Origin: Hyphomicrobium sp.
GTDB taxonomy: Bacteria; Pseudomonadota; Alphaproteobacteria; Rhizobiales; Hyphomicrobiaceae
Length of the DNA stretch: 64,000 nt
NCBI GenBank assembly: GCA_013141015.1
Contig: JABFRT010000013.1
Location: forward strand, 50,828-114,827
Direction of reading: 5' to 3'
Shown: positions 1 through 64,000 of the stretch, one piece after another
How the letters are laid out: every line of letters starts with the position of its first letter
Position numbering within the stretch: the stretch's first letter is position 1
Notes under the pieces: generated by a model
Database searches by the model: none
What the model saw: only the letters and a program-made list of their open reading frames with translations
Told to the model about the DNA's origin: nothing
Program-made: the position numbers and the translations under genes

Positions 1-1
1 T

Positions 2-259
2 TCGATCGCCCAATACACGACCGGTAACCGGCCCGACTTGGCAGCTGTCGAACAGGCCGAGATCGCGATTATCGAAGCCTATCTTCCGGCCCAGATGGAT
101 GACGCCGCCGTGACAGCGGCCATCGCCTCGGCGATCAAGGAGTCTGGCGCGGCCAGCCCCAAGGACATGGGTAAGGTGATGGCTATCCTGAAAGCCAAGC
201 ACGCCGGCCAGATGGACTTCCAGAAGGCCAGCGGAGCTGTGAAGGCGGCCTTGGGATAG
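2..259 (+). CDS. GatB/YqeY domain protein (3' part only)
   Basis: C-terminal 85 residues of a YqeY-like protein; the 5' end lies left of the window and the frame is open from base 2. YqeY proteins resemble the tRNA-binding tail domain of the GatB amidotransferase subunit and probably bind tRNA, but their cellular role is unsettled. Visible family hallmarks are the E-x-x-x-I-E-A-Y-L-P-A-Q stretch, DMGKVM and the terminal KxxxGxV-KxAL pattern. A short ORF can be called from a TTG at 38, but the reading frame clearly continues upstream (RPDLAAVEQAEI), so that is not the start. YqeY just upstream of dnaG and rpoD is a familiar alphaproteobacterial arrangement. Confidence 0.9.
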   Translation, partial: SIAQYTTGNRPDLAAVEQAEIAIIEAYLPAQMDDAAVTAAIASAIKESGAASPKDMGKVMAILKAKHAGQMDFQKASGAVKAALG

Positions 260-342
260 GCGCTGCTGAATCCCTAAGCCATCCGTTAACGGCTGGTAAA
301 AGATATCGGTATAAACTGCCGGTCTTTAGTGGTGGGTTGCGC

Positions 343-1047
343 ATGCCGTATCTTGGCAAATGTTTGATGGCGCTTGTGACGCCGTGGGGGAGGCTCCCAC
401 TGGCGCCGTTTGCCGTTATGGCGTTTGTCGTAATTCTGTTCACGTTGGCGTTGCAGATCCAAACCACGTTGATGGCCGATACACTGCCGCCCTACAATGT
501 GTGGTCAATGTCGCTGGTCGCCATGCTGTGGCCGGCGTTCTGCATCACCAGCCGGCGGTTCCACGACAGCGGCAAGACCGCAATTGTGCTGATCCCGCTG
601 CTGATCATGACGTTAGCGGCGCACCTCTCAGTGTTCGATAACCTGCAATACGCCGACAGCGACTTCGTCGAAGAACGCGACGCCTTGGCCTGGGTTGAGC
701 GCGGCCGCTATCTGCTGCAGTTGGCCGGCGTTGCGGCGATGAGCATGGCATTGAAGCAGCCAGCCGATGTTGGCGACAATCTGTTTGGCCACCCGTTCAA
801 CGTCGATGAGGGGTCGCGGGCAGCGTTCGCCAGCAAGGCAAATGCTGTGACCATTCCTGGCCCCAACTCAATCGTTGATGAAACCGCGCAGGTCGTCGGC
901 CTCAGCAGCGCTCACAAAAAGGTTGCCGCAGCAAAGCCCGAGCGGCGCAAAGTCAGCCGCCAGGACTTCTTGATGCTGGCCCAGCGCGGTCGCATTACGC
1001 CGGCAGAATCCGCCCGCCGCCGCCGCGACGACTTCGGGCGCCGCTGA
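343..1047 (+). CDS. DUF805 family inner-membrane protein
   Basis: Protein of about 234 residues. The first ~155 residues fit DUF805: hydrophobic segments near 17-40, 53-68, 80-97 and 120-138, a RRFHDSGKT motif after the second segment (family usual: RRLHDxGxSG) and a closing GDNLFGHPF (family: NxxG). DUF805 proteins are small multi-pass membrane proteins of unknown function. The C-terminal ~80 residues are soluble, basic and lack a recognised domain, ending in a cluster of Arg. An in-frame TTG at 337 is possible, but ATG 343 has GGTGGG six bases upstream and is preferred. It sits alone between yqeY and dnaG. Confidence 0.75.
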   Translation: MPYLGKCLMALVTPWGRLPLAPFAVMAFVVILFTLALQIQTTLMADTLPPYNVWSMSLVAMLWPAFCITSRRFHDSGKTAIVLIPLLIMTLAAHLSVFDNLQYADSDFVEERDALAWVERGRYLLQLAGVAAMSMALKQPADVGDNLFGHPFNVDEGSRAAFASKANAVTIPGPNSIVDETAQVVGLSSAHKKVAAAKPERRKVSRQDFLMLAQRGRITPAESARRRRDDFGRR

Positions 1048-1074
1048 GACCCACGCTCTACTCCCCCGCGCCCC

Positions 1075-1119
1075 GTGGATAGCGGGCCTGTGGATAGCGG
1101 GCCTGTGGATAGCGGGTAT
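1075..1119. repeat. three tandem 15-bp repeats before dnaG
   Basis: Units start at 1075, 1090 and 1105 with consensus GTGGATAGCGGGCCT. The first two are identical and the third differs in the last three bases. They lie in the DUF805-dnaG gap, about 110 bases before the dnaG start, where promoter or leader elements would be expected. No protein-coding role is evident. Confidence 0.9.
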
Positions 1120-1232
1120 GGCACGCCATCAAGGGCGCTGCAAAATCCAGGGCTTCGTGCGAATCACTTAAACGTCTGTCTGAGGCGGTGATTCGGGTCC
1201 TCCCGGATCAGCACCGCGTTTTGGGGAGAGAC

Positions 1233-3263
1233 ATGCGGTTTAGCCCGAGCCTTTTGGACGAGATCCGCGCCCGGTTACCTGTCAGTCAGGTCGTCGGCCG
1301 CAAGGTCGCGCTCAAAAAGAAGGGCCGCGAGTATTCGGGCCTCTCCCCGTTCAAATCAGAAAAGTCGCCGTCGTTCTTCGTCAACGACCAGAAGGGTTTT
1401 TATCACTGCTTCGCGTCGGGCGAGCACGGCGATATTTTCACGTTTCTGATGAAGACCGAGGGGCTCGAATTCCCTGAAGCGGTCGAGCGGCTGGCGCAGG
1501 AAGCCGGCGTGCAGTTGCCTAAGGCGACCGAACGCAACGTCGAGCAAGAGGACCAACGCGACCGGCTGTACCGGCTGCTCGAGGCCTCTGCCTCGTTTTT
1601 TGAAGAGAGCTTCAAACAGCCGCTTGGTGCGGAGGCCCGCCGCTATGTGCTCGACAAGCGCGGCTTGCAGCGCGAGACGATTGCCGCGTTCCGCCTAGGC
1701 TTTGCGCCAAACTCGCGGAGCGCGCTCAAAGAGCATTTGAAGGCGCAGGGGTTCTCAATACCTGACATGGTCGCGTCGGGCATGTTGATTGGCGGCGATG
1801 ACATCCCCGAGCCCTACGACCGGTTCCGCAACCGCGTGATGTTTCCGATCCAGGATCTGAAGGGCCGGGTGATCGCATTCGGCGGCCGCGCCCTCGATAA
1901 GGACGCGCCGGCCAAATATCTCAATTCGCCCGAGACGCCGCTGTTCCACAAAGGTGGCGTGCTGTTCAACGCTGCCCGCGCCCGGCCGCTGGCGCATGAC
2001 CGCAACCGGATCATCGCCGTTGAAGGCTACATGGACGTGGTCGCGCTGACCGAAGGCGGCTTTGGCGAAGCGGTCGCACCACTCGGCACCGCGTTGACCG
2101 AAGATCAGGTCAAGCTGATGTGGCGCATCGTGCCCGAGCCGGTTCTCTGCTTCGACGGCGACAGCGCCGGCAGGAAGGCCGCTTTTCGCGCCGTCGATAC
2201 GGTGCTGCCGCACTTGAAGCCGGGCATGAGCGTGGCGTTCGCGTTCCTGCCCGATGGCCTCGACCCCGACGATCTGATCCGCCAGCAAAGTCCGGCGGCG
2301 ATGGGTGAAGTTCTCTCAAATACCCGTCCCCTGATCGACATGCTGTGGGACCGCGAAACCCACGCCGGGCCGACCGAAACGCCAGAACAGCGGGCCGCGC
2401 TTGAAAGCCGCTTGCGCGCGCTTGCAGCCCAAATCGCCGATCCGTTGGTTAAAAGCCACTATGACCGTGAACTGCGCGACCGCCTTTACCAATTCGGCCG
2501 CCAGCGCCGCGATATGGGCCGCCAAGACCGGGAAATGGGCCGTGATGGGGGGACTTATCCCCCCCGTGGCCAGGGGCCACAAAAAGGCACCTCCTACGCC
2601 CGTCCCGTTTCCGTGACCGATTGGAAGGCCATCGAGCGCCAACGCCTCTCAGGGCGGCCTCAGCCCCGTTTTAAGCGCTTCGACGGGCAACCGGTGCCTG
2701 CCGCCTCCGCCGGCGCCGAATTGTCGTCCCAGGCCCAACCCGTGCCTCCCCGGGAAGCCCTGATCCTGAAAACCATGCTTAACCACCCGGACTTGATCGA
2801 TCAGGATTGCGAGGTTCTGGCCGAGCTAGTGTTCACCTCAAAACCGCTTGGCGCCCTGCGTGATGAAGTCCTGGCGATCCACGCGCGCACGATTTCACTT
2901 GACAGCACCACACTGCACACCCAATTGACCAAATCTGGGGTTGCCAAGGTGGTGGACCTCGTCGCGAGAACGATGACGCACGCCAGCGACCGTTTCGCCG
3001 AACAGAATGCTTCCGCCACCGAGGTTGCAGCCGCTTGGCACCACATTCTCGCGCTCCAGCAGCGTGAGGGTAACCTCATGCACGCTTTGAAGGCCGCGAC
3101 TGATGCTTGGGACCGGGAAGGCTCTGAAGAAGCTTGGGCCCGGTTGCACGACATCAAACGCGAGATCGCACGCCTGGACGCCATCGACATGGATGGCGTG
3201 TCCCAGGACAGCGTGAACGACAGGCCCGCACTCGGGCCGCCGGACGCAAAACGCGCCAGCTAG
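1233..3263 (+). CDS. dnaG: DNA primase DnaG
   Basis: Primase of 676 residues, synthesising RNA primers at the replication fork. Order: N-terminal zinc-ribbon-like domain (1-~100), RNA polymerase/TOPRIM core (about 120-370; EGYMDVVAL carries the catalytic Glu and DGDSAG the Asp pair), a variable Arg/Gln-rich linker (~430-500), then a C-terminal helicase-binding region. The zinc ribbon is degenerate: where E. coli has CPFH and CFGC, this protein has LSPFKSEKSPSF and HCFASG, keeping only one of four ligands; such loss is common in Rhizobiales. ATG 1233 is chosen because GGGGAGAG precedes it and MRFSPSLLDEIRARLPVS matches family N-termini; the longer reading from 1188 lacks this. It is followed by rpoD after 131 bases. 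Confidence 0.97.
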   Translation: MRFSPSLLDEIRARLPVSQVVGRKVALKKKGREYSGLSPFKSEKSPSFFVNDQKGFYHCFASGEHGDIFTFLMKTEGLEFPEAVERLAQEAGVQLPKATERNVEQEDQRDRLYRLLEASASFFEESFKQPLGAEARRYVLDKRGLQRETIAAFRLGFAPNSRSALKEHLKAQGFSIPDMVASGMLIGGDDIPEPYDRFRNRVMFPIQDLKGRVIAFGGRALDKDAPAKYLNSPETPLFHKGGVLFNAARARPLAHDRNRIIAVEGYMDVVALTEGGFGEAVAPLGTALTEDQVKLMWRIVPEPVLCFDGDSAGRKAAFRAVDTVLPHLKPGMSVAFAFLPDGLDPDDLIRQQSPAAMGEVLSNTRPLIDMLWDRETHAGPTETPEQRAALESRLRALAAQIADPLVKSHYDRELRDRLYQFGRQRRDMGRQDREMGRDGGTYPPRGQGPQKGTSYARPVSVTDWKAIERQRLSGRPQPRFKRFDGQPVPAASAGAELSSQAQPVPPREALILKTMLNHPDLIDQDCEVLAELVFTSKPLGALRDEVLAIHARTISLDSTTLHTQLTKSGVAKVVDLVARTMTHASDRFAEQNASATEVAAAWHHILALQQREGNLMHALKAATDAWDREGSEEAWARLHDIKREIARLDAIDMDGVSQDSVNDRPALGPPDAKRAS

Positions 3264-3394
3264 GGGTCTCCCTTGGGCGGCGCGACGCATTTTGAGGCCG
3301 TTCCACCGCGTGTTGCGCGGTGCGAACTGGTCCGAATCTGAAAAACGGTTTCTGCCCGCATAGGGTAGGGGCCCTGATATGTGAAGGACAGCGG

Positions 3395-5533
3395 ATGGCA
3401 CGCGCAACGCAGGCAACGCAGAAGACCGAGGACAAGGACCAGGCCGCGGCCGAGACGCCGGACCGCGACAGTCCGCTTCTCGATCTGTCAGACTCAGCCG
3501 TCAAAAAGCTGCTCAAGACAGCCAAGGCCAAGGGCTACGTGACGCTTGACCAGTTGAACGCCGTTCTGCCGTCCGAGGAAGTGTCCTCCGACCAGATCGA
3601 AGACATCTACGCCATGTTGTCGGACATGGGCATCAACGTCGTCGAAACCGAAGACGGCGAGGAGAAGGAAGAAGGCGAAGCGGAAGCCGACGAAGAAGAA
3701 GGCCGCGCGCTCGTCCCGCAAAACTCTCTGATCAAGTCGGAAACCAAATCGGAACCGGCTGAGCGCACCGACGACCCCGTCCGCATGTACTTGCGCGAAA
3801 TGGGATCGGTCGAGCTTCTGTCGCGCGAAGGCGAAATCGCCATTGCCAAGCGCATCGAGGCTGGCCGCGAAGCGATGATCGCGGGCCTGTGCGAAAGCCC
3901 GCTGACCTTCCAGGCCATCATCATCTGGCGCGACGAGTTGAACGACGGCAAGATTTTGCTGCGCGATATCATCGATCTTGAAGCGACTTATGAAGGCCCC
4001 GAAGGCAAGGAAGTTCCGAACGCCGGCCCCGACGGCATCGCCATTCACGAGACGCCGGGCGCACCGCAAATTTCAGGCGCCCCCGAAGGTGACGTTGAAG
4101 ACGACGACGAATTCGAAAACGCCATGTCGCTTGCGGCTATGGAAGCCGAACTGAAGCCGAAGGTGCTTGAGACCTTCGACAAGATCGCCGACACCTACAA
4201 GAAACTGCGCAAGCAGCAAGACAAGAAGCTTGAACAGCAGGTGGCCGGCGAACAAGGTTCGCGCCAGCAGCAGAAGGCTTACGAAAAGCTGCGCGACGAA
4301 ATCGTGCTCGACGTCAAAAGCTTGTCGCTCAACAACAACCGTATCGAAAGCCTGGTCGAACAGCTCTATTCGATCAACAAGCGCCTGATCGGCCTTGAAG
4401 GCCGCCTGATGCGTCTGGCCGACAGCTATGGCGTGGCGCGTCAGCAGTTCATCGACGAATACTACGGCAACGAGCTCGACCAGGGCTGGCTCGACCGGAT
4501 GGGCACAAACGGCAAAAAGTGGACAGGCTTCGTCAAGGCCGAGCGCAACCAGATCGAATTGATCCGCGGCGAAATCCACGGCCTTGCGACCGACACCGGT
4601 CTCGAAATTCCCGAGTTCCGCCGCATTGTGAAGGCCGTGCAGAAGGGCGAACGCGAAGCCCGCCAAGCCAAGAAGGAAATGGTCGAAGCCAACCTTCGCC
4701 TCGTCATCTCGATTGCCAAAAAATACACCAACCGCGGCTTGCAGTTCCTCGATCTTATTCAGGAAGGCAATATCGGTTTGATGAAGGCCGTCGATAAGTT
4801 CGAGTACCGGCGCGGCTATAAGTTCTCGACGTATGCGACGTGGTGGATCAGACAAGCCATCACGCGCTCGATTGCCGACCAGGCGCGCACCATCCGCATC
4901 CCCGTGCACATGATCGAGACGATCAACAAGATCGTGCGGACGTCGCGCCAGATGCTGCACGAAATCGGCCGCGAGCCGACGCCGGAAGAGCTGGCTGAAA
5001 AACTCGCGATGCCGCTGGAGAAAGTCCGCAAGGTTCTCAAAATCGCGAAAGAGCCGATCTCGCTTGAGACGCCGATTGGGGATGAGGAAGACTCACACCT
5101 CGGCGACTTCATCGAAGACCGCAACGCGATCCTGCCGATTGAAGCGGCTATCCAGTCGAACCTGCGCGAAACGACGACGCGCGTGCTGGCGTCGCTGACG
5201 CCGCGCGAAGAACGCGTGCTGCGTATGCGCTTCGGCATCGGCATGAACACCGACCACACGCTCGAAGAAGTCGGCCAGCAGTTCAGCGTGACCCGCGAAC
5301 GTATCCGCCAGATCGAAGCCAAGGCGCTGCGGAAGCTGAAGCATCCGAGCCGGGATTTTAGCAGGATCACGCGGGTGTCCGGGCCAATGGCGCAACCCCT
5401 CCGAGACCCCGCGATCTTCCAACGGGTTTTTCTTGTTAACGGCGCTCCGACTTGGCCCAACGGTTACGACATGTGTCCGGACTGGCTGCAGATGGAAATG
5501 CAAAAGGCGGGGGAGATAGCGCTCCCGTCATGA
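3395..5533 (+). CDS. rpoD: Housekeeping sigma factor RpoD with a replaced C-terminal tail
   Basis: Primary sigma-70 factor (712 residues as read), directing RNA polymerase to -35/-10 promoters. Regions: 1.1 (about 25-85), acidic stretch (~90-110), 1.2 ([12 protein letters not shown]), non-conserved domain with a charged linker, regions 2.1-2.4 ([20 protein letters not shown]), 3, and 4.2 helix-turn-helix ([20 protein letters not shown]). Everything is canonical through HPSR (residues 650-653). After that the usual short SRKLRSFLD ending is replaced by 59 residues containing [12 protein letters not shown] and WPNG, which look like the C-terminal half of a DUF2442 protein. ATG 3395 follows AAGGA; the frame is open upstream to 3320 but without a ribosome site. 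The normal last codons persist at 5580-5612 (see the insertion entry). Confidence 0.95.
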
Positions 5534-5579
5534 CGCGATTAACTTGACAACGCACCTCAAATTCAAGTGCCCGAGCCGG
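5354..5579 (+). mobile_element. 226-bp insertion in the 3' end of rpoD, flanked by 9-bp direct repeats
   Basis: CCGAGCCGG occurs at 5345-5353 and again at 5571-5579. Joining base 5353 directly to 5580 gives HPSR-LMKLRSFLDN-stop, the near-canonical RpoD end, in frame. The intervening 217 bases plus one repeat copy therefore look like an insertion. In the rpoD frame it encodes a DUF2442-like tail and its own stop at 5531. No terminal inverted repeats or transposase are visible, so transposition, capture by illegitimate recombination, or a remnant of a larger element are all possible. The direct repeat and restored frame are seen; the mechanism is inferred. Confidence 0.8.
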
Positions 5580-5612
5580 TTAATGAAGCTCAGGAGTTTC
5601 TTGGATAATTGA
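5580..5612 (+). pseudogene. Displaced original C-terminal codons of rpoD
   Basis: Reads L-M-K-L-R-S-F-L-D-N-stop. KLRSFLD is the nearly invariant end of primary sigma factors. It is cut off from rpoD by the insertion at 5354-5579 and is not translated as part of the sigma factor in the present reading frame. Its preservation with an intact stop suggests that the insertion is recent. Confidence 0.8.
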
Positions 5613-5623
5613 CGAGGCGGACA

Positions 5624-7258
5624 TTGAAGTCAGTAATTCTCAAGATTGTCAGAGGTGGCACTTTTGGTGCCGCCTATTTGTTTTTCGCGTTCCTCGCTTG
5701 TTTGACGGCGGCTGCCCATGCAGCCGAACCGCGCTTTTGCGTGGTGCCGGTGCTCAACGGCAAACCGACGAAGGCCGATGTCGGCGACGCGCATCGGATG
5801 ACGTACCCAAAGCACGAGATGCCTTGGCTGCCGAGCATTCTGTTTATGCCATTCAATCGCGGAGGCCAGTGGCTCGTCGACAAGGACCGTCGGTATTCGG
5901 CGGTTCAGTTGCCGTTTCCAGATAGCTACCTCGACTCTGGCCGATGGGTGGAAGAGCCCGGCACCAAGCGTATCATTGCAACACCCTTTTGGCACACCCG
6001 CCCAGCGATCCTCGCGCTCAACCAGGGCGCACCACAATTCGAAGAGCTGCGCATACCATCCAATCCGGGCATGCTGCGATTCTCCAACCCGATTGTCTTT
6101 GAACCGACAGGCGAAGTTCTGCTGACTTCATCTGCGGGTACGATCTTCGTTGTGAAAGGTGCCGAAGTCGCGCCGTGGCCACACTCCGCACTCTTGTCGA
6201 ACCGGTTTTCGACCTGGCGCGAAATGGCCTACTCTCGCGAACTCCAGGCGTTGGTGATTGCCGAGCCTGACGGCGACGGACGCTCGTCGCGCCTGTTCGT
6301 CATTCAAGACGGGGCCGTGACCAATCTCGGAAAATTCGCGGCGGCGGGTGTTCGGCTGTCGGACATCGAGGGAGCTGCATCGTCACTGATCATTGGCGCG
6401 ACTAAAGTTGCGCGGATCGACAGGCATGACAGGGGGGCAAGGCCTGCCCACTTCTCATTGCAGCCACTCCTAGCCGAGCCAATCCCTCCAATTTCACCGC
6501 GATTATTCTATTCGAAGCTGCACAAGGCACATTTCTATTTTGGACCTGCCGGACTAGCGAAAGAAGACGCTTTCACATCGACAGCGGATGGCATCTGGGT
6601 TTCAATTAAGAACTTCCTGGCCAGATCATCTGCCGCCAACTCTGTCGCCTACCTCAAAGAACCCATCGATGCGCAATGGTATCGCGTAACACGCGAAGGG
6701 ATCATCGCTATCCCAGGTGGAACTCGCAAAGGGATCGTGTGGACCGACTTCGAAACAAGCAAAGTCGTCGATTTCGCCGATCTCAGTGAAACGTTTGCGA
6801 TCTCGGGCGACGTTCTATCTGTTTTCGATGGCGCTACGCTTTCAATTGTACCGGAAACCAAGCACCAAAGTCTCGGCAAACCCAAACAATTTGCGGGTCA
6901 AACAACCATTGGACGAGCCCTCTTTGCAACCCACAGCGCCGTTTTTGCCTTGTCAAAAGAGCGAGCGACTAAACTCGAAGCGCCCGGATTGATTTTGAAT
7001 GACTATGAATTGATAGCGATGAAAGACTGGCCGACAGCTAGAGTCGTTCTGGTCGCCACAACTCGGGGCTTGGTCGCCGTCGATGAGAATCTCGGCATAC
7101 AGGTCGTCTCCTCCAACATCGAATTCACTGCCGTTGATAACTTTGTTGCCCAGAACCCCGAAAGCGGCGACATGATCATGACCACAAAAGACCGGATTGT
7201 CGTTGTGGTCGACACACTCAAGCATGGCCGTGACATATGCAGTCGGCCAGCCGATTGA
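5624..7258 (+). CDS. Large secreted protein of unknown function
   Basis: About 544 residues, not recognised. A hydrophobic N-terminus (residues ~12-28) ending AAHA|AEP is a convincing Sec signal peptide, so a periplasmic or extracellular location is inferred. The mature part is rich in short beta-type stretches with recurring V-hydrophobic-G and DG turns (for example AVDENLGIQVV, VVVVDTLKHG), which would suit a beta-propeller, but no repeat could be aligned with confidence. There are no catalytic motifs. The start is uncertain: TTG 5624 has GAGGCGG just upstream, while TTG 5609 overlaps the old rpoD stop. Base composition is slightly lower in GC than its neighbours. It ends before a repeat-rich gap. 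Confidence 0.75.
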   Translation: MKSVILKIVRGGTFGAAYLFFAFLACLTAAAHAAEPRFCVVPVLNGKPTKADVGDAHRMTYPKHEMPWLPSILFMPFNRGGQWLVDKDRRYSAVQLPFPDSYLDSGRWVEEPGTKRIIATPFWHTRPAILALNQGAPQFEELRIPSNPGMLRFSNPIVFEPTGEVLLTSSAGTIFVVKGAEVAPWPHSALLSNRFSTWREMAYSRELQALVIAEPDGDGRSSRLFVIQDGAVTNLGKFAAAGVRLSDIEGAASSLIIGATKVARIDRHDRGARPAHFSLQPLLAEPIPPISPRLFYSKLHKAHFYFGPAGLAKEDAFTSTADGIWVSIKNFLARSSAANSVAYLKEPIDAQWYRVTREGIIAIPGGTRKGIVWTDFETSKVVDFADLSETFAISGDVLSVFDGATLSIVPETKHQSLGKPKQFAGQTTIGRALFATHSAVFALSKERATKLEAPGLILNDYELIAMKDWPTARVVLVATTRGLVAVDENLGIQVVSSNIEFTAVDNFVAQNPESGDMIMTTKDRIVVVVDTLKHGRDICSRPAD

Positions 7259-7300
7259 TGGCGAAGTGCAGCCTCGACCTGCGTGCCGTTGATCTATTAC

Positions 7301-7650
7301 ATTATCCCAGATGCGGCGCTGACCCGGACTCTTGGCGCGCGATGAAATATCACCCATAAGATCCCGTATCTGCGGCGCACCGTAAGGACGCTGCACCGAC
7401 CCTAAAGAGACTTCTAAGGAGTCGCGCACGCGATGACGGGTGGGTTTGCGATCCAGCCTTTTTACCCGTCATCCCGGATGCGTCGCAGCAATCCTTTATT
7501 GTTGCGACGCTGATCCGGGATCTTGTTGGCGCGGGGTCGGATTTCACCGATAAGATCCTGTGTCTGCGGCGCACCGCCGGTAGTGGCGCTGCACCGCGCA
7601 CAGGATGACGGGTGGGTGTGCCACACGGGATGACGGGTGGGTAGGCCGCA
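7301..7650. repeat. Intergenic palindromic repeats, two diverged copies
   Basis: This fills most of the 411-base gap 7259-7669. The clearer copy (7464-7613) has inverted termini ACCCGTCATCC and GGATGACGGGT and an inner near-palindrome around 7480-7509 (CGTCGCAGCAAT / ATTGTTGCGACG). A second, more diverged copy of the same right-hand part lies at about 7311-7446; both share ATAAGATC and CTGCGGCGCACCG. GATGACGGGTGGGT is repeated again near 7629-7643. Repeats opening with CCGTCATCCCGGA are common between genes in Bradyrhizobium and Rhodopseudomonas relatives; family assignment is by resemblance only. Confidence 0.8.
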
Positions 7651-7669
7651 CGGGACGACGGTTAGAAAA

Positions 7670-7936
7670 ATGGACGCCAAAGTCGACACCCGCACCCCCG
7701 ACCTCCACATCGTGCTCACCCACGAAGCGTGGGTGATTGTGCGTTCGGCGTCGGCGACTTGGCGGGATTTCCAGGAGACGTTTGCGGATTTCACGACCTC
7801 GCTCGGGCCGATGGGGCTCGACGAACTGCTCGAAACATTTGAAGCCGAGTGGCCGGAAGTTTTGGAGCGCTACGCCCAAGACATCCGCACCTTCGCCACA
7901 ACTGCCAAAGACGGCCAGTCACTAATGATCACCTAA
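7670..7936 (+). CDS. Orphan ~88-aa protein, paralogue of the gene at 10661
   Basis: Small acidic soluble protein of no recognised family and without a signal peptide. It is clearly homologous over its whole length to the protein at 10661-10945: both have TPxLHI, a VR-x strand, DFQxxxAxFTTSxGP, a DxxLxTFExEWPxxL helix and IRTF, with about half of some 67 aligned positions identical. Conservation between the copies supports real coding. The ATG at 7670 is used because homology starts just after it; an upstream GTG/ATG at 7637 would lie inside the intergenic repeat. The two copies bracket the cytochrome operon at 8008-10437. Confidence 0.65.
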   Translation: MDAKVDTRTPDLHIVLTHEAWVIVRSASATWRDFQETFADFTTSLGPMGLDELLETFEAEWPEVLERYAQDIRTFATTAKDGQSLMIT

Positions 7937-8007
7937 AGTGCTGGCGGGCGGTAACACGCGTAGAACACCCGCCCGCAGCCATAACCGGATCGTGATCCCG
8001 GCGCGGT

Positions 8008-8505
8008 TCAGTCCTCGTCTTCAAAGATGCCGCGTTCTGCGTCCTTGTGACAGGCTTTGCAGTCACTGATACTTTTTGCGTTGCGCCGCTTGAGCATCTG
8101 CGGTGTCACCTCGTCATGCTCACGGCGGAACCATGCCTGGCCGCTGATTCGCAGAGACCCATCCTGAGCCGCGGTCTGCTGGCCGCTATACTTGTCGCGG
8201 CCGCCCTTCGCGTTTGCGGCATTGGCAGTCAAATAGGCAGTAATCGCGGCTGTCGTTTCCGCGTCCAGCGACGCATTCTCGCCGAAGTGATCGTTGAGGC
8301 CCTTCATCATGGCCTCCCATGCCGGCGCCGGCAGCAAGCCCGCAGGATAGAGCATATGACAGGCGCTGCATTCCTTGCTCACCTTCGCATCGTTGACCGG
8401 CTTAACGCGCATGCCGTCGTCGTCAGCACTCGCGCGCGCCAGCGGCAGGATAGCCGCACCAATCGCCGCACAGATCGCGGCACTCAACACAATTGTCTTT
8501 CGCAT
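8008..8505 (-). CDS. Periplasmic diheme cytochrome c (DHC-like)
   Basis: Protein of 165 residues with a signal peptide (residues 1-26, ending ARASA) and two CxxCH haem sites, CSACH near residue 46 and CKACH near residue 152. The spacing and the WxxMMKGLxDHFGENASLD segment match dihaem cytochrome c (DHC), which in Rhodobacter sphaeroides is encoded with SHP and a b-type cytochrome. It is the last gene of a minus-strand operon (PepSY, cytochrome b561-DHC fusion, SHP, this gene), starting 17 bases after the SHP stop. A second, diverged DHC domain is fused to the cytochrome b of the same operon, so the operon carries two DHC modules. It presumably shuttles electrons between the membrane cytochrome and SHP. 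Confidence 0.88.
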   Translation of the reverse strand: MRKTIVLSAAICAAIGAAILPLARASADDDGMRVKPVNDAKVSKECSACHMLYPAGLLPAPAWEAMMKGLNDHFGENASLDAETTAAITAYLTANAANAKGGRDKYSGQQTAAQDGSLRISGQAWFRREHDEVTPQMLKRRNAKSISDCKACHKDAERGIFEDED

Positions 8506-8522
8506 GGCAGAATCTCCTCATT

Positions 8523-8942
8523 CTATTGGCTGAGCAGAAAGGCCAGAACGTCACCCTTTTCCGTTAGGGTGCATTCGCGCCCGAGAACGTCGCCGCAATT
8601 CCGGCGAAACCATTTTTCGACCTCAGCTGCATCGGTGAAGCGTTTTGGATTGACAGAGGCGGCCATGGGCTCGATGGCCTTGCCAGCGCGCGTCTGCCCA
8701 GGCTTGGTGAGATCCTTGGTATGGCAGCTTGTGCACGACGCCGTATCTGGTTTGCCGCCCGTATGCTGGCCCAAGAAAAAGTCGCGCCCGCGCTCGGCGG
8801 AGAAGCCTTTGAAGGCCGGATCGCCAGATTTTGCTTGGGCTGCGAACTGGTCGAAGATGATCTTTTGAGCCGCGTTGGGTTCAGCCCATGCCGCGGTGGC
8901 GGCCACAAGCAGCGCCAAGATTATTGGGGAGCGTGAAATCAT
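8523..8942 (-). CDS. SHP-type oxygen-binding haem protein (DUF1924)
   Basis: Precursor of 139 residues; signal peptide 1-20 (ending AAWA), then one haem c site CTSCH. The C-terminal RRNCGDVLGREC motif and the FxAERGRxFFLGQH segment are those of sphaeroides haem protein (SHP, Pfam DUF1924), an unusual class I cytochrome c whose haem has an Asn ligand and binds oxygen and other small ligands. The Asn before the first Cys of that motif is the probable ligand, and the two Cys probably form the SHP disulfide (inference from the family). ATG 8942 overlaps the upstream cytochrome stop by four bases (ATGA), so translation is coupled, and GGAGAAG precedes it. A longer upstream reading is not needed. 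Confidence 0.87.
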   Translation of the reverse strand: MISRSPIILALLVAATAAWAEPNAAQKIIFDQFAAQAKSGDPAFKGFSAERGRDFFLGQHTGGKPDTASCTSCHTKDLTKPGQTRAGKAIEPMAASVNPKRFTDAAEVEKWFRRNCGDVLGRECTLTEKGDVLAFLLSQ

Positions 8943-10114
8943 TGCTTTGTCTTCTCCTGTGGAATTGAAATCCCGCGCGGGGCAAACCGGCCATGCGCGG
9001 CATCCTGGTGGCAATTGGAACAATTGGCCTTGCTGCCGACACCTGTGCGTTTAAACGTGCTGGCGGCGATATCCGCGTGGATGCTTTTCCAAGCGCTGGT
9101 TTCTGTGATGCGGAGCGGCGCTTGCGGGTTTGCGGCACGCAGCACGTTGGCTGCAGCCGTGTCCCAGGCCTCAGACGCATTCGCCATCAGATAAGAACGG
9201 ATCTCATCCGCGACGGGTTGATCGAGCGCAGCATTGTCGCCGAAGTGATCGTCCAGCCCGGCCATGACAGCCGACCAGGTTGCACGTGAGGCGACACTCG
9301 GGTGATGTGCGGAATGGCAACTGCCGCATTCTTTGACATAGTCCGCAGTGAGTGTTGCGGTTGGAACGCCGCGCGGCGGCAGACCGGCAAAGTGTGCAAT
9401 TGCCAGCGCGGAAGGTCCTATGATGAGGAATGTCAGTGCGCCAGCCAGCGCCGGCCGCGCAAGTGTGGCCGGTGCCCGGATCGCATGATCAGGCACCGGT
9501 TTTGATCCCGTGACCATGGCGCGGATCAGCCCGCCGCGCGTGCGCACGCTTTCCAACACCACACCGGAAATGTGGAATGCCACCAATGCCAGCAGGCCAT
9601 AAGCCAGCACCCTGTGCACGAGCTGTGCACTCTGGCCGAACGCGAAGCTGGCAAACGGCGCAAGCGGTCCTTCCTTGGTCACCCCGCCCAGCACACTGAC
9701 ACCTGTGACTGCGAGCAGAGCAAGCACGAACAACAGCGCAAAAATCATCGCCGCGCCGGGCGGGTTATGCCCGACATAGGTGTTATGTTGCGCAGCGTTG
9801 CCGCCAAGGTTGCGGAGTTCGCGCAGAATGGTGGCTGGCGCATACGCAAAACTCGAAAAGCGCGCATACGTCGATCCAGCGAAACCCCAGATCAAGCGGA
9901 AAACGATAAGCGCCGTCAAAGCCGATCCAGCGATGACGTGAATATCAAACCATGCCTTGGATTGAAAAAGTCCGGTCGTCATCGCAACCGTAACGCAGGC
10001 AACAACAAGCCAATGGAACAGCCGCACCGCGCGATCCCACACCGGCACATCGCGCAGCGCTCGACCATCACTTTGATCGTTCGAGTTTGTTGGATCCTTG
10101 TGTTGGCGGCGCAT
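8939..10114 (-). CDS. Cytochrome b561-type membrane protein fused to a diheme cytochrome c domain
   Basis: About 391 residues. Residues ~20-200 form a four-helix cytochrome b561 domain with haem-ligand His candidates in RLFHW, DIHVIAG, LVHRVLAYG and FHISG. A further hydrophobic segment (~225-245) leads into a periplasmic C-terminal part with two haem c sites, CGSCH and CSNCH, and the same AGLDDHFGDNAALDQ pattern as the DHC protein encoded two genes downstream. It probably moves electrons from the quinol pool to periplasmic SHP/DHC. ATG 10114 has GGGGA eight bases upstream; ATG 10129 is an alternative. In the known SHP operon the b and DHC proteins are separate, so this fusion plus a free DHC is notable. 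Confidence 0.85.
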   Translation of the reverse strand: MRRQHKDPTNSNDQSDGRALRDVPVWDRAVRLFHWLVVACVTVAMTTGLFQSKAWFDIHVIAGSALTALIVFRLIWGFAGSTYARFSSFAYAPATILRELRNLGGNAAQHNTYVGHNPPGAAMIFALLFVLALLAVTGVSVLGGVTKEGPLAPFASFAFGQSAQLVHRVLAYGLLALVAFHISGVVLESVRTRGGLIRAMVTGSKPVPDHAIRAPATLARPALAGALTFLIIGPSALAIAHFAGLPPRGVPTATLTADYVKECGSCHSAHHPSVASRATWSAVMAGLDDHFGDNAALDQPVADEIRSYLMANASEAWDTAAANVLRAANPQAPLRITETSAWKSIHADIAASTFKRTGVGSKANCSNCHQDAAHGRFAPRGISIPQEKTKQ

Positions 10115-10149
10115 ACGGCTTGTCCCCATTATGCTGAGCGCGGGCGCGA

Positions 10150-10437
10150 TCAGGTTTGGCCCTGCTTGACAATTTGACCGGTCTTGGGGTCGATCATGAC
10201 GCGCCAACGCGCGCCATCCTTAGTGGTGTAGATGCTCCAGCACCCGCCATCGGGCTGCACGAAGAACTTCTCAAAACCCATGCTGCGAGCCAGCTCTTCC
10301 GCTTTCACAAGCGGCATCCAGTCTTGGGGCGGGTGGTACTCACACGTCTGCGGCGAGGCGTGTGCGATACTTGGCAGCGCGAGGTTCAGTGATGTCTGAC
10401 TGGCAGCGGCGATTAGCAATGCTGTAAGATTTCTCAT
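10150..10437 (-). CDS. Small exported PepSY-domain protein
   Basis: Protein of 95 residues with a signal peptide (1-~24, ending AHA) and a single PepSY-like fold: A-x-E-L-A-x-x-x-G, then CWSIYTTKDGARWRVMIDPKTGQIV, whose final D-P-x-T-G-x-I-V is the classic PepSY ending. PepSY proteins are often found next to cytochrome b561 proteins and are thought to be inhibitory or assembly modules; here the role is unknown. ATG 10437 follows GGAGG. It is the first gene of the cytochrome operon; the next start lies about 35 bases downstream. Confidence 0.8.
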   Translation of the reverse strand: MRNLTALLIAAASQTSLNLALPSIAHASPQTCEYHPPQDWMPLVKAEELARSMGFEKFFVQPDGGCWSIYTTKDGARWRVMIDPKTGQIVKQGQT

Positions 10438-10660
10438 GACGTCCTCCAATGGACACACCATGCTTCAGCGAAGATGATGGGAAGCTGACGGGCGGATCGG
10501 GATTTCGTTCTGCGGTGTGGCGGGTGCGAGCACCGCGTTCTACCAAGCCACTCCGGCGGCCCAATGCGCGCGGCCCAGCTCAGCAGCGATCCGCCAGCAC
10601 CTTGGCTGGTTCATAGAATTGGCCCATAAGATAGCGGGCGTGTGTTGGAGGATTTACAGC

Positions 10661-10945
10661 GTGGCCACGGACATCAGCGGAACGCCCAATCTGCACATCA
10701 TCGTCACGCGCGACGGCATCCTGCTGGTTCGCGCGGACGGCGCGGCGGCCGCAGATTTCCAGACTCACTACGCAGGCTTCACCACGTCATTCGGCCCGCT
10801 CGACCGAGACGGCGTGCTCGACACGTTCGAGAACGAATGGCCCGACCTCCTCGCCATCAATCACGACGCGATCCGCACGTTTACGAAGGGCATCGCACCC
10901 GCGCAGCCGGAACTGCGTCTGGTGATGAACGGCGGACCGCCGTAA
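10661..10945 (+). CDS. Orphan ~94-aa protein, paralogue of the gene at 7670
   Basis: Soluble protein of unknown family, homologous over its length to the product of 7670-7936 (shared TPxLHI, DFQ, FTTSxGP, TFExEWP, IRTF). GTG 10661 is preferred because TTGGAGGAT lies about ten bases upstream and homology begins just inside; the frame is open further left but without a ribosome site. The gene is transcribed away from the cytochrome operon, with about 220 bases between the divergent starts, and is followed after 100 bases by the BLUF gene on the same strand. A C-terminal extension of about ten residues is unique to this copy. Confidence 0.7.
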   Translation: MATDISGTPNLHIIVTRDGILLVRADGAAAADFQTHYAGFTTSFGPLDRDGVLDTFENEWPDLLAINHDAIRTFTKGIAPAQPELRLVMNGGPP

Positions 10946-11048
10946 CCGCGCCAAACTTTTTCATGACGCCAACCGTCCAGACTGTGTTACGCTTCGTCTC
11001 GTCCGCGCTATGGACACTTGTCCCTGCGCCCGTCGAGGAGCGTGCTTG

Positions 11049-11480
11049 ATGACAGTCTTCCAACTGATCTACGCATCCCGCCCGTTCGGCTTTGACGATC
11101 TGGCGTTGAGCGGCATCCTCGCCTCGGCCGAGCGCAACAACGTGCGCGACGCCATCACCGGCTCGCTAATTTGCCGCGAGGACCTGTTCGTGCAACTGCT
11201 CGAGGGGCCAGAGGACAAAGTCGAGGCCGCCTTTAAGCGCATCCGCCACGATGACCGCCACACCGACGTTGGCTTGGTGCTGTCTGGCGCAACTCAATCG
11301 CGGCTGTTCCCCGATTGGGCGATGCGTCACGACCCAGCGCAAAGTTGGATGTGGACGCGAAGTGAAGTCACCGCCGGCGCTGTGACCAAAGCATCAGCCG
11401 ACGATGTGCGTGCGATATTCACGCGGCTCGCGGCAAACGAACCGGCCGGCGCGCTGTCCTGCCCGTTTGCTGTCGCTTGA
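11049..11480 (+). CDS. BLUF-domain blue-light photoreceptor, single domain
   Basis: Protein of 143 residues consisting almost entirely of a BLUF domain, which binds FAD and rearranges a hydrogen-bond network on blue-light absorption. Key residues are present: Tyr in LIYAS near residue 8, Asn in ERNNVRDAITG, Gln in FVQLLEG, and the FPDWAM segment carrying the semi-conserved Trp and Met. There is no output domain, so it would act through a partner. ATG 11049 with GAGGAG eight bases upstream gives the canonical short BLUF N-terminus. It lies beside the orphan paralogue and the SHP operon; any functional link is speculative. Confidence 0.9.
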   Translation: MTVFQLIYASRPFGFDDLALSGILASAERNNVRDAITGSLICREDLFVQLLEGPEDKVEAAFKRIRHDDRHTDVGLVLSGATQSRLFPDWAMRHDPAQSWMWTRSEVTAGAVTKASADDVRAIFTRLAANEPAGALSCPFAVA

Positions 11481-11498
11481 GAGGGGCTGCTGATCTGC

Positions 11499-12734
11499 TT
11501 AAGCGCCTGCTTTTTCCTTGGCGATCATGGCGTGCTGTTCGTCGATGATGTAGTCGCGCACAATAGGTGCTGCATCGCGTTTGCGCGAGAGCTGCATGTG
11601 GAAGACTTCCTGCGCGCCGGTGCGGAACATCATTTCGGCGCTGATCAGGTAAAACTCGAACATCCGGCAGAAGCGCTCGTCATAGAGCTTGGCAATTTTT
11701 TCCCGGCTTTTTTCAAAACGCTGGTGCCAGTGCAAAAGCGTGGTTGCGTAATGGACGCGCAGAAATTCCAGGTCCGTCACCCACAGCTGATTGTTCTCAA
11801 CCGCCGGGAACACTTCCGACAGCGCCGGTGAATAAGCGCCCGGGAAAATGTATTTACGCAGCCACGGGCTGGCTGTTCCCGGCGGGCTCATTTTACCGAT
11901 CGAGTGCAGCAGCATGATACCGTCGTCGCTCATCAGTTCGTTGATTTTCGAGAAAAACTCGCCGTAGTGCGCAACGCCGACGTGCTCGAACATGCCGACA
12001 GAGACGATGCGGTCGAACTTCTGATTGAGCTTGCGGTAGTCGAGCAATTCAAAGCGCACTTTGTTGTCGAGGCCTGCAGCCTTCGCGCGGCTTTGCGCGA
12101 GCGCCAGCTGTTCTTTCGACAGCGTGACACCCAGCACTTCAACGCCCGCGATCCGCGCCAAGTACATGGCAAGCCCGCCCCAGCCGCAGCCGATATCGAG
12201 CACCTTCATGCCCGGCTTGAGTTGTAGCTTCGCCGCGATCAGCCGGCATTTGTTGATCTGAGCTTCCTCGAGCGTGTCATTCTCATCGCGGAAGTACGCG
12301 CACGAATAGAACATGCCCTCATCGAGAAACATCTCATAGAGATCGTTGCCGATGTCATAGTGGTGCGCGACGTTTTGTTGGGCTTTGCCAACCGGGTTGT
12401 ATTGCTGGAAGCGCTTCATGCCGCGCGACGCGCGCTGGAACACCTTCTGCATCGGATGGGCTTTCAGCGCGCGCCGGTTGATCGAAAAGAGTGTCAAAAA
12501 ATCGCGCAAGTTCGAGCCCGGAAAACTCATCCGGCCGTCCATATAGGCTTCGCCCGCGTGCAGTTCCGGATTGAAAAACAGCGCGCGGTAGAGTTTCGGA
12601 TCGGTCAGCTTCATCGTGACATTGGGCGCGCCCTCTGCCGCAGCACCAAACTTGTGGATTTTTCCCTCGGCATCTTCGACCGTCAGCGTGCCGGTGCGGA
12701 TGAATGATTTCAACATTTGGGACAGTGGAAACAT
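11499..12734 (-). CDS. cfa: Cyclopropane-fatty-acyl-phospholipid synthase
   Basis: Protein of 411 residues. It transfers a methylene group from S-adenosylmethionine to the double bond of unsaturated acyl chains in membrane phospholipids. The SAM-binding site VLDIGCGWGGLAMYLAR is at about residue 175, preceded by HHYDIGNDLY and FYSCAYF, and followed by GVTLSKEQ, SVGMFEHVG and the C-terminal FExxREK and FRTG segments, all typical of CfaS. The N-terminal ~120 residues are the usual lipid-associated domain. ATG 12734 has only a weak upstream purine run; ATG 12716 is an alternative. It is convergent with the BLUF gene and separated by 18 bases. Confidence 0.95.
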   Translation of the reverse strand: MFPLSQMLKSFIRTGTLTVEDAEGKIHKFGAAAEGAPNVTMKLTDPKLYRALFFNPELHAGEAYMDGRMSFPGSNLRDFLTLFSINRRALKAHPMQKVFQRASRGMKRFQQYNPVGKAQQNVAHHYDIGNDLYEMFLDEGMFYSCAYFRDENDTLEEAQINKCRLIAAKLQLKPGMKVLDIGCGWGGLAMYLARIAGVEVLGVTLSKEQLALAQSRAKAAGLDNKVRFELLDYRKLNQKFDRIVSVGMFEHVGVAHYGEFFSKINELMSDDGIMLLHSIGKMSPPGTASPWLRKYIFPGAYSPALSEVFPAVENNQLWVTDLEFLRVHYATTLLHWHQRFEKSREKIAKLYDERFCRMFEFYLISAEMMFRTGAQEVFHMQLSRKRDAAPIVRDYIIDEQHAMIAKEKAGA

Positions 12735-12840
12735 GGCGCTATTTTCCCGGCGTTGGTGTGGATCTGCCGCTGCTCGTTTTCAAAAGGCGGCTGCGTTATT
12801 GCGCATTTTGCAGACCGGGTCAGCCGTTAAGCGGCGCCTC

Positions 12841-13308
12841 TCAACCGATTGCTACAATCTCAGCGCCGTTCGCGCCTGCCCGCACCTCGTCGCCGACGGA
12901 CTTTCCCATCAAGCCCTGCGCCAAGGGTGACACGTAAGACAGCGTACCCTGGGCGGGTTCGGCCTCGTCTTCGCCGACAATGCGGTAGCGCTGCTTGCGG
13001 CCGTCGCTGCGCACGATTTCAACGTTGCTGCCGAAATGGACGCGGCCATCTCGCGGCGGCGCGGGTTGCACCTCAGCGGATGCGCGCCGCGCGGTCCAAT
13101 AGCGGAGATCGCGCGCCACCCTCTGGAGTTCACCGCGATCAGCACTCGTTTGCGCGTCCGCATAGGCCTTGGCGAATTTCTCAACTTCCGCCTCGATCAC
13201 AGCCAGGCCTTCCGCCGTCACAAGGTTGGCATGGGGCGATATCAGCCGGTCGGGCAATTCTTCAACGCCCTCGCCGCCGTCGTCGTCTTTGACAAATGCT
13301 CTGCTCAT
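12841..13308 (-). CDS. GreA/GreB-family transcription factor
   Basis: Protein of 155 residues. The N-terminal coiled coil (about 30-70; EVEKFAKAYADAQ) and C-terminal FKBP-like GreA_GreB domain (about 85-155; VHFGSNVEIVRSDGRKQRYRIVG, then GTLSYVSPLAQGLMGKSVGD) are clear. GreA and GreB rescue backtracked RNA polymerase by entering the secondary channel. The starting MSRAFVKDDDG and ELPDR-SPHxNLVT are common to a Rhizobiales subgroup annotated as Gre-family or nucleoside diphosphate kinase regulator proteins, so whether it cleaves transcripts is not settled by sequence. It is located between cfa and ialB, all minus strand, but in separate units. Confidence 0.85.
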   Translation of the reverse strand: MSRAFVKDDDGGEGVEELPDRLISPHANLVTAEGLAVIEAEVEKFAKAYADAQTSADRGELQRVARDLRYWTARRASAEVQPAPPRDGRVHFGSNVEIVRSDGRKQRYRIVGEDEAEPAQGTLSYVSPLAQGLMGKSVGDEVRAGANGAEIVAIG

Positions 13309-13346
13309 GCAAGCAAACTAGCCGGGCTTGACGGGACGCACAAAGA

Positions 13347-13382
13347 AAAACCGCCCCAACCTTAAGGGCTGGGGCGGTTTTC
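13347..13382 (-). terminator. Rho-independent terminator after ialB
   Basis: A 12-bp stem (AAAACCGCCCCA / TGGGGCGGTTTT) with a short loop, followed on the minus strand by GGTTTTTC. It lies 22 bases downstream of the IalB stop and also shields the gre gene. Confidence 0.85.
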
Positions 13383-13404
13383 AAGTAGGTGAGAGCCTCA
13401 AACC

Positions 13405-14331
13405 TTACTTCTTCTCAGGCGCCTTGGCCGGAGCCTTGCCATCAGTCGAGCCGGTGGTCACCGTCGGCGGAACGCCTGGGCCACTGGTCGGCAGGTTCTT
13501 CATCTGTTCGGCCTTGAACTTCTCAGCCATCTGCTGCTGGCGTTCACGGATCTGCTTCATCAGCGAACCGCGGGCCTTAGCATACTCGGCGTTATCGACA
13601 GGCTTGCCAGCGGCAGCTTCGACATAGCCGTCAAGCGGAACCGGGAAGGCAACCGGCTGGGCTGCCGCGTTCATGGCGAGAACCATGATGCCGCCGCCTG
13701 CCGCCATTTGATCAGTGATGTCCTTGGTGGCTTCGACTTCAGCGGTGCAGCCGGCTGGGTGGCACAGCGAATACTTGAGTTCGATCGGCTTCAAGGTCTT
13801 TTCGTCGATCTTTTCGTTCTTCGCAACGGCAGCCCACTGTTCCTTGCTGTAGACAGCAGCGCGAATGCCTGGCGGGATCGCCATGCCCAGCGGAACCATG
13901 ATCATAAACGACTGCTTGTCCTGCCCTTCGATCTGGCGGATCGCAGCCGAGACGAGCACCATGCCGGTGTTGCCATCGAGACGTTCATGGTGGGTCAGGC
14001 AGAGGTTCTTCTCTTCCTTGACGTCCTTGCCGTCCTTATCCTTCTTGACCAGCGGAGCCTTTTCGCAAAGCTTGACCCAAGCGCTCTTAGAGGCGGCATC
14101 GGCCGTCGGCGAGGGCTGAGCGGCGCCACCAGCAGCAGGTGCTGCTGCGGCTGCCGGTGCTGCTGGTGCTGCGGGCTTCGCGGCCGGTGCAGCGGCGGCA
14201 GGCTTTGCCTGAATCTGAACTTCCTTTTCGGCGGCCTTCTGGGCCAAAGCCGGACTTGCCAACATCAGCGCGGTAATGGCCGCAGCCGACGCCAGTGCCT
14301 TGCCACCATCACGGAAAACATGGTTTCTCAT
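13405..14331 (-). CDS. Invasion-associated locus B (IalB) family protein
   Basis: Protein of 308 residues with a signal peptide (ending SPALA) followed by a long Ala/Pro/Lys linker (about 32-80) and then the IalB domain (about 85-235): WVKLCEKAP, KNLCLTHHERLD, FMIMVPLGMAIPPGIRAAVY, LCHPAGCTAEVEA. Four cysteines in two pairs are typical and probably form periplasmic disulfides. IalB was named in Bartonella for a role in erythrocyte entry, but family members are widespread in free-living Rhizobiales, where the function is unknown. The C-terminal charged tail ends APAKAPEKK. It is monocistronic with its own terminator. Confidence 0.9.
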   Translation of the reverse strand: MRNHVFRDGGKALASAAAITALMLASPALAQKAAEKEVQIQAKPAAAAPAAKPAAPAAPAAAAAPAAGGAAQPSPTADAASKSAWVKLCEKAPLVKKDKDGKDVKEEKNLCLTHHERLDGNTGMVLVSAAIRQIEGQDKQSFMIMVPLGMAIPPGIRAAVYSKEQWAAVAKNEKIDEKTLKPIELKYSLCHPAGCTAEVEATKDITDQMAAGGGIMVLAMNAAAQPVAFPVPLDGYVEAAAGKPVDNAEYAKARGSLMKQIRERQQQMAEKFKAEQMKNLPTSGPGVPPTVTTGSTDGKAPAKAPEKK

Positions 14332-14702
14332 GAACCTAAAAATCCTCGTGTTTGCGAGCCGGCTGTGCCAGCTCTGCCCCTCTCAACGCCGCGCGTATCG
14401 CGCCCGTGTCCGGGCGCCCCTGGCGCCGTTCCGATGCGCGAGTAAGGCTCGGATTGCGGCAATCCCGTGACCGGTTCTCACCAGATTTGGGGGCATCCGC
14501 GGGGCTGGGCTTGAACGTTGCAACCGCGCCACTGCGACAAGCTGTTCGAGTTGGAGTGTCAGTCCCATCGCCGCCGCTGCCCCGGCATAGCCGCACCTAA
14601 GCCATACACCAGCTTTTCAGGCGTGATAACAATGGCCTCAGCCGGTTCAGGTGAGTCTGTCACGACACCGCCCCGGAACGTGTCCGTCGTTGGGAGCCGC
14701 CT
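14332..14702. other. Gene-free divergent intergenic region
   Basis: 371 bases between the divergent ialB and ABC binding-protein genes. Short ORFs on both strands here show no homology signal, conserved start context or codon pattern. Promoters for both neighbours must lie in it, but no clear -35/-10 pair was found by eye. Confidence 0.5.
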
Positions 14703-16502
14703 ATGCACTGCCGCTGGAGTGGGTTGAAATGGGCCGTTGCCGCATTGGCGGGACTGTCGGTCTCAACACACGCGGCACCGCGGCCATCAATTGCGCTGCA
14801 CGGCACGCCAGCTTTGGCTGATGACTTTTCAGCTCTGCCCTACGTCAGCGAAAAATCCGTCAAAGGCGGGCGCGTCACGCTTGGTGTTGTCAGCTCGTTC
14901 GACAGCCTCAATCCCCTGATTGTCATGGGCAGTGCTGTTGCAGGTGTGCGTGAATTCACGGTCGAGAGCTTGATGGCGCGCGGACTTGATGAACCGTTTA
15001 CGCTTTATGGTTTGCTGGCCGAGACCATCGACGTTGCAGATGACGGGTTGTCGGTGACGTTTCAGCTTAACGCCAAGGCGGCGTTTTCTGATCGCAAGCC
15101 TGTGACGCCGGATGATGTGATCACCTCGTTCGAACTTTTAAAAACCAAAGGCCGCCCCAACCACCGCACCTATTTTTCCAAAGTCACGAAGGCTGAGAAG
15201 TCCGGCGAGCGTGCCGTGCGGTTCACGTTCCAAGATGCGAACGACCGCGAGTTGCCGCTGATCCTTGGGCTGATGCCAATCGTTGCCAAGCACGCCACCG
15301 ATGGCGAAACGTTCGACAAGACCTCCATGAAGCCGCTGACCGGATCGGGGCCCTACACGGTCTCCCGCGTCGATGCCGGGCGCTCACTCTCCTATATGCG
15401 TGATGACAATTACTGGGGCCGCGATCTGCCGGTCAATCGCGGACGCTTCAACTTCGATGAAATCCGCTTTGACTATTTCCGCGATGGCTCGGTGATGCTT
15501 GAAGCTTTCAAGAGCGGCATGATCGATCTGCGTCTGGAAGAGGACCCGAGCAGTTGGGCCAACCGCTATGATTTTGACGCCGTTCGCGATGGCCGCGTCT
15601 TGAAAAAGGAATTCGAGATCGGGCTGCCAGCCGGAATGACGGCGCTGGTGTTCAATACACGCCGCAACGTATTTTCAGATTCCCGCGTGCGCCGGGCTCT
15701 GATCACATTGTTTGATTTCGAGAGCATCAACCGCACGCTGTTCAGTGGCCTATTCAAGCGCACGCAAAGCTATTTCGAGCGCTCGTACTTGTCGTCCGCC
15801 GGCAAGGCTGCCAGCGAAAGCGAACGCGCGCTGCTTGCCCCCTTTCCAGGCGCGGTGCGCGAAGAATTTTTCGACGGCACCTTTGCGTTCCCCGTATCCG
15901 ATGGAAGCGGCCAGAACCGCGCCAATCAGAAGGTGGCTTTCGAGTTACTGAAGCAGGCCGGATACGTTTTGCGTGGCGGCCGGCTGGTCCATGAACAGAC
16001 GGCGCAACCCCTCTCCTTTGAGATTCTGGCAACCGACAGTTCGCAGGAAAAGATCCTGCTCACCTTTGTGCGCGGACTGGAGCCGCTCGGCATCTCAGCC
16101 CGCGTCCGCCTGGTCGATAGCAGTCTTTATCAGCGCCGCCTCTCGTCCTTCGACTTCGACATGATCCAGAACACCTGGGCATCGTCGTTGTCACCGGGCA
16201 ACGAACAGCTGTTCCGCTGGTCTGCTTCCACCGCCAAGTCGAAAGGCTCGTACAATTTCGCCGGCGTCGAAAATCCGGCTGCCGACGCGATGATCAACGC
16301 CATGCTGAAGGCCACCAGCAAGGATAACTTCATCTCCGCCGTGCGCGCGCTTGATCGGGTGTTGCTGTCGGGCGATTATGCCATTCCGCTGTTTCATGTA
16401 CCGCGTCAGTGGGTCGCCCATTGGGCGCGGCTGAAACAACCTGAAAAGACGCCCGTGTTCGGCTATGCCCTCGACACATGGTGGATCGAGGATCCGAAAT
16501 GA
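14703..16502 (+). CDS. ABC transporter periplasmic binding protein, YejA-like (peptide family 5)
   Basis: Protein of 599 residues. Signal peptide 1-~25 (ending STHA). The rest is a family 5 extracellular solute-binding protein of the YejA type: HGxPALADDFSALPYVSxxSVKGGRVTLG at the mature N-terminus, FDSLNPLIVMG, the family 5 core SDRKPVTPDDVITSFELL and MTGSGPY-like LTGSGPYTVS, and DTWWIEDPK near the C-terminus. YejA binds oligopeptides and, in E. coli, microcin C for uptake by YejBEF; no permease or ATPase gene lies next to it here. ATG 14703 follows GGGAG. The stop is 12 bases before the acyl-CoA synthetase start, so the two are probably co-transcribed. Confidence 0.92.
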   Translation: MHCRWSGLKWAVAALAGLSVSTHAAPRPSIALHGTPALADDFSALPYVSEKSVKGGRVTLGVVSSFDSLNPLIVMGSAVAGVREFTVESLMARGLDEPFTLYGLLAETIDVADDGLSVTFQLNAKAAFSDRKPVTPDDVITSFELLKTKGRPNHRTYFSKVTKAEKSGERAVRFTFQDANDRELPLILGLMPIVAKHATDGETFDKTSMKPLTGSGPYTVSRVDAGRSLSYMRDDNYWGRDLPVNRGRFNFDEIRFDYFRDGSVMLEAFKSGMIDLRLEEDPSSWANRYDFDAVRDGRVLKKEFEIGLPAGMTALVFNTRRNVFSDSRVRRALITLFDFESINRTLFSGLFKRTQSYFERSYLSSAGKAASESERALLAPFPGAVREEFFDGTFAFPVSDGSGQNRANQKVAFELLKQAGYVLRGGRLVHEQTAQPLSFEILATDSSQEKILLTFVRGLEPLGISARVRLVDSSLYQRRLSSFDFDMIQNTWASSLSPGNEQLFRWSASTAKSKGSYNFAGVENPAADAMINAMLKATSKDNFISAVRALDRVLLSGDYAIPLFHVPRQWVAHWARLKQPEKTPVFGYALDTWWIEDPK

Positions 16503-16514
16503 TGGCTGATAACA

Positions 16515-18077
16515 ATGTCTGAGACGGGAATTTCTAACACGGGCCGCGCCTTCAACATGGCGCAATATTGCATTGCCCGGTCAGCCGCCGTGACACCGTC
16601 GAAGATTGCGCTACAGGTTTTCAACACGCCGGACGCGCTGCACCCAGTTGAGGAATGGACCTTCAAGGATATCGAAGGCGCGGTGCTGCAATTGGCGCAC
16701 GCACTGGGCGCCATGGGACTAAATCGCGGCGACCGCGTCGCCATAAGGCTTGGCAATTCCAGCCGCTCGGCGCTGTTGTTTTTCGCCTGCATCGCCGGCG
16801 GTTTCATCGCGCTGCCCTTGTCGGATCAATTGACCGATGGCGAATTGCGCACGTTGCTTGACGACAGCGGTGCCAGCCTGATCGCCACATCAGTCGCGCT
16901 GTCCGATGCCGCCGTGCCGCCGGGCGTGCGCGTGCTTAGCGCTGACGGCGTCGAGCGCATGTTCTGCGAAACGAACGGCACTGGATCCAGCGCGCCTGCG
17001 GCCTACGCCGGTACTTGCGCCGAAGATCCGGCCTACTTGATCTACACGTCGGGCACAACAGCCCGGCCAAAGGGCGTGCTGCATGCGCACCGGGTCGCTG
17101 AAGGGCGCGCGCCCACCTATCAGGGCTGGTATGGCATCAGGCATGATGATCGCGTGCTGCACGCAGGCGCTTTCAACTGGACCTATACACTCGGCACTGG
17201 CCTCATCGACCCGTGGGCCAATGGCGCGACAAGTTTGATATATACCGGCACGAAAACACCAGACGTCTGGCCGCAACTGATTAGCAAAACCGGCGCCACG
17301 CTGTTTGCCGCCGTACCGAGCTTATTCCGTCAGATTCTCAAATATGCGCCCCCCGGCCCGCTTGATCTTGGCACACTCCGCCACGGTTTGATCGCCGGCG
17401 AGCGCCCGCCGGAAGATCTGTTTGATGCCTGGCAGCAACGCACGGGCACGCCGCTTTTTGAAGCGCTCGGCATGAGCGAGATTTCAACCTACGTATCGAC
17501 AAGCCCCGCGACGCCGCGCAAGCCCGGCACCACAGGTAAGCCGCAGCCAGGCCGCCGTGTGGCGATTCTTCCGATTGAAGACGGCACCGAGCCAATGCCA
17601 CCCGGCACCGAAGGCGTGATCGCCGTACATCGCTCAGACCCCGGGTTGATGTTGCGTTATTGGAACCGGCCCGACGAAGATCGCGAGGTCACGCGTGGCG
17701 AATGGTTCATCGGCGGCGATATCGGCATCATCGACGAAGATGGCTATCTGACCCACATCGGGCGGGCCAACGACGTAATGAATGCATTTGGCTACCGCGT
17801 CGCGCCCCAGGAGGTCGAGGCCGTGCTTGCGCTTTATCCCGGTGTTGCCGAAGTCGCCTGCACCGAAATTCCCGCCGGCAATGACATTTCGATCATCGCC
17901 GGGTTTATCGTTGCAGCACCCGGTGCGGCGCTTGACGCGGGCGCGGTCAAAACGTTCGCGGCCAGCCAATTGGCCGCCTACAAAGTGCCGCGCGAAATTT
18001 ACTTCGTCGATCACCTGCCGCGCACGGCCAACGGCAAGGTCAAACGCAGCGCACTGCGGCCACAAGCGGCCGGTTAG
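16515..18077 (+). CDS. AMP-forming acyl-CoA synthetase / ligase
   Basis: Protein of 520 residues of the ANL superfamily, activating a carboxylic acid as acyl-AMP and passing it to CoA. Motifs in order: P-loop-like YTSGTTARPKG (~180), GAFNWTYTLG, substrate-pocket AVPSLFRQIL, GMSEIS (A5 motif), GEWFIGGDIGIIDEDGY with the ribose-binding Asp, GRANDVMNAFGYRVAPQEVE hinge region, and PRTANGKVKR with the catalytic Lys. The closest subfamily by eye is benzoate-CoA ligase / medium-chain acyl-CoA synthetase, but the acid cannot be read from sequence. It starts 12 bases after the binding-protein gene, and its last four bases overlap the convergent TPR gene. Confidence 0.92.
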   Translation: MSETGISNTGRAFNMAQYCIARSAAVTPSKIALQVFNTPDALHPVEEWTFKDIEGAVLQLAHALGAMGLNRGDRVAIRLGNSSRSALLFFACIAGGFIALPLSDQLTDGELRTLLDDSGASLIATSVALSDAAVPPGVRVLSADGVERMFCETNGTGSSAPAAYAGTCAEDPAYLIYTSGTTARPKGVLHAHRVAEGRAPTYQGWYGIRHDDRVLHAGAFNWTYTLGTGLIDPWANGATSLIYTGTKTPDVWPQLISKTGATLFAAVPSLFRQILKYAPPGPLDLGTLRHGLIAGERPPEDLFDAWQQRTGTPLFEALGMSEISTYVSTSPATPRKPGTTGKPQPGRRVAILPIEDGTEPMPPGTEGVIAVHRSDPGLMLRYWNRPDEDREVTRGEWFIGGDIGIIDEDGYLTHIGRANDVMNAFGYRVAPQEVEAVLALYPGVAEVACTEIPAGNDISIIAGFIVAAPGAALDAGAVKTFAASQLAAYKVPREIYFVDHLPRTANGKVKRSALRPQAAG

Positions 18078-19840
18078 TTGAACAGCAAATCGAACAGCGT
18101 CTTGGGCTTTGGTTGCGGCTTTGACGCGCGCCGTTCGCGAGGCTCCGCGCGTGGCTGCCCCATCGGCTGGTCCCACGGCGCCCACGCGGCCGGTTTTGGC
18201 GCGCCCTGGGTATAACGCTTCGCCACAGGCACCGCAGCCACTGGCACATCCGGCTTCAGAGAGCGCACGGCAAATTCATCGGTCACGCCATCGACGCTGG
18301 CGATCTGCACGCGATCTTCATCCCATGTCCACGTCGCAACGCGTGCGCCCTGGCGGTGCGGCTGGATCGCCAGCACGCGGCCGTTCTCGATATCGATGAT
18401 GGCCGCCAGTTCCGTATCTTCCGGCCCGCCCTTGCCCGGCACCTTTCCACCTGCAAACCGCAACACGCCATAGCCCTTGTGCGGCGGTTCTTTCAGTTCC
18501 CAGGCGAGCAGCTTCGGCTTGCCGTCACCGATCATTTCCAACGGAATGCGCAGGTCTGGATAGTCGGCGCTGGTTGCATAAAATGATGTACCGCGCGCCA
18601 GCACTTTCCATTTGCCGATGCCGAGCCCGGCGGCTTCGCGTTCGTCCGTGATGCTGGCAGCGGCGCCCAGGCGCTTCAATCCTTCGGACGCCAAGCGCCA
18701 GCCGGGGTTGAGCGCGAGCGCCTTCTGGTAATCTTGGACCGCGGCATCCGCCTGCCCGCGCGCTTCGCCCAGTTCGCCGCGCGCCCAGATGACTTCCGGC
18801 AGGTTGCCGTTTAGCTTTAACGCCGTTTCCATATCGCGCTGCGCGATATCGAGTTGTGTGTTCTGCTTGTAGACAAAAGCCCGGTAGGCAAACGAGATCG
18901 CCGCGCGCGGATCGAGTTCGATGGCGCGATTCAAATCGGCGTAAGCATCGTCGAACGCGTCCGCCATGCCGTTGGCGAGGCCGCGCGCCTGAAAGCCTGT
19001 GACGGAGCGGGGATCGAGTTCAATCGCGCGGGCAAAATCCTTGATTGCAGAGGCTGTGTTGTTGGCGGCCAGATACGCGTATCCGCGCACCACGTAAATC
19101 TCGGCATTGTTGACGTCGAACGCGACGGCGCGCGACAGATCTTCAATCGCTTCGTCATTCTGGCCGACGCTGAGGCGCGCTTCGGCCCGGTTGCGATAGG
19201 CAGATGCAAAGCGCGCATCGGCATTCACCGCACGCGAGAAGTCTCTGATGGCGGCGTGCGGTTTGCCGGTTGCCAAGTGGGCGATGCCGCGCCCCGACAA
19301 CGGCGGCGCACTCGACGGCATCAGTTCAATAGCCTTCGTGAAATCGGCGATTGCGGGGCCCGGTTGATTGAGTTTGACGCGGGCGTTGGCGCGGTTTGAA
19401 TAGGCCGCTGCATATCCAGGCGCCAGCAGAATCGCGCGGTCGAAATCTTTCAGCGCCTCAGCTGGCTGGCCCAGCGCCACCAGCAGATTGCCGCGATTGT
19501 TATAGGCAGCCGGATACTCGGCAAAAATCTGCACCGCGCGATTATAATCCTCAATCGCAAGCTTCGGCTGGCCGGCGCGCACATAAGCAACCGCGCGATC
19601 GTTCAGAATGGCGGCGCGGCGGTCGTTGGCGAGACCGGTGTCTTTCAGGGCCTCGGTATAATCGGCGATGGCTTGTGCCGGGTTACCGCGTACCAGCTGC
19701 TGGGCTGCCTCCTCGGCCTTGCTTGCAGGAGGCGCCGTTTCGCCAGCGTGCGCGCGGTCAACACCGCTCGTTGTGTCAAGCGCTGACGCAAGTGACATGG
19801 CCAGAGCGAAGGCCAACAGTGATGGAGCATGAGCGCGCAT
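18074..19840 (-). CDS. Exported tetratricopeptide-repeat protein
   Basis: About 588 residues. Signal peptide 1-~22, then a run of roughly ten TPR units (about residues 40-395) with the W/L-G-Y-A-F-A-P pattern (for example AYNNRGNLLVALGQPAEALKDF). The C-terminal ~190 residues form a separate beta-rich part containing IIDIENGRVLAIQPHRQG and WTWDEDRVQIAS, followed by a Pro/Arg-rich tail ending LFDLLFN. TPRs mediate protein-protein contacts; a periplasmic scaffold role is inferred. ATG 19840 is preferred over a TTG at 19852, which would place the GGAAGG ribosome site adjacent to the start codon. Its 3' end overlaps that of the convergent acyl-CoA synthetase. Confidence 0.85.
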   Translation of the reverse strand: MRAHAPSLLAFALAMSLASALDTTSGVDRAHAGETAPPASKAEEAAQQLVRGNPAQAIADYTEALKDTGLANDRRAAILNDRAVAYVRAGQPKLAIEDYNRAVQIFAEYPAAYNNRGNLLVALGQPAEALKDFDRAILLAPGYAAAYSNRANARVKLNQPGPAIADFTKAIELMPSSAPPLSGRGIAHLATGKPHAAIRDFSRAVNADARFASAYRNRAEARLSVGQNDEAIEDLSRAVAFDVNNAEIYVVRGYAYLAANNTASAIKDFARAIELDPRSVTGFQARGLANGMADAFDDAYADLNRAIELDPRAAISFAYRAFVYKQNTQLDIAQRDMETALKLNGNLPEVIWARGELGEARGQADAAVQDYQKALALNPGWRLASEGLKRLGAAASITDEREAAGLGIGKWKVLARGTSFYATSADYPDLRIPLEMIGDGKPKLLAWELKEPPHKGYGVLRFAGGKVPGKGGPEDTELAAIIDIENGRVLAIQPHRQGARVATWTWDEDRVQIASVDGVTDEFAVRSLKPDVPVAAVPVAKRYTQGAPKPAAWAPWDQPMGQPRAEPRERRASKPQPKPKTLFDLLFN

Positions 19841-19956
19841 CGTCTCAGTCAACCTTCCCGATTAGGCGAGTCAGCGGTAGCCGCCCATTATGGCGCGTCG
19901 GCGGCGGGAAATGAAGGCGGAACGCACGCAAACGCATAATGCCGCCAGCCAAACAG

Positions 19957-19990
19957 CAAAACGCCCCGGCTTTGAGGGCCGGGGCGTTTG
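19957..19990 (-). terminator. Terminator of the ribosomal superoperon after rplQ
   Basis: Stem AAACGCCCCGGC / GCCGGGGCGTTT with a 6-base loop, 27 bases beyond the rplQ stop, and a TTTTG tract on the minus strand. It is symmetrical enough to act in both directions. Confidence 0.85.
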
Positions 19991-20016
19991 GAAAATCGAA
20001 TGTTTGAAGCGTGCGC

Positions 20017-20439
20017 TCAGGCCTGAGCGGCAGCGACGGCTTCGGCGTGGCGGGCCTTGTCGTCAGCACCCTTGACCGATGTATCGCGATCAACCAGTTC
20101 GATGACTGCGCGCGGCGACGCATCGCCGTAGCGATAGCCGGCCTTCAACACGCGGCAGTATCCGCCAGCGCGGTTCTTGTAGCGCGGTCCGAGAACGTCG
20201 AACAACTTCTTGACCATGTCTTCGTCGCGCAGACGCGCAATCGCCAACCGGCGCGAGTTGAGGTCGCCGCGCTTGGCGAGCGTGATGTACTTGTCAACCA
20301 CGCGCTTCAGGTCTTTCGCCTTCGGCAGGGTGGTGATGATCTGTTCGTGCTTGATCAGCGCAGCCGCCATGTTCGAGAACATTGCCTGGCGGTGCCCAAC
20401 GTGGCGGCCAAAACGGCGGCCCATCTTTCCGTGACGCAT
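20017..20439 (-). CDS. rplQ: 50S ribosomal protein L17
   Basis: Protein of 140 residues, component of the large subunit near the peptide exit tunnel. [20 protein letters not shown] and the [12 protein letters not shown] / [16 protein letters not shown] blocks are diagnostic. ATG 20439 gives the standard MRHGK start with AAGGATG nine bases upstream; ATG 20448 would leave no spacing. A C-terminal Ala-rich extension (AEAVAAAQA) is typical for the class. Last gene of the alpha operon. Confidence 0.96.
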
Positions 20440-20750
20440 TTTCTTCATCCTTACATTGTGGGCCGCGGACTATTCCGGGCACTGTGGTGACTGCCGGGCA
20501 TTTAGCCTTGCAGTTGGCGCGGGAGGTTCTATGGCCTCACCTTCGCCACTTCTCATTTGCGCCCGGCGGCTCTCGTGTTCAGAGAGCCGGCCGCCGGGCG
20601 CGGCAGAAACTCCACGAATTTTGTGGAGTATTGCTTCAGCGGCCAAGGACCGCCGGCGCTGAGCGCCGCCCCCGCGGAGGGCCCGCGCGCTACGAATTGC
20701 ATATTTCAGCGGACTCGATGCGGCGCGCGGATCAGCCCGCGAGCGACAAC
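20440..20750 (-). other. rplQ-rpoA intergenic region with a large GC-rich hairpin
   Basis: 311 bases, unusually long inside a ribosomal operon. It holds a strong hairpin at 20561-20599: GCCCGGCGGCTCTC pairs with GAGA-GCC-(GGCC bulge)-GCCGGGC. A sibling with the same GGCGGCTC / GAGCCGGCCGCC arms lies at 25724-25752. No T-run follows, so transcript processing, partial attenuation or a REP-like element is more likely than termination. No ORF here is convincing. Confidence 0.6.
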
Positions 20751-21776
20751 TTAGTACTGATCTTCGAACCGCTTGGCGAGTTCGTCGATGTTGTCCGGCG
20801 GCCAGTTCGGCACTTCCATGCCGAGATGGAGACCCATCGTCGCCAGAACTTCCTTGATCTCGTTGAGCGACTTGCGGCCGAAGTTCGGCGTGCGCAGCAT
20901 CTCGGCTTCCGACTTCTGGATCAGGTCGCCGATGTAGACGATGTTGTCGTTCTTCAAGCAATTGGCCGAACGGACCGAGAGTTCAAGTTCGTCGACCTTC
21001 TTGAGAAGGGCCGCATTGAACGCGAGTTCCGGGTGGCGCTGTTCTTCCTGCGCCTTCTTTGGCTCTTCGAAGTTGATGAAGACCGCGAGTTGGTCCTGCA
21101 GAATGCGGGCGGCAAGCGCCACCGCATCTTCAGCGCGCACCGAACCGTCGGTCTCGACCGTCATCGTCAGCTTGTCGTAATCGAGGATCTGGCCTTCGCG
21201 CGTATTCTCGACCTTGTACGACACCTTCTTGACCGGCGAGTACAGGCTGTCGACGGCGATCAAGCCAATCGCTGCGTCTTCGGCGCGATTGCGCTCAGAT
21301 GCAACGTAGCCCTTGCCCATGTCGGCGGTGAATTCCATGCGGATCGACGCGCCCTGGTCGAGATGGCAGATAACGTGATCGGGGTTGAGCACTTCAACTT
21401 CCGACGAGCCTTCGATGTCGCCAGCGCGGACCGGGCCTGCGCCTTCCTTCTTCAGCACCATGCGCTTGACGCCTTCCGAATGGATGCGCAGCGCGATTTC
21501 CTTGATGTTGAGGATGATGTTGGTCACGTCCTCGCGGACGCCTGGAACCGACGAGAACTCGTGCAGCACGCCGTCGATCTGCACGGTCTTGATGGCGGCG
21601 CCTTGCAGCGACGACAACAGCACGCGGCGCAACGCGTTGCCGAGCGTCATGCCGAAACCGCGTTCCAGCGGCTCAGCGATCACTGTGGCGATGCGCTGCC
21701 GGTCACGGCCAGGCTGAATGTCGAGCTTCGACGGTTTGATAAGGTCTTGCCAGTTCTTTTGCAGAACGTTCACCAC
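20751..21776 (-). CDS. rpoA: DNA-directed RNA polymerase subunit alpha
   Basis: Protein of 341 residues. The N-terminal domain (1-~235) dimerises and binds beta and beta-prime ([24 protein letters not shown]); a linker follows; the C-terminal domain (~260-330: [28 protein letters not shown]) contacts UP elements and activators. The start is one of two adjacent GTG codons at 21776 and 21773, both served by a GAGG site. It sits between rpsK and rplQ as in all alpha operons. Confidence 0.97.
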
Positions 21777-21909
21777 GGGGGCCTCGTCTCAGTTTGGGCG
21801 CGGGTGGGGAGAGCCCGCTGCTCCAGCTACAGGACAGCACTTCAAATGCCAGCACTTGCAAATGCAGAAAGGCGCCACGCAAACATGCGCGGCGCCGGAA
21901 TTTTAGCGA

Positions 21910-22317
<408 letters not shown>

Positions 22318-22434
22318 CGTGTCCGTGCTCCTCGCCCCTATGCCGGGGGCCTAAACAAATGCCCAGTCGTTCTGGGACGAAATCCAACTGCGGCCGCAAG
22401 CGATTGCGCGCCGCCGAAAATCTTATTGCAGCGA

Positions 22435-22812
22435 CTACTTGGTCGCCTTCTTCTTGCCGGCGATCGCGACGGCCTTGCCCTTGCGGGTGCGCGCGTTCGT
22501 GTGGGTGCGCTGACCGCGAACGGGCAGACCCTTACGGTGACGAAGCCCACGGTAGCAGCCAAGATCCATCAAGCGCTTGATGTTCTGCTGCACTTCGCGG
22601 CGAAGATCGCCCTCAACCGTGTAGTCCTTGTCGATCGCTTCGCGAATCTGCAGGACTTCAGCGTCGGACAACTGGTTGACGCGGCGTTCAGCCGGGATAC
22701 CGACCTTTTCGCAAATTTCCTTCGCGAATTTCGGACCGATGCCGTGGATGTACTGCAGCGCAATGATGGTGCGCTTTGCCGTTGGGATATTGACGCCTGC
22801 GATGCGGGCCAC
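22435..22812 (-). CDS. rpsM: 30S ribosomal protein S13
   Basis: Protein of 125 residues, head protein contacting tRNA and forming inter-subunit bridges with L5. [20 protein letters not shown], the [18 protein letters not shown] block and [13 protein letters not shown] are diagnostic. First gene after the 255-base gap separating it from adk; that gap contains no ORF and no clear hairpin. Confidence 0.97.
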
Positions 22813-23067
22813 GATCGTCTCCTGCGAGTAGGTTCTGCGAATTGCTGTGGTCTAAATTCTGATGTCTTCAAACTGCCGTCTTCAGTCGTCTATCTCGTCA
22901 CTCTGGCCGGAGCGGGAGCCGCCGCCAGCCAGTAGATAAAAAGCCAAAAGGCACAACGACCGCGAGCCCTGGGCTTGCACCCCGGTCCGGATCAAGTTGA
23001 GCTGATCGCCTAGAAAAGTGCGGTGTTGTAGCCCGGCGGTCGCCCCCCGTCAATCAACCCCGTTCTT

Positions 23068-23661
23068 CTAGCCCGCCCTGATGAGCCCCAGGACATCGTC
23101 GATTTGGCGCGTCACGTCAGCGATGGGTGCCATGCCATCAACTGCCTTGAGTAGTCCGTGTGCGAAATAGTAGCCCGTCAGGGGCGACGTCTCGCGGTAA
23201 TAGGCCATTAACCGGGTCTTTAGGGCGTCTGCGTTGTCGTCCGCCCGCACCGTGCCACCAGCTGCAAGCGTCTCACTGGCGCGCTTTTCGATGCGCGACG
23301 CTAAGATTGTATCATCGACTTTCAGCTCGATAACCGTATCCAGATGCAGTCCCTTGGACTTCAAAAGCTGGTCGAGACTTGCTGCCTGCGGCAATGTGCG
23401 CGGGAAGCCGTCTAGAATAAAACCCTTCTTGCAGTCCGGCTCTGCGATCCGCTCGGCAATAATGCCGACGACCACATCGTCCGGAACGAGCCCACCGGCG
23501 GCCATGATCGCCTTGGCCTTCAGACCAACCGGCGACCCGGCCTTAACCGCGGCCCGGAGCATATCTCCGGTCGACAATTGCGGAATACCGCACTTCTCGG
23601 AAATCAGTTGCGATTGCGTACCTTTGCCGGCGCCTGGCGGCCCGAGTAGTATCAGTTTCAT
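23068..23661 (-). CDS. adk: Adenylate kinase
   Basis: Protein of 197 residues interconverting ATP + AMP and 2 ADP. P-loop GPPGAGKGT at 8-16, AMP-binding [10 protein letters not shown] and [10 protein letters not shown], and a short lid ([20 protein letters not shown]) without zinc cysteines, the compact form usual in alphaproteobacteria. The adenylate kinase insertion between secY and rpsM is a common spc operon arrangement. Its ATG overlaps the secY stop by four bases, implying translational coupling. Confidence 0.97.
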
Positions 23662-25001
23662 CGTTTCGACCCACGTAGCTTGGCTTTTTTGATGAGCCCC
23701 TCATATTGTTGAGCGATGAGGTGGCTTTGCACTTGGGCCACAGTATCCATTGTGACGCTCACTGCAATAAGCAGCGACGTGCCACCAAAGTACAGAGGGA
23801 TGCCAGCATAGGAGGTCAAGATTTCCGGCAGCACGCAAACCACAGCCAGATACAGTGCGCCGACGAGCGTAATGCGGGTCAAAACGTAGTCGATATATTC
23901 AGCCGTCTTCTCGCCTGGGCGAATTCCGGGCAGGAACCCGCCATACTTGCGCAGATTGTCGGCGGTTTCTTTCGGATTGATCACGACGGCTGTGTAGAAG
24001 AAGGCAAAGAACAAGATCAGCAGCGCATACACCAGCATGTGCATCGGCTGACCACTGCCGAGCGCGGCGACCGCGTTGTTCAGCCACTCAGGGCCCTGGC
24101 CGGCAGTGAACTGCGCAACCGTAATCGGCAGCAGCAACAGCGACGAGGCGAAGATCGGCGGGATGACGCCTGACGAGTTGAGCTTCAACGGCAGATGCGA
24201 AGCGTCGTCCTGGGTCATGCGATTGCCGACTTGGCGCTTTGGATAGCGCACCAGAAGGCGCCGCTGAGCGCGCTCGAAGAAGACGATAGCCGCAATAACC
24301 GCAAGTGCCAGAGCGATGAAGAACACCAGCAATCCGGGCGACAGTGAGCCTGTGCGCGAAAGTTCGAAAAGTTGTACCAGCGCGCCCGGAAGTCCAGCGA
24401 CGATACCGGCGAAGATGATCAGCGACGTACCGTTGCCGACGCCGCGCTGCGTGATCTGCTCGCCAAGCCACATCAGGAACATGGTGCCCCCGACCAACGT
24501 AATAACCGTCGTTGCGCGGAAGAACATGCCTGGATCGGTGACGACCGATCCGGCGTCGTTCTTCGATCCCTCAAGCCCAAGCGCAATGCCGTAGGCCTGC
24601 AGGGCCGCGAGGCCGACGGTGCCATAGCGGGTGTATTGATTGATCTGCTTGCGGCCGGCTTCGCCTTCCTTCTTCAAGGCTTCGAGCTTCGGATTGATCG
24701 AGCTCATCAGCTGCATGATGATGGACGCGGAAATGTAAGGCATGATGTTCAGCGCAAAAATCGCCAAACGCTCGAGCGCGCCGCCCGAGAACATGTTGAA
24801 CATGCCGAGGATGCCGCCGGATTGTGACTTGAAGGTCGCGGCGAACGCAGCCGGATTGATACCCGGCAACGGAATGAACGTACCGAGGCGGAAAATGATC
24901 AAAGCGCCGAGCGTGAACCACAACCGCTTCTTCAGATCCTCGGCCTTGGAAAAGGCACCAAGGTTCAGGTTAGAAGCAAGCTGCTCTGCAGCGGAAACCA
25001 T
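23658..25001 (-). CDS. secY: Preprotein translocase subunit SecY
   Basis: Protein of 447 residues, channel-forming subunit of the Sec translocon in the inner membrane. Ten transmembrane helices can be traced; plug/pore segment [42 protein letters not shown] and the fifth cytoplasmic loop [18 protein letters not shown] are diagnostic. It lies between rplO and adk, and its partner secE is at 52442-52642 at the other end of the cluster. Confidence 0.98.
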
Positions 25002-25134
25002 CGTTCGTCTCTCCTGACCGACGCAACCGGCGCTATGCCCGTATGCGGCATCGTACCGGTGCTCGCGGAAGGGTCCGCGACAGCCGGATCAGCGGCAACC
25101 GGGGCGCAGCGCCCCAATCTCCGCTTCGGGATTT

Positions 25135-25695
25135 TTAGGCCTCGGCCTTGGCGGCTGGCTTCTTGTTGCCACCGCTTTTGGCTGCCTTCTTGGCATCCGA
25201 CTTCTTCTTCTTGGCGACGTCGGCTTCGAGAACCTTGACTTCGATGACGTTGACCGTGCCACCGGCCTTTTCAACCGCAGCCTTAGCCTTGGCTGATGCG
25301 TGATTGACCGTGATCGAGATCTTGGACTTCAACTCGCCATCACCGAGGAGACGCAGACCGTCCTTCTCGCGCCGCAAAATCCCAGCTGCAACAAGCGATG
25401 CAACGTCGATCGCCTTGCCGCCGTCGAGACGTTTGTCTTCGATGGCCTGCTGCAAAGCGCCAACATTGATCTCGTTGAAATTCTCAGGACGCCACTTGTT
25501 GAAGCCGCGCTTTGGCAGACGGCGATGCAATGGCATCTGGCCGCCTTCGAAGCCGCCGATGGCGACACCCGAACGAGCCGACTGGCCTTTACCGCCGCGG
25601 CCGCCCATCTTGCCCATACCCGAGCCGATGCCGCGACCGATGCGGACACGGCCCTTGTTGGCGCCTGCGTTGTCTTTAATGCCGTTGAGCCGCAT
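25135..25695 (-). CDS. rplO: 50S ribosomal protein L15
   Basis: Protein of 186 residues, late-assembly protein binding domain II/V of 23S rRNA. MRLNGIKDNAGA, GRGIGSGMGKMGGRGGKGQ and RRLPKRGFNK are diagnostic. ATG 25695 follows AAGGAG; a TTG upstream at 25713 lacks a site. Compared with E. coli L15 (144 residues) there is a C-terminal Lys/Ala-rich tail (about residues 160-186) like those on several other ribosomal proteins in this cluster. Confidence 0.96.
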   Translation of the reverse strand: MRLNGIKDNAGANKGRVRIGRGIGSGMGKMGGRGGKGQSARSGVAIGGFEGGQMPLHRRLPKRGFNKWRPENFNEINVGALQQAIEDKRLDGGKAIDVASLVAAGILRREKDGLRLLGDGELKSKISITVNHASAKAKAAVEKAGGTVNVIEVKVLEADVAKKKKSDAKKAAKSGGNKKPAAKAEA

Positions 25696-25723
25696 GGGGC
25701 TTCGCTCCTTCAATATTGCGCCA

Positions 25724-25752
25724 GGCGGCTCCCGTCCGGAGAGCCGGCCGCC
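25724..25752 (-). repeat. GC-rich hairpin, second member of the 20561 family
   Basis: GGCGGCTC at 25724-25731 pairs with GAGCC and GCC of 25741-25752, leaving a GGC-type bulge, as in the rplQ-rpoA hairpin. It lies between rpmD and rplO. There is no T-tract. Confidence 0.6.
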
Positions 25753-25764
25753 GGCCGCGACGTA

Positions 25765-25956
25765 TTACTTACCTTCGACGACGCGCACGAGATGCGCGAC
25801 CTTCTTGAGCATACCCCGCGTAGCGGCCGTGTCTTCCACCGTCGAGACGCGATGCAGTTTGTTGAGGCCAAGGCCGATCAACGTCTGCGTCTGGCGCTCG
25901 GGGCGGCGGTTTGCGGAGCGCATCTGCTCCAGCGTGATCGTCTTCTTAGCTGCCAT
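25765..25956 (-). CDS. rpmD: 50S ribosomal protein L30
   Basis: Protein of 63 residues. [30 protein letters not shown] and the [18 protein letters not shown] block identify bacterial L30. Position between rpsE and rplO is canonical. Confidence 0.95.
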
Positions 25957-26024
25957 ATCGTCACCTCAGAATGGAATGTGAAGACCCAGTCCGGCGTTTT
26001 TCAGCCAACCGGGTCCCCAGAAGC

Positions 26025-26597
26025 TCAAGCCTCCGCGCCAGCATCGATGGCCGAGCCATCGCGGCGGCGGGAAACAATGTCGGAAACTTTCTTGTTGCGG
26101 CGAGCTGCGACTGCGCGGGGATTTTCCTGCAGCTTCAGCGCATCGAACGTCGCGCGGACGACGTTATAGGGATTGGTCGAGCCCATCGACTTGGCGACGA
26201 CGTCATGGACGCCGACCATTTCGAAGACGGCGCGCATGGCGCCGCCAGCGATGATACCCGTACCAGCCGGTGCCGAACGCACAATCACCTTGCCCGAGCC
26301 GTGACGGCCGACGGTGTCGTGGTGCAGCGTGCGGGCATCGCGCAACGGAACGCGCAGAAGATTACGCTTGGCGGCTTCCGTCGCCTTGCGGATTGCTTCC
26401 GGCACTTCACGCGCCTTGCCGTGACCGAAGCCGACGCGGCCCTTCAGGTCTCCGACAACGACGAGTGCAGCAAAGCCGAAGCGCTTACCGCCCTTGACGA
26501 CCTTGGCGACGCGATTGATGTGCACCAGCTTGTCGGTGAACTCGCTATCGCGCTCCTCACGGTCACGACCGCGTTCTCTCTGAGGTCCACGTGCCAC
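26025..26597 (-). CDS. rpsE: 30S ribosomal protein S5
   Basis: Protein of 190 residues, at the mRNA entry tunnel and involved in decoding fidelity. [24 protein letters not shown] N-terminal domain, [20 protein letters not shown], and the second domain [18 protein letters not shown] are diagnostic. The spectinomycin-loop region [10 protein letters not shown] is of normal type. Confidence 0.97.
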
Positions 26598-26615
26598 GAT
26601 TTATCCTCTCAGGGT

Positions 26616-26978
26616 CTAGAAATTGAGTCCGCCCTCACGGGCGGCGTCAGCGAGCGCTTTGACGCGCCCATGAAACAGAAACTGGCCGCGGTCGAAAACC
26701 ACGTCCTTGATGCCAGCCTTGACGGCACGCTCGGCGACGAGACGGCCAACAGCAGCTGCGGCGGCCTTGTCGGCGCCGGTCTTCAAGGACCCTTTCAGGT
26801 CTTTTTCCAGGGTCGAAGCGGCGGCAACGGTGACGCCCTTCACATCGTCGATCACCTGAGCATAGATATGCTCGGACGACCGGTGAATGGACAGCCGCGG
26901 ACGGCCGCTCGCATTCTTCTTCAGAGTGCGGCGAACCCGCGCTTTGCGCTTCGCAGTCTTTTGATTGGTGGTGGCCAT
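26616..26978 (-). CDS. rplR: 50S ribosomal protein L18
   Basis: Protein of 120 residues, binding 5S rRNA with L5 and L25. [20 protein letters not shown], the central Ala-rich helix and the [26 protein letters not shown] ending (read from its pieces) are diagnostic. It starts 11 bases after rplF ends. Confidence 0.96.
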
Positions 26979-26989
26979 CGCTGCCGTCC

Positions 26990-27532
26990 TTATTTCTTCT
27001 TGCCTTCCTTGCGGAAGATGTATTCGCCTTTATAGCGCACGCCCTTGCCCTGATAGGGTTCCGGCTTGCGTGAAGCTCTGATTTCAGCCGCGACCTGACC
27101 GACCGCCTGCTTGTCGATGCCCGAAACGGAAACCTGATCCTGCTTCGCGCCGCCAACCTTGACCTCGACACCTGCCGGGATCGTCAGCACAACGTCGTGG
27201 CTGTAGCCGACCGAAAGCGTCAGCTGATCCTTGCCCTTCATGGCGGCTTTGAAACCGACGCCGTGAATTTCCAAATCGTGCTGATAGCCCTTGGTCACGC
27301 CTTCGATCAGGTTAGCGATCTGTGTGCGTGACATGCCCCACTGGGAGCGCGAGGTCTTGTCATCTGCAATCAGATTGACTTCGACACCGTCAGCCGTCTT
27401 TTCGACTTTGAGAATTTCAGGAACGACAAAAGACAATTCGCCCTTCGGGCCCTTCATCTTCACCGTCTGGCCAGCAACCGTCGCCGTCACACCTGACGGA
27501 ACTGGGACTGGCTTTTTACCGATGCGCGACAT
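26990..27532 (-). CDS. rplF: 50S ribosomal protein L6
   Basis: Protein of 180 residues, located near the factor-binding site. [15 protein letters not shown], two L6 domains, and the C-terminal motif [21 protein letters not shown] are diagnostic. Normal length; canonical position between rpsH and rplR. Confidence 0.97.
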
Positions 27533-27595
27533 GGTTTTTAAAAACCTCTTTTATACCGGCCGGGCTCATTCAAGAACGGACCGGGCCTTTCGCGA

Positions 27596-27994
27596 TTAGA
27601 AGATGTTGCAGATAACTTCGCCGCCGACATTGGCTTCGCGCGCCTTGCTGTCCGACATAACGCCCTTCGGCGTAGACAGAATGGCGACGCCGAGACCGTT
27701 GGCGACAGTCGGGATATCTTTCACAGGTGAATACACGCGGCGGCCTGGCTTGGAGACGCGTTGAATCTCCTTGATGGCCGGCTGACCGTTGTAATACTTG
27801 AGCTCGATTTCGAACTGAGGGTGTTCGCCCTTCATTTCGACGCGGGTGTAGCCGCGGATGTAACCTTCATCCGTCAACACGTCGAGGACGCGGGCGCGCA
27901 GGTTCGACGCGGGCGTCGCAACTTTCGGCCGGCGGCGCATCTGCGCGTTACGGATACGTGTGAGCATATCGCCCAATGGATCGTTCATTGCCAT
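27596..27994 (-). CDS. rpsH: 30S ribosomal protein S8
   Basis: Protein of 132 residues, binding helix 21 of 16S rRNA and, in E. coli, repressing the spc operon. [18 protein letters not shown] and the C-terminal [20 protein letters not shown] block are diagnostic. Confidence 0.97.
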
Positions 27995-28006
27995 GTGCGT
28001 GTGCTC

Positions 28007-28312
28007 CTACCAGCTCGACTTCGTCATGCCCGGGATGCGGCCCTGGCTCGCGAGTTCGCGGAGCTGGTTGCGGCACATACGGAGCTTGCGGTAGTTGCCG
28101 CGCGGGCGGCCGGTGATTTCACAACGGTTGCGGATGCGCACCTTCGAGCCGTTGCGCGGCATCTCGGCGAGCTTCAGCTGAGCAGCAAAACGCTCTTCCG
28201 GCGTTTTCTTGCGGTCCTTGGCGAGCGCCTTAAGGCGCTTACGCTTCGGGGCCTGCTGATCAACCATCCGGCGGCGGCGGTTGTTCTTTTCAATCGAACT
28301 GGTCTTAGCCAT
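28007..28312 (-). CDS. rpsN: 30S ribosomal protein S14
   Basis: Protein of 101 residues of the long, zinc-free type: it lacks the CxxC pairs of short S14 and keeps RNRCEITGRPRGNYRKLRMCR and LRELASQGRIPGMTKSSW. Head protein of the small subunit. Confidence 0.97.
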   Translation of the reverse strand: MAKTSSIEKNNRRRRMVDQQAPKRKRLKALAKDRKKTPEERFAAQLKLAEMPRNGSKVRIRNRCEITGRPRGNYRKLRMCRNQLRELASQGRIPGMTKSSW

Positions 28313-28366
28313 TTAGTCTCCTCCAAAGGCCTTTCGGGTCTTGCGACGGGCAACGCCCGAGGTCCT

Positions 28367-29053
28367 CTAGCTGCGGAATGGGAAGTTGAAATTCTTCAAG
28401 AGTTCACGGGCTTCGTCGTCCGTGGGTGCCGAGGTGCAGACGATGACGTCCATACCCAGCACATTGTCGACCTTGTCGTAATCGATTTCAGGGAACACCA
28501 AGTGTTCTTTGAGACCGGTTGCGTAGTTGCCGCGGCCGTCAAAGCTCTTGGGGTTGAGGCCCCGGAAGTCCTTGACGCGTGGCAGCGCGATCGTCACCAG
28601 ACGATCGAGGAATTCGTACATCCGGTCGCCGCGCAGCGTGACCTTGGCGCCAATCGCCATGCCTTCGCGCAGCTTATAGACGGCGATAGCTTTGCGCGAC
28701 CGCGTGATCACCGGCTTCTGACCGGCGATAAGCGCCAGATCGAGAGCGGCTGTATCAACCTTCTTGCGGTCGTTGACACCTTCGCCGACGCCCATGTTGA
28801 TCACGATCTTTTGGATCTTCGGGATCATCATCACGTTGGCGTAGCCGAACTTCTTCATCATCGCATCGCGCACGACTTTCTCGTAATGCGTTTTCATGCG
28901 TGGCTTGTAGTCAGCCGGACGCGGCTTGGCCGGGCCTGAAGGCGCAGCAGCTGCGGCCTTCTTGGCGGCGGCCTTCGCGGCCTTTTCAGCGCCCTTAGCG
29001 GCGGCGGCGTCGGGCTTTCCGCCCTTTGCTGCTGGTTTGTCTTTCTCAGCCAT
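28367..29053 (-). CDS. rplE: 50S ribosomal protein L5 with an N-terminal Ala/Lys extension
   Basis: Protein of 228 residues; the canonical part begins near residue 50 ([20 protein letters not shown]) and includes [36 protein letters not shown], and the [20 protein letters not shown] ending. L5 anchors 5S rRNA and bridges to S13. About 47 extra N-terminal residues, almost entirely Ala, Lys, Gly and Pro, precede it. The extension is in frame and starts at an ATG 3 bases after rplX ends, with no better internal start, so it appears to be translated. Confidence 0.95.
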
Positions 29054-29056
29054 GAC

Positions 29057-29383
29057 TTAGTTCTTCTCCGGGATCTGCTCGCCTGAGCGCTTTGCGATGC
29101 GGACCTTCTTGCCATCGGCAAGAATTTTGAAACCTACGCGTGACGGCTTGCCATCTTTGGGATCTTCGATGGCCAGGTTCGACAACTGGATCGGACCTTC
29201 CTTCGAGATAATGCCGCCTTCCTGGGCCTGCGTCTGACGCTGGTGCCGGCGGACCATGTTGATGCCGCGGACGAGCGCGCGATTTTCTTTCGGGCGGACT
29301 TCGATAACTTCGCCGCGCTTGCCCTTGTCACGGCCAGCGAGCACGACGACAGCGTCGCCCTTCTTGATCTTAAACGACGCCAT
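29057..29383 (-). CDS. rplX: 50S ribosomal protein L24
   Basis: Protein of 108 residues, one of the first proteins to bind 23S r[23 protein letters not shown] (KOW motif), [20 protein letters not shown] and [10 protein letters not shown] are diagnostic. It overlaps rplN by one base (TAATG-type junction). Confidence 0.97.
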
Positions 29384-29751
29384 TACAGCACCTCCGGCGC
29401 AAGCGAGACGATCTTCATGTGGTTGCGGGCGCGCAGTTCGCGGGTCACCGGTCCGAAGATACGCGTGCCGATCGGTTCGCCGTTGGCGTTGATCAGAACG
29501 GCAGCATTGCGGTCGAAGCGGATCAGCGAACCGTCAGCGCGGCGAACGCCCTTGGCGACGCGAACGATCACGGCCTTCATGACCTGACCCTTCTTTACGC
29601 GGCCCTTGGGGATAGCCTCCTTGACGGAGATGACGATGGTATCGCCCACGGTTGCATAGCGGCGCTTGGAACCACCAAGCACCTTGATGCACTGGACGCG
29701 GCGCGCGCCAGAATTGTCGGCGACGTCGAGATTGCTCTCCACCTGGATCAT
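29383..29751 (-). CDS. rplN: 50S ribosomal protein L14
   Basis: Protein of 122 residues, at the subunit interface contacting 16S rRNA and L19. [19 protein letters not shown] and [24 protein letters not shown] (in pieces) are diagnostic. It is the first gene of the spc segment, preceded by a 185-base gap with palindromes that separates it from rpsQ. Confidence 0.97.
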
Positions 29752-29936
29752 CGCGTCATTCCTTCTCTTGAAGCTACCGGGACTTAACCGGGCAGCCTAT
29801 TTCTATGGGCCCTTTTCGCTCGCGGGGTCTTGGGAAATTTCCCAACGCTCCGACGGCTTGGAGGACGTTTTGACTTCTATCGCTTCGCAATCAACGTCAA
29901 TAGGCAATCGCGGCAGGCTAACGCGGCATAAAGGGG
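29752..29936 (-). promoter_or_regulatory. S10/spc boundary region with two palindromes
   Basis: 185 bases between rpsQ and rplN, where E. coli switches from the S10 to the spc operon. It contains a perfect 16-bp palindrome TTGGGAAATTTCCCAA (29830-29845) and, on the transcribed strand, a 31-nt imperfect hairpin at about 29870-29900 opening TTGAC and closing GTCAA around a GC-GAA-GC tip. A TTGACG lies in the hairpin, but no good -10 box was found at 16-18 bp spacing. Regulatory function is inferred from position and structure. Confidence 0.45.
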
Positions 29937-30176
29937 TTAACCCTTGGCCGACGCCAGCGCCACCCAACGCTTATTCTTCGAAATCGGCGCGGTTTCCTCG
30001 ATGGACACTAGGTCGCCGACCTTGAATGTGTTCTTCTCGTCGTGTGCGTGGTACTTCTTGGTACGGCGCACAGTCTTCTTCAAAAGCGGGTGGGTATACC
30101 GGCGTTCGACGGAAACGACAATGGTCTTGTCATTCTTGTCGGATACCACAACACCCTGCAGGACGCGCTTCGGCAT
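29937..30176 (-). CDS. rpsQ: 30S ribosomal protein S17
   Basis: Protein of 79 residues, primary 16S rRNA binder. [45 protein letters not shown] (in pieces) and [15 protein letters not shown] are diagnostic. Last gene of the S10 segment. Confidence 0.97.
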
Positions 30177-30191
30177 TAGCTCAAATCTCCC

Positions 30192-30398
30192 TCAAGCGCC
30201 CTTCTTGGCGCTACCGGCGCGCTTGACGCGTGCCGCTGTTTTGACGCGCGCGATATCCCGGCGCAAAACCCGGATCCGCGCTGTGTTCTCAAGCTGACCT
30301 GACGCCCTCTGGAAGCGCAGATTGAACTGCTCCTTCTTGAGCTTCACCAGCTGGTCGTCGAGCTGATCCAGCGACATGTCGCTAAAACCGCTTGTCAT
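30192..30398 (-). CDS. rpmC: 50S ribosomal protein L29
   Basis: Protein of 68 residues, at the exit tunnel where it helps dock SRP and trigger factor. [20 protein letters not shown] and [17 protein letters not shown] are diagnostic. Confidence 0.95.
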
Positions 30399-30437
30399 GA
30401 TGTCCTCGCCTCACGTCTCTAATGCGCGCCGCTTGCC

Positions 30438-30848
30438 TTAAGCGATGCGCGAAACAACCTTGCACTTGATCGGAAGTTTTGCAGCGCCGAGCTGCAAGGC
30501 TTCCTTGGCGATCTGGGGGTTGACACCGCCCAGTTCGAAAATGATGCGGCCCGGCTTGACGCGAGCAACCCACAATTCGATGCCGCCCTTACCAGAGCCC
30601 ATGCGGACTTCGGCCGGCTTCTTGGTCACCGGAATGTCCGGGAACACGCGGGTCCACATACGCCCCGCGCGCTTGGTATGACGCGCGATGGCACGGCGTG
30701 CGGCTTCGATCTGGCGTGCCGTCAGACGCTCCGGCTGCAAGGCTTTGAGGCCAATTTCGCCGTACGTCAGCGTCGTGCCACCCTTGGCATTGCCGTGGAT
30801 GCGGCCCTTGAAGGCTTTGCGGAACTTAGTCCGTTTCGGTTGCAGCAT
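30438..30848 (-). CDS. rplP: 50S ribosomal protein L16
   Basis: Protein of 136 residues, lining the A-site tRNA pocket. [48 protein letters not shown] and [14 protein letters not shown] are diagnostic. Confidence 0.97.
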
Positions 30849-30913
30849 TGTCTCTTCGCCTCGAAATCTTTAAGCGCCGGATGACCAGCGCCAGTCTTGT
30901 ATGTCAGCGCTCG

Positions 30914-31753
30914 TTAAGCGTCGGAGCTAGGTGCCGGCGTATCGCCGCCGCCAGCAGCGCCACCGGCACCGCCGCCTGCACCACCACGGCCACCGCCGCC
31001 GCCACGTCCGCCACGGCCACCGCGGCGTTCACGGCGATCGCCGCCGTCACGGTCTTCACGGCGCGGACGCGGTCCGCCACTTTCCTGCATTTCAGCGTTC
31101 TTGCGTTCAGCGGCCATCGGATCGTGCTCGATGATTTCGCCCTTGAACACCCAGACCTTGATGCCGATGATGCCATAGGCGGTCACAGCCTTGCCGTAAC
31201 CAAAATCGATGTCGGCACGCAGCGTATGCAGCGGCACGCGGCCTTCACGATACCATTCGGTACGTGCGATTTCAGCGCCACCCAAACGGCCGGCGACGTT
31301 GATACGGATGCCGACCGCACCAAGCCGGAGCGCCGACTGAACCGAGCGCTTCATGGCGCGGCGGAACGCAACGCGGCGTTCAAGCTGCTGGGCAATCGAT
31401 TCAGCGATCAGCGTCGCGTCGATTTCCGGCTTGCGGATTTCGACCATGTTCAAGTGCACTTCCGACGAGGTCAGACGCGCGAGCTCCGAACGGATCCGTT
31501 CGATCTTCTCGCCCTTCTTGCCGATCAGAATGCCCGGGCGTGCGGTGTGAACCGTGACGCGGCACTTCTTGTGCGGACGCTCAATGATAACCTTCGAGAT
31601 GCCGCCTTCGCGCTGATCTTTCATGATGTGGGCGCGGATGGCGCGGTCTTCATGAAGCAGCTTGCCGTATTCGTGGCGGGCTGCGAACCAGCGGCTGTCC
31701 CAGGTGCGGTTGATGCCGACGCGAAGGCCAACGGGATTGACTTTTTGACCCAT
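30914..31753 (-). CDS. rpsC: 30S ribosomal protein S3 with a Gly/Arg-rich C-terminal tail
   Basis: Protein of 279 residues. [22 protein letters not shown] opens the protein, the KH domain [18 protein letters not shown] lies at 60-80, and the C-terminal S3 domain includes [32 protein letters not shown]3 forms the mRNA entry pore. ATG 31753 follows AGGAGG; the longer reading frame to 31849 overlaps rplV and is rejected. Beyond residue ~225 there is a tail rich in RGG, Gly and Arg/Asp, ending TPAPSSDA, much longer than in E. coli (233 residues) and resembling low-complexity RNA-binding RGG boxes. Confidence 0.96.
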
Positions 31754-31754
31754 A

Positions 31755-32213
31755 CTACTTGGCCTCCTTCTTAGCAGCGGTTTTCGCTGCCGGCTTTTTT
31801 GCAGCCCCAGCCTTAGGCGACTTGGCCTTTTCAGCCTCGTCTTCTTCAACCTGGCGCACGACGACTGTCAGCTGCGAGAAGGGCTTCAAGATCTGCGAGC
31901 CACGGCCGCGGCCGCGTGCATGGAAGCGCTTCAGCGTCAGGTTCTTGCCGACGTAAGCTTCGGCGACAACGAGTTCGTTGACGTCGAGGTTGTGATTGTT
32001 TTCAGCGTTCGCGACCGCGCTCATCACGCACTTGGCGACATCGCCAGCAATGCGTTTGGTGCTGAATTCGAGTTCGGCCAGCGCCTTCTCGACCTTCTTG
32101 CCGCGGATCATCGTGGCGACGAGGTTCAGCTTTTGCGGCGAAATCCTCAGGGATTTCGCGACCGCTTGCGCCTCGGTGTTAGCCAGGCGCCGCTCGTGAC
32201 TTGGCTTGCCCAT
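31755..32213 (-). CDS. rplV: 50S ribosomal protein L22
   Basis: Protein of 152 residues. [39 protein letters not shown] and the beta-hairpin [19 protein letters not shown] (macrolide-relevant tip, unmodified in appearance) are diagnostic. About 30 extra C-terminal residues are Lys/Ala-rich. It overlaps rpsS by one base and ends two bases before the S3 start codon. Confidence 0.96.
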
Positions 32214-32491
32214 TATTTCTTCACCGATTTCTTGTCGCCGCCATGCCCCGTGAAGAGGCGCGTTGGCGAGAATTCCCCGAACTTGTGGCCGATCATGTCT
32301 TCGGTCACAGCGACCGGAACGTGCTTCTTGCCGTTATGAACGCCGAACGTAAGTCCGACAAACTGCGGCAGGATCGTTGAGCGGCGGCTCCAGATCTTGA
32401 TGACCTCGCTGCGCCCCGAAGAACGCGACTTTTCCGCCTTCTTCAGGATGTAGCCGTCAACAAACGGACCTTTCCAGACTGAACGTGTCAA
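32213..32491 (-). CDS. rpsS: 30S ribosomal protein S19
   Basis: Protein of 92 residues, forming a head complex with S13. [40 protein letters not shown] and [15 protein letters not shown] are diagnostic. Confidence 0.97.
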
Positions 32492-32514
32492 AGTGCGTCT
32501 CCTTTAGCTCGCTC

Positions 32515-33336
32515 TTACTTCGCCTTCTGGCGTGCGCGAACGATATATTTCGATGTGACCTTGTTCTTGCGAGTCTTGTAGCCCTTGGTCGGCTTGCCCC
32601 ACGGCGTCGCCCAGTGCTTACCACCCTTGGTACGGCCACCGTTCGGGTGGTCAACCGGGTTCATAGCAATCGAGCGGACCGTCGGACGCTTGCCCATCCA
32701 GCGGGTGCGTCCGGCTTTGCCGGTCACGGCGTTCATGTGATCGGGGTTCGAAACGGCGCCAACCGTTGCCATGCAATCTGCCGGCACCTTGCGCGTTTCG
32801 CCCGAATTCAACTTCAACACGGCGTAGCCAGCATCGCGGCCAACCAGCTGAACGAAGGCGCCTGCCGAGCGGGCCATCTGGCCGCCCTTGCCGGGCTTCA
32901 TTTCAACGTTGTGCACGATCGTGCCAACCGGCATGGCCGAGAGCGGCATGCAGTTGCCCGGCTTGACGTCCACCTTGGCGCCCGAGACGACGCTATCGCC
33001 AACGGCCAAGCGCTGCGGCGCCAGGATGTAGGACAGCGTGCCATCTTCGTATTTGACGAGCGCGATGAAGGAAGTGCGGTTTGGATCGTATTCCAAACGC
33101 TCGACCTTGGCGGGTGAGTCAAACTTACGGCGCTTGAAATCGATCTTGCGGTAAGCCTGCTTGTGGCCGCCGCCGATGTGACGCGACGTGATGCGTCCAT
33201 CGCTGTTGCGGCCGCCGGTCTTGTTCTTGCCTTCGACAAGCGACTTGACGGGGCCGCCCTTCCACAGGCCGGACCGGTCGACGATGACCAAGTGCCGGAG
33301 ACCGGGCGAGGTCGGACTGAATGTTTTAAGCGCCAT
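32515..33336 (-). CDS. rplB: 50S ribosomal protein L2, atypical active-site loop
   Basis: Protein of 273 residues, needed for subunit association and peptidyl-transferase centre assembly. Typical parts: [54 protein letters not shown]. The usually near-invariant MNPVDHPHGGGEGR loop instead reads [18 protein letters not shown]: the His studied in E. coli as residue 229 is Asn (residue 232 here), and the loop is two residues shorter than E. coli's. The frame is open and flanking sequence is normal, so this is not a frameshift. It may be lineage-specific. The gene lies in its canonical position between rplW and rpsS. Confidence 0.96.
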
Positions 33337-33349
33337 AGTGCCCTACTCC

Positions 33350-33643
33350 TTAGAGACCGGTCGTCACGTCGATGGAATGTCCATCTTCGAGTGTCACGAC
33401 TGCCCTCTTGGTATCGCTCAGCACGGCGATGATGCCGCGGAACGCTCGTTTCTTGCCCTTGCGGACGATGGTATTGACGGCTTTGACCTTGACCTTGAAC
33501 AGGCTTTCGATCGCGTCCTTGATTTCCGTCTTCGTTGCGTCAGGCTTGACCTTGAAGATCACCTGATTGTGCTCGGAAGCGAGGGTCGCCTTTTCAGTGA
33601 TGACCGGCGAGACGATCACGTCATATGCTGAACGTTTGCTCAT
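33350..33643 (-). CDS. rplW: 50S ribosomal protein L23
   Basis: Protein of 97 residues, main docking site for trigger factor and SRP at the exit tunnel. [39 protein letters not shown] and GKKRAFRGI are diagnostic. It overlaps rplD by four bases. Confidence 0.97.
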
Positions 33644-34263
33644 TTGAAGCGCGCCTCCAGCGCCGCAACGGCAGCCTTCGTCAGCACCAGCTTCTTACGA
33701 CGCAGAATGTCGTAGACGTTGATACCCTGAATCGGCAGCACGTCGATATTAGGGATGTTGCGGGCGGCCCGGGCGAATGCCGGTTCCAGTTCCGCGCCAT
33801 CGATGATGAGCACGTTGTTCCAGGCGAGCTTGGCGAACTGCGACTTCAGCTGACCCGTCTTGCCTTCAGCGGACGATGCCTTGTCGAGCACAACGATCTC
33901 GCCGGCCTTGGCTTTCGCCGAGAGCGCATGACGAAGAGCGAGTGCACGTACTTTCTTTGGCATGTCGATGGCGTGCGAGCGCGGCTTCGGCCCGAAAGCC
34001 TTGCCGCCACCGCGGAACTGCGGCGCAGACTTGTCACCGTGACGCGCGCCGCCGGTTCCCTTCTGCTTGTACATCTTCTTACCCGTAACCGCGACTTCCG
34101 AGCGGTCCTGGGCGTGATGCGTGCCGGCCATGCGCTTCAAGGTTTGATAGCGCACCATGCGGTGGATCAGGTCGTTGCGGACCTCAAGACCGAAAATGGC
34201 GTCGGCGAGTTCGATATCACCGGCAGAGCCGGCATCGAGCGTTGTGACAGACGTTTTCATCAC
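33640..34263 (-). CDS. rplD: 50S ribosomal protein L4
   Basis: Protein of 207 residues. The tunnel loop [22 protein letters not shown] and [20 protein letters not shown] are diagnostic of the alphaproteobacterial form. In gamma-proteobacteria L4 represses its own S10 operon; the E. coli-type leader is not expected here. It overlaps rplC and rplW by four bases each, so translation is coupled. Confidence 0.97.
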
Positions 34264-34961
34264 GCGCTCTCCTTCTTGGTTTCAGCGCGCGGCTTGAAAG
34301 CGCCCGGCTTCGGCGTGTCTTTGTGGGCGGCTTTCTTCACCGCGTCACGCACAACAACCCAACCGCCCTTGGAACCTGGAACCGCACCGCGGATCATGAC
34401 GAGGCCGCGATCCTTGTCGATCTTAGCGACGACCAGGTTCTGGGTGGTGATGCGATCATCACCCATGTGGCCGGCCATCTTCTTGCCTTTGAACACCTTG
34501 CCGGGATCCTGACGCTGGCCGGTCGAACCGTGCGAGCGATGCGAGACCGAGACGCCGTGCGTGGCGCGAAGACCGCCGAAGTTCCAGCGCTTCATGGCGC
34601 CCTGGAAACCCTTACCCTGCGAGGTGCCGGTCACATCGACGAACTGGCCCGGAACGAAGTGGTCTGCCGTAATTTCGGCGCCGACTTCGATCAGGTTATC
34701 CGGCGAGACGCGGAACTCAGCGAGTTTGCGCTTCGGTTCGACTTCGGCTTTCGCGAAGTTGCCACGGTCAGCCTTGGTCAGGCGCGAAACTTTGCGCGTG
34801 CCGCCGCCGACCTGGATCGCGGTGTAGCCATTCTTTTCAACAGTGCGGTGGCTAAGAACCTGGAGGTTCTCAAGCTTCAACACCGTCACGGGCACGTGCT
34901 CCCCGTTATCGGTGAAGATGCGGGTCATACCCACCTTCTGTGCAATCACTCCGGAACGCAT
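34260..34961 (-). CDS. rplC: 50S ribosomal protein L3
   Basis: Protein of 233 residues, initiating 50S assembly; its long extension reaches the peptidyl transferase centre. [39 protein letters not shown] and the conserved [20 protein letters not shown] (methylated Gln region) are diagnostic. ATG 34961 gives the family start with GGAAGGA seven bases upstream; the frame is open upstream to 35021 without homology. Confidence 0.97.
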
Positions 34962-35024
34962 CTGCATTCCTTCCTTTTCAATGGGGCCGTACCGGCTCGC
35001 GGCATAGGGCCCGAAATTCAATTC

Positions 35025-35333
35025 TTAGAGTTTGATCTCGACGTCGACACCGGCCGCAAGATCGAGCTTCATCAGAGCATCGACCGTTTGCGGCGTCGGT
35101 TGAACGATATCAAGCACGCGCTTGAACGTGCGAATTTCAAACTGCTCGCGGCTCTTCTTGTCGATGTGCGGCGAACGGTTGACGGTGAACTTCTCGATAC
35201 GCGTCGGCAAGGGAATGGGTCCCCGAACCTCGGCACCGGTGCGCTTTGCCGTGTTCACGATCTCGCGCGTCGAGGCATCAAGAATGCGATGATCGAACGC
35301 TTTGAGCCGGATGCGGATATTTTGGCCGTGCAT
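35025..35333 (-). CDS. rpsJ: 30S ribosomal protein S10
   Basis: Protein of 102 residues that also partners NusB in antitermination. [40 protein letters not shown] and [13 protein letters not shown] are diagnostic. ATG 35333 gives [10 protein letters not shown]; a GTG at 35348 is a weaker alternative. It starts only 33 bases after the tuf terminator, so a promoter overlapping the terminator, or read-through, must feed the S10 operon. Confidence 0.96.
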
Positions 35334-35363
35334 TGGTGTCGCTTTCACTCTAAGGCAAAAAAC

Positions 35364-35400
35364 GAGGGAAGCGCCGAGCGGCGCTTCCCTTTAGTGATAG
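35364..35400 (-). terminator. Terminator between tuf and rpsJ
   Basis: A perfect 10-bp stem GGGAAGCGCC / GGCGCTTCCC (35366-35389) with a 4-base loop, followed on the minus strand by TCGTTTTTTG. It lies 11 bases after the tuf stop. It should end most str-operon transcripts and leave a measured fraction to reach rpsJ. Confidence 0.85.
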
Positions 35401-36609
35401 CTATTCGATGATCTTGGTGACGACGCCAGCGCCGACAGTACGGCCGCCTTCGCGGATCGCGAAGCGGACCTTTTCTTCCATCGCGATCGGCGAGACGAGT
35501 TCGACGGTGACCGAGACGTTGTCGCCCGGCATAACCATTTCCGTGCCTTCGGCGAGCTTAACGGTGCCCGTCACGTCGGTGGTGCGGAAGTAGAACTGCG
35601 GACGGTAGTTGTTGAAGAACGGCGTGTGACGGCCACCTTCTTCTTTGTTCAAGATGTACGCTTCAGCAGCGAACTTCTTGTGTGGTTTCACAGAGCCCGG
35701 CTTGCAGAGAACCTGGCCGCGTTCAACAGCTTCCTTGTCGATGCCGCGGAGCAGGATGCCGACGTTGTCACCAGCTTCACCGCGGTCAAGCAGCTTGCGG
35801 AACATTTCGACGCCCGTGCAGACCGACTTCTGGGTGTCGCGGATGCCGACAATTTCGACTTCTTCGCCAACCTTGATCTGGCCGCGTTCAATACGGCCGG
35901 TAACAACCGTACCACGGCCCGAGATCGAGAACACGTCTTCGATCGGCATCAGGAACGGCTGATCCACGGCGCGCTCAGGGATCGGGATGAACGTATCGAG
36001 CGCTTCATAAAGCCGGATGATGGCTTCGTCAGCCAGCGGGCCCTTTTCGCCGTTGAGCGCCTTGACGGCGGCACCACGGATCACCGGGGTGTCGTCGCCC
36101 GGGAAGTTGTACTTCGAGAGAAGTTCGCGAACTTCCATTTCGACGAGGTCGAGCAGTTCTTCGTCTTCAACGATATCGCACTTGTTCAAGAACACGACGA
36201 TCTTCGGCACGCCAACCTGGCGGGCGAGAAGGATGTGCTCACGGGTCTGCGGCATCGGGCCGTCAACAGCCGACACAACCAGAATCGCGCCGTCCATCTG
36301 CGCGGCACCGGTGATCATGTTCTTGACGTAATCGGCGTGGCCTGGGCAGTCGACGTGTGCGTAGTGACGGTTCGGCGTCGCGTATTCAACGTGCGAGGTG
36401 GCGATCGTCAAAATCTTGGTCGGGTCGCGGCGGCCCTGGCTTTCGGAAGCCTTGGCGACTTCATCGTAAGCGATCGAAGACGACGTCCACCCACGGTCGT
36501 GCGAGACCTTGGTCAGCGCTGCCGTCAACGTGGTCTTGCCGTGGTCAACGTGACCGATCGTTCCGACGTTGCAATGCGGCTTGTTCCGCTCAAACTTCTG
36601 CTTGGCCAT
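35401..36609 (-). CDS. tuf: Elongation factor Tu with atypical switch I
   Basis: GTPase of 402 residues that delivers aminoacyl-tRNA to the ribosome. G1 GHVDHGKT (19-26), G3 [22 protein letters not shown]4 NKCD, domains 2 and 3 ([35 protein letters not shown]) are normal. Switch I/G2, normally PEE-x-ARGITI-x-T-HVEY, reads [22 protein letters not shown] (residues ~55-76, given here in overlapping parts: [23 protein letters not shown]): RGIT is KILT, the Mg-coordinating Thr is kept, and the segment is five residues longer than in E. coli. A similar RDxTKxxTIA pattern is remembered from planctomycete EF-Tu. ATG 36609 follows AGGAG. Canonical place after fusA; no second tuf in the window. Confidence 0.96.
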
Positions 36610-36717
36610 CGTGGCTCTCCTCAGTCTTCCTAACGCGCCCCAGGGGAACACCCTGAGATTTCCAGTTTCTCTTCAAGGCTCGTCCCGGTCATTCGGGACT
36701 CCAGAGCCTCATCTCGT

Positions 36718-38808
36718 TCAGGCGTACTTCGCCTTGACTTCGTCCGCGACATTGCGCGGGACTTCCGCGTAATGCGCAAATTGCATGGTGTACGACGCAC
36801 GTCCAGTGGACATCGAGCGCAGTTGGCTGACGTACCCGAACATGTTCGCCAACGGCACGTATGCCCGGATGACCGTCGCGTTGCCGCGCATCTGCTGGTC
36901 GCGGATCTGGCCGCGGCGAGAGTTGATGTCGCCGATCACGCCACCGACGAAATCGCCCGGCGTCACAACCTCGACGTCCATGACGGGCTCAAGAATCTTG
37001 ACCCCACCCTTTTCACAGCCTTCCTTCATAGCCGCGCGTGTCGCGATTTCGAAGGCAATGGCCGACGAGTCAACGTCGTGGAACGCGCCGTCATAAAGTG
37101 TGACCTTCATGTCGACCAGCGGGAACCCGATCAGAATGCCGTTGTCCCAGACCGATTTGACGCCCTTTTCGACGCCCGGAATGTATTCCTTCGGAACAGT
37201 ACCGCCGATGATCGTCGTTTCAAACTCGTTGCCCTTGCCGGTTTCGTTCGGCTCAAGCTTGAGTTTGACGCGCGCGAACTGGCCTGTACCACCGGTCTGC
37301 TTCTTGTGCGTGTAGTCGATGTCGGCGGCGCGCGCCAAGCTCTCGCGGTAGGCAACCTGCGGCGCGCCAACGATGGCGTCGACGCCATAGGTGCGCTTCA
37401 GAATGTCGACCTTAATGTCGAGATGCAGTTCGCCCATGCCCTTGAGGATGGTCTCGCCCGATTCCTGATCGACCGCGACGCGGAACGACGGATCTTCATG
37501 CGCCATCGTGTGCAGTGCGATTGCCATCTTTTCCTGGTCGGCCTTGGTCTTCGGCTCAATCTTCTGAGCGATGACGGGCTCGGGGAAGTCCATCTTTTCA
37601 AGGATAACCGGCTTGTTCGGATCGCACAGCGTTTCGCCGGTACGGGTATCCTTCAAGCCCTGCAGAGCGATAATGTCGCCGGCAAAGGCTTCCTTGATTT
37701 CTTCGCGGTCGGCGGCGTGCATCAAATACATGCGGCCGGCGCGTTCTTTCTTGTCGCGCGTCGTGTTGGCGAGCGCCATGCCCTGCTCAAGCTTACCTGA
37801 GTAGATGCGGCAGAACGTGATCGAACCAACGTGCTCGAAGCTCATGATCTTAAAGGCGATCATCGACAGCGGCTCGCTGTCCGATGGCCTGCGCGGAGCG
37901 TCGCCACCGGTCTTGGGATCGATGCCAATGTAGGATTCGCGATCAAGCGGCGACGGCAGGAAGTCGACGACGGCATCGAGCAACGGCTGTACGCCCTTGT
38001 TCTTAAAGGCAGACCCACACATCATCGGATAGAAAGCGCGTGTCACAGTTGCCTTGCGGATCATTTTCCGCAGGTTGTCCGTGTCCGGCATCTTGCCATC
38101 AAGATAGGCTTCCATCGCCGCGTCGTCCATTTCGACGGCAGCTTCGATCATGTTGGCGCGGAATTCATTGGCCTTATCGACCAAGTCAGCCGGGATCGGA
38201 CCCTTGACCATCTTGGCGTCTTTGCCATCTCCGTCCCAGGTGATGGCTTCCATTTCGATCAGATCGACGACGCCCTTGAAATCGGCTTCGGCACCAATCG
38301 GGATCTGCAGCGGCACGGCTTTCGCGCCAAGCTTGTCCTTGATGTCGGCGAGACACATATAAAAGTCGGCGCCGGTCTTATCCATTTTATTGGAGAAGAT
38401 GATGCGCGGCACGCCGTACTTGTCGCCTTGGCGCCAGACGGTTTCGGTCTGCGGCTCAACGCCCTGGTTCGAGTCCAGAACGCAGACCGCGCCATCGAGC
38501 ACGCGCAAGCTGCGCTCAACTTCGATGGTGAAGTCGACGTGGCCTGGGGTGTCGATGATATTCAGGCGGCGCTTCTTGCCGTCGCGGCCCGCCCAAAAAC
38601 AGGTGGTTGCAGCCGACGTGATGGTGATGCCGCGTTCGGCTTCCTGATCCATGAAGTCCATCGTGGCGGCGCCATCGTGAACTTCGCCGATCTTGTAGGA
38701 CTTGCCGGTGTAATAAAGGACGCGTTCGGTGGTCGTGGTTTTGCCGGCGTCGATGTGCGCCATGATGCCGAAGTTGCGATAGTCTTGGATGTCGTATTGA
38801 CGGGCCAT
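36718..38808 (-). CDS. fusA: Elongation factor G
   Basis: Translocase GTPase of 696 residues. G1 AHIDAGKTT, intact switch [13 protein letters not shown]3 [10 protein letters not shown]4 NKMD, then domains II-V with [18 protein letters not shown] and [15 protein letters not shown] 38808 gives [20 protein letters not shown] as in relatives; the open frame to 38859 lacks homology. It lies between rpsG and tuf. Its normal switch I contrasts with that of the neighbouring tuf. Confidence 0.98.
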
Positions 38809-38876
38809 GATGCGCCTCGAAATTCTTTCATATTTGCGCTTAAGTTGCCCACACAGCAACCGCGCAGTGTCCAGAC

Positions 38877-39413
<537 letters not shown>

Positions 39414-39785
39414 TTACTTCGGACGCTTGGCGCCATACTTCGAGCGGCGCTGACGGCGGGCTGCAACGCCCTGCGTATCGAGCACGCCGCGCACGATGTG
39501 GTAACGCACACCGGGCAAGTCCTTGACGCGGCCGCCACGGATCAGAACCACGGAGTGTTCCTGAAGGTTGTGGCCTTCGCCCGGAATGTAACCAATGACT
39601 TCAAAGCCGTTGGTCAGCCGGATCTTGGCAACCTTACGAAGCGCCGAGTTCGGCTTCTTCGGCGTCGTCGTGTACACACGGGTGCAGACGCCGCGCTTCT
39701 GAGGGCAGCTCTCCATGTGGCGCGACTTCTCGCGGTAGGTCTTCTGTTCCCGGGGCTTCCGGATCAACTGTTGTATCGTTGGCAT
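39414..39785 (-). CDS. rpsL: 30S ribosomal protein S12
   Basis: Protein of 123 residues at the decoding centre. [21 protein letters not shown] and [17 protein letters not shown] carry the Lys residues where streptomycin resistance mutations arise; both are wild type. First gene of the str operon; the promoter candidate lies at 40036-40066. Confidence 0.98.
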
Positions 39786-40035
39786 CAGCCCAAACCCTGC
39801 TCTTCACGTTCAAAAAACTTAATGTACGCAATCCGCAAAACGGAAAGCGCCATACAAACCTGCTAAGCGGCGGTTGCCCGCCCTTAACAGGGGAAAAACC
39901 AGAGGATCGTGCCGCCTTTTGGGTGGCAGATCTTGGTCCGTCGATGTGCTCTGCTTTAGTGGACGGTAGCGTTTAGACCCGACCAAGCGCTCAAAAAGCG
40001 CGGAAATGGTCTACCACCTACCGTGAGAACTCGGG

Positions 40036-40066
40036 GAGCTATATACACAGCTGCCATATTGGTCAA
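40036..40066 (-). promoter_or_regulatory. Candidate str operon promoter
   Basis: Minus strand TTGACC (40061-40066), 17 bp, then TATAGC; a TATATA overlaps at 15-bp spacing. It is located about 250 bases upstream of rpsL in the 483-base gap between rpsL and rpoC (39786-40268), which holds no ORF of merit. The remaining leader is unassigned. Sigma-70-like match seen; activity inferred. Confidence 0.5.
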
Positions 40067-40205
40067 CAGCTGCCCAAGGGGCGAGTGAAATTAATTTCGC
40101 ATCGCAGCAGCGAATATCAGCAATTCAGCCTGCGGCACGGTGTCAGGTCACTCTGTTTGATCGCGAACGTGCTGTCCACGCAATCCATTTTTGCTCCTTT
40201 TGAAT

Positions 40206-40247
40206 CAAAAACGGCCGCCCTCTTTCGAGAGCGGCCGTTCAATTTTT
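40206..40247 (-). terminator. Terminator after rpoC
   Basis: Stem AACGGCCGCTCTC / GAGGGCGGCCGTT closed by a GAAA tetraloop on the minus strand, then TTTTG, 22 bases beyond the rpoC stop. It separates the rpoBC unit from the str operon. Confidence 0.9.
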
Positions 40248-40268
40248 AGATTCGTGTGAAGCGGTGTC

Positions 40269-44486
<4,218 letters not shown>

Positions 44487-44600
44487 CGGCTTTCTCCTCG
44501 AGGGACTTCAGGGGGTAATGAAGGCCCGTGGAACGTCATAAAATTCGCTAGGTGCCATGAACGCCCCGCCCTCAAACGATGAGGACGAGGCGGTCAGGTG

Positions 44601-48758
<4,158 letters not shown>

Positions 48759-48859
48759 TGTCCGCTCCTTCATGCTGTTCAATGCGGGAGGGGGTTTCCC
48801 GCGAACCTAAATGCGAAATGACACCGCAGGAGTCCGTTAAACTCTCTGAAAACGGTTCA

Positions 48860-48905
48860 CCGGAAGGTTCTTTTCGAGGTTCGAGGCCTCTGAAAAACCT
48901 TCCGG
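48860..48905 (-). promoter_or_regulatory. Stable hairpin in the rplL-rpoB leader
   Basis: Perfect 10-bp outer stem CCGGAAGGTT / AACCTTCCGG enclosing a smaller GAGG / CCTC hairpin. It lies 100 bases before rpoB in the 274-base rplL-rpoB gap. In E. coli this gap holds an attenuator and an RNase III site; a similar role is inferred. No T-run follows on the minus strand, so full termination is unlikely. Confidence 0.6.
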
Positions 48906-49000
48906 AAAAACGTTTTTGTTCGGCGCTTTGCGAACCCCCTCGGAGGAGCCGGCCGCAAAGCGCGGACGTGAATGGGAATAGAGAATTGGGTGTAGGAACT

Positions 49001-49024
49001 CCCTACTCCCCATTCCCTACTCCC
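49001..49024 (-). other. G-quadruplex-like motif after rplL
   Basis: On the minus (transcribed) strand four runs of three or four G are separated by AGTA, AAT and AGTA: a textbook G3+N1-7 pattern of 24 bases. It begins eight bases after the rplL stop codon, in the rplL-rpoB gap. Confidence 0.7.
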
Positions 49025-49032
49025 ATAATTTC

Positions 49033-49404
49033 TTACTTCAGTTCGACAACGGCGCCCTGGTCTTCAAGCTGCTTCTTGAGCTTCTGGGCTTCGTCCTTCG
49101 ACACGCCTTCCTTGACAGCCTTGCCGCCAGCTTCGACGAGGTCCTTAGCTTCCTTCAGGCCGAGACCCGTGATGGCGCGGACTTCCTTGATGACGTTGAT
49201 CTTCTTGTCGCCGCCCGACTTCAGGTAGACGGTGAACTCGGTCTGCTCTTCAACGGCAGCAGCAGCAGGACCAGCGGGGCCAGCAACAGCAACAGCAGCA
49301 GCAGCCGAAACGCCCCACTTTTCTTCGAGCATCTTGGCAAGTTCGGCGGCTTCGAGAACCGTCAGTGCCGACAGATCTTCGACAATCTTTTCAATCTTAG
49401 ACAT
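49033..49404 (-). CDS. rplL: 50S ribosomal protein L7/L12
   Basis: Protein of 123 residues, the multicopy stalk protein recruiting GTPase factors. N-terminal dimerisation domain [21 protein letters not shown], Ala/Gly/Pro hinge (about 36-52), and the C-terminal factor-binding domain [40 protein letters not shown]. Confidence 0.98.
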
Positions 49405-49524
49405 AGGATACTTCCTTCCGATTTGAACCTTGGTGAGTTGATCTGCAGCGCGTCATCGATGCGATGATCATGCTGCCGTTGGTAAGTCTCGAAGGCCCGT
49501 GTGGGCCCCCACAACCGTTTGGCA

Positions 49525-50034
49525 TTAGCCCTGTGACGCCTTCGCCTGGATGACGCGTGCGAGCTTTGCTCCCGGCTCCTTGACGGTCCGTGCGATTTTG
49601 GTCGCCGGAGCGTTGAGAAGGCCGATGATCTTGGCGCGCAGTTCGTCCAGAGACGGCAGTTCGGCGAGCGCTTTCACGCCCTTTGCGTCGAGGATGGTCT
49701 TGCCCATCGCGCCGCCGAGGATGACGAGTTTGTCGTTCCCCTTGGCATACGCAACGGCAGCCTTCGCCGCAGCAATCGGATCTTTCGAATAGGCCAGAAT
49801 GGTCGGGCCTTTCATCAGATCCGTCAGCTTGTCGGCGTCGGTATCCTTGAATGCAAGCTTTGCCAGCGTGTTCTTGGCCACCCGAACAGACCCGCCCGCT
49901 TCTTTAACGCGCTTGCGGAAGTCTGCCGATTGAGCGGCCACCATGCCGGTGTTGTGGGCAACAACCACCACGCCCGTGCTTTTCAGCTCGTCGTGAAGGC
50001 TGCTGATGAGCTCACGTTTCGCGGCTCTATCCAC
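49525..50034 (-). CDS. rplJ: 50S ribosomal protein L10
   Basis: Protein of 169 residues, base of the L12 stalk. VDRAAKRELISSLHDELKST, GGSVRVAKNTLAKLAF, KGPTILAYSKDPIAAAK and the C-terminal helices that carry L12 dimers are typical. It starts with GTG, served by AAGGAG seven bases upstream. A 345-base leader precedes it. Confidence 0.97.
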   Translation of the reverse strand: MDRAAKRELISSLHDELKSTGVVVVAHNTGMVAAQSADFRKRVKEAGGSVRVAKNTLAKLAFKDTDADKLTDLMKGPTILAYSKDPIAAAKAAVAYAKGNDKLVILGGAMGKTILDAKGVKALAELPSLDELRAKIIGLLNAPATKIARTVKEPGAKLARVIQAKASQG

Positions 50035-50379
50035 GTTTCGTCTCCTTGCTGCGAAACTTTCTGAATGAAAGCTTCGCGGGTTGCACCTGTACCGCCCACC
50101 CCTGATCAGGAGCGGACGACGTGTGGTCTGTCCTCGTATCCGTGGACCTCAGAAATGTGAGGCGGCACGGTGCTGACCCAGAAGGTTCAAACCAGACCTT
50201 GAGCATGACGCTCGAAATCCAGCCGTCTTCTGTCTCATGCGGGCTCTCAGGTCTTGAGAGATTTCAGCCCCACTGGCGGACCAGAGCGGCACCCACAATC
50301 TCGGACAGTGCTAGACCGGAATCTTGCGAACCCCGGTCCAGGGTCTTCCGGGTTGCCCCGGAATTCTTGATTGGCCGGC
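50035..50379 (-). promoter_or_regulatory. rplJ leader region
   Basis: 345 bases without a gene between rplA and rplJ. Just before the rplJ ribosome site is a near-perfect hairpin (50051-50077: GCGAAACTTTC / GAAAGCTTCGC). In E. coli, L10-L12 binds a leader structure here to repress rplJL translation; the position and folding potential suggest the same. A GC-rich inverted repeat built on CCGGGGT and ACCCTGGACCGG lies near 50318-50350, close to the rplA stop, without a T-run. Confidence 0.5.
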
Positions 50380-51135
50380 TTAGATAACCGGACCGGTCGT
50401 GACGGTCGATGCGTCGACCTTGAGGCCCGGACCCATCGTCGAGGACAATGATACCTTACGCAGGTACGTGCCCTTCGAACCGTTCGGCTTGGCCTTCACA
50501 ACGGCGTCAACGAACGCCTTGATGTTCTCGACCAGCGCCTGCTCGGTGAAGCTCGCCTTGCCGACGCCGCCATGCACGATGCCAGCCTTTTCGACGCGGA
50601 ATTCGACCGAACCGCCCTTGGCGCCCTTGACGGCACCAACAACGTCCATCGTCACCGTGCCAACGCGCGGGTTCGGCATCAGGCCACGCGGGCCCAAAAC
50701 CTTGCCGAGCTTGCCGACGAGGCCCATCATGTCGGGCGTCGCGATGCAGCGGTCGAAGTTGATCTGGCCCTTCGAGACCAGTTCGACGAGATCGTCAGCG
50801 CCGACAATGTCTGCACCTGCAGCGCGGGCTTCGTCAGCCTTGGCGCCCTTGGCGAACACGGCAACGCGCGCGGTACGGCCTGAGCCGTTTGGCAAGTTGC
50901 AAACGCCACGGACCATCTGGTCGGCGTGCTTGGGGTCAACGCCGAGGTTCATGGCGATTTCGATGGTTTCATCGAACTTCGCCTTGGCACGGGCTTTGAT
51001 GATCTTGACGGCTTCGTCAACGCTGTAGGCTTTGCCAGCCGCCAGACCTTCGGTCACGACAACCATGCGCTTGCCGCCTGCAAGACGGGTCGCCTTGATC
51101 TGCTCAGCGGAGATATTGGTTTTCTTATCAGCCAT
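50380..51135 (-). CDS. rplA: 50S ribosomal protein L1
   Basis: Protein of 251 residues in the mobile stalk by the E site, and a known repressor of the rplKA mRNA in E. coli. [40 protein letters not shown] and [19 protein letters not shown] are diagnostic. ATG 51135 gives the family start MADKKTNIS; the frame open to 51201 overlaps rplK and is rejected. Confidence 0.97.
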
Positions 51136-51139
51136 TGGA

Positions 51140-51586
51140 CTACTCCACCACCTTGAGACCCATCGAACGCGCAGAGCCAGCGAGCGTGCGCGCTGCGGCA
51201 TCCATGTCGTCGGTGTTGAGGTCTTTCATCTTGATTTTGGCGATGTCCTTCAACTGCGCCATCGTCACCTGACCGGCAACGATACGGCCCGGCTCTTTCG
51301 AACCCGAACCACCCTTACCTGTCGGCTTCAAGCCTGCAGCCTTCTTAATCAAGAAGGTGGCCGGCGGCGTGCGCATTTCGAAGGTGAACGAGCGGTCGGA
51401 ATAGACCGTGATCTTCACCGGAATTGGCGTGCCCTGCTCGAGATCCTTCGTCTTGGCGTTGAAGGACTTGCAGAACTCCATGATGTTGACGCCGCGCTGA
51501 CCGAGCGCGGGGCCGATCGGCGGCGACGGGTTGGCCGCGCCTGCTGGCACCTGGAGGTTGATGTAACCGTCGATTTTCTTCGCCAT
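51140..51586 (-). CDS. rplK: 50S ribosomal protein L11
   Basis: Protein of 148 residues, in the GTPase-associated centre and the thiostrepton site. [38 protein letters not shown] and the C-terminal RNA-binding domain GTARSMG-like [14 protein letters not shown] are diagnostic. The 222-base gap to nusG holds only short GC-rich repeats. Confidence 0.97.
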
Positions 51587-51808
51587 GGTTTCCCCTAAGC
51601 GTTACGAACAGTCCTCCGCGACGGCGGAGCAAAGTTCAGGGTTAGCGGTTACGCGGACCAGACACTTCTTGCGAAGCCCCAATCCTCCCGCACAACGCCG
51701 CAGCGGTGAGATCATCTCTCCGTTGCGGTGCCAGCCGTTGCCAGCCGGACTTCTCGTCAAGCCGGCGGTTGCCCGCCAGCCCATCTTCAGGCCACCCAAG
51801 ACGAAGCC

Positions 51809-52384
51809 TCAGCCGGCAATCTTTTCAACTTGCCCGAATTCGAGCTCGACCGGCGTCGGCCGCCCGAAGATCGACACCGCGACCTTGACGCGCGAACGCT
51901 CTTCATCGACTTCTTCGACGACACCTGTGAACGAGGCGAACGGACCGTCGGCAACCTTGACGTTTTCGCCGACTTCAAAGGTGATCGTCGGTTTAGGACG
52001 CTCAACACCTTCCGTCACCTGCTGCAGAATGCGCATGGCTTCGGCTTCAGGGATCGCCATCGGCTTATTGTCGGCACCGAGGAAGCCGGTGACCTTCGGG
52101 GTGTTCTTGATCATCACGAACGCCGCGTCGGTCATTTTCATTTTGACCAGCACGTAGCCCGGCAAGAACTTGCGTTCAGTCGGTATCTTGCGGCCGCGCT
52201 TGACCTCAACCACTTCTTCGGTCGGCACGACGATTTCTTCGAACAGATGCTCGAGACCGCCCGCCTTCGCCCGCTCGCGGATAGCATCAGCCACCTTGCG
52301 CTCGAAGTTGGTGTAGGCATGAACGATGTACCAGCGTGTCCCGGCAACCGTGGTTTTATCTTCGCGTGTCTGCGCGACAGTCAT
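51809..52384 (-). CDS. nusG: Transcription termination/antitermination factor NusG
   Basis: Protein of 191 residues. The NGN domain ([45 protein letters not shown]) binds the RNA polymerase clamp; the C-terminal KOW domain ([24 protein letters not shown], in pieces) binds Rho or S10. It lies just downstream of secE, as usual. Confidence 0.98.
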
Positions 52385-52441
52385 TCTTGAAGGCCCTCTT
52401 GCGCCGCCGCCTTAGCCAATACGCCCTAGCGAGTACCGGCC

Positions 52442-52642
52442 TTAACCGCCGCCGATACCCAGAACCATGCGCACCACATAGCTGAGCGCCTGATCCACCG
52501 CCAAAAAGAAAATAGAGGCGAGCGCGACCATGATGAGAACCATCAGCGTCGTGATCCAAACCTCTTTCCACGTCGGCCAGGTGACTTTGGCAACTTCATG
52601 CCGAACTTCCTGCATAAACGTGATCGGGTTGAACTTCGCCAT
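52442..52642 (-). CDS. secE: Preprotein translocase subunit SecE
   Basis: Protein of 66 residues, minimal single-helix SecE. FMQEVRHEVAKVTWPTWKE is the conserved amphipathic segment, followed by one transmembrane helix (about 29-55). ATG 52642 is used; a TTG precedes it directly. It clamps SecY (23658-25001) in the Sec channel. Confidence 0.95.
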   Translation of the reverse strand: MAKFNPITFMQEVRHEVAKVTWPTWKEVWITTLMVLIMVALASIFFLAVDQALSYVVRMVLGIGGG

Positions 52643-52748
52643 CAAAACTGCTTTCCGAACGAAAATGCGACAACCTGCCGCAACCTGCCCCGCGGATTAA
52701 ACCGGGGCCGGTCGGCAGGTCAAACCAGAACGAGGCGCCATAACGTGA

Positions 52749-52824
52749 TGGCAGGGGCGGCAGGTCTCGAACCTGCGACCTTCGGTTTTGGAGACCGACG
52801 CTCTACCAATTGAGCTACACCCCT
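52749..52824 (-). tRNA. tRNA-Trp (anticodon CCA)
   Basis: 76 nt including an encoded 3' CCA. Acceptor AGGGGTG/CGCCCCT, D arm GCTCAATTGGTAGAGC, anticodon loop CTCCAAA, T arm with GGTTCGAACC. Location upstream of secE-nusG is conserved in many bacteria. Confidence 0.97.
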
Positions 52825-52957
52825 TCAACGCGGCATGAGCATAACGCCCATCACCTAGCTGCCTCATCCGGGGCCCGCTTCCATAGACCATGTTCGACGC
52901 GTTGTCAGTAGGGCTGGGTGCGGTTTTTTTAACCGCGCCTCAACCATGGCCACCCTG

Positions 52958-53335
52958 TTAGCGGCTGGCGACCGGCGCGTTCGGCGCCCAAGGACCAGCG
53001 CTTCCACCTTGCGCACTGATCGGCTCGACCACAACGGCCGTGCCATAGGCCAGCACTTCGGTGACGGCGGCGGCAATTTCATTGGCGTCATAACGCATGC
53101 CGATAACCGCGTTGGCGCCCATTTCCTGAGCGTGCGCGATCAAGAGATTAAAGGCTTCCTGGCGGGTCTGCTCAGCAAGCTTGGTGTAGACCGTGATGTT
53201 GCCGCCGAAGAAAATCTGGATCGCAGCACCCAGATTGCCGACGACCGAGCGCGAGCGGACCGTCAACCCGCGCACCAAGCCCAGGTGGCGGACAATGCGA
53301 TAGCCTTCAAGTTCATTGGTGGTGACGACGAGCAT
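52958..53335 (-). CDS. YbjQ / UPF0145 family protein
   Basis: Protein of 125 residues with the YbjQ fold (DUF74, formerly heavy-metal-binding): LEGYRIVRHLGLVRGLTVRSRS, ARQEAFNLLIAHAQEMGANAVIGMRYD-type core and a YGTAVVVE ending. Subunits of the family form pentameric rings; the function is unknown. The last ~17 residues are Gly/Ala/Pro-rich. It lies upstream of tRNA-Trp and downstream of a lipoprotein gene on the same strand (62-base gap). Confidence 0.9.
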   Translation of the reverse strand: MLVVTTNELEGYRIVRHLGLVRGLTVRSRSVVGNLGAAIQIFFGGNITVYTKLAEQTRQEAFNLLIAHAQEMGANAVIGMRYDANEIAAAVTEVLAYGTAVVVEPISAQGGSAGPWAPNAPVASR

Positions 53336-53397
53336 GGGAGGCTCCCGGATTGAGGACGGCGATCTGTCAGGCGATCTATTCCGGCACCACAGCTATC

Positions 53398-54081
53398 TCA
53401 AGCTTTCGGAACCAGCCAGTCCTTAAATTGCTGGCTGTAGGACCCGACCACGCGCACATCAAGGTCATCGCCAAGCTGATCGGCCATAACGCCCGCCCAG
53501 CCGTTCAATGCGAAACCAAGCGCCGGCATATCCTTGCGTTCCGCCAGTACTTCGCCGGTTTTTGCATCCTTCAACGCAGCTGACGCAACAATCATTGGCG
53601 CGCCACCGACAATAACCCGCTCAACAGCCGACGGGATTGAGAACATTTTGACTGTCACTTCAAGCCGGGTTGCGCGCTCCCCATCCCTGAATTCCGGCTG
53701 CAGAGTTTTTTCGAGCGCCGACTTCAAGCCGCCGCTGATCCGGTCGCGCACATAGTTCTGGGCTTCCGGCGTTTTCATGAGTTCGGAAATCGCGGCGCTA
53801 TCGGCGGCGTTGGGATCGGACGCCATCCCAATGGACGCAGTCTCAGTGATCTTAGTCTTAGGCATCGTGCCCGCCTGACGGCGTTTGCCAGCGTATTCAT
53901 GTTCGACATTCGCCCACGCAATCTGAGCGTCTGGCGCAACGGTCACCGTCACCGCATCTAGCTTGAGTGTCTTAGCTGATGCCAACGTCAGTGGAGTCGG
54001 CGGGATTGTGACACACGCGCCTAAGAGGCCGATGCCCAGCACGCTCAGGATAGTGATTGCAGTACGGCGCAGCCCTGTCAT
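53398..54081 (-). CDS. Putative lipoprotein, function unknown
   Basis: About 227 residues. The N-terminus MTGLRRTAITILSVLGIGLLGAC is a lipoprotein signal with lipobox LGAC, so membrane attachment via the Cys is predicted. The mature part has a beta-rich N-half (LDAVTVTVAPDAQIAW), a helical middle with a conserved-looking LEKTLQPEF, then VTVKMFSIPSAVERVIVGG and WAGVMADQLGDDLDVRVVGSY. It is reminiscent of DUF4410 or LPS-assembly-type lipoproteins, but no family is assigned. ATG 54081 has GGGGGA just upstream; ATG 54096 is an alternative. Confidence 0.75.
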   Translation of the reverse strand: MTGLRRTAITILSVLGIGLLGACVTIPPTPLTLASAKTLKLDAVTVTVAPDAQIAWANVEHEYAGKRRQAGTMPKTKITETASIGMASDPNAADSAAISELMKTPEAQNYVRDRISGGLKSALEKTLQPEFRDGERATRLEVTVKMFSIPSAVERVIVGGAPMIVASAALKDAKTGEVLAERKDMPALGFALNGWAGVMADQLGDDLDVRVVGSYSQQFKDWLVPKA

Positions 54082-54202
54082 CGCGTCCCCCGTCATCTTT
54101 CGTCGCCGGGCAGGACTAGCATCTAGTGGGGCTCCGGCCCTACTGTTGGCGCGCCACAGCCCATGAAAATCGTCGCTTCACTGAGCAATTGGTGGGGAAA
54201 AA

Positions 54203-54276
54203 TGGAGCGGATGAAGGGAATCGAACCCTCGTATGAAGCTTGGAAGGCTTCCGTTCTACCATTGAACTACATCCGC
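54203..54276 (-). tRNA. tRNA-Gly (anticodon TCC)
   Basis: 74 nt with encoded CCA. Acceptor GCGGATG/CATCCGC, D arm GTTCAATGGTAGAAC, anticodon loop CTTCCAA, T arm with GGTTCGATTCC. Accessory DNA begins on its 5' side; no duplicated 3' end was found, so it is not shown to be an attachment site. Confidence 0.97.
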
Positions 54277-54418
54277 GAACCCGTGAATGCTGGGGCTTTT
54301 GACACGTTTAATCTGTTCCAGCAAGCGCACGAACCTAGAACAAACGGCATATCCGGAAAGTCTCGCCCCGGAATAGTCCCGGAAGGGAAAGTGAGATCCG
54401 CACACAGCCTATCAATTG

Positions 54419-54715
54419 TTAGAGCTCGTGTTGCCGCTCGAATCTGGGCGCACTGCACGCCATGAATTTTGCGATTTCAATTCGCTGAAGCTCAGGATCT
54501 TGGTTTACAAGATGCTCGTGGGCGGGCGTAGTTGACGATGGGCACTTGAAGAGCCCTATGACGGTCGCTTCATCCGCTCCAGCGCCTCCCGGACTTGATC
54601 CCAGACGCCATCCAGCAATTCGCGCCTGAGCGCACGTTTTCAAAAGTTCCTCAGCGTGCGCGCGGTCATGGGCCAAGATGGCGACGGCTTTCTCATCAAA
54701 CGGTGATTTGGCCAT
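54419..54715 (-). CDS. Hypothetical 98-aa protein
   Basis: Unrecognised. An N-terminal amphipathic helix (SPFDEKAVAILAHDRAHAEELLKT) is plausible protein; the second half is less ordered and Ser/Pro/Cys-containing. ATG 54715 has GAGG about eleven bases upstream. Codon use is not clearly better than background in the 3' half, so a frameshifted or decayed gene is possible. Confidence 0.4.
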   Translation of the reverse strand: MAKSPFDEKAVAILAHDRAHAEELLKTCAQARIAGWRLGSSPGGAGADEATVIGLFKCPSSTTPAHEHLVNQDPELQRIEIAKFMACSAPRFERQHEL

Positions 54716-54839
54716 AGTGTGTTTCCTCGTTGGGGCCTCGTGGCCGTTGATCCTCTAAAGGACATCGAAGCCTGACCTAGACCCGTCTTGCCTAGTTCGA
54801 TCCGTTGTGTACGCTGTAAGCTCGTTCATCGGACCGGGA

Positions 54840-55283
54840 ATGGGCGTCATGTTTTTCAGAACCTTCGCGACAGTTGTCTGCTGTCTTCTTATAGCGGGCG
54901 TTCCGGCGTTCGCGCGCGACACTTCTACGATTGTTGTGCCGCAACCTTCGACGCCAACACAAGTGACGCCACAAGCACCGAAGGTCGAGACGCCGGCGAC
55001 CAAAGCTGAGACAGCGACGCCAGACAGTGGGACGCAGCCGTCCAAGACGAAGAAGGCGCTTGCACAGGCCGCTGTTGTCGCTGCCATCATCGCCGCGTCG
55101 ATTGCGTTCTATAAAGCTGACAGCGGCGGACCGTGCGCTTGCCCTAATGACGTTGATCGGGCTGGCAGGAAATGCGGCAAGCGTTCGGCGCACTCACGGT
55201 CAGGCGGTTATGACGTGACGTGCTACCCGAGTGACGTGACGCCTGACATGATTTCAAGCTGGCGGGCAGAGAACGAAAAGTAA
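54840..55283 (+). CDS. Small secreted protein with a CPNDxDRAGRKCGKRSA motif
   Basis: About 147 residues: signal peptide 1-~25 (ending PAFA), a Thr/Pro/Lys-rich linker (30-75), a hydrophobic stretch (AQAAVVAAIIAASIAFY) and a C-terminal cysteine-rich module CACPNDVDRAGRKCGKRSA, then SRSGGYDVTCYPSDV. The module recurs from memory in small exported proteins of alphaproteobacteria, often on mobile DNA, without a known function. Four Cys could bind metal or form two disulfides. The start could also be ATG 54849. The stop overlaps the next start by one base, so the two genes are coupled. Confidence 0.7.
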   Translation: MGVMFFRTFATVVCCLLIAGVPAFARDTSTIVVPQPSTPTQVTPQAPKVETPATKAETATPDSGTQPSKTKKALAQAAVVAAIIAASIAFYKADSGGPCACPNDVDRAGRKCGKRSAHSRSGGYDVTCYPSDVTPDMISSWRAENEK

Positions 55284-55540
55284 TGCCGAGCGGTTACGAA
55301 CAATCTCCCGACTACGGCGGCAAGCCTCCCGGAAGCTGGGACTTCGCGGTGTTTCTGATTGTCGTCTTCGTCGTTGCACCGCTGGCTTGGTGGTACTTTA
55401 CGCAAGATACGCAAGCGAACTGCCGCGTGATTACACCGGCTGAGACAGAAACGTTCGTTGAAGACGGGAAGCGGAAAGGCGTGCTCGATCTGCAAAAGTT
55501 GAATTTGAAGCCGGGCGAATGTTTGACTTTGAAGCCATAG
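55283..55540 (+). CDS. Small single-pass membrane protein
   Basis: Protein of 85 residues, unrecognised. One transmembrane helix (about 21-40: FAVFLIVVFVVAPLAWWYF) with a short N-terminal tail and a ~45-residue domain on the other side carrying two Cys (NCRVI and GECLTL), suggesting a disulfide if periplasmic. TAATG junction with the upstream gene; 14 bases to the next. Confidence 0.65.
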   Translation: MPSGYEQSPDYGGKPPGSWDFAVFLIVVFVVAPLAWWYFTQDTQANCRVITPAETETFVEDGKRKGVLDLQKLNLKPGECLTLKP

Positions 55541-55553
55541 GAAGGAAGATTGA

Positions 55554-55877
55554 ATGAGCCAGTTTTTGCTATCCGCCAGCGTTATTCTGGCATTTTCAAT
55601 CAACACGGCACGCGCGGAAGATTTCGCCACACAAGACGCACAACCACTTTGTGTCACGATGGATGATCTGCAAAAATACACGCTTGCTGGCATGTTGCAG
55701 GACCGAAAGGCTGAGTGGGAATGTGTGTTGGTGCCAAAAGACATGCGCCTTCGGATCGAAAAGGTCGTCAAAGAAACAGATATTGGCAACATCGTCATCG
55801 CTAGAGTGTTCGCCGAAAAAGGCGGCACGTCTGCGGTGGGCTACACTTGGTCGATTGGTCTCAAGCCGTACAAGTAG
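55554..55877 (+). CDS. Small secreted protein
   Basis: Protein of 107 residues with a signal peptide (1-~21, ending ARA). The mature part has two Cys (PLCVTMDD, WECVLVPKDMRL) and a C-terminal IARVFAEKGGTSAVGYTWSIG stretch. No family recognised. Third gene of the 54840-55877 cluster; AGGAAG precedes the ATG. Confidence 0.6.
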   Translation: MSQFLLSASVILAFSINTARAEDFATQDAQPLCVTMDDLQKYTLAGMLQDRKAEWECVLVPKDMRLRIEKVVKETDIGNIVIARVFAEKGGTSAVGYTWSIGLKPYK

Positions 55878-56009
55878 GCGCTAGGACGCGGGCTGCGGTC
55901 TTGTCTCATTAGCGGCGAGTGTTGTGCGTCACTTGACCTTGTGCCGATGTGAGTTCGAGAGGCTGCCACCAGTTGAGGCGCACGGGAGCTTTAAGAAGGT
56001 GGAAGGCGA

Positions 56010-56369
56010 ATGACTATATTGACTGAACAAGCCGCACGTGCCGTTCAGCTCTCGGACGCTGAGCTTTTCACAGAGTTAGGCAAGCGAGCGTATTTGCAAA
56101 ACGACGTTTTGATAATGAAACGCGGAGCGGGCAGCGACGATGAAAACGGCGGCAGGAAAGTATTCGAACACCTCCTACCGAAACTGCGCAAATTGATTTG
56201 CGAAGATTGGAAGGCCTGCGAACAGGCAGATCGGTACGGCGATGAAGTCTCGCTTGTAGTCGCAATAAGCGACACGATCATCACAAACAAAGTCGCACCA
56301 TTGCCTGCCGCGACGCTTGCTGTGCTCGTCACGCGCATCGGTGTGAAACGCTTCTGTGCTTGCCCGTAG
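56010..56369 (+). CDS. Hypothetical 119-aa protein
   Basis: Unrecognised, predicted soluble, mostly helical, with two helices around KVFEHLLPKLRKLICEDWKAC. No signal peptide. GGTGGAAGGCGA precedes the ATG. Separated by 133 bases from the secreted-protein cluster. Its stop directly abuts the stop of the convergent gene at 56370. Confidence 0.55.
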   Translation: MTILTEQAARAVQLSDAELFTELGKRAYLQNDVLIMKRGAGSDDENGGRKVFEHLLPKLRKLICEDWKACEQADRYGDEVSLVVAISDTIITNKVAPLPAATLAVLVTRIGVKRFCACP

Positions 56370-57239
56370 CTATTGCCTTGCGGGCAATAGAGACACATTC
56401 AAGGGTTCAATCACCGAGCCGACGAACCACGGCGCTTTCTCAAGGTCTGCAAAGACGTGAAGCCTATCGCCGTGCAATTCGATAGTCAGCCGGTCCGTGT
56501 CTACACCGTCCGCCTTGAACACTCCCAACGGCCCTTCGCTATGGACGGACTCCCAGCGCCGGGCGCTTTTCGGAGCGCGTACTTCCTTCATCAGATGGCG
56601 CTGATCGCCGCCGCTACCATCGGCAAAGGTTGTCCGGCAATAGACCTTCCCACCTTGCACACTGAGAACGTATAGGCCTGGAAAAGCGTTTTCATCTTTC
56701 CAAGTCCCGATAATTATCTCGCCTTCCTTTAAGTGCTTGGCAGCGACGGACAATGCCGGAGCAAGCGCATCTGACGATGCCATAATGTTGCGGATGGTCT
56801 GCTGTCCGTCTGCAAATAGTATCCAACCGTAAAACTTGCTGGCCTCGGGATCGCGTTGAACGGTGTCGCCCTTCGCTTTGACGAACCGCACTCCTACCAT
56901 GTGAAACAGGGATAGTTTCTCACGGACTTCTGCCGCGACGGCCTCAATCTCCCCACTGGTTAGGGCCTTGCGCGTAAGGACTTGTACCGTGGCTTTCGCC
57001 CAGAATTTCGGTGACGTTGTTTTTTTCAACATCACATCGGGATTTAGACTGACGTGAGAGCTTTCGCCGACAACACCGATTACGTCAGTATGGCTCAAAT
57101 CTATGCGCGGGATAGGCGGCTTCCCGGCACCGCCCCACAGATAGCCTTCACCGTCGCGCTCGGACATTCGCTGAGCAACCGCATTTTGCGAAATCGCCGC
57201 GATTGACACGATAGCAAGCAACAGCGCTTTCAACTTCAT
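56370..57239 (-). CDS. Secreted protein of unknown function
   Basis: About 289 residues. Signal peptide 1-~22 (MKLKALLLAIVSIAAISQNA then VAQ). The mature region has alternating strands and helices, with KALTSGEIEAVAAEVREKL as an amphipathic helix and FPGLYVLSVQGGKVYC; two Cys at most. No family recognised. ATG 57239 is chosen to give the clean signal peptide, with AAGG ten bases upstream. Its 5' end abuts the integrase remnant at 57245. Confidence 0.6.
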   Translation of the reverse strand: MKLKALLLAIVSIAAISQNAVAQRMSERDGEGYLWGGAGKPPIPRIDLSHTDVIGVVGESSHVSLNPDVMLKKTTSPKFWAKATVQVLTRKALTSGEIEAVAAEVREKLSLFHMVGVRFVKAKGDTVQRDPEASKFYGWILFADGQQTIRNIMASSDALAPALSVAAKHLKEGEIIIGTWKDENAFPGLYVLSVQGGKVYCRTTFADGSGGDQRHLMKEVRAPKSARRWESVHSEGPLGVFKADGVDTDRLTIELHGDRLHVFADLEKAPWFVGSVIEPLNVSLLPARQ

Positions 57240-57244
57240 AATGG

Positions 57245-57445
57245 TCATGCCTTCATCGGGTCGATCTTGCACAACCACTCATAGCGCTTCTTGAGCGACG
57301 GTGTACTGCCGTAGGTCCCATCGTGGTCGTCTTTCCACAGACTATGCCCTTGGATCGAACGCGACACGCTGCCGGGCATTTCAATTTCGCTGGCGAGATA
57401 CCGCCAGTAATGGCGTGACGAATGAGCGTCCCACACAACCCTACC
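57245..57445 (-). pseudogene. C-terminal remnant of a tyrosine recombinase/integrase
   Basis: About 66 codons carrying the catalytic C-terminal signature of phage integrases: HSSRH (HxxR box), IQGHS (second His) and the nucleophile region GTYGSTPSLKKRYEWLCKI. An in-frame stop lies directly upstream at 57446-57448, and the N-terminal arm-binding and core domains with the first catalytic Arg are missing. The break point is about 50 bases from the resolvase promoter, so arrival of that element may have truncated it. Confidence 0.65.
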
Positions 57446-57495
57446 TCAACGAGACATTCCACAATCCATCATAAACGTCCTACACAACTTAGATA

Positions 57496-57548
57496 TTGAC
57501 TTTTGAGACGTTATGTCCCACTATATATTATTAACAACAGTGGGACAT
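57496..57548 (+). promoter_or_regulatory. Resolvase promoter with a perfect 10-bp inverted repeat
   Basis: ATGTCCCACT (57513-57522) and AGTGGGACAT (57539-57548) form a perfect inverted repeat with a 16-base AT-rich centre. Within the centre is TATTAT (57526-57531), 17 bp from TTGAGA (57503-57508); TTGACT at 57496 is another -35 candidate. The repeat brackets the -10 box and ends six bases before the resolvase ATG, as expected for an autoregulatory operator or a recombination subsite. Confidence 0.65.
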
Positions 57549-57553
57549 GTGTC

Positions 57554-58159
57554 ATGGCAGCAGAAAAAGTCATTGGTTACGCCCGAACCTCGACCGTTGA
57601 GCAGGCAGCCGGCTTCGAGGCGCAGGTTCGGGAACTCGAGGCGGTTGGCGCCACGAAAATCTTCAAGGAACAGGTTTCGTCGGTAAGTCATCGCGCTCAA
57701 CTGGATGCGTTGATCGATTTCGTGCGAGAGGGCGATACCGTCATCGTCACCAAACTGGATCGGCTCGCCCGATCTATGCGCGATCTCCTCGAAATCGTTG
57801 CACAGATCGAAAAGAAGGGAGCGGGCCTGCGCATCCTGGCAATGAACCTCGATACGACAACGGCCACAGGGAAATTGATGCTAAATGTTTTGGGGTCGGT
57901 CGCTGAGTTTGAGCGATCGATGATGTTGGAGCGCCAGGCCGTCGGCATTGCCAAGGCTAAGGCCGAAGGCAAGTACAGAGGGCGTCAGCCGACGGCGCGG
58001 AGGCAGGCGGGCCAAGTAGAGGCGCTGCTTGAGCAGGGATTGGGACCCGTCGACATCGCCCGGAAGCTCGGCATCGCCCGATCGTCGGTCTATCGCATCG
58101 CAGAAAAAGCAATCCACGAGCGGAAGGCCAAGAAGCAGCTCCTGATCGAGGAAATCTGA
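57554..58159 (+). CDS. Serine recombinase (resolvase/invertase family)
   Basis: Protein of 201 residues. The N-terminal catalytic domain opens VIGYARTSTVEQ, with the nucleophile Ser in the RTST position, then TKLDRLARSMRDLL and LDTTTATGKLMLNVLGSVAEFERSMMLER. The long E helix is followed by GKYRGRQPTARR and a C-terminal helix-turn-helix (ALLEQGLGPVDIARKLGIARSSVYRI). Complete and apparently functional; size and layout match Tn3-type resolvases and Gin-type invertases. No transposase is nearby. ATG 57554 begins six bases after the inverted repeat; there is no strong Shine-Dalgarno sequence. Confidence 0.92.
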   Translation: MAAEKVIGYARTSTVEQAAGFEAQVRELEAVGATKIFKEQVSSVSHRAQLDALIDFVREGDTVIVTKLDRLARSMRDLLEIVAQIEKKGAGLRILAMNLDTTTATGKLMLNVLGSVAEFERSMMLERQAVGIAKAKAEGKYRGRQPTARRQAGQVEALLEQGLGPVDIARKLGIARSSVYRIAEKAIHERKAKKQLLIEEI

Positions 58160-58337
58160 TATGGCGGCGGGGAAGTGGGAGTGATCGGCCGGATGCTGCG
58201 CTCGACGGTCTTGGTGTCGATCTTGATGCGACGGTCGTAGTGAGCTGCACTGTGAGCCACGCTTCAAAGGGCATTGCACCCTCGTAGGGTAGGCCTGTCT
58301 GAAACATGGCGCGCGAATGATTATGCTCCGTCACTTC

Positions 58338-59279
58338 TCACTTCAGTCGCTTGCGACCGGCTTCGCATTTTTTTGAACTTTCGCGAAACTGGCTCTCGTT
58401 CGTTTCATTGGCGGCATAGTCGCCAGTCAGGCCGACAAGCCAGAACTTCATGTCGATTATCGCGACGCGGCACCAATGGATCGTTTCGGCTGCTTCGAAT
58501 GGTACAATCTCAAATTCGTCGATCTGAGGGGCAATGGGATGCCAATGATTGTGAACGTACCAGCCGTTGCCAATAGCACTCGCGATCGCGCGGCTGACTT
58601 CGTTCGGGTCCCCTGCCTCGGCAACGCCTTCGAATTTTTTCCAGTTGGCATATTCGGAAAGAATCGCGGATTTGAACTCCTTCCAGGATGCCTTCACGCA
58701 CTCATTCTTGTCGGGCAACTTTCGGCAGTCCAAAATTGGATGCTTTTGTTGCGGAATGGGACCGTCGGGCGCTGAGTTTGCATCACTTGCCGATGAACTT
58801 CCGCCTGCCGCGAGTACATGATCCGTGCTCGCGCGCACTAAATCGGCACTGGCCCAGAGCCTGTCTGTCAACAGCTTGTTGTCGGACGATTGGACGCTGT
58901 GCCACTTGATCAAGACGGCGCCGTCGCGTTGCAGGGTGGTGGGGTAGGGTGGAAACGTCTCGCCGCCTTTCAATGACACGCATTCGTTGGCGTCTAAGGC
59001 AGCCAAGATTTTCGTCTTGGCGATCTCTATGCCTTTTGCGTTGTTATTGGCAATTGCAGCGGTCAGCAGGCGGTTAAGGCTGCGCCACTTGCCATAGTCG
59101 CCACAGGCGAACGTGTCGCCTTCTACGACCATCATCGAAACCGGCCGGTCAGATCCGGCATCGTGGCTCACGTAAGCAAAGAGCAAGACAAGTCCAATCA
59201 CGATCGTGAGTTGCTCGCGCCATGTTAGCTTGTTCGGATACTTCGGCTTCGCCGGAGGTTCCTCTGCTTGTGTCGCCAT
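58338..59279 (-). CDS. Single-pass membrane-anchored protein, unknown
   Basis: Protein of 313 residues. Cytoplasmic N-tail with Pro/Lys, one transmembrane helix (about 24-41), then a ~270-residue extracytoplasmic region with scattered Cys (FACGDYGKW, NECVSLKGG, LDCRKLP, NECVKASW). KWRSLNRLLTAAIANNNAKG is helical. No family recognised. A strong AAGGAGG lies just upstream of ATG 59279. The 154-base upstream gap contains palindromes. Same strand as 59434, perhaps an operon. The 178-base gap between it and the convergent resolvase gene holds nothing recognisable. Confidence 0.7.
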   Translation of the reverse strand: MATQAEEPPAKPKYPNKLTWREQLTIVIGLVLLFAYVSHDAGSDRPVSMMVVEGDTFACGDYGKWRSLNRLLTAAIANNNAKGIEIAKTKILAALDANECVSLKGGETFPPYPTTLQRDGAVLIKWHSVQSSDNKLLTDRLWASADLVRASTDHVLAAGGSSSASDANSAPDGPIPQQKHPILDCRKLPDKNECVKASWKEFKSAILSEYANWKKFEGVAEAGDPNEVSRAIASAIGNGWYVHNHWHPIAPQIDEFEIVPFEAAETIHWCRVAIIDMKFWLVGLTGDYAANETNESQFRESSKKCEAGRKRLK

Positions 59280-59331
59280 CGCGCCCTCCTTTAGACTTTT
59301 CTTGAGCGTTCACGCGCATGCTGTGCAGAGC

Positions 59332-59397
59332 CAGTTCACTCAGTGAACTGAAGCGTTTCGCCAGGGTAAGTGAACTCCGAAATGGTTCCACTTACCG
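59332..59397. promoter_or_regulatory. Two palindromes sharing AGTGAACT half-sites
   Basis: CAGTTCACT-C-AGTGAACTG (59332-59350) is a perfect 19-base palindrome. At 59366-59397 GGTAAGTG pairs with CACTTACC and includes another AGTGAACT. They lie 53-118 bases upstream of the 58338-59279 gene and look like operator sites for a dimeric regulator. Confidence 0.55.
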
Positions 59398-59433
59398 GGC
59401 TCCTTCTTGGAAAATGGATCAACTGACGCTGCG

Positions 59434-60354
59434 CTAAGCCAGCGCCGCTCGGCGGTACTTGCTCACGGTCGAGCCTGGCAGATTCGTCCCATTCCGTACC
59501 TCAGTAAACGTTGGTTCCCGCCGATGCTGATCACGAAACAGTTTGCAAAATGACGTAACCTCTGCCGCTCGCGTGACTTGCCCAAGTGCGGCGTGACTTT
59601 CCGCCCGCTTGTTTGTGATCCGCCGCAGCCTGATGCGCCCAGGCCGTCCTCGAACGAGGTCCTTGCCGTTTCGAGATGGCTTTGTTCGGCGTTCCGAATG
59701 ACCCGGCATAGTATGCCCCACCGCCAGCAAGACGAAGGCCAGTCCATTGAGAGCCACAGAGAATAGCAATGCGGGCGCGATCTCAACCCAGGCCGCCGGC
59801 CAGCCCGTCACATGGGCAATTATGCTTTCTGATTTCGGCGGAGCGGTATGTTCAAGTGTCAAACGAGCCTCCTCGAGCCGCTGGCGAGCTTTGTCGGCCG
59901 CTTCCCGAAGGTCTTTGCAAATTTGACGGCAACCTCCGCGCACCGCCTCGTTCGTCGCTGCTGCCTCAGCGGAATGATATGAGACTTCGGCAAGTCGCAC
60001 GCGCTTTGATGCAATGTCGAAAGTGACGTTCGCGGCGGCGATCACTTGAACATGGCTTTCGCGGATCGTCAGCAGCCGCTCAGCTCCGGTGAAAAGCCCG
60101 AACACCTCACCGCATGCCAGGACAAGAAATGTCAGCAGCGCCACGGCGCGACGCTTCTGACGCCAGGCGTAAAGCCCAGCGCGAACCGCGACCGCCGAGC
60201 CGACAGCAAGGGCGATAACAGCGCCCACCGCCGGCGATTGAAGGGACTGACCATCTTCGATTACGTGCGCAACGTTGATGCTAGCACTCGACGCCAAGAG
60301 CGCGCAGCCGACCATCGTTGCGACACTCGTAATTGTGATGTAGGTACTCATCAT
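59434..60354 (-). CDS. Membrane protein with coiled coil and a C-terminal HTH-like tail
   Basis: Protein of 306 residues, unrecognised as a whole. Three N-terminal hydrophobic helices (about 5-30, 41-63, 70-90), a coiled-coil region (~95-168: RVRLAEVSYHSAEAAATNEA, KARQRLEEARLTLEH), a fourth membrane helix (~186-212), then a basic cytoplasmic tail (RPGRIRLRRI) ending in LFRDQHRREPTFTEVRNGTN and LPGSTVSKYRRAALA, which looks like a helix-turn-helix with recognition helix STVSKYRRA. A membrane-tethered DNA-binding protein is possible. AAGGAT lies just upstream; the second ATG at 60351 is an alternative. Confidence 0.65.
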   Translation of the reverse strand: MMSTYITITSVATMVGCALLASSASINVAHVIEDGQSLQSPAVGAVIALAVGSAVAVRAGLYAWRQKRRAVALLTFLVLACGEVFGLFTGAERLLTIRESHVQVIAAANVTFDIASKRVRLAEVSYHSAEAAATNEAVRGGCRQICKDLREAADKARQRLEEARLTLEHTAPPKSESIIAHVTGWPAAWVEIAPALLFSVALNGLAFVLLAVGHTMPGHSERRTKPSRNGKDLVRGRPGRIRLRRITNKRAESHAALGQVTRAAEVTSFCKLFRDQHRREPTFTEVRNGTNLPGSTVSKYRRAALA

Positions 60355-60388
60355 TGATCCTTCTCATCGCGTGAGGGGTTCAGAGAAA

Positions 60389-60428
60389 GGCTCGGTGGTG
60401 TTCAAGCACCACCGGGCCTGTTTGTTTT
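60389..60428. terminator. Strong hairpin with T-rich 3' tail on the plus strand
   Basis: GGCTCGGTGGTG (60389-60400) pairs over 12 positions (one G-T) with CACCACCGGGCC (60407-60418), then TGTTTGTTTTC. No gene now ends into it on the plus strand, so its gene may have been lost. On the minus strand it lies in the leader of the 59434 gene. Confidence 0.6.
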
Positions 60429-60435
60429 CTGGGAA

Positions 60436-60552
60436 ATGCGAGCGCACTTCGGCGTCCGCACCAAAAGCCGGCACCAGCCAATGGACGCGCTCGACAACGG
60501 CGCACCGATTATGCTCGTGTCGCAGACGCTTGGGCACGCCCGATTGCGTTAA
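60436..60552 (+). pseudogene. Second tyrosine-integrase remnant
   Basis: A 38-codon open stretch reading KSRHQPMDALDNGAPIMLVS then QTLGHARLR-stop. The ALDNGAPI-x-LV-x-x-TLGHA pattern is the segment around the second catalytic His of XerC-like phage integrases. It ends at a stop exactly where the TT-x-x-Y motif should follow. Upstream domains are absent. It differs from the remnant at 57245, so two different integrases have decayed here. Confidence 0.5.
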
Positions 60553-60620
60553 AAACATTGGAAATTTGTTGTTTTTCAGATAGTTACGTGCAACAATGAT
60601 TGCAGGGAGGAACCCTAATC

Positions 60621-60914
60621 ATGACCGCTCGTACCCTCGAAAAATCCGACAACGTCATTGCCTTTCCAGGCGGAGACCCGCGTGAAGGCAGTGGAGAAGC
60701 CTCCGCAGCGATCGTCGATCTGCTCGAGGGCTATTTGGCCAGGGCACGAAGCGGAGTTCTTGCAGGCATCGTGATCGTGACCGCGTCGGATCGGTATCCC
60801 CACGAATTCGCAATGAAGATCGGAAACGCTGATCCGCTGGCGCTACTCGCAAGCTTGGAGGTCGCCAAACACCGCTTGATTAACGTCGCAGAGGCTGAAA
60901 CCGAAGGAGATTGA
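60621..60914 (+). CDS. Hypothetical phage-type small protein
   Basis: Protein of 97 residues, soluble. After a short IAFPGGDP segment comes AAIVDLLEGYLARARSGVLAGIVIVTAS, then a loop and LASLEVAKHRLINV. The helix, strand, helix order with a terminal KHRLI resembles small phage proteins of unknown function seen beside packaging or tail genes. GGGAGGAA lies eight bases before ATG 60621. Followed after four bases by the next ORF. Confidence 0.6.
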   Translation: MTARTLEKSDNVIAFPGGDPREGSGEASAAIVDLLEGYLARARSGVLAGIVIVTASDRYPHEFAMKIGNADPLALLASLEVAKHRLINVAEAETEGD

Positions 60915-60918
60915 TGAG

Positions 60919-61224
60919 ATGAGCACGCAGATCTTAGAAAAAGCCCTGGCTCGCATTCGCGCCTGGGAGACCGATTTGAACGCACTCTCGGCCGAAATCG
61001 AGGAAGAGCCGGGCGACGTCACCGAAGCCCAAGACCGGCGTCTCGGCGAGTTGATGACCGAAGCCGAGACGATCGAGCGCCAGCTTGCCGCCATTCCCGG
61101 CGCCGAGAAGCTCGAACATGCCGCTGTTTTCTTCTTCCGCACCCAACGAGAGCTGGGCGTGGCGCCTGCCCAGCTTTCGGCGCTCTGCGCTTCCGTCGCA
61201 ACGATCTTTGCGCCCTCAGTTTGA
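60919..61224 (+). CDS. Hypothetical coiled-coil protein
   Basis: Protein of 101 residues. Residues 3-62 are predicted helical with heptad-like spacing (EKALARIRAWETDLNALSAE, RRLGELMTEAETIERQLAAI). No family recognised. It is transcribed with the upstream small gene (four-base gap). Confidence 0.55.
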   Translation: MSTQILEKALARIRAWETDLNALSAEIEEEPGDVTEAQDRRLGELMTEAETIERQLAAIPGAEKLEHAAVFFFRTQRELGVAPAQLSALCASVATIFAPSV

Positions 61225-61326
61225 GGACGAGAGGTACAGAAGCGCGAGGGCGACGGTCGAGACCGGCGCCTTTTCCTTTTAATAGGGGGCAAAGTGGGCA
61301 ACCAAAAACGTGCCACAGAGCCGAGA

Positions 61327-61770
61327 ATGAAGATCGCCACGTCTTGCTGGTTCGAAAAGCTTGATCCCAATGTTTACGTCCGGATTGGCATTTCACGCGG
61401 CGTACCGCGCGGAATGGCGGCCGGGTACCGACGCTATTCGAAACTCAATCCCGGTTCGTGGTTCAACAGCGTTTCGCCGGTGCGCTACAAGGAGCTCTAT
61501 TTCTACGAGATCTTGAGGCCTCTCGATCCGAACCAGGTCGTGGCCGAGCTCCTCGCCATGGCCGATGGCAAGGCCCCGGCGTTGCTATGTTGGGAGGCGC
61601 CAACGCCGGGACCAGCTTGGTGTCATCGCGGGCTCGTCTCGGCGTGGTTACACGACACGCTTGGCCTTGAGGTGTTCGAGGTTGGCCAGGAGCACCAAGG
61701 TGCAGGATGGCGGCATCCGAAGCTTGCCCCCGAATTGCGACAACAAAAAAAGCCACCGCCCGTCCGGTGA
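61327..61770 (+). CDS. DUF488-related protein
   Basis: Protein of 147 residues. VGISRGxPRG-type start (IGISRGVPRGMAAGYRRYSK), SPVRYKELYFYEILRPLDP, then LLCWEAPTPGPAWCHRGLVS and AWLHDTLGLEVFEV. The CWE ... CHR pair followed by WL is characteristic of DUF488, a family with possible metal or nucleotide binding by Cys/His and no agreed function. ATG 61327 gives the family-like start; a GTG at 61294 with AGGGGG upstream would add 11 residues. The C-terminal coding region overlaps a terminator hairpin. Confidence 0.75.
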   Translation: MKIATSCWFEKLDPNVYVRIGISRGVPRGMAAGYRRYSKLNPGSWFNSVSPVRYKELYFYEILRPLDPNQVVAELLAMADGKAPALLCWEAPTPGPAWCHRGLVSAWLHDTLGLEVFEVGQEHQGAGWRHPKLAPELRQQKKPPPVR

Positions 61771-61790
61771 TGACGGACGGGCGGCTTATT
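61744..61790. terminator. Bidirectional terminator
   Basis: Perfect 11-bp stem CCGCCCGTCCG / CGGACGGGCGG (61756-61766 and 61774-61784). On the minus strand it is followed by GGCTTTTTTTG, a strong terminator for the tape measure gene; on the plus strand by CTTATT. It overlaps the last codons and stop of the DUF488-like gene. Confidence 0.85.
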
Positions 61791-61849
61791 CCGACCGGCC
61801 TGCAGCTGGAGACCGCGTCCTGCACCGTTCGAAGCTTGCGAGTGAGCGT

Positions 61850-64000
61850 CTAGTGCTGGTCGCCGAGAGCGTTGCTGACGTTTGATCCGACAGCAGCACC
61901 TACTGCGCCGCCGATCTCACCACCGGAAGCATTGGTGGTGACGTGGACGGTAACGCCGCCGACGTTGACGACATTCGGGCGTTGCTCTTGCCTCGGCATC
62001 TGCGTGACGACGACTTGCGTCGGTCCGCCTTTGCCTTTGCCGCCCTGGAACGGGCCATTGAAGAAGCTGCCCAGGCGGTCCAGGAAGGTACGCGGCTGAT
62101 GGACCAGCGAGAGAGGCACTAAGCCTTCAGAACGTTTCGGGCCATACGGCTGCCTCTTGATTTCCCATTCACGCTTGCGGCTGAAAAAGTTGTCGCTGTT
62201 CATATACTTGTCGTAGCGCTCGAGAGGCCCGCTCTTGTCGCGCCTCGAGAGCGTTGGATCCTTCATCCAGTTTTTGCGGAAGTTGGTCCATCGATCTTTG
62301 CCAAAAATCCACTCCGCGTCTGCGGTGAGGAGTTTGTTGGCCTCGGCCCATTTTTTTTCAGCGTCCTTGGCCTTCGTGACTCTGGCCCAGAGCGCGCCAG
62401 CCCAACTTTGAATCGAACCGACGGAGCCGATCGCGGAAATGACGCCGATAATTCCGAACAGACGCGTTGCCAGGCCAAGCAGGCTCTTGAGTTTGACGAG
62501 ACGAGCCGCCCAAAGGCCAAGGCCTGCTGCAGCACTTCCGCCGCCGGCCATGGCTGCCATACCCCCGCCAGCAAGCGCGCCACCGGATAGGCCGCGCACA
62601 ATCATACCGCCCATGAGCATGTGCATCAGCGAACCGCCTCCGGCCGCGCCGATGCCGAGCATCGCCGCAATCCGGAACATTGGATACTTTTTCATAAGTC
62701 CGACAAGTAGCCCGCCACCAACTCTGATAATGCCGAGGCCGGCAAGGGCTGACCCTAAGGGACCGAGACTCTCCATAAAGCCAGCGACACCGCCAAGGAT
62801 TTTGTTGAGCATTGGCATGATCGTACTGACAAGCGGCATGAAGATCTTGCCGAGACTGACTTTCATTTCGGTCATTTGAGTGCCGAAATCCTGAACCATC
62901 TTGTCGTAGTTTTTTGCCATCGAGTCTTTATCGAAGACGACGCGCTTGATATTGGCGGTACGCTTATTGATCGTCGCCATCTGAATGATAGCTTCGACCG
63001 CTTCCTTGGCTTCGTTGCGGTTTTTGAATGCCGCACCAAGCTCTCGACCGATGGCAATCATCGCGTCCGTGGAGCGGACGCTTGGATGTTTGGGGTCCAT
63101 GGCATCGATATCGATGCCCTTGGCTTTCATCTTCTTGCGAAGACCGTCGAGAAGCGTGGTTGAATACCACGCGTAAGGGTCCGACGCCTTGAGGGCGTTG
63201 TCTTTGAAAAGCTCCGTGTCGTTAACTCTCGAGATCTGACCTTTTTTGTTGAGGTCGATCTTGCCGGTCTGGGCGAGCTTCTGGAGAACCTTGGGGTCAT
63301 TCGGCAGAATGCCGAGCGAGCGCAGGGCCTCGTTCCCTCGTACGGTCTGCGAGCCGCCGCCGATCATGTGCATAAAGCCCGTAGCGGCCATTACGCCGGT
63401 AGCGCCTCCTTGCTCCTGGATCATTGTCGCGAACTTGATGATGCTGTCGTCCGACATGGTCAAGAACGAGATACCGGCGTTTCGCTGAGTAGTCAGGAAG
63501 GCGGTCGGACTAACGCCTGTGCCGATCTGGATACGAACAAGCTTGTCCATCCAGCCGGCAATGTCGGTCAAGTGCGTTCCCCGGCCAACAAGTTCTGCAG
63601 ATCGAATGGCATCGGCGGCACTGCGGAACAGTTCTTCATTGCTGCCGTGCGATTTATCCGCGTTGTAGGCTTTCATGTAAGACATTGTACCGGCCATTTG
63701 ATTGAGGCCGGCAATGGCATCGGGCGACATTTTCGTGCCGCTCTTGCTGGTAAAGACGTGATCCGGAGAACCCGTGATACGCAGGACGTCAGTCAAGAAT
63801 CCAACGCCTTCTGTCGTTGACAGGTTGCCGACGGACTGAGACCATTGACGCGCGAGATCTTCGAGCTTCTTGACTTGGCCTTCATTGACAAGGCCAGTTG
63901 CGCCCATCTTGAAGAGCGCCATTTGTTGGGAGCCACCAGCCTCGAGCGCCTTGCCAACCCTGGACTTGAGGGCGTGACCAAGCATCATACCCATGATGGG
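61850..64000 (-). CDS. Phage tail tape measure protein (5' end beyond the window)
   Basis: More than 714 residues of a tape measure protein, which sets tail length and fills the tail tube before DNA ejection. Signs: helical N-terminal scaffold with many Met/Ala/Lys, TATMINKRT-like region with IKRVVFDKDSMAKNYDKMVQ, a central hydrophobic Gly-rich region (about 400-560: LGSALAGLGIIRVGGGLLVG, GGGMAAMAGGGSAAAGLGLW), and the C-terminal GGVTVHVTTNASGGEIGGAV, GSNVSNALGDQH, typical of TP901/Mu-like tape measures. The frame is open to the edge; ATG 63994 is probably internal. It is opposite in strand to the small genes to its left. Confidence 0.85.
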   Translation of the reverse strand, partial: PIMGMMLGHALKSRVGKALEAGGSQQMALFKMGATGLVNEGQVKKLEDLARQWSQSVGNLSTTEGVGFLTDVLRITGSPDHVFTSKSGTKMSPDAIAGLNQMAGTMSYMKAYNADKSHGSNEELFRSAADAIRSAELVGRGTHLTDIAGWMDKLVRIQIGTGVSPTAFLTTQRNAGISFLTMSDDSIIKFATMIQEQGGATGVMAATGFMHMIGGGSQTVRGNEALRSLGILPNDPKVLQKLAQTGKIDLNKKGQISRVNDTELFKDNALKASDPYAWYSTTLLDGLRKKMKAKGIDIDAMDPKHPSVRSTDAMIAIGRELGAAFKNRNEAKEAVEAIIQMATINKRTANIKRVVFDKDSMAKNYDKMVQDFGTQMTEMKVSLGKIFMPLVSTIMPMLNKILGGVAGFMESLGPLGSALAGLGIIRVGGGLLVGLMKKYPMFRIAAMLGIGAAGGGSLMHMLMGGMIVRGLSGGALAGGGMAAMAGGGSAAAGLGLWAARLVKLKSLLGLATRLFGIIGVISAIGSVGSIQSWAGALWARVTKAKDAEKKWAEANKLLTADAEWIFGKDRWTNFRKNWMKDPTLSRRDKSGPLERYDKYMNSDNFFSRKREWEIKRQPYGPKRSEGLVPLSLVHQPRTFLDRLGSFFNGPFQGGKGKGGPTQVVVTQMPRQEQRPNVVNVGGVTVHVTTNASGGEIGGAVGAAVGSNVSNALGDQH

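Follow-up and report, generated by a model that had tools for sequence, protein, structure and literature searches.

An rpoD gene of Hyphomicrobium joined in frame to half of a DUF2442 antitoxin gene, the probable remnant of a DUF4160-DUF2442 module behind rpoD

Introduction

The described system closest to the locus reported here is DhiTA of Dickeya dadantii, a DUF4160/DUF2442 pair whose toxin inhibits growth, an effect not seen with the two together (PMC8198452); the accessible part of that report makes no mention of rpoD. According to the accessible parts of two further sources, a Thermus plasmid gave no transformants in a version without the DUF2442 gene (PMC12724237), and the DUF4160/DUF2442 pair is also listed in a marine survey (PMC12654330). 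Here, we describe modules in relatives of a Hyphomicrobium species that share with DhiTA the domain pair and the gene order, with the toxin gene first, and that are located behind rpoD, the gene of the primary sigma factor. The window, by which we mean the entire 64,000 nt stretch of Hyphomicrobium DNA that was analyzed, differs from both: the toxin gene is missing, and of the antitoxin gene the C-terminal half alone is present, fused to rpoD. By sequence, this tail belongs to the antitoxin type. Directly upstream of it, where the DUF4160 gene of a DhiTA-type pair would lie, there is none at the rpoD locus, and the sole DUF4160 match found in a search of the genome is on contig C18, behind gyrB.

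Results and discussion

A primary sigma factor with an exchanged C-terminus

The body of rpoD occupies positions 3395-5353 on the forward strand, encodes sigma-70 regions 1.1 and 1.2, the non-essential region and regions 2, 3 and 4, and ends with ...KLKHPSR. Six sigma-70 Pfam families scored above cut-off through region 4, and with regions 1.1, 1.2, 2, 3 and 4 all recognized in this way the protein has the composition of a group 1 primary sigma factor. It is the only full-length rpoD of the genome (G000), the other RpoD match in a protein search being a paralogue of 33% identity. Up to the codons for HPSR the gene is 88% identical at the nucleotide level to that of the nearest relative, G011, and the RpoD proteins of the genus likewise have the six families intact through region 4. 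Behind HPSR (position 5353) the resemblance ends: the genus proteins finish with the ten residues SRKLRSFLDN, whereas the window protein continues with 59 residues of DUF2442. The reading frame runs from the ATG at 3395 to the stop codon at 5531-5533 (whole gene 3395-5533), and the tail, 59 codons and the stop at 5354-5533 on the forward strand, corresponds to the C-terminal half of a gene for a DUF2442 (DhiA-like) antitoxin in frame with rpoD, taking the place of the conserved KLRSFLD(N/S) end. The swap of the C-terminus for 59 foreign residues, first proposed in the initial annotation of this stretch, is thus present in the assembled sequence. Many activators contact region 4.2 through residues that presumably precede HPSR; these would be retained and the last ten residues lost.

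An exact 9 bp repeat, CCGAGCCGG, had been noted around the exchanged part, and both copies are in place on the forward strand, at 5345-5353, where they form the P-S-R codons of RpoD, and at 5571-5579, with a spacing of 226. Reading across with 5354-5579 omitted gives HPSRLMKLRSFLDN and a stop codon, just as that annotation had it. Given the exact 9 nt match at both ends and a skipped reading that ends almost like other sigma factors, one could imagine that 5354-5579 is bypassed between the two CCGAGCCGG sites, by the ribosome or in an RNA step, with HPSR-LMKLRSFLDN as the outcome. Yet the downstream copy has LM in place of SR, as expected of a dead copy, and similar dead copies are located behind other rpoD genes that need no skipping, so that we find this explanation scarcely credible.

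Relationship of the tail to DUF2442 proteins

Earlier, the tail had been called DUF2442-like by eye, a reading that alignment with the DUF2442 proteins encoded behind rpoD in relatives bears out. From its first residue onwards, the tail aligns with the C-terminal half of these proteins, with identities of 63% in G082, 47-59% in five other genomes of the family and 41 and 45% in two proteins of G028. In this alignment (A1), 12 columns are identical in all rows, the tail agreeing there with the other eight. When the RpoD end plus tail was used as a protein query, two DUF2442 frames behind rpoD in G028 were matched through the tail (E = 5.3e-10 and 1.1e-9), and at the DNA level the tail shares a 62 bp stretch of 82% identity with G082 and a 54 bp stretch of 89% identity with G100. 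It covers positions 28-86 of an 89-position DUF2442 profile, which includes the tail itself; a complete DUF2442 domain as in DhiTA is not present in the window, the alignment starting in the middle of the domain. The tail on its own gave no Pfam match, and because Pfam alone reports nothing it is named by comparison with the relatives. Among solved structures the profile gave only a weak match to NE0471 (2auw, E = 0.021), and a single DUF2442 protein as query matched nothing meaningful. Structure models of RpoD region 4 plus tail were too poor for the tail to be judged, with mean pLDDT values of 44.5 (one sequence) and 45.2 (13 sequences) and low confidence in the tail.

The full form of the gene is found in relatives. 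The rpoD stop codon of G028, G082 and G100 is closely followed by a DUF4160 gene, behind which lies a DUF2442 gene, as supported by Pfam matches to PF13711 (DUF4160; E = 1.6e-23 and 3.9e-20 in the two proteins tested) and PF10387 (DUF2442; E from 3.6e-5 to 1e-11 in the three proteins tested).

Ordinary rpoD ends in relatives

We compared the rpoD ends of 29 relatives' loci, all of which terminate in HPSRSRKLRSFLDN or in ...DS directly before the stop codon. The supposition that relatives possess empty sites also proved right: the KLRSFLD(N/S)-stop pattern is present in 21/21 other genomes of the genus. In the family it was found in 85/103 genomes, including the window's own, where it is the displaced copy discussed below; the 18/103 family genomes without it, and the 38/397 order genomes without it, may contain further odd rpoD ends. 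The tail, in turn, is present in 1/22 genus genomes, namely that of the window, and a search with RpoD residues 645-712 against 5.8 billion proteins yielded seven candidates, of which only the window's own protein (1 member, 1 contig) has the junction. With an extreme C-terminus so alike in the 29 loci (the last residue being N or S), a natural replacement would be a test of what this end is needed for.

A fused protein that is a singleton among 5.8 billion might also have been made by assembly or binning, if an ordinary rpoD end, the DUF4160 gene and the first half of the DUF2442 gene had dropped out of the contig and RpoD were in reality normal. The genome consists of 69 contigs (97.6% completeness, 3.9% contamination), and the missing parts are exactly those of an intact module. 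We nevertheless regard such an artefact as unlikely: neither a further rpoD end nor a fitting DUF4160 gene was found on a stray contig, the sole DUF4160 match being the one behind gyrB, and exact repetition at the site is limited to 9 bp, which is short for confusing an assembler, although the lost sequence may share a longer word.

A second, displaced rpoD 3′ end

Behind the stop codon of the tail, a spacer at 5534-5554 leads to a second rpoD 3′ end at 5555-5612, both on the forward strand. This displaced end includes the codons for KLRSFLDN and the stop, and contains the second copy of CCGAGCCGG; since 226 is not a multiple of 3, that copy is out of the RpoD frame. To detect such ends we built a profile from the terminal 75 nt of 135 distinct rpoD ends and searched with nhmmer downstream of rpoD in 144 loci, among which some genomes occur twice, and in the window. 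The window gave a 57 nt match at 5555-5611, corresponding to model positions 18-74 (E = 5.1e-8), compared with E = 0.19 for the best match on the reverse strand. The displaced end agrees with the live end of G082, 13 nt past the stop codon included, at 55/63 positions and with the live end of G011 at 37/58 positions. With a tail that matches DUF2442 frames and a second repeat that matches the rpoD-end profile, the fusion is, as judged from these comparisons, more than a chance resemblance.

In view of the 57 nt match and the identity to G082, the 9 bp repeat is the best-kept part of a displaced rpoD end and not a target duplication. The initial annotation had seen here a self-contained insertion of 226 bp with a 9 bp duplication at its edges. 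The exact 9 bp at both edges stands; the homology is longer than 9 bp, with the repeat lying inside a diverged copy of the rpoD 3′ end that is out of frame, and the insert has no paired inverted ends. Nor did the search for other copies in the genome bear this idea out: the one full match is the insert itself, and the other 11 matches are short, at most ~27 bp. A 226 bp mobile element that transposed into rpoD would explain the exact direct repeat at both edges, but in addition to these points the insert corresponds to half of a type of gene that elsewhere occurs complete behind rpoD, and we consider transposition very improbable.

Other displaced rpoD ends were obtained at E < 0.01: two in G082 (= L137, same contig), one in L080 and one in L079. 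In most loci with a module behind rpoD, no displaced end is recognizable, and the start points of the stubs differ between loci. In the Hyphomicrobium locus L053 (G082:C62, 3115-4565), two further rpoD 3′ ends plus a region-4 fragment follow behind rpoD and its module; this fragment, further downstream in G082, is identical at 137/173 positions, and it looks as if several arrivals had piled up behind this rpoD. In L080 (G114) and L079 (G044), the displaced ends are located downstream of rpoD without a recognized DUF4160-DUF2442 pair between, and other insertions may have used the same place at the rpoD 3′ end. As further cases of displaced ends, L057 (E = 4.3) and L180 (E = 0.32) were too weak and were set aside.

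DUF4160-DUF2442 modules behind rpoD

In the family we found 88 rpoD ends, the window's counted, and examined 82 places other than the window. In 6/82 of these loci, from five genera, and in G028 of another family, a DUF4160-DUF2442 pair starts 12-34 bp past the rpoD stop codon; three of these seven pair-bearing genomes had supplied the profiles used. In one of the rpoD-linked pairs (G060), the toxin frame is without its first residues.

The tail alignment was also used to scan 84,980 species genomes, with 80/93 relatives kept; in 60/80 loci (53/73 without the seven query-supplying genomes), rpoD lies upstream on the same strand within the flank. These counts describe a subfamily and not all DUF2442 proteins, the query having been built from rpoD-linked members. 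A DUF4160 toxin gene or its remnant at most 60 bp from the rpoD stop codon, followed by the antitoxin gene, was found in 19 of the 60 rpoD-linked loci; truncation or splitting of the toxin gene was seen in L136, L140, L179, L190 and L201. In a further 23, of which 22 are titled Devosia, a DUF2442 gene alone was recognized at most 130 bp from the stop codon; in the remaining 18 it lies within 700 bp (8 loci) or further away (10 loci). The order sample of 397 genomes, in which the rpoD places of six genomes were read directly and the strong matches (E ≤ 1e-20) were placed, contained 19 genomes with a strong match, the window's included, with rpoD upstream on the same strand within ~2.3 kb in 18/19, or 16/17 when the query rows of the window and G028 are left out. 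The remaining one, G278, is on a contig that starts 1 kb upstream.

The survey thus reveals a toxin-antitoxin subfamily that is lodged behind rpoD in many genera and that has left copies of the rpoD end in some genomes, and the 3′ ends of essential genes likely harbour such modules. The series of decay, from the intact module via a broken toxin gene and an antitoxin gene only to the fused remnant, allows the fate of these modules to be followed.

Much of the linkage is a matter of descent. When all 46 rpoD-linked loci were considered, the distances of RpoD and of the antitoxin proved to be correlated (Spearman 0.50, permutation p 0.0005), so that much of the association between rpoD and antitoxin is inherited. 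The correlation is 0.86 (p 0.0005) in the 27 antitoxin-only and other loci, mostly from Devosia, and rho is 0.14 (p 0.11) in the 19 loci with rpoD, toxin and antitoxin genes. In L150 and L151, the antitoxins are 89% and the RpoD proteins 71% identical, in a pair of metagenome-assembled genomes with alike contig names that may hold an error. The natural reading of these comparisons would be that modules are transferred between genomes while intact and become established behind rpoD, where the toxin gene then decays. A search for a mobile vehicle of the DUF2442 subfamily gave no candidate: the 15 matching records from plasmids all remained under 60% identity, and phages were not represented. To see whether rpoD 3′ ends move along with the module, we ran a mosaic test on third codon positions, in which the last 25 codons were set against 100 upstream codons; it gave a mean difference of -0.017 for the 210 pairs of 21 module carriers (>0.25 in 1.4% of pairs) and of -0.045 for the 2211 pairs of the 67 family loci of the first survey (>0.25 in 0.1%).

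In Devosia, the DUF2442 gene is found alone and close behind rpoD, without a recognized toxin gene, and has been inherited together with rpoD (e.g., L172, L184, L195, L205). This lasting companionship of rpoD and a lone DUF2442 gene could be taken as a sign that the half antitoxin of the window has been selected as a working RpoD C-terminus, for instance one that would bind a DhiT-type toxin or alter the contacts with activators or the beta flap. A frame that stayed open for 59 codons, and a tail that agrees with the eight other rows at each of the 12 invariant columns, would also be in line with such a role. But only half of the DUF2442 domain is left, invisible to Pfam; the tail is modelled with low confidence, in a model that is poor as a whole; and no other tail-bearing RpoD was found among the 5.8 billion proteins. 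A selected chimera therefore appears quite improbable to us.

Proposed origin of the fusion

We think it probable that the in-frame fusion of rpoD with the C-terminal half of a DUF2442 gene, together with the displaced rpoD end, is the remnant of a DUF4160-DUF2442 module behind rpoD that was cut by a deletion. A horizontally transferred module of this kind would have arrived at the 3′ end of rpoD, with the rpoD end becoming duplicated beyond the module; a deletion from the live end of rpoD through the toxin gene to the middle of the antitoxin gene would then have joined the two frames by chance. The protein, with region 4.2 kept up to HPSR, would still work as the primary sigma factor. With the toxin gene missing and the antitoxin reduced to half, the tail has most probably ceased to act as an antitoxin and would be a passenger that neutralizes nothing. 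The window would accordingly represent the far end of module decay, at which the deletion reached into rpoD itself.

What the sequences show directly is that rpoD is fused, that its tail is of the DUF2442 type, that a second rpoD end follows, that 21/21 other genus genomes have the ordinary end and that relatives have intact and decaying arrangements. The deletion we infer, because no intact module behind rpoD, the expected intermediate, was seen in the genus and because the toxin gene is wholly absent from the window locus. Being far nearer to G082 than to G011, the displaced end is not simply the old end of the genus's own gene, which calls for an array or for a cassette flanked by rpoD ends. 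A module may have come to lie between two rpoD ends by the single crossover of a circle carrying an rpoD end, by illegitimate recombination anchored on homology or by a site-specific enzyme; the insert itself is without an integrase, as half a DUF2442 gene, the spacer and part of an rpoD end account for all of it. Several findings speak against this origin: the order of genes native to this place is apparently restored only another 2 kb downstream, past an orphan gene; most loci with a module behind rpoD show no recognizable displaced end; in L080 and L079 a displaced end occurs in the absence of the pair; and much of the association of rpoD with the antitoxin is inherited.

This organization resembles the arrangement of the rhs and cdiA genes, which have displaced toxin-immunity modules behind them. 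There, too, the incoming cassette rewrites the 3′ end of the gene and the old end is pushed downstream as a dead stub. Rhs and CdiA are toxin carriers, whereas the gene concerned here is an essential housekeeping gene, and the mechanism is deduced from stubs in a few loci. A broader view, which we offer tentatively and hold to be rather doubtful, would be that DhiTA-type modules spread in Alphaproteobacteria as cassettes behind housekeeping genes, above all rpoD, by anchoring on the conserved end and rewriting it, and that the cell studied here runs on a sigma factor that ends in half an antitoxin.

Gene order downstream of rpoD

The orphan gene is an ORF of 544 aa at 5624-7258 on the forward strand, which begins 11 bp past the displaced rpoD stop codon and has, by eye, a signal-peptide-like start. 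No homologue was found in the other 102 genomes of the family, and a longer frame from 5609 gave no Pfam match. In G011, a stretch of 103 nt that is 75% identical to window positions 7763-7865 begins ~175 bp past the rpoD stop codon. If this match marks the common gene order, the window would seem to carry ~2 kb extra compared with G011, consisting of the half DUF2442 gene, the second rpoD end and the orphan ORF.

Modules behind other genes

Of the 80 loci kept in the scan, 20 have no rpoD upstream, and in 12 of these the module adjoins ORFs that are of another kind or without assignment. A search for repeats around the modules of the 20 loci revealed no recognizable duplication of gene ends; L142, L153 and L199 had higher repeat scores, but these look like ordinary repeats. 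The module is located 4-45 bp behind rsmB in L185, L186 and L203 and 322 bp behind rsmB in L206, directly behind pyrF in L164, ~320 bp behind groEL in L152 and 110 bp behind lepA in L147, in each case on the same strand. In L159, a GroEL-like C-terminus was seen by eye 100 bp upstream of the module. The genome of the window itself possesses a second DUF4160-DUF2442 pair, located ~30 bp behind gyrB (Pfam DNA_gyraseB_C; G000:C18, locus L042:1-1740).
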